NCBI GenBank assembly: GCA_947589455.1
Contig: CANQCD010000012.1
Coordinates: 1-32,110 of the forward strand
Direction of reading: 5' to 3'
DNA length: 32,110 nucleotides
Origin: an uncultured Lachnospiraceae bacterium
Lineage (GTDB): Bacteria > Bacillota > Clostridia > Lachnospirales > Lachnospiraceae
The stretch's first letter is position 1; each line of letters starts with the position of its first letter. Below, piece by piece: positions 1 to 32,110 of this stretch. The translations under genes and the position numbers were made by a program. The notes under the pieces are model-generated. The model saw only the letters and a list, made by a program, of their open reading frames with translations. It searched no databases and was not told where the DNA came from.

Positions 1-2
1 TC

Positions 3-1472
3 GACCCTGCAGCTGCAACGATCAAAGTGACAGAGACTTACACGATCACGCCAATCATGACGCCAGAGAACGCATCGAATGTAACGATCGTTTATCAGGC
101 GGCAGATACAGGGATTGCCACCGTCGCAGAAGACGGAGTCGTGACCGGCGTTGCACCGGGTATGACAGTCATTGAAGTGACGGCCACAGACGGAACGACC
201 GGCAATGTATATTCTGCGATCAGCACAGTAACCGTGCTGCCGGCGCTGGAATTTACGCTCTCTCCGAGTGAAAAAAAGATTGCAGTTGGCAGGAGCTTTC
301 AGATCAAGAAAGTGATCAGTCCGGAAGATCAGGCCGAAACACCTGCTGTCTGGAAGTCGTCAAACAAGAAGATTGCAACGGTAAATAAATCAGGCAAAGT
401 TACCACGAAAAAAATTGGTAACTGTACGATTACCTGTACGCTGACGGATTATAATCAGTCAGCAGTCTGCAAAGTGACCGTCCAAAAATTAAAGACGACG
501 TTAAAGCTGGATAAAAAGAGCATCCGCCTTAATATTGGGCAGACATATCAATTAAAAAAGACGATCAAAACAAACAGCCCGACAAAGCCGTCGGTGAAAT
601 TTACATCGAGAAACAAAAAGATTGCGTCAGTCGGCAAGAAGTCTGGACGGATCAAGGCGGTAAGAGTTGGTTCGACGATCATCACGGCGAGGACAACGGA
701 CGGCGTGCACGCTACGGCAAAATGCCGCGTCACAGTTATCCGCAGGGCAAAACATGTCTATCTGAACAAGACATACGCGATTTGTTATATCGGCAGTACG
801 ATTAAGTTAAAAGCAAAAGTCAAACCAGATAATACGACGATAAAGGGGTTGAAATGGAGCAGCTCGAATAAAGACATTGCAAATGTGATCTCAACAGGAA
901 AGGTGACAGGCATCGCAGAGGGCGAGGCTTACATCAACGTCAAGACGACAGACGGAAGCAATAAGACAGCGCGCTGCCTTGTCAAAGTGACAGAGAAAGT
1001 AGCGGCGTCAAGTATCCTGGTATCACAGCAGGAACTTACTATGAAACGCGGAGACACGGCAAAACTTACCTATACTGTTCTGCCGGATAATACGACAGAT
1101 TCTGTCAAGATGGCGTCAGACAATAAGCGGGTTGCGAAAGTTACCAATAAAGGGAAGATCACTGCAGTCGGAACAGGCACGGCAACGATCACGATCACAT
1201 CGTCAAGCGGTGTGACAGCAACCGTGACAGTGCATGTTGTAGCGTTAAATAAAACCTCTGTCAGGATGCGTCAGTATGACACAGAGACGCTTAATGTATT
1301 GGGGACGGAAGACAATATCACATGGTATTCTGCAAATAAACGGATCGCGGAAGTCACAGGCGGCAGGATTGTAGCGAGAGGACTTGGTACAACATATGTG
1401 TATGCGTATGTAAACGGCTGCAAGTTAGGCTGTCGGGTTGAAGTGGTTTCTGTGGCGACTAAAAAGCGCTGA
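3..1472 (+). CDS. 5'-truncated multi-Big_2 (bacterial Ig-like) surface protein
   Basis: The frame is open to the left edge of the window, so the N-terminus and any signal peptide are missing; the first GTG at 27 is probably not the start. About 490 residues are visible. They form roughly six consecutive bacterial Ig-like (Big_2) domains of 75-85 residues, each with the hallmark pattern of a WxSSN-K-IA-V core followed by G-V/I-T/K-A-V/G-x-G-x-A/T-x-I (for example WKSSNKKIATV and WSSSNKDIANV). Such domains act as rigid spacers or adhesive modules in exported proteins. The protein is rich in Lys and Thr and ends in ATKKR without an LPxTG motif or a terminal membrane segment. It lies 49 bp upstream of recN on the same strand. 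Its place next to recN is unusual (argR is commoner there). Big_2 identity is clear; substrate and anchoring are unknown. Confidence 0.85.
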   Translation, partial: DPAAATIKVTETYTITPIMTPENASNVTIVYQAADTGIATVAEDGVVTGVAPGMTVIEVTATDGTTGNVYSAISTVTVLPALEFTLSPSEKKIAVGRSFQIKKVISPEDQAETPAVWKSSNKKIATVNKSGKVTTKKIGNCTITCTLTDYNQSAVCKVTVQKLKTTLKLDKKSIRLNIGQTYQLKKTIKTNSPTKPSVKFTSRNKKIASVGKKSGRIKAVRVGSTIITARTTDGVHATAKCRVTVIRRAKHVYLNKTYAICYIGSTIKLKAKVKPDNTTIKGLKWSSSNKDIANVISTGKVTGIAEGEAYINVKTTDGSNKTARCLVKVTEKVAASSILVSQQELTMKRGDTAKLTYTVLPDNTTDSVKMASDNKRVAKVTNKGKITAVGTGTATITITSSSGVTATVTVHVVALNKTSVRMRQYDTETLNVLGTEDNITWYSANKRIAEVTGGRIVARGLGTTYVYAYVNGCKLGCRVEVVSVATKKR

Positions 1473-1521
1473 CTATCGCTGGTGCCGGGGAGCACACAGG
1501 GGATAGGAAGGAGAAAAAGCG

Positions 1522-3204
1522 TTGTTATTGAATTTACATGTAAAAAATCTGGCGATCATTGATGAAATTGAGGTAGACTTTGCCGGCGGGCTGAATGTGC
1601 TGACCGGAGAAACCGGCGCCGGCAAATCTATCATCATTGGTTCGATCAATCTGGCGCTGGGAGGAAAAGCGGCAAAGGACGTTATCCGGAAAGGGGCGGA
1701 ATTTGCACTGGTAGAACTTACCTTTTCGGTGGAGAAAGAGTCCGACCGGAAAAAAATCGAAGAACTTGGCGTCAGTGTGCAGGATGGTGTCATTCTGATC
1801 TCGAGGAAAATATTGCCAAACCGCACAGTCAGCCGTATCAACGGCGAGACTGTGACAGTATCGGTACTTCGCCGGGCGGCGGGGTTTCTGATCGATATCC
1901 ACGGGCAGAATGAGCAGCAGTCCCTGCTCTATAAAGAAAAGCATCTTGAGATTTTAAACCGGTATGCGAGGGAAGAGATTGGCGGCAGGGCGTCCGAGTT
2001 AGCGGAGGCGTATCAGGAGTATAAACGGTTGTCAGGCGAGCTTGCGAAGCAGGATATACCGGAAGAAGAACGACTGAGGGAACTTTCTTTTCTGCAGTTT
2101 AGCTTAGAAGAGATCAGGAATGCGAACCTGGTATCAGGAGAAGAAGAGCAGCTGTCGCGGCTATACCGCAAGCTGTCAAATGCTTCTGAAACAGTGCAGG
2201 GTCTGTCGGACATCTACCGCATGACAAGCGGGGAATCTGGTTCTGTCTCCGAAAAAATAGCAGAAAGCATCCGCATTTTGTCGAGGATTTCATCCTATGA
2301 TGAGCGCGCAGGAGAATTTCTGGATCAGCTTTCTGACATAGACGGTCTGGTCACTGATTTTAACAGGGATATTTCAGATTATATAGAGGGATTGGATTTG
2401 GGGCAGGAAGAGCTGGAACAGACAGAGAAACGTCTTGATCTGGTGCGCAGCATAAAGGCGAAGTATGGCGCGACAACTGCCGAAGTGCTGGAATATGCAG
2501 AACAGACGGAAGAAAAGATTAAAAAATACGAAGAGTACGATACATACCGTGAAGAGTTAAAAGTACAGAAAGCAGTTTTGGAAGAGCGGCTGGAGAAATT
2601 ATCTTCCGAAGTCTCAGAGATACGCAAGGGTGCGGCAAAACGACTGGAATGTGAGATTGCGGAAGCGTTGGCGGATTTAAACTTTTTACAGGTGCAGTTT
2701 GCAGTGGAAGTCAGGAGAAGGGAGACAATCCAGGAGACGGGGATAGACGAGGTAGAATTTATGCTCTCCGCCAATCCCGGAGAAGGGCTCCGCCCACTCG
2801 GTGCGGCGGCGTCCGGAGGCGAACTTTCAAGGATCATGCTGGCGGTCAAAGCAGTGCTGGCAGAGCATGACGAGATCGACACGATGATCTTCGATGAGAT
2901 CGACGTAGGAATCAGCGGCCGTACGGCGCAAAAAGTGGCGGAAAAGATGTCGCTGATCGGAAAAACACATCAGGTGATTTGCATCTCTCATCTCGCACAG
3001 ATTGCGGCGATGGCAGACACACAGTATCTGATTGAAAAAGAAAACGAGCCGGATCACACGCAGACAACCATCCGTGCGTTAAATGAAGAAGAATCGGTAT
3101 CTGAATTGGCGCGGATCCTGGGAGGTGCGAAGATCACAGACGCGGTTTTTGAAAGCGCAAGGGAGATGAAAGAGCTTGCCATGCAGCTTAGGGAGAAAAG
3201 ATAG
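1522..3204 (+). CDS. recN: DNA repair ATPase RecN
   Basis: RecN is an SMC-like ATPase that acts early in recombinational repair of double-strand breaks in the cytoplasm. The 560-aa length matches the family (about 550-575). Visible landmarks are the N-terminal KNLAIIDEIEVDF strand and Walker A GETGAGKS at residues 29-36, a long helical coiled-coil middle (about 150-380), and the C-terminal ATPase half with the ABC signature AASGGELSRIML, Walker B MIFDEIDVGISG and the ISHLAQIAAMAD motif. The start is a TTG placed 8 nt after the ribosome binding site GGAAGGAG (1506-1513), and begins MLLNLHVKNLAIID as in other RecN proteins. The order recN-spoIVB-spo0A is the conserved Firmicutes arrangement. 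No damage or truncation is seen. Confidence 0.97.
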   Translation: MLLNLHVKNLAIIDEIEVDFAGGLNVLTGETGAGKSIIIGSINLALGGKAAKDVIRKGAEFALVELTFSVEKESDRKKIEELGVSVQDGVILISRKILPNRTVSRINGETVTVSVLRRAAGFLIDIHGQNEQQSLLYKEKHLEILNRYAREEIGGRASELAEAYQEYKRLSGELAKQDIPEEERLRELSFLQFSLEEIRNANLVSGEEEQLSRLYRKLSNASETVQGLSDIYRMTSGESGSVSEKIAESIRILSRISSYDERAGEFLDQLSDIDGLVTDFNRDISDYIEGLDLGQEELEQTEKRLDLVRSIKAKYGATTAEVLEYAEQTEEKIKKYEEYDTYREELKVQKAVLEERLEKLSSEVSEIRKGAAKRLECEIAEALADLNFLQVQFAVEVRRRETIQETGIDEVEFMLSANPGEGLRPLGAAASGGELSRIMLAVKAVLAEHDEIDTMIFDEIDVGISGRTAQKVAEKMSLIGKTHQVICISHLAQIAAMADTQYLIEKENEPDHTQTTIRALNEEESVSELARILGGAKITDAVFESAREMKELAMQLREKR

Positions 3205-3330
3205 CCTTCCGGCATTTATTTTCCAGGCGTGACAGTGGAAGAACAGGAAAAGGCAGTAGAGTTCTATTGTCTTTGTGATTCATTTTGTAAAAAAAGAGAT
3301 ATTTTGATAAGGAAAGCATAAAATTTTCAG

Positions 3331-3370
3331 ACTGGTATATGATATCAAATATACCAGTTTATTTTACTTT
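3331..3370 (+). terminator. AT-rich hairpin, probable recN terminator
   Basis: A perfect 9-bp stem (ACTGGTATA at 3331-3339 with TATACCAGT at 3350-3358) encloses a 10-nt loop and is followed by a T-rich run with interruptions (TTTATTTTACTTT). It lies 127 bp after the recN stop. The stem is AT-rich, so termination strength is uncertain. Confidence 0.55.
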
Positions 3371-3397
3371 ATAGGAAAATTCTCGTTTCCTATAAAG
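3367..3397. repeat. 12-bp perfect inverted repeat before spoIVB
   Basis: CTTTATAGGAAA (3367-3378) and TTTCCTATAAAG (3386-3397) form a perfect 12-bp stem with a 7-nt loop, directly after the recN hairpin. The half-site TTTCCTAT...ATAAA recurs in expanded form at 24322-24339 and 27232-27249, so this may belong to a dispersed motif. No T-run follows. It could be a regulator site or an RNA hairpin in the spoIVB 5' region. Confidence 0.5.
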
Positions 3398-3494
3398 CAA
3401 AAATATTCATGCGCACAACCAGCAAAAGAAAATGTCACTTTGTGACGCTGGCTGGCGCGGCAAGCGGACGTCAAAATTTTTCGGAGGTCACAAA

Positions 3495-4826
3495 ATGAGT
3501 CAGAGGCGTTTCAGAAGAAGAAAAGGGAGCGGATTATTATCGCCGGCAGTTATGACAAAAAGGCAGAGACGGAAACTTCGCGCAGTGATCAGCGCGCTTT
3601 TATTTGTCAATGTCCTTTTGATCGGGGTATGGTATTGGAATGCGATGGACAAGAAGGTCCCGAGCCATATTTATCTGTTCCGAAACCGGGGAATGCAGAT
3701 AGACTTTTCCGTGCCAATGGTAGGAAGCCTGCGAGAGGCTCAGGACGTGATCGCAGTGCAAAACAGCGGCGGCGCCGGTTCAGGCAGCGGGGATTTCTCA
3801 CTGGATCGCCCGCTGACAGTGACGGCGAGCCAGATTGGGAGCTATCGGGCAGAAGTAAAGTTATTCGGTCTGTTTCATTATAAATATATCCACTTTGACG
3901 TGATAGACGAGGCAAAAGTAATGCCGTCCGGAAAAGCAGTTGGTTTGTATCTGCAGTCAGACGGTATCATGGTTCTAGGCACATCAAAGATTCAGGGAAG
4001 GGATGGGTTTTCTTATGAGCCCGCAAAAGACATCCTGCAGCCCGGCGACCGGATCTATCAGGTAGAAGACAAACCAGTAGAGAGTATAGACGAAGTAATA
4101 CAGGTACTGCAGCAGAGTCACAAAAAGAAAGTAAAATTGCAATTAGTCCGAGAAAAAAACAAGATCAATGTCAAGCTGGAGACAGTTTATACCAAAGATG
4201 GCGAATACAAAATAGGGGTATGGCTGCGGGAAGACACAGAAGGGATTGGCACATTATCCTTTGTCACAGAAAACAACCAGTTTGCGGCATTAGGACACGG
4301 AATCGCGGATGTCGATACCGGAAAATTGATAGAACTGCAGAAAGGGACGGTTTATCCGGCACAGATCCAGGGCATAAAAAAAGGAAAAGCCGGCGAGCCA
4401 GGCGAACTGATTGGAAGCGTGAAACTAGGGACGTCCAATCTGTTAGGCGTCATCAAAAGCAACACAGAATTAGGAATCACCGGGGACGTAGCGGCACAGG
4501 CATACACATACAACGAAAGCAGGGCGCTTCCGGTAGGATTAAAACAAGAAGTACAAGAAGGAAAAGCCTGGATTTATTGCCAGTTAGGAGGCGCAGTAGA
4601 AAAATTTGAAGTCGAGATAGAAGAAATCAACCGAAATTCAAGAGACAACAAAGGAATGGTGCTAAGGATAACAGACAAAAGACTACTAAAACAGACAGGC
4701 GGCATCGTACAGGGAATGAGCGGCGCACCCATTATCCAAAACGGAAAAGTCATCGGAGCAGTTACCCACGTCTTCGTCAACGACCCAGCCGGAGGTTATG
4801 GGACCTTTATGGAAAATATGCTATAA
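3495..4826 (+). CDS. spoIVB: SpoIVB peptidase (stage IV sporulation protein B)
   Basis: SpoIVB is the forespore-secreted serine peptidase that cleaves SpoIVFA and so triggers processing of pro-sigma-K in the mother cell. The chosen ATG lies 8 nt after CGGAGG (3483-3488); an earlier in-frame start at 3432 has no ribosome binding site. That gives 443 aa (B. subtilis about 426). A single N-terminal membrane segment or uncleaved signal covers residues 29-49, a PDZ domain about 145-230, and the S55 peptidase domain the C-terminal half. The catalytic His is in FAALGHGIAD (H268) and the nucleophile in GMSGAPII (S409); the RITDKRLL segment holds the likely Asp. The stop codon abuts a large palindrome at 4827. 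The gene sits between recN and spo0A as in most spore formers. Family assignment is secure. Confidence 0.96.
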   Translation: MSQRRFRRRKGSGLLSPAVMTKRQRRKLRAVISALLFVNVLLIGVWYWNAMDKKVPSHIYLFRNRGMQIDFSVPMVGSLREAQDVIAVQNSGGAGSGSGDFSLDRPLTVTASQIGSYRAEVKLFGLFHYKYIHFDVIDEAKVMPSGKAVGLYLQSDGIMVLGTSKIQGRDGFSYEPAKDILQPGDRIYQVEDKPVESIDEVIQVLQQSHKKKVKLQLVREKNKINVKLETVYTKDGEYKIGVWLREDTEGIGTLSFVTENNQFAALGHGIADVDTGKLIELQKGTVYPAQIQGIKKGKAGEPGELIGSVKLGTSNLLGVIKSNTELGITGDVAAQAYTYNESRALPVGLKQEVQEGKAWIYCQLGGAVEKFEVEIEEINRNSRDNKGMVLRITDKRLLKQTGGIVQGMSGAPIIQNGKVIGAVTHVFVNDPAGGYGTFMENML

Positions 4827-5011
4827 GCAACGAGCCGTGCACTCGCGACGCCCCAGTCACTGCCGCAAGCTTGCTTGCAGGCAGTGACTGGGGCGTCGCG
4901 AGTATAGGGCGAGAGCCCGACACCGAGGCGAAGCGAAGCGGAGACGAGGTGCACGGCTCGTTGCGGAGAAGGGCGAGAGCCCGACACCGAGGCGAAGCGA
5001 AGGTGCACGGC
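4827..5011. repeat. Composite GC-rich palindrome with 33-bp direct repeats between spoIVB and spo0A
   Basis: Nested inverted repeats begin immediately after the spoIVB stop. The inner arms are 24 bp, perfect (4841-4864 with 4880-4903; core GACGCCCCAGTCACTGCC), and extend by GCAAGC/GCTTGC toward the loop. The outer arms are 16 bp, perfect (4827-4842 with 4949-4964; GCAACGAGCCGTGCAC). A 33-bp direct repeat starting AGGGCGAGAGCCC occurs at 4906-4938 and 4970-5002, each containing the mini-hairpin GGGC-GAGA-GCCC, and GTGCACGGC follows at 4949 and 5003. The block is far more GC-rich than its surroundings and has no plausible gene. It looks like a dispersed palindromic element; it should also isolate spo0A from upstream transcription. 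Confidence 0.85.
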
Positions 5012-5026
5012 GCAGTATTAACCTTA

Positions 5027-5033
5027 TGTCGAA
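5027..5033 (+). promoter_or_regulatory. 0A box (Spo0A binding site) upstream of spo0A
   Basis: TGTCGAA matches the consensus Spo0A-binding heptamer exactly and lies about 20 bp upstream of the -35 of the spo0A promoter. Binding of Spo0A~P to its own promoter region is established in Bacillus; here it is inferred from the motif and position. Confidence 0.6.
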
Positions 5034-5052
5034 AAGTAACAGCTCTTTTACG

Positions 5053-5080
5053 TTGTAACTCCCACTCCATTGCATATAAT
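5053..5080 (+). promoter_or_regulatory. Vegetative-type promoter of spo0A
   Basis: TTGTAA (5053-5058), a 16-bp spacer and a perfect TATAAT (5075-5080) stand 57 bp before the spo0A ATG. A sigma-H promoter was not identified with confidence. Confidence 0.65.
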
Positions 5081-5136
5081 AAAAGTAACGGGGATTGTCC
5101 TGCAATAATCCAACAGCAAGTAGAAAGGAAACCAGA

Positions 5137-5928
5137 ATGCAAAGTGTAAAAGTATTAATCGTAGACGACAACAAAAGAATTGTTAATTTATTAAAAGAAG
5201 CGCTTGCAAAAGAAGAAGAAATACAGGTAGCAGGAACAGCAGGAGATGGGGAAGAAGCATTAAAAATGATCCATATGTTAAAGCCAGATGTCGTATTACT
5301 AGATTTAATTATGCCCAAAATAGACGGATTAGGAGTAATGGAACGTTTAAAGAACGGAGATTACGAAGATAAGCCCCAGATCATAGTCGTATCTGCAGTC
5401 AGCCAGGAAAATGTGACAGAACACGCTTTCTCCCTCGGTGCAGCATACTACATTTTAAAACCATTTGACACCAGAGTATTAATATCCAGAGTCAAGGCAG
5501 TAGGGATCAATGGAAGAGGAGAAAATACAGTGATCAGCACCGTTTTTGAAAACAATCTGCCCAAATACCAGAACACGCTTGAAGCAGAAGTGACCAATAT
5601 TATACATGAGATCGGCGTGCCGGCACACATCAAAGGCTATCAGTATCTGCGGGACGCCATCATCATGTCGGTAAATGACGGAGAGATGCTAGGCTCGATC
5701 ACAAAGAGGCTATATCCGACTATCGCCAAGAATCATCAGACAACATCAAGCAGGGTAGAGCGCGCCATACGCCATGCAATCGAAGTCGCGTGGAGTCGGG
5801 GAAAGATGGATACGATTGAAGAGCTGTTCGGATATACAGTAAGTTCGAGAAAAGGAAAGCCGACAAACTCCGAGTTTGTCGCATTGATCGCAGATAAGAT
5901 CAGACTGGAATATAAAATGCGCGCATAG
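5137..5928 (+). CDS. spo0A: Sporulation master regulator Spo0A
   Basis: Spo0A is the response regulator that commits the cell to sporulation; when phosphorylated it binds 0A boxes (TGTCGAA). The 263-aa length matches the family (267 in B. subtilis). The receiver domain covers residues 1-125, with the acidic pair D10/D11 (IVDDNKR), the phospho-acceptor D56 ([13 protein letters not shown]) and the conserved Lys in ILKPFD. After a short linker the DNA-binding domain contains the diagnostic [17 protein letters not shown] and [16 protein letters not shown] segments. The ATG at 5137 follows AAAGGAAA; an in-frame ATG at 5095 upstream lacks a ribosome binding site and would add residues not found in the family. 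It has its own promoter and a 0A box (autoregulation) and its own terminator, so it is a single-gene unit. Confidence 0.98.
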
Positions 5929-5945
5929 CAGCGAAAAGAGGAAAG

Positions 5946-5970
5946 AGCCGGGAGAGATTCCGGCTTTTTT
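5946..5970 (+). terminator. spo0A intrinsic terminator
   Basis: AGCCGG (5946-5951) pairs with CCGGCT (5960-5965), followed by TTTTTT ending at 5970. It lies 18 bp after the spo0A stop. Confidence 0.85.
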
Positions 5971-6151
5971 CCGTGCAGAGCCGCAAAGAACGACTGCTTT
6001 CCACCCCCCTGCGGCAGCGTGGCAGCGCTTTTTTTAGAGAACTCCCGCTCAAATTTTCAGTATCACAGAAAAGGGAAGAAGACAATGCGCGGCGCTTTTT
6101 GCAGAAAAACTCTCGCCCCTGGTATTTTTACAAAATCTGCAAGAAAGTTCT

Positions 6152-6179
6152 TTGCATGGAAAGGATTTTAAGATATAAT
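6152..6179 (+). promoter_or_regulatory. glgA promoter
   Basis: TTGCAT (6152-6157), a 16-bp spacer and a perfect TATAAT (6174-6179). The start of transcription would be near 6186, giving a 5' untranslated leader of about 145 nt before glgA. The stretch 5971-6150 upstream shows no gene: an open frame across it has no ribosome binding site and no recognisable protein. Confidence 0.7.
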
Positions 6180-6223
6180 AGAAATGGAGATTTCAGAAAT
6201 CAGTTCGGACTTAAAAAGGCATT

Positions 6224-6298
6224 GGCTATTTGTGCTGGGGCGTCACAAATGGCTTTGAAGGCAGATGAGAAATGGCGTACGCAGCCAATCTCATCGCC
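6224..6298 (+). promoter_or_regulatory. Structured 5' leader of glgA (two hairpins)
   Basis: Hairpin 1 pairs GGCTATTTGTG (6224-6234) with CACAAATGGCT (6244-6254), 11 bp including two G-U pairs. Hairpin 2 is a bulged 14-bp stem: GGC (6260-6262), GATGAGA (6264-6270) and TGGC (6273-6276) pair with GCCA (6284-6287), TCTCATC (6289-6295) and GCC (6296-6298), with loop GTACGCA. There is no T-run, so control, if any, would be at translation or stability. It matches no riboswitch class that I can recognise. Confidence 0.55.
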
Positions 6299-6331
6299 CT
6301 GGCATGTCAACGCTTCGGAATGGAGGTTACT

Positions 6332-7768
6332 ATGAAGAATGTATTATTTGTTGCATCAGAGTGTGTGCCGTTTATTAAGACAGGGGGATTGGCAGATGTA
6401 GTGGGTTCTCTGCCAAAATATTTTGATAAGAATGAATTTGATGTCCGCGTAATGATTCCCAAATATGCCTGTATCCCGGAAGAGTGGAAACAGAAAATGA
6501 ATTATATTACCCATTTTTATATTGATCTGGCATGGAGAAAACAATACGTAGGGATTTTAGAAATGGAATACGAAGGAGTAAAATTCTATTTTGTAGATAA
6601 TGAATTTTACTTTGCCGGATTTCATCCATACGGAAATATCCATGAAGATATTGAAAAGTTTGCGTTTTTCTGCAAAGCTTCCTTATCTGCGCTTCCAAGT
6701 ATTGAGTTCCGTCCTGATATCATTCACTGTCATGACTGGCAGACAGGCTTGATTCCTGTTTACCTGAAAGATATGTTCAGTGAAAATCCGTTTTATCACA
6801 ACATCAAGACGATCATGACGATACATAACCTGAAATTTCAGGGAGTGTGGAATTTACAGAAGGTAAAAGATATCACCGGACTGAAAAATTATTTCTTCAC
6901 CGCAGATAAGCTGGAGGCATACGGCGACGCGAATTATTTAAAAGGCGGTATTGTGTATGCAGATTTAGTCACAACGGTAAGCGACTCTTATGCAGAAGAG
7001 ATTAAGATGCCGTTTTACGGCGAGCATCTGGATGGATTGATGCGCGCCAGGAGCAACAGCCTGGTCGGCATTGTAAATGGACTGGATTACAATGAATACA
7101 ATCCGGAAACAGACCCGATGATCTTCAAAAATTATAATGCCAAAACATTCCGCAAAGAAAAGGTAAAAAATAAACGCGGTCTTCAGAAAGAATTAGGGCT
7201 TGCCGAAGATGACAAAAAATTTATGATTGGTATCTGTTCCCGGCTGACAGACCAGAAAGGCTTTGATCTGATCGATTATGTGATTGAGGAGATTTGTGCC
7301 GAGGATACGCAGTTAGTCGTGCTTGGTACCGGCGAAGAACGCTATGAAAACCTGTTCCGCCATTTTGAGTGGAAATACCATGATAGAGTATCTGCCAATA
7401 TTTTTTATTCTAATGAGCGTTCTCACAAGCTGTATGCGGCGTGTGATGCATTTTTGATGCCGTCTCTGTTTGAACCGTGCGGTTTAAGCCAGCTGATGAG
7501 CCTGCGCTACGGTACAGTCCCGATCGTACGTGAGACAGGCGGGCTGCGCGATACGGTTGAGCCATATAATGAATACGAGAGCAAAGGGACGGGATTCTCA
7601 TTCTGTAATTATAATGCGCATGAGATGCTCAACACAATACGTTATGCAAAGGATGTATATTATAACCACAGGAGAGAATGGAACAAGATCATTGACCGCG
7701 GCATGGCAATGGATTTTTCATGGAACAGCTCAGCGGCAAAATATGCAGAATTATACAATCGTCTGTAA
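6332..7768 (+). CDS. glgA: Glycogen (starch) synthase, ADP-glucose type, GT5
   Basis: GlgA elongates alpha-1,4-glucan chains from ADP-glucose in the cytoplasm, storing carbon before starvation or sporulation. The 478-aa length matches the family (477 in E. coli). The N-terminal nucleotide-sugar motif KTGGLADVVG starts at K16 (MKNVLFVASECVPFIKTGG); IHCHDWQTGLIP follows, and the C-terminal Rossmann half has GICSRLTDQKGFDLI and the donor-site motif SLFEPCGLSQLMSLRYGTVP. The ATG at 6332 is preceded by GGAGG (6322-6326). It stands alone: no glgC or glgB is nearby in the window, so it is not in a glycogen operon here. Transcription probably comes from the promoter at 6152 with a structured leader. 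Confidence 0.96.
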   Translation: MKNVLFVASECVPFIKTGGLADVVGSLPKYFDKNEFDVRVMIPKYACIPEEWKQKMNYITHFYIDLAWRKQYVGILEMEYEGVKFYFVDNEFYFAGFHPYGNIHEDIEKFAFFCKASLSALPSIEFRPDIIHCHDWQTGLIPVYLKDMFSENPFYHNIKTIMTIHNLKFQGVWNLQKVKDITGLKNYFFTADKLEAYGDANYLKGGIVYADLVTTVSDSYAEEIKMPFYGEHLDGLMRARSNSLVGIVNGLDYNEYNPETDPMIFKNYNAKTFRKEKVKNKRGLQKELGLAEDDKKFMIGICSRLTDQKGFDLIDYVIEEICAEDTQLVVLGTGEERYENLFRHFEWKYHDRVSANIFYSNERSHKLYAACDAFLMPSLFEPCGLSQLMSLRYGTVPIVRETGGLRDTVEPYNEYESKGTGFSFCNYNAHEMLNTIRYAKDVYYNHRREWNKIIDRGMAMDFSWNSSAAKYAELYNRL

Positions 7769-7795
7769 AAAGGGAACAACGCCATACGGCAAAAG

Positions 7796-7827
7796 AGGTC
7801 CTGTGCTTTTGTGGAAGCACAGGACCT
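7796..7827. terminator. Perfect 13-bp hairpin after glgA
   Basis: AGGTCCTGTGCTT (7796-7808) pairs perfectly with AAGCACAGGACCT (7815-7827) around a 6-nt loop, 27 bp after the glgA stop. The T-run on the plus side is missing, so it may be a weak terminator or a 3' stabilising hairpin. Confidence 0.55.
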
Positions 7828-7869
7828 GAAAGATTCTATGAGTTTATATAAATTTTTTGAGATTTTCGC

Positions 7870-7898
7870 TTGACCTTTTGGAAAGATTATTATAAAAT
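7870..7898 (+). promoter_or_regulatory. tRNA-Thr promoter
   Basis: TTGACC (7870-7875), a 17-bp spacer and TAAAAT (7893-7898) stand 10 bp before the tRNA 5' end. Confidence 0.75.
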
Positions 7899-7908
7899 AA
7901 TTATCAGT

Positions 7909-7981
7909 GCTGAAATAGCTCAGTTGGTAGAGCACTTCACTCGTAATGAAGGGGTCGTCGGTTCGAGTCCGATTTTCAGCT
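7909..7981 (+). tRNA. tRNA-Thr (anticodon CGU)
   Basis: A full cloverleaf can be drawn. The acceptor stem is GCTGAAA (7909-7915) with TTTCAGC; the D arm contains AGCTCAGTTGGTAGAGC; the anticodon arm is CTTCA-CTCGTAA-TGAAG with anticodon CGT, which reads the Thr codon ACG; the T arm contains GGTTCGAGTCC. The discriminator is T7981 and the CCA tail is not encoded. It is a single-gene unit with its own promoter and terminator. Confidence 0.97.
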
Positions 7982-7991
7982 TAAAAAAAGA

Positions 7992-8024
7992 AGTTCTGGA
8001 GATCATGGATTTCCAGAGCTTTTT
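7992..8024 (+). terminator. tRNA-Thr terminator
   Basis: AGTTCTGGA (7992-8000) pairs with TCCAGAGCT (8012-8020) and is followed by TTTTT. It begins 10 nt after the tRNA. Confidence 0.85.
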
Positions 8025-8069
8025 ATATTCCAGGACAAGATCTTGAGGGCTGGAAAGGAGGCGGGGATC

Positions 8070-8801
8070 ATGGCAGGAACAGTTGTACATCTGGCTGTGG
8101 CGGAAATGTTATGGGCGGAGATTAGAAAAGGGAATCTGTGTTATGCCTTTGACAATAGCGTCATACCAGAGGAAGATTTTTTTATTGCCGGTAATATTTG
8201 CCCGGATGGCATTATGGCGAGAGAGGGATACCAGCGGGAAATGAAGCTGCATACCCATTTTCGGGATGGGATTCCAGATGGAAGTTTTGATGCGCCGGGA
8301 ATGGCGTCACTGTTTGAAAAGAGAATGGGGCAGTTCTGGGAGGAACATCGGGAGGAAGAGCGGCAGAAGCCGGGACTGTATCTCGGCTACATAACGCATA
8401 TGATGACAGATGAGAAATTTATTTTAGAGGAACGTCCAAAGTTTTTTGCCAATATCGCCCGGATTGGCCTGACACAAAGAGATGTTGAGACATTTATACG
8501 CTTCAATGAAGAGACGGATATGGTAGATTTTGAATTGATCCGCAGGCTGCCGGTTTTGCAGGATGCCAGAAAATCTCTGGAACGGGTGCAGGAATATGAG
8601 ATTCGGGGGATGATCACGGCGCAGGAACTGACAAGGAGCAGAAAATGGATCCTACAGCATTTTTTTGAGGAGAGCCACGCTGTCAGGCAGCCGGAATTTT
8701 TAGAATACGACAGTATATATACATTTATCCTGCAGACGGTCAAAGAGATTATGTACAGACTGCAGGAAGAAGGATATATCAGCTGCTCCGGGCAGCGCTA
8801 G
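8070..8801 (+). CDS. Putative zinc-dependent phospholipase C-like protein
   Basis: The 243-aa protein starts at an ATG 8 nt after a perfect AAAGGAGG (8054-8061); an earlier in-frame TTG at 8043 is less likely. It carries the spaced His/Asp pattern of the bacterial zinc-dependent phospholipase C / S1-P1-like fold: H7 (VVHLAVAEML), D46 (IAGNICPDGI), H61/H63/D66 (LHTHFRD) and H110/D114 (YITHMMTDEKF). In that family such residues bind a metal cluster. No signal peptide is visible, so it is probably cytoplasmic, unlike the classic toxin-type enzymes; phospholipase activity is therefore not implied. Homologous 'zinc dependent phospholipase C family' proteins are common hypothetical proteins in clostridia. 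It is followed by a strong bidirectional terminator and converges on gdhA. Confidence 0.7.
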   Translation: MAGTVVHLAVAEMLWAEIRKGNLCYAFDNSVIPEEDFFIAGNICPDGIMAREGYQREMKLHTHFRDGIPDGSFDAPGMASLFEKRMGQFWEEHREEERQKPGLYLGYITHMMTDEKFILEERPKFFANIARIGLTQRDVETFIRFNEETDMVDFELIRRLPVLQDARKSLERVQEYEIRGMITAQELTRSRKWILQHFFEESHAVRQPEFLEYDSIYTFILQTVKEIMYRLQEEGYISCSGQR

Positions 8802-8900
8802 CAGGCGGGACGGCAGACGCCAGAAAGTAGAAAAAAAGATTCTGCAGAAAAGGCTGGAGCCTCCAACGGCAGGATAAACACCAAAATGGCAAGAACGGAA

Positions 8901-8941
8901 AAAACTCTGTGAACCTGGAAACTCCCGGTTCACAGAGTTTT
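8901..8941. terminator. Bidirectional terminator between convergent genes
   Basis: A perfect 15-bp stem: AAAACTCTGTGAACC (8901-8915) with GGTTCACAGAGTTTT (8927-8941). It has A-rich sequence on the left and T-rich on the right, so it can serve the gene ending at 8801 on the plus strand and gdhA, which ends at 8996 on the minus strand. Confidence 0.85.
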
Positions 8942-8995
8942 GTATGAAAATATGTTTCCACGGGGCAGCCCCTGTGCAAAACGGTGTGGCCTATC

Positions 8996-10474
<1,479 letters not shown>

Positions 10475-10524
10475 TCGTTTTTCTGAAAAAATACAATAAT
10501 ATGTTGCTATTTTTAGATAGGATC

Positions 10525-10670
10525 AGGGTGTCAAAAGGGTGAGTTTTCAAATGCACACCGTCATATTGCACAAAAATCGACGCTCAGTAATTGCTTTTAG
10601 AGTGTTTTGATAACTGTTTTTTTGGCAAAATTGCACAAATGCTTTTTACAGAACATCCTTTTGACACCCT
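10525..10670. mobile_element. MITE-like 146-bp element with 14-bp perfect terminal inverted repeats
   Basis: AGGGTGTCAAAAGG (10525-10538) and its exact complement CCTTTTGACACCCT (10657-10670) bound a 146-bp AT-rich segment with no coding capacity. Inside, TTGCACAAA occurs twice in direct orientation. Imperfect matching continues a few bases outward (GAT/ATC). No certain target-site duplication is seen. It could be a miniature transposable element, an IS remnant or a long RNA hairpin. The remaining intergenic sequence 10349-10995 contains only the gdhA promoter, this element and the direct repeats listed next. Confidence 0.5.
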
Positions 10671-10789
10671 AATCTATATAGATGATTGCGAAATGATTTA
10701 AAATCGTGTATCACGCTTTAGCAAGATGAACAAAAAATAGAAACAGGCATTGCATTCGCCGGTACTTCGCCGGTGTGTAGCGGCATTCA

Positions 10790-10873
10790 AAAACCGCATT
10801 GATGTGACGATTGCTTTTTGGGAAATAGGGAAATTCAAAATATGGTTAGATTGAAAACCGCATTGATGTGACG
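10790..10873 (+). repeat. Two copies of a 20-bp direct repeat
   Basis: AAAACCGCATTGATGTGACG occurs at 10790-10809 and 10854-10873, with 44 bp between. Just upstream (10757-10776) TTCGCCGGT is also repeated in tandem. There are only two copies and the spacer is not CRISPR-like in context; probably debris of a decayed mobile element. Confidence 0.6.
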
Positions 10874-10995
10874 TTTTTCACAATGTGAACAATGGTGGCG
10901 TGTTGCAAACATATGTGAAAAATGCTAAAATAAAAGTAACATGAAATTTTTTGATTTGGATGTCGTTATCAACATGTATTTTAGTGTAGGATAGA

Positions 10996-11205
10996 TTGAA
11001 AGAGGAGGTCGTTGATATTATGATGGCATTATTTGATGAAGAGGTTATACTTGCCAACTATGAAAGAGAAATCAGGGCGGAAGGAAGAGCCGAGGGAAGA
11101 GTAGCAATTTTGTGGGAAGATGGCAGAACCGTTGAAGAGATTGCCGCAAGGCTTAGCATGTCAGAGGAAGAAGTCGAAAGGATAATTATGTCCTTAGACG
11201 AGTAA
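10996..11205 (+). pseudogene. C-terminal remnant of an Rpn-like (PD-(D/E)XK) nuclease/transposase protein
   Basis: A 61-69 aa reading frame with strongly acidic and basic helical sequence: EEVVDIMMALFDEEVILANY, then the low-complexity turn RAEGRAEGR and a small helix-turn-helix-like tail (TVEEIAARLSMSEEEVERII). This organisation is typical of the C-terminal end of clostridial PD-(D/E)XK 'transposase' (Rpn) family proteins, where REEGREEG-type repeats link to a short DNA-binding tail. The catalytic nuclease domain is absent and a TAG stands in frame at 10987, so I read it as a truncated remnant. An ATG at 11020 behind AGAGGAGG could still express 61 residues. The identification is by pattern, not by alignment. 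Confidence 0.5.
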
Positions 11206-11421
11206 AAAGGAAAGGGCTTGCCTCCGGGGGGCTTTTTACAGTATTTTAAGAACAGACATCGGCTGCGCTTCAATTATACAAAACCATCTATTTTTACAAT
11301 AAAATTTACACTAAAAAAACAGAAGAAAGCACCAAAATACTTCATCTAAAATGGACCGGTGTTCACACTTTGTTTACAATTAAGACATAATTCGTACATA
11401 AACCGCTCCTATAATAGCATT

Positions 11422-11514
11422 CAGAAAGTGAAAACTTTCTACTCCCACCCTATTATACGCTGGATAACGTAAGTTATCCGACAGAAAGAGCCTTCCCAGG
11501 CTCTTTCTGTTTTT
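11422..11514 (+). ncRNA. Candidate small RNA with C-rich single-stranded seed and strong terminator
   Basis: TATAAT (11410-11415) could place a start near 11422. The RNA would have a 5' hairpin AGAAAGT-GAAA-ACTTTCT (11423-11440), a single-stranded C-rich stretch ACTCCCACCC (11441-11450), a second hairpin GGATAAC-GTAA-GTTATCC (11462-11479) and a 12-bp terminator ACAGAAAGAGCC/GGCTCTTTCTGT (11481-11510) ending in TTTTT. C-rich unpaired seeds able to pair with GGAGG-type ribosome binding sites are known in several Gram-positive sRNAs. The -35 is poor. TATAATAG can alternatively pair with CTATTATA (11450-11457) if transcription starts further upstream. The rest of the gene-free stretch 11206-11774 shows only terminator-like hairpins and a candidate recombinase promoter. 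Confidence 0.5.
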
Positions 11515-11533
11515 CGGAAATAATTTCAATGCC

Positions 11534-11562
11534 AGAGAGAGCCTGCCCTGCCGGGCTTTTTT
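11534..11562 (+). terminator. Second terminator-like hairpin upstream of the recombinase
   Basis: GCCC-TGCC-GGGC (11545-11556), or the longer wobble stem starting AGAGAGCC, is followed by TTTTTT. With the terminator ending at 11514 it makes a tandem insulator before the recombinase promoter region. Confidence 0.5.
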
Positions 11563-11594
11563 CTTCTTTTCACATCTCCCGAAATCAGGTACAC

Positions 11595-11600
11595 TATAAT
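11595..11600 (+). promoter_or_regulatory. Possible -10 of the recombinase gene
   Basis: A perfect TATAAT 175 bp upstream of the recombinase start. The best -35 candidate, TTCACA (11569-11574), is 20 bp away, which is too long for a good promoter, so this is tentative. Confidence 0.35.
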
Positions 11601-11774
11601 CAGAAGAAAGGTTGAAAAAATGTAACGGAAGTGCCGTTTTTTTTACAAAGCGAATTGTTTCATTTGGAATAAGGAATAAAATACCTGTTCCAGGCAACCA
11701 TTTTACTAAAACAGGGATTTGGCGTCTGGCCGACTGGGACGGCGCGGAATCCATCTGAAAAAAAGGAGGAGCTT

Positions 11775-12635
11775 ATGGACTATCTGATTACGGAAGAAGG
11801 ATTATTAGCATTTGAGCAGCAGTTGCACAGGGAGGAAAAGGGGAAACTTACGGTGGAAAAATATATGCGCGATCTTAGGAAACTGAAAGACTTTGCAGCT
11901 GGCAGAAGTCTGGACAAGGAGCTTGTCATCGAATACAAGCAGGAGCTAAAAGACTGTGGAAAATATAAGACAAAGAGTATCAATTCCTATCTGGTTGCGG
12001 CAAACCGTTTCTTTGATTTCATGGGATGGCATGAGCTGCGGGTAAAGACATATAAAGTGCAGAAAGAGACGTTTCAGCCGGAGAACAGAAACTTCACCAG
12101 ATGCGATTACCAGAAGCTGGTCACGGCGGCGGAAAAAGCCGGAAAATGGCGTCTGGCGCTTTTGATCCAGACAATCTGTGCCGTCGGCCTGCGCGTCAGC
12201 GAGCTGCAGATGGTCACGGTGGACGTTGTAAGAAAAGGCGCCGCGCAGATTTGCTGCAAGGGAAAAGAACGGAAAGTTCTATTGCCGCGTTCTCTGCAAA
12301 AACAGCTGCTGCGTTATATAAAGAAGAAAAACATACGCCAGGGAGTTGTATTCCGGACTTCCAGCGGCCGACCGCTGGATCGGAGCAACATCTGGAAAGA
12401 GATGAAAGCGCTGTGCGAGCGCGCCAAGGTAGAGCGGGACAAAGTATTTCCGCACAATCTGAGGCATTTATTTGCAAAAACATTCTATGAAAAAAATAAG
12501 GATATTGGAAAACTGGCGGACATTCTCGGCCACAGCAGTATTGAGACGACGAGGCTATATATCAGGACGCCCAGCGCCGAATATCAGAGACAATTGGATA
12601 AGATGAATCTAGTCTTATTTTGTCGTACCACATAA
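11775..12635 (+). CDS. Tyrosine recombinase, probable promoter invertase
   Basis: This 286-aa protein is a XerC/D-like tyrosine recombinase. The N-terminal SAM-like core-binding domain covers residues about 8-95 (KLTVEKYMRDLRKLKDF). The catalytic domain has all expected residues: R140 (AVGLRVSEL), the beta-hairpin Lys in CKGKERKVLLP (K162/K164), H227 and R230 (PHNLRHLFA), H253 (LGHSSIETT) and the nucleophile Y262 (RLYIR). The ATG follows AAGGAGGA (11763-11770). No genes for an excisionase or phage proteins are near. Its last three codons and stop lie inside the left 29-bp inverted repeat of the adjacent 12624-12833 element. By this linkage I infer that it inverts that element; the family as such also includes integrases and Xer proteins. 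Confidence 0.9.
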   Translation: MDYLITEEGLLAFEQQLHREEKGKLTVEKYMRDLRKLKDFAAGRSLDKELVIEYKQELKDCGKYKTKSINSYLVAANRFFDFMGWHELRVKTYKVQKETFQPENRNFTRCDYQKLVTAAEKAGKWRLALLIQTICAVGLRVSELQMVTVDVVRKGAAQICCKGKERKVLLPRSLQKQLLRYIKKKNIRQGVVFRTSSGRPLDRSNIWKEMKALCERAKVERDKVFPHNLRHLFAKTFYEKNKDIGKLADILGHSSIETTRLYIRTPSAEYQRQLDKMNLVLFCRTT

Positions 12636-12833
12636 TAACAATTATGTGGTATCCCTTCCAGGCTATCAGCCACATTATAGCATGATATCGCAATAATTTC
12701 AAACAAATTTTTCATTTAATCATTATTTTTGATCGTATTTTTTCTCTACATATCGCCGCACCTTGCTATATGGAGAAGATCAGACGTTGTAGACAGGCTC
12801 TGCCATACCACATAATTGTTATTATGTGGTACG
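12624..12833. repeat. Invertible promoter element (inverton) with 29-bp inverted repeats
   Basis: A 29-bp sequence at 12624-12652 is exactly complementary to 12805-12833. Each site is itself a dyad: 11-bp arms TACCACATAAT/ATTATGTGGTA around a 4-bp core, which is AACA on the left and TGTT on the right. This is the expected architecture of tyrosine recombinase crossover sites in inverted orientation, with the asymmetric core setting polarity. The enclosed 152 bp (12653-12804) are AT-rich, contain no gene and carry one strong sigma-A promoter. The recombinase gene is directly adjacent, and large surface-protein genes lie downstream. All of this is visible in the sequence; that inversion actually occurs is inferred. 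Confidence 0.85.
12674..12702 (-). promoter_or_regulatory. Sigma-A promoter inside the invertible segment, currently facing left
   Basis: On the minus strand, TTGAAA (12702-12697), a 17-bp spacer and a perfect TATAAT (12679-12674). As sequenced it reads through the left repeat into the 3' end of the recombinase on the antisense strand. After inversion the hexamers would map to about 12755-12760 and 12778-12783 on the plus strand, with a start near 12790 reading toward the gene at 13446. No comparable plus-strand promoter was found in the segment. Confidence 0.8.
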
Positions 12834-13445
12834 GGATTGACAGCTTATGGGAATGACAGCATTCCTTCCAGGGTATCATTTGCAGAAAATAAGGCAAATA
12901 GGAACGTCTTATGGGAAAATCCCGGGTTCGCAGCGTACCCCATGCGGCCCGGGTGCATTCCGAAAGTCCGAGGGAGGGATCTTTCTCTCTGCTTTTTTAG
13001 GCGTATCCCCTTTTGCCTCTTTTCTGTATGGTTTAAAGCCGCCGGAGGCGGCATAAGCCGGCGCACGCAAAATACGCCGCAGAAGATGTGGCAGTGCATA
13101 TACAGGCTGCCATAGAAAAATAGGAGATAAGTGCGGCCAATCAGATCATAGCGTATTGGTTCACAAAACAAAGTCGTTCGCTTCACTTTGCAATTTGCAG
13201 AGAACTAGAAGGTTCCAAAGAGCCGGAGGGACGCTAAAAAGGAACAGTCTCCCTGAAACGAAAAGTTCCAAGAGCCCAAAGCTCTCGAAACCCGAAGCTT
13301 CCCGGAACCCGAAGGTTCTCTGCAGCATTACTGATCGCTCTGATGGCAGATGGGACATCGCATTTGCGTTTCCCATCGTCCTGCCTGCGCAAACGCTCCA
13401 GAATGTAGAAATAACAGGAAAATTGACAGAGAATGGAGGAATGGT
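12834..13445 (+). other. 0.6-kb non-coding, structured leader between inverton and first surface gene
   Basis: No convincing gene is present on either strand. Several stable hairpins are: GGAATG/CATTCC (12850-12865); CCCGGG...CCCGGG with inner CGCA/TGCG (12921-12953); GCCGCC-GGA-GGCGGC (13038-13052); and, nearer the gene, AGAGC/GCTCT and GAACC-CGAA-GGTTC. GCAGAGAAC (about 13197) recurs inverted as GTTCTCTGC (about 13315), enclosing a 127-nt domain. None has a clear T-run. If the upstream promoter is ON, all this becomes 5' untranslated RNA. Confidence 0.55.
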
Positions 13446-16034
13446 ATGAAGATTGACAGATTAAGGAAAAAGTGTCTGGCATGGGCGCTCAGCCTGATCA
13501 TGGCATTTACCTGCCTGCCGGGGGCAGTTCCGGCGGAGGCGGCAAAGACAGAGAAAGTGCAGATTTTAAAAACAACGACATACGCCCAGTTTGATGATGA
13601 GACGGGGGAACTGACTATTTCCGGAGAGGGAGAAATGGGTGTAATTGCCGTGAGCTCTCGGCCCTGGAAGGAAGGCGGCACGCTGGGAGAAACCTGTACG
13701 CCAGGCGCAATAAAGAGCATTACCGTAGAAGAAGGCGTGACACAGGTAAGTAGCTTTTCGGATATGACCAATCTGACAAAAGTAACCCTTGCAGAGTCGG
13801 TGACAAAAATCCAAGGCCAGACATTTAAAAACGACACAAGCCCCGATCTGGTCATTGATATCAAGGGAGCCGTTACATCGTGGAATAAACCTTCTGCGTT
13901 TCAGGGTGTAACGGGAAAGATTATCGTACATGACCGGAATACCAAAGAGGCAATAGAAAAAAACAGTCTGCTAACTCCTCCGGCAACGATCGAGCTGCAG
14001 GAAGATGTGGAGGCGTTAAAGGCAGCGCTTGCAAAGCTGGTCAGCACAAAGAGGAATGAATACGCCGACAAAGAGAATGATTACAGTCCGGATACCTGGA
14101 AGGCCTTAAACGACGCGCTGGATGCAGCGGATGCATTGAGCAAAAAGAGCGATCCAGAACCGACGGCACAGGAGATTGTCGCGGCGTCAAAGGCGATCAC
14201 TGACGCCGAGACAGCTCTGGTAACTATGAGGACATGGCTGAATGGGCAGAGGACGGCATGGTGTGCGACAGGGTCATCGATATTAAAGACTGGAGAAAAG
14301 AGTAAGTTTACCGACGGTTCCATTGCGGCGCTTCAGAAGGCGTATGACGCGGCGATGGCGGTGCAACAAGTTACCGATCCGGTAGAAGAGATTCGGTCTA
14401 AAGTGGATGCACTGATCGCCGCCGGCACGATTGACGAAACCGGTCTTGCGGAGACAGGGTTAAAATACCATGTGTTAAATAGCGACGAGGAATGGCTAAG
14501 ACGAGACGAACTTACCAAAGAAAATCTGGTTGCAGAAAGATACACAGAGGAGTCTTATGCGGAGTACGATACGGCATGGAAGGCGTTATATGCCACTAGA
14601 ACTAGCAGCGTATCCCGCCAGCAGTTAGGCAAGCTCTGTGATGCAGTGGAAGCGGCGATCGAGAAGCTGGAAAGTGTGGAGATCGTCCTGAATGCGGAAG
14701 GCTACCAGGAGGCAAAGAAAGCAGTCAAGGCAGTGTTAGAAGCCAAGGATTCGCCATATACCAAAAACTCCCTGAAAGCGTTACAGCAATCCTATGATTT
14801 TCAGGTGAAAGGTGTGGAAGATGAATCGGGTGAGATTGGAAGCGGTACGATTAAAGATTTGCTCCAGAGCAGGCTGGACCAGGTAGTGGATACGTTAAGG
14901 AATCTGATCGATCCAGACAATGCTGCGTATGTCCTTGTAAAGAAAGGCGATTTGTCTAAGTTAAAGGAGTTAGTAGGGTCGGCTGGAGAGCTTGACGGAT
15001 CGGAATACACAGAGAGTTCCTGGAAAGATGTTGAGAGTGCGGTCTCTGTGGCAGAAGCGCTCATTGCAGATCCGGACAACGCCGGAGAACCGGATATTGC
15101 GGCTGCTGAGCAGGCGCTTACAGAGGCCATGGGATATCTGGAATACCGCCCGGCGGATTACAGCAAGGTGGAACAGCTGTGCTACGAGACTTATCCGGAG
15201 CTTGACTTAAGCCTCTATACGGAAGAGTCGGTACAGGCGTTAGAAGCTGCGATTGCCGCCGTAGACTGGGATAAAAACTTTACCGAGCAGGACGTGGTAG
15301 ACGGATATGCTGAGGCGATTGAAAAAGCGATTGGAGCGCTTGTCCTGAAAGAGGCTACGTCGACGGAAGAACCGACCGAAGAGCCGACGGCAAGCCCATC
15401 GGCAGATCCGGGGAATGCACCGACGGATGTGCCGACTGGAAATCCGGCGGCAAGTCCGACGGGAGAGCCCGTGACAAGTCCGACTGCAGATCCGGGGAGC
15501 GCACCGACGGATGTGCCGACTGGAAATCCGGCGGCAAGTCCGACGGGAGAGCCTGTGACAAGCCCGACTGCAGATCCGGCGGCAAGTCCGACGGGAGAGC
15601 CCGTGACAAGTCCGACGATAGATCTGGGGAGCGCACCGACTAACGCGCCGGCCGGAGAGCCGACAGTCGTTCCGACAGAGACGCCGTCCGCTCAGGCGAC
15701 AAAGAAGCCAGACAAAGGCGCTTCCCAAAAGAAAAAAGTCAGCGTGAAAAAGGCGGCGTTAAAGAAAGTGGCCTCCAAAACGAAAAAGACGCTTACCATC
15801 CAGTGGAAGAAACTTTCCGGCGTGACCGGCTATCAGATTGTCATCGGCCTTGACAAGAAGATGAAAAAGGGCAAAAAGACCGTGACGATCAAAAAGGCAA
15901 AGACAGCGAAGACGACCGTGAAGAAGCTAAAAAGCAAGAAAAAATATTTCGTCAAGATTCGCGCCTATAAGACGGTAAGCGGCAAAAAACATTACGGAAG
16001 CTGGAGCGCCGTAAAATCAGTGAAAGTAAAATAA
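13446..16034 (+). CDS. Secreted LRR / helical-repeat surface protein with Lys-rich Fn3-like C-terminus (862 aa)
   Basis: The ATG at 13446 follows GGAGG (13435-13439) and begins a signal peptide (KIDRLRKKCLAW, hydrophobic core, cleavage near AEAA). Residues about 37-180 resemble BspA-type leucine-rich repeats (LTISGEGEMGVI; VTQVSSFSDMTNLTKVTLAESVTKI). Residues about 185-635 are predicted helical repeats resembling FIVAR/albumin-binding-like three-helix modules (YSPDTWKALNDALDAADAL; YTEESYAEYDTAWKALYAT; YTKNSLKALQQSYDF). A Pro/Thr/Ser linker (about 637-757) with 28-residue repeats follows. Residues about 763-862 form a Lys-rich fibronectin-III-like domain ending WSAVKSVKVK, closely matching the end of the next protein. 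No LPxTG or membrane anchor. It is the first gene downstream of the invertible promoter. Role: probable adhesin or glycan-binding protein; ligand unknown. Confidence 0.8.
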   Translation: MKIDRLRKKCLAWALSLIMAFTCLPGAVPAEAAKTEKVQILKTTTYAQFDDETGELTISGEGEMGVIAVSSRPWKEGGTLGETCTPGAIKSITVEEGVTQVSSFSDMTNLTKVTLAESVTKIQGQTFKNDTSPDLVIDIKGAVTSWNKPSAFQGVTGKIIVHDRNTKEAIEKNSLLTPPATIELQEDVEALKAALAKLVSTKRNEYADKENDYSPDTWKALNDALDAADALSKKSDPEPTAQEIVAASKAITDAETALVTMRTWLNGQRTAWCATGSSILKTGEKSKFTDGSIAALQKAYDAAMAVQQVTDPVEEIRSKVDALIAAGTIDETGLAETGLKYHVLNSDEEWLRRDELTKENLVAERYTEESYAEYDTAWKALYATRTSSVSRQQLGKLCDAVEAAIEKLESVEIVLNAEGYQEAKKAVKAVLEAKDSPYTKNSLKALQQSYDFQVKGVEDESGEIGSGTIKDLLQSRLDQVVDTLRNLIDPDNAAYVLVKKGDLSKLKELVGSAGELDGSEYTESSWKDVESAVSVAEALIADPDNAGEPDIAAAEQALTEAMGYLEYRPADYSKVEQLCYETYPELDLSLYTEESVQALEAAIAAVDWDKNFTEQDVVDGYAEAIEKAIGALVLKEATSTEEPTEEPTASPSADPGNAPTDVPTGNPAASPTGEPVTSPTADPGSAPTDVPTGNPAASPTGEPVTSPTADPAASPTGEPVTSPTIDLGSAPTNAPAGEPTVVPTETPSAQATKKPDKGASQKKKVSVKKAALKKVASKTKKTLTIQWKKLSGVTGYQIVIGLDKKMKKGKKTVTIKKAKTAKTTVKKLKSKKKYFVKIRAYKTVSGKKHYGSWSAVKSVKVK
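15417..15616 (+). repeat. 84-bp coding tandem repeat in the Pro/Thr linker
   Basis: A unit starting GCACCGACGGATGTGCCGAC at 15417 repeats at 15501 (period 84 bp, 28 residues, nearly identical), followed by a partial third copy. High similarity suggests recent expansion and possible length variation. Confidence 0.85.
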
Positions 16035-16142
16035 AGCCGCAATAGGACGAGAAATCGTATTCACCAATTTCTCATCCGCGCTTCTGCAAGGATGAATCGC
16101 CATGATTGCGTAAGATGCAAGTATCGCGCCATTGCGTAAAAC

Positions 16143-16232
16143 GCAGAGCGAACCGCATATGCAGAGCAAATCGTATATGCAAAGCGAACCGTATATGCAA
16201 AGCGAATACGATACGCAGAGCAAATCGGCCAC
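16143..16232. repeat. 18-bp minisatellite, five units
   Basis: Five tandem 18-bp units (16143, 16161, 16179, 16197, 16215) of the type GCAAAGCGAACCGTATAT, diverged in a few positions. It lies in the gap between two surface genes and is non-coding on the plus strand. A 9-bp stem GGGACAGTT/AACTGTTCC (16294-16327, one G-U) follows, without a T-run. The gap 16035-16561 otherwise holds only the 44-bp repeats. Confidence 0.8.
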
Positions 16233-16357
16233 GGCGTGCAGGCTATGGCGGCGGGGGCAGGACCGGACGGCATAGCGCAGCGTAAGCTGCAGCGGGACAG
16301 TTGCGAAAAATGGGGTTAAACTGTTCCGGCGCGACAGGTCTGTGGCAAAAGGATGAC

Positions 16358-16545
16358 GGAGAATGGCGAAAAACAGGCAGCCGCCCTTAAAAAAGGACGG
16401 CGGAGAACAGCGTGAAACAGGCAGCCGCCCTTAAAAAAGGACGGCGGAGAACAGCGAAAAACAGACAGCCGCCCTTAAAAAAGGACGGCGGAGAATGGCG
16501 AAAAACAGGCAGCCGCCCTTATAAAAAAGAGGCGGCGGAGAATAA
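16358..16545 (+). repeat. Four tandem 44-bp units, each with a hairpin, before the GH5 gene
   Basis: Units start at 16358, 16402, 16446 and 16490 (period 44 bp; the last is 47 bp), with a partial fifth. Each contains GCCGCCCTT-AAAA-AAGGACGGC, an 8-bp stem with one mismatch, and the box GGAGAA. The array ends 17 bp before the GH5 start codon, so it forms the immediate 5' untranslated region. It is also an open frame with basic residues, but the next gene's signal peptide clearly starts at 16562. Confidence 0.85.
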
Positions 16546-16561
16546 GGAAAGGGGCTATTGT

Positions 16562-19531
16562 ATGCAGAGACCAAAACGTATACTTCTCGCCCTGCTTCTA
16601 TCCCTTGCCCTCCTCGCGGGGCTCTGGGACGGATATGTTCCGTCCCAGCCCGCGCAGGCGGCGGGGAGTTTTATTGACTTAAACCAGAAGCAGATCGTAG
16701 AAGCGATGGGGGCGGGATGGAATTTAGGGAACCAGTTAGAGGCAAATACGAAAGGCACGCCGAAAGAGGATGCGTGGAGCGGCGTAAAAGTGACACAGGA
16801 GCTGATCCGCAAAGTCAAGACGTCAGGTTTTAACTCCATCCGGATTCCGGTGTCCTGGCTGTCCACGATCGGAGACGAGCCGGAATACACGATTGACGAG
16901 ACGTGGTTAAGCCGCGTAGAAGAAGTCGTCGGCTGGGCGGTCAAGTACAATCTCTACGTTGTGATCAACCTCCACGGCGACGGCTATTCTACCGTAGAAG
17001 GCGGATGGCTTCTGCCAGAGCGGGCGGATCAGACGCAGATCAAGGAGAAATTTGCCGCTGTCTGGAAGCAGATTGCCGCGCGGTTCAAGGACTACGACCA
17101 TCATCTGATCTTTGAATCCATGAACGAGATTGGCGCAGAGTTAAAAGCAGACGCCCAGATCAAGGCGGCATATGAAAACATCAATGACTACAACCAGATT
17201 TTTGTCGATGCGGTCAGAAGTTCCGGCGGCAATAACGCAAAACGCTGGCTCCTGATTCCGGGGTTTAATACAAACATCGACTATACAGCGGGAGATTATG
17301 GATTCCAGATACCGGAGGATTCCGGGCTTAGCGCAGACGTCCCGGAAGGCGAAAAGCGCATTATGGTGTCTGTGCACTACTATTCGCCGTGGGAGTTCTG
17401 CGGACAGGAAGACTATAACCAGACCCAGTGGGGCGACGACGCCGATCCGGAAAAGAGTGTCGGATATGGCAGCGAGAGCGACATGGAGGCCGCTTTTGCC
17501 AAGATGAAGGCAAAATTTGTTGACAAAGGATATCCGGTGGTGATCGGCGAGTACGGCGCGATCGACAAATCAAAGCGTGAGGACAGCGGCGTCGGCAAGG
17601 CGGGAGAGCCCGACCCGGAAAATCCGGGATTCCGGGAAAACTTCGTGTGGAAACTGTGCGCCACCGCCAAACAAAACAGCTGCGTGCCGATGTATTGGGA
17701 CAATGGCTGGAACGGAGATTTCGGCTATGCCATCTTTGCAAGGGGATCGCAGCAGGACAGACAGTTTGGCTACAGGACGGCGGGGGAAGTCACCCAGCCT
17801 GGCATCCTGAAGGCGATCATGAGCTGTTATGGGACAAAGGCAGGTACGGCAAAAGCGATCGACATCCAGCAAGAGCGTTTAACCCTTGACTTAAACAGCG
17901 CTCCGCAGCAGCTGACCGCCACGCTTGACCCAGCCGATTCCGACGACGCCATTGTTTGGTCCAGCACCGATACCAGCGTGGCAGGCGTCAACTACAAAGG
18001 CAAAGTCTCCGTCCGCGGGCGGGGAACCTGCCTTGTCATAGCGAGGACGCCAGGAGGCTTGGCCGACTACTGCATAGTGGAAGTCAAACCGCCTCAGACA
18101 TTCATGGCAGGGATCTATGCCCAGTCGTCCCAGTGGAGCGACTTATCCGGCGCAGATTACATAGAGATCGCCGAGAACGGTACAAAAGAGGCGGAAGTCA
18201 CCCTGCAGGCGTCAAAGGAATTATTTTCGCCAATCCGCACGCTGTTTATCAAAGATGTTGCCGTGCAGAACGGGGCTTCTAACAGGTCGAACCTAAGCAG
18301 CGCGACATTTGTCGTCAAGTCCCTGAAATTCAACGACACCGAGATGGAGCTTGACAAGACGGAATATCCCTATAACAGGGAGAGTACGAACGGCGCGCTT
18401 GACATCTGCCTGGTCAATGCGTGGGATGCAGGCACGCATCACATCAAAGGCATGACCAAGGCAAGCCAGGGATACTCCTTCCCCGCCGATTCCTATGTGG
18501 ACGGCGTCAACACCATCTCCGTCACGCTGGAGATCAAAGACGCCGTCTTAGGTTTAGAGCAGGAAGAAGAAGTGACGGAGGCGGAGAGCCTCTCCTTTGC
18601 GGAAGATTCCTTTACCGTGGAGGCAGGCGAGACGGCCAGCGCGCCGGCGGTAATCGTTCCGTCCGAAGCAACGGAAAAGGTGATGTGGTTCAGTGAGGAC
18701 GAGGCGGTTGCGTCTGTCAGTGAATATGGCGCAGTGACCGGCGTCAAGGCAGGCAAGACAACGATCCACGCAGTCACAGCGTCCGGCAGGCACGCTTCCC
18801 TGTCCGTCACTGTGGTGAGAGACCCTTTGGCTTCCGGAGAGCCGGAACTGCCGCCAGAGCCGAGCCTGCCGCCGTTAGAGACAGACGTGCCAGGTGACGG
18901 AGAGACGGCGGCGCCGGGAGACAGTGAGCCTGCCGAGCCGACCGATGCGCCGGGAGACAGTGAGACTGCCGAGCCGACCGATCTACCGGGAGCAAATGGG
19001 ACGGCGGCGCCGGGAGACAGTGAGACTGCCGCGCCGACCGATGTGCCGGGAGGCAGTGGGACGGCGGCGCCGACTGAAGTACCGGGAGCAAATGGGACGG
19101 CGGCGCCAGGAACAAATGAGACAGCCGCGCCGGGAGGCAGTCAGACAGCCGCACCGACCGATGCGCCGGGAGACGGCGGGACAGCCACGCCGACACAGAA
19201 GCCGGGATCAGGAAACTCCGGTGCGGGCAAAAAAGTCACCGTCAAGAAAGCCACGATCCGTAAAGTAGCGTCAAAAAAGAAAAAGACGCTTACCATACAG
19301 TGGAAGAAAGTCTCCGGCGCAAGCGGCTATCAGGTAAAAGCCGGCACGGACAAAAAAGCGTCAAAAGGCAAAAAGACAGTTACTGTCAAGAAAGCCGCGG
19401 TCGTAAAGACTACCATAAAGAAGCTAAAGAGCGGCAAAAGATATTATGCCAGAGTCCGCGCCTATAAGACCGTAAAGGGCAAAAAATATTACGGGAGCTG
19501 GAGCGCGGCAAAATCAGCAAAAGTAAAATAG
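16562..19531 (+). CDS. Secreted GH5 glucanase (cellulase-like) with Big_2 domains and Lys-rich Fn3-like C-terminus (989 aa)
   Basis: The start at 16562 (MQRPKRILLALLL) gives a clean signal peptide cleaved near AQA/AG (residue 33); GGAAAGGGG is the ribosome binding site. Residues about 36-425 are a glycoside hydrolase family 5 domain: GAGWNLGNQLEA, SIRIPVSW, VVINLHGD (H138), acid/base E189 in FESMNEIG, VHYYSPW and nucleophile E330 in PVVIGEYGAIDK. These are the expected catalytic residues for cleaving beta-1,4-glucans or related beta-glycans with retention. A Big_2 domain (about 432-509), a possible carbohydrate-binding beta-sandwich (about 510-660), another Big_2 (about 665-750), a Pro/Thr/Gly linker (about 754-888) and the Lys-rich Fn3-like module (about 889-989) follow. 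No sortase motif. Probably in the same operon as 13446 and 19731. Exact substrate and subfamily are not determined. Confidence 0.92.
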   Translation: MQRPKRILLALLLSLALLAGLWDGYVPSQPAQAAGSFIDLNQKQIVEAMGAGWNLGNQLEANTKGTPKEDAWSGVKVTQELIRKVKTSGFNSIRIPVSWLSTIGDEPEYTIDETWLSRVEEVVGWAVKYNLYVVINLHGDGYSTVEGGWLLPERADQTQIKEKFAAVWKQIAARFKDYDHHLIFESMNEIGAELKADAQIKAAYENINDYNQIFVDAVRSSGGNNAKRWLLIPGFNTNIDYTAGDYGFQIPEDSGLSADVPEGEKRIMVSVHYYSPWEFCGQEDYNQTQWGDDADPEKSVGYGSESDMEAAFAKMKAKFVDKGYPVVIGEYGAIDKSKREDSGVGKAGEPDPENPGFRENFVWKLCATAKQNSCVPMYWDNGWNGDFGYAIFARGSQQDRQFGYRTAGEVTQPGILKAIMSCYGTKAGTAKAIDIQQERLTLDLNSAPQQLTATLDPADSDDAIVWSSTDTSVAGVNYKGKVSVRGRGTCLVIARTPGGLADYCIVEVKPPQTFMAGIYAQSSQWSDLSGADYIEIAENGTKEAEVTLQASKELFSPIRTLFIKDVAVQNGASNRSNLSSATFVVKSLKFNDTEMELDKTEYPYNRESTNGALDICLVNAWDAGTHHIKGMTKASQGYSFPADSYVDGVNTISVTLEIKDAVLGLEQEEEVTEAESLSFAEDSFTVEAGETASAPAVIVPSEATEKVMWFSEDEAVASVSEYGAVTGVKAGKTTIHAVTASGRHASLSVTVVRDPLASGEPELPPEPSLPPLETDVPGDGETAAPGDSEPAEPTDAPGDSETAEPTDLPGANGTAAPGDSETAAPTDVPGGSGTAAPTEVPGANGTAAPGTNETAAPGGSQTAAPTDAPGDGGTATPTQKPGSGNSGAGKKVTVKKATIRKVASKKKKTLTIQWKKVSGASGYQVKAGTDKKASKGKKTVTVKKAAVVKTTIKKLKSGKRYYARVRAYKTVKGKKYYGSWSAAKSAKVK

Positions 19532-19730
19532 GGGGAGGAATCTCCAGACCAGGCAGGACAGGAACAGACCCTGCGGCCGGGGAATGCAAAACAAAAGCCG
19601 GTTCGGAGCAGATTCCGGCCGGCTGTCAGACGACAAAAAATGTGAGATTTGTCAGGAGAAAAGAAAAAGTTTGTGAAATGCAAATTGATCTCCTGGCAAA
19701 AATCACTTCATAACAGGAGGATGTTTTGGA

Positions 19731-22700
19731 ATGACAAAGAAAAGATTAGCGAGGTCACGCAAGGGGATTGCCGTTACGCTGGGGCTGTCTTTGCTGGCAG
19801 GGAACCTGCCTGTGGGGACGGCGGCCGCTTTCGCAGCTCCTGCAGAGATCGACGCCCCGGACATGGGAAGACAAACAGAGCCGGAAGCGACCGTTGCCCC
19901 GATCCGGAGCGTCAACTTAAACCAAAAAACAGAAGACGGCGGATACCAGATTGGCGGGATTACCGATCCATACGGGCTGGAGGAAGATCCTACAAAAGTA
20001 GGCGAATCCTACAAAAAGGAATGGTCTGATGGGAAGGGCAGTTACGTCTGGGCCGGCAGTTACTGGCAGGAGGATACGGACGAGGACAGCGACGCCGACA
20101 CAGAGGATGAGAAACAGCCGGTGCGCTGGCGCGTGTTAGACGCCGATACAACAGAATACAGCGGCGAGGACGGCGGACATACCATGCTCTTGTTCAGTGA
20201 GAAGGCGCTAGACGCCATGAAATATAGTGAACAGGTTGGCGAAGACAAACAACACCGCGGAAATAAATGGGCGGATTCCAATATCCGCAAATGGGTCAAC
20301 AGCGAAAAGGCGGACGGAGAGCCCACCTGGGAAAATAAAGAGGCCTATACGCAGGACGGACTCTTTGACTCCCTGTTTGGCGCGCAGGAAAAAAAGATCG
20401 TAGTAAAAAGCGTCAGGGAAATCGATAATACACAGAAACAGGACGGAGTGGCATATGGAAAAGATGCCAGCGGCTTATCGCAGGAAGGGCGGGAAGATTA
20501 CTTCTTTTTCCCGGCAGTGTGGGAGTTAAATTCCACGAAGTACGGTTTCTGCAACAGGGAAGATGCGACGCGGTATCAGGATATCACGTGTCTGAATTTT
20601 GAGGCGACGTCATTTGCGAAACGGGTCGCTGTCGAACAGCTTTCTGTGAAGGAACGTGATTTTCCAATGATCTGGACGCGCACAAATGGAGATGAATCAA
20701 CGAAAGCAAGCGGCGTTGTAGGCGATTGGGAGGTATATATCGCCGGAATGGACGCTCCTTCCCATTGCATATCCGGGATCAATGGCGATCAGGCAGCCGG
20801 CGTCGCTCCGATGTTTAATATGGATTTGTCAAAGGTATTCTTCGCGCGCGCCGCAGGCGAGGACGGAAGCGGCTATACGCCGGGCGCCGCATTTGCGCTG
20901 ACGGAGGATAAGAGCGATGAGAAGAACTGGAGCGTATGCGTAGATACCGGGACGGCGTTTACCGCCTCACGGAATGGGTCGGGCAACGTAAAGGCCGGCG
21001 GCGACATAAAGGTCAGTTTAAATGCGCCGCAAGAGGGTGATTGGGATCAGATTTCCGCTATGCTTACCGATGCAGACGGCATTGTCCGGGCGTATGGAAA
21101 GGTTGCCGATATTGAGGGCGGAGAGGTGAAGGCAGGAGGAGAGACTGTCTCCGAAGTGACGGTGACAGTGCCGGAAGAGCTGCCTGACAGCGCTTACACC
21201 TTAAAAGTATTCGCTGAGAAAAACGGCGAGGACGGAAGCCTGACCAGCTATGCCAGCCAGGCGGCAGATATTGCCATTGCCGTGGCAGAGCCAAATGTCA
21301 ACGTAGTAAAAGTTACGCCGGCAAAACACACCGTAAAGGCCGCTGGATCAGGGGATGAGACGCAGAAGGTAGAAGAGGGACAGGACTTTGCTGACATTAC
21401 CTATACGGCGGCGGAAGGGTGGTATTTCCCAGAAGATTATACCACAGGCATTGATACTGCAGATTCCGGCATAACAGTAAAAAGAGTAAGCAGCACAGAG
21501 ATCACTGTGTCAGGGACGCCGGAAGCCTCCGTGACGATCCTCCTGCCAAAGCTGTCATGGGAGGGCGCCGGCGCAAGAGGCGTCAACTGGAACAGCCAGG
21601 CGGAGGACGGCAGTTTCCGGATCGCCGGGATCATGGATCCGCAGGAGGCGGAAGCAGCCGATTCAGAATGGGCGGACGGCAAAGGAAATTATGTCAATTT
21701 CGGCAGCTACCAGCAGGACAGCGAGGAAGTGAAAACGCCTGTCAGATGGCGCGTGCTGGACGCCGATACGACAGACTATACCAGCGATGGAAGCCATACG
21801 ATGCTGTTAATGTCTGACAAGATGATCTGGGCGATGGAGGCGACGCCGTGGAATCCGACGATAAGATATCCGGAGGGATATCAGACAGAAGGGATCCGCG
21901 CATGGCTCAACAGCGCCAAAACAACAACGGCGGGCTCTGTCGTACCAAAATGGTATGACGCTGTTCCGGCGTGCCAGGAACATTATATCGGCGCCGGATT
22001 CTTAGACGATGCGTTTAACAGCGCGCAGGCGTCGGCGATCGCCGTGTCTGTGAAAGAACCGGATACGAGAGAGGTGCCGCAGTCAGACGGATATCAATAT
22101 AACGGCGCCCGCGGCGGAAAGATTACCGTGGACGACAGCGGTCTGTCTCAGGACGGCACAGACGACCGTTTATTCCTGCTCTCCGCGGCAGAAGCATCCA
22201 ATGCGGCATATGGTTTTTATCCGGACTTTGACCAGATTGGCTCAAATAAGAGCCGGGTTCTGGAAGGGACGGCTCTGGTAGAGAATATCCAACCGTATTA
22301 CAACAAATCAAATTGGTGGTTAAGATCCAGCGACTGGACGGAAGAAGCCGAAGGAACGTTAGAGGTCTCAAGACATTTTGGATACGTGAAAGGAGACGGC
22401 GTGTTGGATGATATCTCAAGCTTTTCACCTGACACGGGCGTTGTCCCGGCGTTTAATCTGGATTTGTCCAGGGTGCTGTTTACCACAGCTAAGGATTTGG
22501 ACGATGAAAGACTCCTCCCGGTAGAACAGGTCACAGGCGGCAAGACATGGAACCTGAAGCTGTCTGCAGGGAAGGGCTTTGCAGCGGCGGCCGCAGGAGG
22601 AGACAAGGCGGCTGCGGGCGGACAGTTTGCGATTGCTGTCAAAGACTTAGGGACTGCGGATGAAGGAGTTTCCTATGACAGGATTGCAGCCGCCCTCACG

Positions 22701-24149
22701 ACAGAAGACGGCGAAGTGGTCGCCTATGGGCGGATTGCCGGAGTTGAGGACGGCAAAGTCATGGCAGGCGGCAAAGAGGCAGAGACGATTTACGCTAAGA
22801 TCCCGGCAGGGACAGACGCCGGGACATATACGCTGAAAGTCTTTGCGGAACAGGCGGAAAACGGCGGCGAGGCAGTACAGGACGCTGTGGATTATGCCAG
22901 CAACGTGGAAGAGATTCCAGTGACAGTAGTCGAGGGAGATTATACCGTGACTGTCGAGGCGGGCAAAGGAATTGCCGTAGAATATGAAGACGATCTGACA
23001 CAGACTGTCGTGGCAGGAGAAGCGCTTGCCGGCATGACTTTTTACACAGAGGAAGGCTATTATCTGCCGGAAGGCTACCAGGCAGAAGGCGCAAACGGCA
23101 TTACCGTAACAAGAGAGAGCGAGACGGAGCTGACGATATCCGGCGTGCCGACAGGCAATGCGACAATTGTCCTGCCGGACGCAGAAGTGGTGCCAGAGCC
23201 GACAGAAGAGCCGACGGAAGCGCCGCCGACGGAAGCGCCGACGACAGAAGCCCCGGCAACGGAAGCGCCGACAACAGACGTACCGACAACGGACGTCCCG
23301 GCAACGGAAGCGCCGACAACAGACGTGCCGGTAACAGACATACCGACAACAGAAGCCCCGGCAACGGACATACCGACAACGGACGCCCCGGCAACAGGAG
23401 CGCCGGCAACGGAAGCGCCGGCAACGGACATACCGACAACGGACGCCCCGGCAACAGGAGCGCCGGCAACGGAAGCGCCGGCAACAAATACGCCGGGAAC
23501 AACAGCGCCGGCAGCAGAGACGCCGCCTGCAGGAGAGCAGCAGCCATCCGCAGTACCGGATACAAAACAGCCGGAGAAAGGACAGAAGATCAAAGGAAAA
23601 GACGGCGCCTCCTATACGGTGACAAAAGCCGATGGCGGAAACAGCGCCGTGTCATACACAAAGCCGAAAAACACAGGGATCGCCAGCATAAACATCCCTG
23701 CCACGGTAACGGTAGACGGCGTGAAATATAAGGTGACGTCAATCGCAGCCAACGCCTTTAAAAACTGCAAAAAACTAAAGAAGACAGTGATTGGCAGCAA
23801 TATTTCCACAATCGGAAACGCAGCGTTTAGCGGCTGCCAGAAATTAAAGAGCCTGACGATCGGCAAAAACGTGACGGCGATCGGAGCAAAGGCATTTTAT
23901 AAATGTACGGCGCTGACAAAGGTTACGATCCCTTCTAAAGTCAAAAAGATTGGCAAACAGACATTCTTCGGCTGCAAAAAGCTGAAAAAGATTACCTTTA
24001 AGACAGCCAAATTAAAGAAGACGACCGTCGGAGCCAAAGCATTTGCCGGGATTGCAAAAAAACCTTCCGCAAAAGCGCCAAAGAAGGTAAGGAAAACATA
24101 CCAGAAGATACTCCGGGCAAAAGGCGCCAAAAAAGCGTCTGTAAAATAG
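19731..24149 (+). CDS. Large secreted protein with two DUF6273 domains and C-terminal BspA-like LRRs (1472 aa)
   Basis: The ATG follows AGGAGG (19716-19721). A signal peptide ends near AFA/AP (about residue 36). Two homologous halves, about 60-390 and 615-925, each carry a DUF6273-type domain: VRWRVLDADTT, HTMLLxSxK, IRxWxNS, a DD-LFL/YFFFP box, and VAPMFNMDLSKVFF or VPAFNLDLSRVLF. Each half is followed by Ig-like beta domains, including WYFPEDYTTG and YYLPEGYQAEG repeats. Residues about 1150-1270 are a PATEAP/PTTDVP linker; about 1320-1425 are LRR_5 (BspA-type) repeats (AFKNCKKLKKTVIGSNISTI; AFSGCQKLKSLTIGKNV). The C-terminus is very basic, ending KASVK. DUF6273 has no known biochemical function; such proteins are common in gut Firmicutes envelopes. 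It is the last gene before a strong terminator. Confidence 0.85.
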   Translation: MTKKRLARSRKGIAVTLGLSLLAGNLPVGTAAAFAAPAEIDAPDMGRQTEPEATVAPIRSVNLNQKTEDGGYQIGGITDPYGLEEDPTKVGESYKKEWSDGKGSYVWAGSYWQEDTDEDSDADTEDEKQPVRWRVLDADTTEYSGEDGGHTMLLFSEKALDAMKYSEQVGEDKQHRGNKWADSNIRKWVNSEKADGEPTWENKEAYTQDGLFDSLFGAQEKKIVVKSVREIDNTQKQDGVAYGKDASGLSQEGREDYFFFPAVWELNSTKYGFCNREDATRYQDITCLNFEATSFAKRVAVEQLSVKERDFPMIWTRTNGDESTKASGVVGDWEVYIAGMDAPSHCISGINGDQAAGVAPMFNMDLSKVFFARAAGEDGSGYTPGAAFALTEDKSDEKNWSVCVDTGTAFTASRNGSGNVKAGGDIKVSLNAPQEGDWDQISAMLTDADGIVRAYGKVADIEGGEVKAGGETVSEVTVTVPEELPDSAYTLKVFAEKNGEDGSLTSYASQAADIAIAVAEPNVNVVKVTPAKHTVKAAGSGDETQKVEEGQDFADITYTAAEGWYFPEDYTTGIDTADSGITVKRVSSTEITVSGTPEASVTILLPKLSWEGAGARGVNWNSQAEDGSFRIAGIMDPQEAEAADSEWADGKGNYVNFGSYQQDSEEVKTPVRWRVLDADTTDYTSDGSHTMLLMSDKMIWAMEATPWNPTIRYPEGYQTEGIRAWLNSAKTTTAGSVVPKWYDAVPACQEHYIGAGFLDDAFNSAQASAIAVSVKEPDTREVPQSDGYQYNGARGGKITVDDSGLSQDGTDDRLFLLSAAEASNAAYGFYPDFDQIGSNKSRVLEGTALVENIQPYYNKSNWWLRSSDWTEEAEGTLEVSRHFGYVKGDGVLDDISSFSPDTGVVPAFNLDLSRVLFTTAKDLDDERLLPVEQVTGGKTWNLKLSAGKGFAAAAAGGDKAAAGGQFAIAVKDLGTADEGVSYDRIAAALTTEDGEVVAYGRIAGVEDGKVMAGGKEAETIYAKIPAGTDAGTYTLKVFAEQAENGGEAVQDAVDYASNVEEIPVTVVEGDYTVTVEAGKGIAVEYEDDLTQTVVAGEALAGMTFYTEEGYYLPEGYQAEGANGITVTRESETELTISGVPTGNATIVLPDAEVVPEPTEEPTEAPPTEAPTTEAPATEAPTTDVPTTDVPATEAPTTDVPVTDIPTTEAPATDIPTTDAPATGAPATEAPATDIPTTDAPATGAPATEAPATNTPGTTAPAAETPPAGEQQPSAVPDTKQPEKGQKIKGKDGASYTVTKADGGNSAVSYTKPKNTGIASINIPATVTVDGVKYKVTSIAANAFKNCKKLKKTVIGSNISTIGNAAFSGCQKLKSLTIGKNVTAIGAKAFYKCTALTKVTIPSKVKKIGKQTFFGCKKLKKITFKTAKLKKTTVGAKAFAGIAKKPSAKAPKKVRKTYQKILRAKGAKKASVK
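23361..23485 (+). repeat. Perfect 60-bp tandem repeat in the PT-rich linker
   Basis: The 65 bases at 23361-23425 recur exactly at 23421-23485 (period 60 bp, 20 residues). It lies in a longer stretch of 12-bp PTxxP-type codon repeats (about 23190-23520). The identity suggests very recent duplication. Confidence 0.9.
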
Positions 24150-24275
24150 CTGTTCTAATGGCAAAAACAGAAGAGCAAAAAAATGTCGGATAGGTTAGAT
24201 ATTGCAAACCAGATTTGCCTATACTGTAATGCCGACAGACAAAAAACAGTAATAAGTCCATGAGGACAAAGAAAA

Positions 24276-24320
24276 GGATCCCCGAACTGTAATTGCGTAC
24301 AGTCCGGGGATTCTTCTTTT
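24276..24320 (+). terminator. Strong intrinsic terminator after the surface-protein cluster
   Basis: GGATCCCCGAACTGTA (24276-24291) pairs with TACAGTCCGGGGATTC (24298-24313), 16 positions with one mismatch and one G-U, followed by TTCTTTT. It lies 127 bp after the third surface gene. The rest of the gap 24150-24514 holds no recognisable gene; 24322-24339 is the exact reverse complement of 27232-27249. Confidence 0.85.
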
Positions 24321-24514
24321 CTTTTATGGGATAGGAAATGGAAGGACTTCTCGCAGTGCTCAGTTTCGGACTGGCCTGCTTTCGGATCGGATACGCCGGA
24401 GTCCATATTTCATCAAAAATCTGTTTCGAAACAAAGATTATTTTTTGGTAGAAAAATGAGAACACTTGTGTTTTAATAGAAAGTAGAAAAAAATCAATGA
24501 TATGGAGGACAGGT

Positions 24515-25642
24515 ATGGATCAGAATATAGACAGACAAAAGAAGAAAAAGACCAGAAAGGTGATAGGGATTGTCGCGGCGGCCGTTTTGCTGGTTTTGGC
24601 AGGGGCGGCGCTTGGAGTTGGCGTTATGGAAAAGAAGATGTCGGATTCCATGAAAGAGATTGTCAAAGAGAAGGGCGCCACAGAAGATTACTTAGATTAT
24701 ATTAAATTGGGAAAATACAAGGGGTTAAGCGTCTCAATCGCAGCCACCGAGGAGGAGATTCAATCAGAGATTGACAGCCTTTTGGAAAAATATACGACAT
24801 ATGAGCAGATCAAGAAGGGCAAAGCGGTTTCCGGCGATCTTGTTTATATGGAATTTGAAGGTTTTGTAGACGGGACAAAAACGGACGACCTCTGCGAGGC
24901 GGACTACGTTGAGATCGGCAGCGGCGACTGGAGCTGGCTTCCGGGGCTGGAAGATGCGCTGATTGGCATGAAGCCGGGCGGGAAGAAGAAAATCACAGTA
25001 GATATACCGGACGGCGCGACAGGCATGGACAGCGTTGACGGCCGCCGGGCGGAACTCCACATCCAGCTGAAATATATTTGCGGGGACGCGATCATTCCGG
25101 AGTATAACGATGAATTTGTGGAGTCAATCTCAGAATACTCTACGACGAAAGAATATAATGCCAAGATCAAGGCGGATCTGGAAAAAGATTACGAAGAGGA
25201 AAAAGAGGAATATTCCTGGACCGATGCGCTGGAAAACGCGAAAGTGAGGAAATACCCAAAACGCCTGATGGAAATCGCAGAACAGGAGGTTTTGGAAGGA
25301 TATTACGGCATGGCGGAGATTTATGGTATATCAAGGGACGAGGCGTTCCAGATGATGGCGGGCTGCGAAAATGAACAGGAATTTCGGGATACGCAGCTAG
25401 AAGAGCTGGCGCGGGATACCGTAAAGGAGATTTTGTTTGCCAATGCAGTGGCATATCAGGAAAAGATCAAATATACTGATGCGGATTATGACGCCGTTGT
25501 TGAAGAAGAATATCCGAAATATGAAGACGAGTATGACACAAAGGAAGCCTATGAAAAAGAACACAAGGCGCATTTGGAAAACCTGGCGCTGATCGAGGCC
25601 GTAAAACAGTGGATCAGCGGACAGACGACATATACGAAATAG
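24515..25642 (+). CDS. Membrane-anchored trigger-factor / FKBP-type peptidyl-prolyl isomerase-like protein
   Basis: The ATG at 24515 follows GGAGG (24504-24508). The 375 residues start with a basic patch (RQKKKKTRK) and one membrane segment (about 16-38), which probably anchors the protein with its bulk outside. Residues about 65-110 resemble the trigger factor N-side; about 105-195 is an FKBP-like domain (GDLVYMEFEGFVDGTK; EIGSGDWSWLPGLEDALIGMKPGGKKKITV); the remainder is the long helical trigger-factor C-domain. Homologues in clostridia are called FKBP-type isomerase or trigger factor; they are thought to help exported proteins fold. Whether isomerase activity is retained is uncertain. It directly follows the surface-protein cluster, but has its own upstream gap and terminator barrier. 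Confidence 0.85.
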   Translation: MDQNIDRQKKKKTRKVIGIVAAAVLLVLAGAALGVGVMEKKMSDSMKEIVKEKGATEDYLDYIKLGKYKGLSVSIAATEEEIQSEIDSLLEKYTTYEQIKKGKAVSGDLVYMEFEGFVDGTKTDDLCEADYVEIGSGDWSWLPGLEDALIGMKPGGKKKITVDIPDGATGMDSVDGRRAELHIQLKYICGDAIIPEYNDEFVESISEYSTTKEYNAKIKADLEKDYEEEKEEYSWTDALENAKVRKYPKRLMEIAEQEVLEGYYGMAEIYGISRDEAFQMMAGCENEQEFRDTQLEELARDTVKEILFANAVAYQEKIKYTDADYDAVVEEEYPKYEDEYDTKEAYEKEHKAHLENLALIEAVKQWISGQTTYTK

Positions 25643-25647
25643 CAGGC

Positions 25648-25708
25648 GGCCGTCTGGCGTGAGGGCGAGATTACAGAAAACGAGGCCGTCTGGCGTGAGG
25701 GCGGGATT
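25648..25708 (+). repeat. Two copies of a 25-bp direct repeat after the foldase gene
   Basis: GGCCGTCTGGCGTGAGGGCG followed by A/G-GATT occurs at 25648-25672 and 25684-25708 (period 36 bp), 5 bp after the stop codon. Function unknown. Confidence 0.7.
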
Positions 25709-25797
25709 TGAAAAACGTGGCATTGCAGGAATGAGATGATAAAAAATACAGAAAATTGGGATTAGGACACAAAAAAAACGCAGAAATGAGGGAGAAT

Positions 25798-26448
25798 ATG
25801 AAAAAGGAAAATGTAATTGACGGATATTGGTTCAGCAGGCGCGCAGATTATGAGCGCGCCTTAAAAGAGCGCGAGACAGTTGCCTATCTCAGGGCAAATA
25901 CAGATATGTCGGATAACAGGGCGGTCTATAAGATTTATAAGACGTCAGTGGAAAAGAAATCGTTTCAGACAGTCTTCGGGCTTGCTTACCTGGGCGATTT
26001 GCGCGCGCAGCTGATCCGCTCCGGGACTGTGACGGAGGATATGCTCGAACCAATCCCGGCAAGCGCATTCGAGACGCCCGGTTCAGACGGAGCGCCAGGG
26101 ACAAAAAAAGCGCCAGAAGCAGGAAAAGCGTCTCCGGCGGCGGTGGAAACTGCCGATAAGCATATGGCGGAGAAATACAAAGAAGCGTATGAGAAGGCGA
26201 AAGCAGGCAGCACGGTGGAAACTGTCATGATCGCAGCGCTGGTCGTTTTGATCGTGGGGATGGTAATCTTTACATATCAGAGTAAGTATTCGGTTTTTAC
26301 TTATTTTACAGATTATAAAGAAAAAATGCGGGAGGAGTTAGTCGATGAGTATAAGCAGTGGGAGAATGAGCTGGAAGAGAAAGAAAAAGAGCTCGAACAG
26401 AAGCAGGAACAGAGCCAGCCGGAGCAGGGACAAGGCCGGCAAAAGTGA
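25798..26448 (+). CDS. Small membrane protein of unknown function with C-terminal coiled coil
   Basis: I do not recognise the family. The chosen ATG at 25798 (MKKENVIDGYWF) follows GAGGGAG; an in-frame ATG at 25786 is possible. The 216 residues comprise a conserved-looking soluble N-terminal part (about 1-80, with DGYWFSRRADYERALKERE and QTVFGLAYLGDLR), an Ala/Pro-rich linker (about 88-120), one membrane segment (about 140-160), and a very charged helical tail (about 173-208, EKEKELEQKQEQ) that should form a coiled coil and ends in Gln-rich sequence. It lies 58 bp upstream of the response-regulator gene in the same orientation, so it may be co-transcribed with the two-component system. A sensory or scaffolding part is possible but not shown. 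Confidence 0.65.
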   Translation: MKKENVIDGYWFSRRADYERALKERETVAYLRANTDMSDNRAVYKIYKTSVEKKSFQTVFGLAYLGDLRAQLIRSGTVTEDMLEPIPASAFETPGSDGAPGTKKAPEAGKASPAAVETADKHMAEKYKEAYEKAKAGSTVETVMIAALVVLIVGMVIFTYQSKYSVFTYFTDYKEKMREELVDEYKQWENELEEKEKELEQKQEQSQPEQGQGRQK

Positions 26449-26506
26449 GGAGCAGAGCCGGTAAAGGCAGAACCTGCCAGTGTGCAGAATGGAGGGAACA
26501 GGACGA

Positions 26507-27181
26507 ATGGACAACTTAAAGATTCTTGTAGTGGACGATGAACAGCGGATGAGGAAGCTTGTCCGAGATTTCCTGACCAAGAGGAACTTTGATGTGCTCG
26601 AGGCGGAGGATGGCGAACAGGCAACGCAGATATTTTATGAGAATAAGGACATTGCACTGATCATACTGGACGTGATGATGCCCAAGATGGACGGATGGGA
26701 GGTCTGCCGTGAAATCCGCCACTATTCGGAAGTCCCGATCATTATGCTGACGGCAAAGGGCGGCGAGCAGGATGAGCTGCTCGGGTTTGAACTCGGCGTA
26801 GATGAATATATTTCCAAGCCGTTCAGTCCGAAAATCCTGGTGGCGCGAGTTGAGGCAATCCTTCGCAGGACAAATTCCCTGGATGGAGAGGTAAAAGAAA
26901 TCGGCGGGATCGTGATCGACCAGTCGGCGCATGAGGTGACGATTGACGGCAGGCAGGTTGATTTAAGTTTCAAGGAATTTGAACTTTTGACGTATTTTGT
27001 GAATAACCAGGGGATCGCCCTTTCCAGGGAGCGGATTTTAAACAATGTGTGGAATTACGATTATTTTGGCGACGCCAGGACGATTGACACCCACGTAAAA
27101 AAACTTCGCAGCAAGATGGGGGAAAAGGGTTCGTACATTAAAACCATATGGGGAATGGGTTATAAATTTGATGTTTCATAA
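26507..27181 (+). CDS. OmpR/PhoB-family response regulator
   Basis: A 224-aa DNA-binding response regulator. The receiver domain (1-118) has the acidic pair D10/D11 (LVVDDEQRM), phospho-acceptor D55 (LIILDVMMPKMDG) and K in YISKPFSPK. The winged-helix output domain (about 130-224) has LSFKEFELLTYFV, RERILNNVWNYDY and the terminal IKTIWGMGYKFDVS typical of OmpR-type proteins. The ATG at 26507 is 11 nt after GGAGG; an upstream in-frame ATG at 26480 would add nine residues absent from the family. It is followed after 118 bp by its probable partner kinase. The last ten codons and stop recur just downstream (27249-27282). The controlled genes are unknown. Confidence 0.95.
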   Translation: MDNLKILVVDDEQRMRKLVRDFLTKRNFDVLEAEDGEQATQIFYENKDIALIILDVMMPKMDGWEVCREIRHYSEVPIIMLTAKGGEQDELLGFELGVDEYISKPFSPKILVARVEAILRRTNSLDGEVKEIGGIVIDQSAHEVTIDGRQVDLSFKEFELLTYFVNNQGIALSRERILNNVWNYDYFGDARTIDTHVKKLRSKMGEKGSYIKTIWGMGYKFDVS

Positions 27182-27286
27182 AAAAGGGCACCGCCTGCGC
27201 TGGTGCCATGCGTTCCACTACATTTTGAGCAATTTCCTATCCCATAAAATGGGGAATGGGCTATAAATTTGATATTTCATAAAAAG
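27148..27286 (+). repeat. Duplicated 3' end of the response-regulator gene flanking a 62-bp insert
   Basis: ATGGGGAATGGG...TTTCATAAAAAA at 27148-27186 recurs at 27249-27286, offset 101 bp, with two substitutions and one fewer A. The second copy still reads W-G-M-G-Y-K-F-D-I-S-stop. Between them lie a hairpin GGCACC/GGTGCC (27187-27207), possibly a terminator remnant, and ATTTCCTATCCCATAAAA (27232-27249). Confidence 0.85.
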
Positions 27287-27299
27287 GAAGGCGGCTGCT

Positions 27300-28910
27300 A
27301 TGGCGAAAGAAAAAAGCAAACGGGTCCACTCTGTCAAAATGCTACAGTCATTGCGGACAAAACTGATCGCGATCATGATCGTTGTGATGGCGATTGCTTT
27401 TTTTGCCTTTATCGTTGTGAATTATACGCTTCTCATGCCGTACTATGAGAACAGCAAGGCTTCCCTTCTCGTCACATCATTTGATGAGGCGGGAAAGATT
27501 TTGACGGCAGATAAAGATTACATTGAAGATTTGACGGAGCTTTCGGAGGAGAGCAAGCTGCGCCTTGAGATCATCAGGGAAAATAAAGCGGTCAACCTCT
27601 ATGTTTTTCGCGTTACCAACTTTGGGGGGACTGTTTTTTATCATTATGATTATCCGCAGATTGATGAGATGCAGAAAGAAATCCTTATGAACCTGACAGA
27701 TTTTTATCTGTATGGGCTGTCGGAGAACGGCCAGGGCAAGCAGCACCAGAAAAGACAGCTGGTGCGCGAGGAGGATTCTTACCATATATACAAGGTGTAT
27801 GATGAACGGATTGGTTCCAATTATCTGGAGTTGTTTGGGCAGGTGGACGCCGGAGCGTTTGTCTATTTGAGGACGAGCTATCAGAGCATGAATGAGAGCG
27901 TCGGCATATTCAATCAATTTATCGGATATGTGACGGTGGGCGTGGTATTGTTTGGCGTTGTGCTGATGGTACTGTTTGGCAACAGTTTTACCAAGCCGAT
28001 CCTGCAGATCACAGATATTGCCAAGAAAATGTCTGAGCTGGATTTTGACGTCAAATATCCTGTGACAACGCATGATGAGATCGGAGTGCTCGGCAGCAGT
28101 ATCAACATGCTTTCTGAAACGCTGGAAACTACGATTTCCGAATTAAAGACGGCAAATAATGAGCTGCAGAAAGATATTGAGCGCAAAACACAGATTGACG
28201 AGATGCGCAAAGATTTTTTGTCAAACGTATCCCATGAGCTAAAGACGCCGATTGCTCTGATCCAGGGATATGCGGAAGGGCTTCAGGAAAATATTGACGA
28301 GAGCAGCGAGAGCAGAGAATTTTACTGTGAAGTCATTATTGACGAGGCAAAAAAGATGAACCGGATGGTGCAGAAGCTTCTGACGCTGAACCAGATTGAA
28401 TTTGGGAACAACCAGGTCACAATGGAGCGGTTCGATCTCGTGTCGCTGATCGATAATATCATGCAGTCCTCCGGACTGCTCGCGCAGCAAAAGGAGGCGG
28501 AGCTTCTCTGGGATCAGGAATATGCGCCGGTTGACGTCTGGGCTGACGAATATATGGTAGAAGAGATTGTGACGAATTATATCAGCAATGCCATTCATCA
28601 TGTCGAAGGACAAAAAAAGATCATCGTGTCGCTCGAGAAAAAGGAAGAAACGCTCCCTGGCGGGACAGTGGGGAAAAAACTGGTGCGCATCAAGGTCTTT
28701 AATACAGGAAAGCAGATACCGGAAGAGGATTTAGACAAAGTCTGGATTAAATTTTATAAAGTGGATAAGGCGAGGACGAGAGCATATGGGGGAAGCGGCA
28801 TCGGGCTGTCCATTGTCAGGGCGATCGCAGAATCCATGAACCGGGAGTGCGGCGTAGAAAATAAGCCGGACGGCGTAGAATTTTGGTTTGAATTAGAGCG
28901 CGGGAGATAA
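27300..28910 (+). CDS. Membrane sensor histidine kinase (HAMP-HisKA-HATPase)
   Basis: The 536-aa protein has a membrane segment at about 22-45, an extracytoplasmic sensor region of about 160 residues, a second membrane segment at about 207-230, a HAMP linker (about 228-283), the HisKA dimerisation helix with phospho-acceptor H312 (FLSNVSHELKTPIALIQGY), and a HATPase_c domain with N-box NYISNAIHHV and G-box YGGSGIGLSIVRAIAESM. It should phosphorylate the response regulator encoded upstream. The ATG follows AAGGAAGG. The sensor region is not recognised, so the signal is unknown; adjacency to a lipoprotein and a foldase would fit an envelope signal. Its last eight codons (WFELERGR) and stop are duplicated directly downstream. 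Confidence 0.95.
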   Translation: MAKEKSKRVHSVKMLQSLRTKLIAIMIVVMAIAFFAFIVVNYTLLMPYYENSKASLLVTSFDEAGKILTADKDYIEDLTELSEESKLRLEIIRENKAVNLYVFRVTNFGGTVFYHYDYPQIDEMQKEILMNLTDFYLYGLSENGQGKQHQKRQLVREEDSYHIYKVYDERIGSNYLELFGQVDAGAFVYLRTSYQSMNESVGIFNQFIGYVTVGVVLFGVVLMVLFGNSFTKPILQITDIAKKMSELDFDVKYPVTTHDEIGVLGSSINMLSETLETTISELKTANNELQKDIERKTQIDEMRKDFLSNVSHELKTPIALIQGYAEGLQENIDESSESREFYCEVIIDEAKKMNRMVQKLLTLNQIEFGNNQVTMERFDLVSLIDNIMQSSGLLAQQKEAELLWDQEYAPVDVWADEYMVEEIVTNYISNAIHHVEGQKKIIVSLEKKEETLPGGTVGKKLVRIKVFNTGKQIPEEDLDKVWIKFYKVDKARTRAYGGSGIGLSIVRAIAESMNRECGVENKPDGVEFWFELERGR

Positions 28911-29006
28911 TTTTCTGAAATAGATTGACGATATAGCAAAATTATGGTTTGAATTAGAGCGTGGGAGATGATTCCCTTAAATAGATTGACGATATAGCAA
29001 AAATTA
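28884..29006 (+). repeat. 61-bp tandem duplication of the kinase 3' end plus promoter region
   Basis: 28884-28944 and 28945-29006 are two copies of a 61-bp unit with about eight differences and one extra A. Each carries TGGTTTGAATTAGAGCG, a stop codon (TAA, then TGA) and TTGACGATATAGCAAAA. In the coding part the change (CGC to CGT) is silent. Confidence 0.9.
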
Positions 29007-29015
29007 TGGTAAAAT
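28986..29015 (+). promoter_or_regulatory. Promoter of the lipoprotein gene
   Basis: TTGACG (28986-28991), an 18-bp spacer and TAAAAT (29010-29015). A second TTGACG lies 60 bp upstream (28926-28931) in the duplicated copy, with a weaker -10. An 8-bp hairpin TGAAATTC/GAATTTCA (29029-29050) then directly precedes the GGGAGG ribosome binding site. Confidence 0.65.
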
Positions 29016-29063
29016 ACGATTATGAGACTGAAATTCATTAAGGAATTTCACGGGAGGTAGCGA

Positions 29064-29810
29064 ATGAGAAAAAAAAGATGTGTATTGGCATTCGTCATGG
29101 TCTTAGCGTTGACCGGCTGCGGCCCTGATGTACCGGATCTGTCAAAGCTGGATAATGATATGACAGGGCAGTATATGGCCGACGCCTTGCTGGCACATGA
29201 TAAAAACTACAATGATTCGTTAGAGTATGATCACTCTGTTTTGGAGCCTACGCCGGAGCCGACGAAGAAACCGGCGGCAAAGAAACCAGAGACTTCCGAA
29301 AGTCCGGGAACTTCGGAAAGCCAGGGCGCTTCCGCAGGAAGCTCTGGAACATCATCAGAAGGCGGCGGGGCGACTGCTTCTGGACAGGGCGGCGAAGCGG
29401 CGCAGCAGGTGTCTTTGTCCGATCTCTTTGGCATTCCCGACGTCAATGTAAAGCCTGTTACCTATCGCGTGAAAAAGTCATACGGCACGGCCGCCGTATC
29501 GCATACGGCAGGCGACGGGAAAAAGCTTGTGGTAGTAGAGTTTCGGGTTTCTAATAACAGCCCGGCGGGAAAGAACGTAAACCTTATGAAACAGGATGTG
29601 AACGCTGAACTGGTCGTAGATGGGCAGAGCATGGGGAAGGCAATCCCGTCTATTATTGGAAACGACTTGAAATTTTTTAAACAGAGGATGAGTGCGGGGC
29701 AGAAAAAACAAGGGATTCTCCTCTTTGAAGTGGACGATTCCCTGAAAGTAAACAATGTACAGGTCAATTTCACAAAGGGGCAGAGCGCTGCGTCTGTATC
29801 TGTAAAATAA
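29064..29810 (+). CDS. Lipoprotein with DUF4352-like C-terminal domain
   Basis: A 248-aa exported lipoprotein. The signal peptide ends in the lipobox L-T-G-C with the lipidated Cys at 19 (VLALTGCGPDV). A Pro/Thr/Ser/Gly-rich spacer covers about 68-115. The C-terminal 120 residues form a beta-rich domain with KKLVVVEFRVSNNSP, KQDVNAELVVDG and QGILLFEVDDSL, the usual pattern of DUF4352-type immunoglobulin-like domains found in Gram-positive lipoproteins. The ATG follows GGGAGG (29052-29057). It has its own promoter 49 bp upstream and ends before a terminator, so it is probably a separate unit next to the two-component system. It also ends in VSVK, a coincidence of uncertain meaning with the surface proteins. 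Confidence 0.85.
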   Translation: MRKKRCVLAFVMVLALTGCGPDVPDLSKLDNDMTGQYMADALLAHDKNYNDSLEYDHSVLEPTPEPTKKPAAKKPETSESPGTSESQGASAGSSGTSSEGGGATASGQGGEAAQQVSLSDLFGIPDVNVKPVTYRVKKSYGTAAVSHTAGDGKKLVVVEFRVSNNSPAGKNVNLMKQDVNAELVVDGQSMGKAIPSIIGNDLKFFKQRMSAGQKKQGILLFEVDDSLKVNNVQVNFTKGQSAASVSVK

Positions 29811-29843
29811 TGGGGAGCCGGCAGATTCGAGCGAAGAGACGTC

Positions 29844-29892
29844 GCATTTCATAGGAGATTGCAAGTTCTCCTAAAAGAGGAATTTGAAATGC
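29844..29892 (+). other. Nested RNA hairpin downstream of the lipoprotein gene
   Basis: GCATTTCA (29844-29851) pairs with TGAAATGC (29885-29892), and inside it TAGGAGA (29852-29858) pairs with TCTCCTA (29867-29873), with an 11-nt bulge AAAGAGGAATT on one side. It stands between the lipoprotein stop and the terminator. Confidence 0.5.
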
Positions 29893-29902
29893 AGTGGAGT
29901 AC

Positions 29903-29932
29903 AAGGGCGTCAACGCAGGTTTTGCCCTTTTT
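29903..29932 (+). terminator. Lipoprotein gene terminator
   Basis: AAGGGC (29903-29908) pairs with GCCCTT (29924-29929), followed by TTTTT. Confidence 0.7.
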
Positions 29933-30010
29933 ATGGACATTTGGGATGTCTTGTCCAAAGGCCGGGAGTAAAAACGGAAAAATATATCTGTCAGAAAAGC
30001 GGTTGTTGAG

Positions 30011-30039
30011 TTGTTTTTTGTTGTCGCATGTTCTATAAT
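30011..30039 (+). promoter_or_regulatory. cheV promoter
   Basis: TTGTTT (30011-30016), a 17-bp spacer and a perfect TATAAT (30034-30039), 48 bp before the cheV ATG. No motility sigma-D promoter was seen. Confidence 0.65.
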
Positions 30040-30087
30040 ATAAAAAGAATTTGCAGCCCGGCTGACGGAAATAATGGAGGGATAAAG

Positions 30088-31005
30088 ATGGAGACAGGAA
30101 TTTTATTAGAGAGCGGAACGAATGAGCTGGAGATACTGGAGTTTAAGATTGGTAAGAATTTCTATGGCATTAACGTTGCCAAGATTCGTGAGATTTTAAG
30201 CTATCAGGTGCCGACTCCGGTTCCGAACGCAGACCCGAGGATTGAGGGGATTTTTATGCCGCGCGAGGAGATCATCTCGGTGATCGATCTGGCAGAATGC
30301 CTGAATATGAAACATCAGGAAGACACGAAAAACGATATGTATATCGTGACGAACTTTAACCAGTTAAACGCCGCATTTCATGTAAATGCGGTTATGGGAA
30401 TCCACAGAGTATCATGGAGCTCCATTATTAAACCGGACTCGACGGTCAATGCGGCAGGGGCGGGGATGGCAACAGGAATTGTGCGAATTGACGGAAAATT
30501 GATCATCATCCTTGACTTTGAGAAGATTGTATCAGAGATCAATCCGGAAACCGGCTTAAAGGTTTCTGATGTGGAGCACATGCGCGGCAGGGTGAGAAAT
30601 GAATCGCCAATCCTTATCGCAGAAGATTCCGCATTGTTGAGTAAAATGATCGTAAACTGCCTGGAGCAGGCGGGCTATACAAATATCACAACGACAGACA
30701 ATGGGCAGGAGTGCTGGAACAAGCTGAAATCATACCAGAAAGCCGGAAATGTGGACGATAAAGTGGCGTGCGTCATTACGGATATTGAGATGCCGCAGAT
30801 GGATGGACATCGTCTGACGAAGCTGATCAAGACAGATGAAGACCTGGCTCATATTCCGGTTGTGATTTTCTCTTCTCTGGTAAATGATGAGATGCGGAGA
30901 AAGGGAGAACAGCTTGGGGCGAACGCACAGCTGTCCAAACCGGAGATCGGTCAGCTGGTAGAGGCGATCGACGATTTGCTGCAGACGCAGCCCGCGGCAG
31001 AGTAG
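30088..31005 (+). CDS. cheV: Chemotaxis adaptor CheV (CheW domain plus receiver)
   Basis: CheV couples chemoreceptors to the CheA kinase and is itself a phosphorylatable adaptor used in adaptation. The 305-aa protein has an N-terminal CheW-like domain (about 15-155: EILEFKIGKNFYGINVAKIREI; FMPREEIISVIDLAECL; KLIIILDFEKI) and a C-terminal receiver (about 172-300) with E179/D180 (LIAEDSALL), phospho-acceptor D232 (CVITDIEMPQMDG) and the Lys in QLSKPEIG. The start at 30088 follows GGAGG (30076-30080); an upstream in-frame ATG at 30028 has no ribosome binding site and lies within the promoter. Presence of CheV implies chemotaxis or a chemotaxis-like signalling array in this organism; no other che or fla genes are in the window. 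Confidence 0.95.
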   Translation: METGILLESGTNELEILEFKIGKNFYGINVAKIREILSYQVPTPVPNADPRIEGIFMPREEIISVIDLAECLNMKHQEDTKNDMYIVTNFNQLNAAFHVNAVMGIHRVSWSSIIKPDSTVNAAGAGMATGIVRIDGKLIIILDFEKIVSEINPETGLKVSDVEHMRGRVRNESPILIAEDSALLSKMIVNCLEQAGYTNITTTDNGQECWNKLKSYQKAGNVDDKVACVITDIEMPQMDGHRLTKLIKTDEDLAHIPVVIFSSLVNDEMRRKGEQLGANAQLSKPEIGQLVEAIDDLLQTQPAAE

Positions 31006-31101
31006 ATGGCTGGATGGGAACCTGCCAGAGACAGCGGGCGTCCCTCGTCAGTCTGAGACGATGTATGCTGCAAGCCGGCGCATTGTTAAGGAGATTTTAA
31101 A

Positions 31102-32110
31102 TTGAGTGAAGAGATAAATTTAGAAGAAGAGGACGCAAAGCTTGAAAGTGAATTGTCGGATTTAGAAAGTTTTGTGGATTTATCAGATTTAGGTGATCTG
31201 GATAATATCAGTAATATGGAATTGTTCGGGGAGCTGGGAGATATTGATGATTTGGGCAATTTGCCCGATCTGACAGCTTCGCTGCATCTGTTGTCCGGAG
31301 AAGACGGTGAATCGCCGGAAGCAGCCGCACCGGTGTCAGATATGGCAGGAGCGGATTTGCCGGAAGCAGCCGCATCAGCGTCAGATATGGCAGGAGCGGA
31401 TTTGCCGGAAGCAGCCGCGCCGGCGTCAGACATGGCAGGAGCGGATTTGCCAGAACCGGACGCGCCGTTTCTCGATGGATTCCCTGATTTGGACGACATT
31501 GCAGGGCTGATGGGGGGAAGCGATCCTTCCGGGACGGAAATACCGGCTGTGGAAGACGCAGATACCGGCAAGTTGCCGGATTTAAGCGATATCGCAGATA
31601 TCGGCGATCTATCAGATATCGGGAATATTGCGGATGCGAGTGAATTGTCAGATATCAACGATCTGCCTGATCTGCCCGATTTGGCGGATTTGACAGATTT
31701 GCCTGGCATAGTGGATGAGGAAGAGGACGATTTAGCGTCTTTAGATAAAATGCTGGATATGCGTTCGGTAATGCCTTCGGAGGAAAACGATCTTGCCGAG
31801 GCGATGAATGCGGTTTCAAATGATACGCTGGGGCAGATGTTTGACGGCGTAGAGGATGAAGAGGCCATCCGGAAAATGAGAGAAGAGATGTTTGCCGATT
31901 CCGACGAAGATTCCGCAGAAAAAAGCCCGGATGATATATTGGGCGGTTTGGATTTAAACGCTCTGGGACAGGAAGAGGTACCGGGGGAGAGCAGTGAAGC
32001 CGGAACAGAAGGAATGGGACTGGACGCGTTAGGCGAGACCGGGCTGGAAGGAATCAATCTGGACGGACTGGATGCGCTGGGAGGAATGGGAGCGGAACCG
32101 CCCACTTCTG
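31102..32110 (+). CDS. Highly acidic Asp/Leu-rich repeat protein, 3'-truncated by the window
   Basis: An uninterrupted plus-strand frame starts at TTG 31102, 8 nt after AAGGAGA (31088-31094), and runs off the end (336 codons seen). It begins SEEINLEEEDAKLESELSDL. It is extremely acidic, with almost no Lys or Arg. It consists of DL/DI-rich segments (DLSDIADIGDLSDI; DLPDLPDLADLTDL), a three-fold 15-residue repeat (AAAPVSDMAGADLPE; 31321-31455) and later LDLNALG/LDGLDALGG motifs. No signal peptide or membrane segment is visible at the start. I do not recognise the family. It follows cheV by 96 bp and is probably co-transcribed, which hints at a role linked to chemotaxis arrays or motility, but this is inference only. 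The minus-strand open frame over the same region is its shadow. Confidence 0.75.
   Translation, partial: MSEEINLEEEDAKLESELSDLESFVDLSDLGDLDNISNMELFGELGDIDDLGNLPDLTASLHLLSGEDGESPEAAAPVSDMAGADLPEAAASASDMAGADLPEAAAPASDMAGADLPEPDAPFLDGFPDLDDIAGLMGGSDPSGTEIPAVEDADTGKLPDLSDIADIGDLSDIGNIADASELSDINDLPDLPDLADLTDLPGIVDEEEDDLASLDKMLDMRSVMPSEENDLAEAMNAVSNDTLGQMFDGVEDEEAIRKMREEMFADSDEDSAEKSPDDILGGLDLNALGQEEVPGESSEAGTEGMGLDALGETGLEGINLDGLDALGGMGAEPPTS
31321..31455 (+). repeat. 45-bp coding tandem repeat, three units
   Basis: Units begin at 31321, 31366 and 31411 with GCAGCCGCRCC and encode the 15-residue repeat of the acidic protein. They are nearly identical, so length variation among strains is likely. 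Confidence 0.9.

Follow-up and report, generated by a model that had tools for sequence, protein, structure and literature searches.

The inversion of promoters by tyrosine recombinases is already known. The Mpi enzyme of Bacteroides fragilis, which acts on capsule promoters, is a serine recombinase. As outlined in part of PMC5386303, this single invertase serves at least 13 switches, for which a 10-bp core consensus is given. In the available text of PMC5903667, inversions among Firmicutes are placed mostly in Clostridia. The cwpV and flagellar (flgB) switches of Clostridioides difficile, which work with RecV, have their promoter outside the flipped segment, and recV is not located near cwpV (excerpts of Emerson 2009, PMC2784873, and of PMC5386303). 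In the sections of Jin et al. 2025 (PMC11892184) that concern inverton group 139 and invertase group 35, a tyrosine recombinase is located nearby, 32 of 33 cases come from Clostridia, and two group 139 invertons shifted their orientation over culture passages.

The locus presented here lies in a window of 32,110 nt (the whole stretch of DNA that was analysed) from an uncultured Lachnospiraceae bacterium. Two inverted repeats of 29 nt each, at 12624-12652 and 12805-12833, are 100% complementary and spaced by 152 nt. Read on the plus strand, each contains an internal dyad, with arms at 12626-12636 and 12641-12651 around the core AACA (12637-12640) on the left, and arms at 12806-12816 and 12821-12831 around the core TGTT (12817-12820) on the right. 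The cores are asymmetric and are reverse complements of each other, as inversion requires. Allowing three mismatches still gives just two occurrences of the dyad, TACCACATAAT-NNNN-ATTATGTGGTA, in the window, and none in 100 shuffles. The 152 bp between the repeats (12653-12804, with no strand assigned) form the proposed invertible segment. Its minus strand carries, at 12674-12702, a TTGAAA-17-TATAAT promoter with a TG ahead of the -10 box (-35, 12702-12697; -10, 12679-12674), which matches the consensus at 11 of 12 positions and faces the 3' end of the recombinase gene. Matches of at least 9/12 are not unusual there (6 observed, 3.7 expected); this promoter is the strongest and the single strong one in the segment, and an 11/12 promoter recurs at the equivalent position, facing the recombinase, in all six copies of the locus that are readable in this genome. 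A first-pass annotation of the window had described the perfect repeats around 152 bp, their internal dyads with an asymmetric 4-bp core, the leftward promoter and a complete tyrosine recombinase gene adjoining on the left, all of which were borne out.

That gene (11775-12635, plus strand), the proposed invertase, is a complete ORF of 286 aa with a Pfam Phage_integrase domain (2e-24) and an N-terminal SAM-like domain. The catalytic R, K, HxxR, H and Y were identified in it by eye, at the positions expected for the family. Against NCBIfam XerA, XerD and XerC the protein reaches 132.5, 113.4 and 104.1 bits, under the cut-offs of 220, 329.6 and 335.15, and its likeness to the NCBIfam tyrosine-type DNA invertase models is weak (19 bits, cut-offs 221-222). 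On these profile scores it is classed as a general Xer-like tyrosine recombinase that falls under every NCBIfam cut-off. Its stop codon (12633-12635) falls within the left inverted repeat; in four other copies in the genome (C17, C21, C28 and C181) the gene stops ahead of the repeat. For neither the recombinase nor the GH5 protein described below was a relative found among viral contigs.

To the right of the segment lie three plus-strand genes for large secreted proteins, whose signal-like N-termini were judged by eye. The first (13446-16034, 862 aa) combines such an N-terminus with FIVAR, a PT repeat and fn3; the second (16562-19531, 989 aa) carries a GH5 cellulase-type domain, Big_2 and a weak fn3; the third (19731-24149, 1472 aa) has DUF6273, a Pro/Thr-rich stretch and BspA-type LRR_5. 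The start of the second gene is most likely ATG 16562 rather than GTG 16412, a small correction. A 44-nt unit repeated 4.4 times (16347-16542) separates gene 1 from this likely start. Scans with a simple sigma-70-like consensus found no promoter ahead of the first, second or third gene (12834-13500, 16000-16620 and 19480-19800, respectively), in agreement with the earlier remark that they lack an evident promoter of their own. The three genes are predicted to form one operon. Among the copies in the genome, the GH5 proteins of C12 (the window copy), C17 and C227 show 51-59% identity over almost their full length, and the LRR proteins of C17, C28, C181, C222 and C227 show 29-54%, three of them being truncated by contig ends. 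The FIVAR-type first gene distinguishes the operon of the window among the copies.

The best explanation of this locus, and in our judgement a highly probable one, is a reversible promoter switch operated by the adjacent recombinase and now OFF. The recombinase of 11775-12635 would exchange strands at both dyads and thereby flip 12653-12804. In the orientation seen, the lone strong promoter faces the 3' end of the recombinase gene and the operon would be OFF; the antisense RNA that this promoter (12674-12702) should yield across the recombinase 3' end could steady the OFF state, with a possible feedback on the switching rate. After a flip, transcription would run rightward, crossing first the right dyad and then the 612-nt leader, where the folded RNA lies, before it reaches the three secreted surface-protein genes.

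The genome contains at least six examples of the unit of recombinase, dyad pair, promoter and leader RNA, ahead of related surface-protein genes. The assembly (G000) comprises 2.62 Mb in 228 contigs and is 87.7% complete. A search for the dyad pattern with up to two mismatches returned 13 dyads, and none with the reversed control; a protein search returned 11 recombinase matches, nine with E <= 1e-40. Six copies, with recombinase, dyad pair, promoter and near-identical arms, are readable on both sides. Their left cores are AACA in the window copy, ATGG in C17, ACGA in C21, AAGA in C28, AACG in C181 (where the contig holds the C-terminal half of the recombinase only) and TTGT in C227 (where one arm has one mismatch). 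All six left cores are thus different, while each pair is matched internally. All six copies are OFF in the assembly and its contigs cross all six switch regions unbroken, so the data of this genome give no sign of mixed orientation. DNA similarity among the copies begins near the recombinase start (11674-11773 depending on the copy; for C63 also 11556-11608) and ends by 12903. On C195 a recombinase is present and the contig stops 30 nt past the gene, which is why its switch sites are not visible. The C218 recombinase is more distant (53%) and has a lone dyad on the opposite side of the gene. This dyad (L030:9308, that is G000:C218:15305; core CAAT) lies upstream of the recombinase, directly preceded by a TATAAT box and followed by a possible gene start, and no partner for it was found within L030:7001-10500 at up to three arm mismatches. 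Recombinase pieces on C63 and C216 were left out of the locus counts.

Wider comparison covered 71 non-duplicate loci from the same genome, the genus, the family and GTDB, some of them with partial recombinases. Dropped before counting were L035, L036 and L049 (the same as L066, L072 and L079), the distant Nautiliaceae loci L052-L054, and L086-L088, which are without a recombinase of the window family. In G004 and G014, ACATAAT-type dyad pairs with non-matching cores are located at L086:1698 and 2205 and at L088:634 and 855; a recombinase of the window family was absent from the L086 and L088 stretches examined. The nearest named loci to that of the window belong to an uncultured Lachnospiraceae MAG. 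A dyad pair with matched cores is present in 34 of the 71 loci; the best-scoring promoter points towards the recombinase in 27 of these 34 and away from it in 7, with the two directions less than one point apart in L041, L072, L107 and L120.

Homologous segments are oppositely oriented, relative to the recombinase, in the pairs L039/L040, L058/L059, L065/L078, L068/L078 and L072/L074 (scores 52-146, against a maximum of 34 over 1500 shuffled comparisons), and marginally so in L068/L072 (score 47). L039/L040 align forward too, at 45 and thus above the null, owing to an inner inverted repeat of the segment. Both members of L058/L059 come from genome G006, and both members of L072/L074 from G021. 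Thirteen segment pairs align in the same orientation, including all seven alignable pairs of the window's own genome. Additionally, 25 contigs end within 500 nt after the recombinase, ten of them at or inside the left dyad (six at its end, four inside), for which a uniform model gives 2e-7, the 500-nt range being the analyst's choice. Contig ends at the left dyad are expected when both orientations exist in the sequenced population; these breaks could partly have other causes, and in L037, one of the ten dyad-ending contigs, the two visible dyads are direct rather than inverted. Taken as comparative sequence evidence, these data leave inversion of the segment within the family well supported. 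The comparison of orientation across related genomes that the first-pass annotation had suggested has thus found related loci holding the homologous segment both ways, and its reading of an OFF promoter switch run by the neighbouring tyrosine recombinase stands as the best one.

The same observations bear on whether the dyads might no longer recombine, being either static operators or leftovers of an integrated element. The one orientation shared by the six readable copies of the genome would agree with this, as would a recombinase that is Xer-like in general and below every NCBIfam cut-off. Yet the recombinase and matched core pairs co-occur down to about 40-50% protein identity, the segment is found both ways at related loci, and matching asymmetric cores would be needless for an operator; static dyads are therefore extremely unlikely.

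Cre, Flp and lambda Int generally require a matching overlap sequence. By this rule every copy in the genome would be expected to invert on its own, even where one enzyme can bind the sites of another, and by analogy the differing cores would insulate the loci from one another. Each copy, flipping independently through its private core, would contribute to a combinatorial coat. The history of the cores was followed on a recombinase tree of 40 of the 71 loci, selected ones with more than 200 aligned residues (C181 is absent). The recombinases of C12, C17, C21, C28, C195 and C227 form one clade (support 98/97), which suggests that cores diverged after duplication. ATGG is also found in G027 and AAGA in L034, both outside that clade, and some cores may therefore predate the recombinase copies seen today. 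Eight recombinase copies of G006 and G025 form another clade (99/95), with the core GATT in seven of the eight.

Several copies per genome with a common core are seen among loci L058-L078 of G006, G025 and G021: the cores are AAAA twice and GATT four times in G006, GATT three times and GTTT once in G025, and AAAA twice in G021, several of them known from the left dyad alone, where the contig ends. Such common cores would make inter-locus recombination possible there, and because of this reuse the three genomes may serve as natural controls. Judged from tree and cores together, the copies appear to have multiplied with mostly one core in the G006/G025 lineage, and with differing cores in the lineage of the window.

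The presumed untranslated leader (612 nt, 12834-13445, plus strand) lies outside the invertible segment and holds a conserved structured RNA at 12884-13026 (plus strand). It consists of a closing stem P1, a hairpin P2 with the loop GUACCCCAUG (GTACCCC from 12935) and a hairpin P3 that is terminator-like at 12970-12989. The leaders of C12, C17, C28, C181, C227 and C21 joined with C222 measure about 612, 1073, 611, 708, 1288 and 548 nt, and all six finish with a good ribosome-binding site. The C21 contig stops within the RNA element and has an exact 77-base overlap with C222, and hence the element of C222 was assigned to the C21 copy. In the consensus, P1, P2 and P3 meet in a three-way junction. 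Individual folds of all six copies show the closing stem and a hairpin exposing GUACCCCRUG, a loop that is invariant in all six; C28 and C181 have an extra small hairpin and C17 deviates in the P3 part.

Folding-energy z-scores against shuffles range from -2.4 to -4.8 in the six copies. A second computation gave -3.1 to -6.4 for the sense and -0.6 to -4.2 for the antisense strand, the sense value of the window copy (-3.3) being no better than its antisense value (-3.4). A covariance model built from five copies scores all six at 89-151 bits, including 100 for the sixth (C222). In the alignment, which was model-fitted and so biased in favour of the model, 88% of cells are paired. Pairs changed on both sides number 12, compared with 6.0 in shuffles (0 of 500 as high), and the covariation score is 0.359, compared with no more than 0.186 for controls in which the partners were shifted by up to three columns; these controls were at most 61% paired, yet reached up to 10 pairs changed on both sides.

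The covariance model found no convincing copies in 27 other genomes of the genus (best E 0.06) and none in 396 other genomes of the family at E <= 0.01 with stricter filters. Candidate copies in L047 (23.4 bits) and L065 (22.2) were discarded as noise, the antisense of a true copy scoring 22.7. Searched with Rfam 15 covariance models, the element matched nothing up to E = 1 in all six copies (window 10400-16500; L010, L012, L009, L029 and L103), on which ground a known riboswitch was rejected. Tandem arrays lie downstream of the leader RNA and ahead of the first gene in three of the six leaders, each with a different unit (L009:7378-8000, 66 nt x 9.4; L029:7653-8548, 64 nt x 14; L012:1017-1348, 76 nt x 4.4); none was found in C28 or C222, and the window has a weak one only, at 13275-13318.

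This RNA may have been conserved merely through duplication of the cassette, without a function of its own. Its presence in one of 28 genomes of the genus and one of 397 of the family would fit such an origin, the neighbouring DNA is homologous as well, and the window copy folds equally well in antisense when compared with shuffles. On the other hand, sequence divergence among the copies is such that blastn with the window as query stops by 12903 in the leader, and all six still fold with the closing stem and a hairpin of the same, invariant loop, with compensatory changes. We regard conservation by duplication alone as unlikely, although it retains some plausibility. If the RNA does have a role, it would act on the ON transcript, with stability, antitermination or ligand control as candidate routes. 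Antitermination dependent on LoaP was not adopted: no LoaP match was found in this genome, nor did any of 21 genomes yield one over the cut-off. This is weak evidence, for the search also missed the ordinary NusG in an assembly that is 87.7% complete. Nor was P3 adopted as a general attenuator and the main mechanism. Three of the six copies (C28, C181 and that of the window) have a run of at least six T after P3, and terminator scans differ, one across the six leaders keeping P3 of C181 alone and another flagging P3 of the window.

The leader also bears on the possibility of a switch acting after initiation, as at the cwpV and flagellar loci of C. difficile, in which transcription would start at an outside promoter and the segment would flip a leader terminator or a Rho-sensitive sequence. 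Switches of this kind are known in Clostridia (portions of PMC2784873 and PMC5386303), and the long leader with its structured RNA and terminator-like P3 would suit one. Against it, flipping would leave the leader RNA and P3 unchanged, as both are located beyond the repeats. Any transcription arriving from the left would have to originate from the recombinase gene alone; no rightward promoter close to the segment was found in 11500-12652. Above all, the sole strong promoter is inside the flipped segment in 6/6 readable copies, on which ground a cwpV-like switch was rejected as very unlikely. The inversion of the promoter itself remains the preferred reading.

What appears new here is a genome with at least six switches, each with its own recombinase beside it and with cores that are matched within a pair but specific to a copy. 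The structured RNA, tied to the predicted ON transcript, is likewise undescribed and provides a small non-coding RNA family for study. Such loci make it testable how bacteria multiply switches without scrambling the chromosome. A tentative picture, which we put forward with less than even confidence, is that the lineage has assembled a bank of surface-protein switches, each independently addressable: copies of a portable cassette of recombinase, switch and leader RNA would have been placed ahead of related operons, selection would then have provided every copy with a private 4-bp crossover that keeps near-identical recombinases from joining one locus to another, and a new class of leader RNA would provide a second check on the ON transcript only.

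A literature search by title and the start of the abstract, mostly of open papers, returned none that describes loci of this kind with LRR/GH5 targets, and none on private cores or the leader RNA of the window. Inverton group 139 is possibly the broad family of this switch, as compared by coordinates and description rather than by repeat motif. The coordinates given in part of PMC11892184 imply, for Clostridium sp. D5, 26-bp repeats 205 bp apart, sizes like those of the window locus, and for Intestinimonas 14-bp repeats; the portion of that text on group 139 mentions neither private cores nor a leader RNA nor LRR/GH5 operons. Judging by excerpts of PMC2784873 and PMC5386303, the C. difficile cwpV and flgB loci resemble this one in having a tyrosine recombinase, short inverted repeats and surface traits, and flgB combines a flip switch and a leader RNA (the c-di-GMP riboswitch Cd1) in one 5' UTR. 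In the window, by contrast, the promoter is inside the segment and the RNA downstream of the switch, and the repeat of the flagellar switch, AAGTTRCTATWTTACAAAAAA, is unlike the window dyad. The fim system of E. coli (FimB/FimE) likewise has its promoter on the invertible segment and its recombinases nearby (part of PMC2784873), but it is a single locus, and the window recombinase is only weakly similar to the DNA invertase models of NCBIfam. With the Mpi-controlled capsule promoters of B. fragilis the genome described here has in common many switches, surface products and the prospect of a combinatorial coat. In contrast to the Mpi system, every copy here has a recombinase beside it and the six cores all differ, with enzyme and site paired by position.
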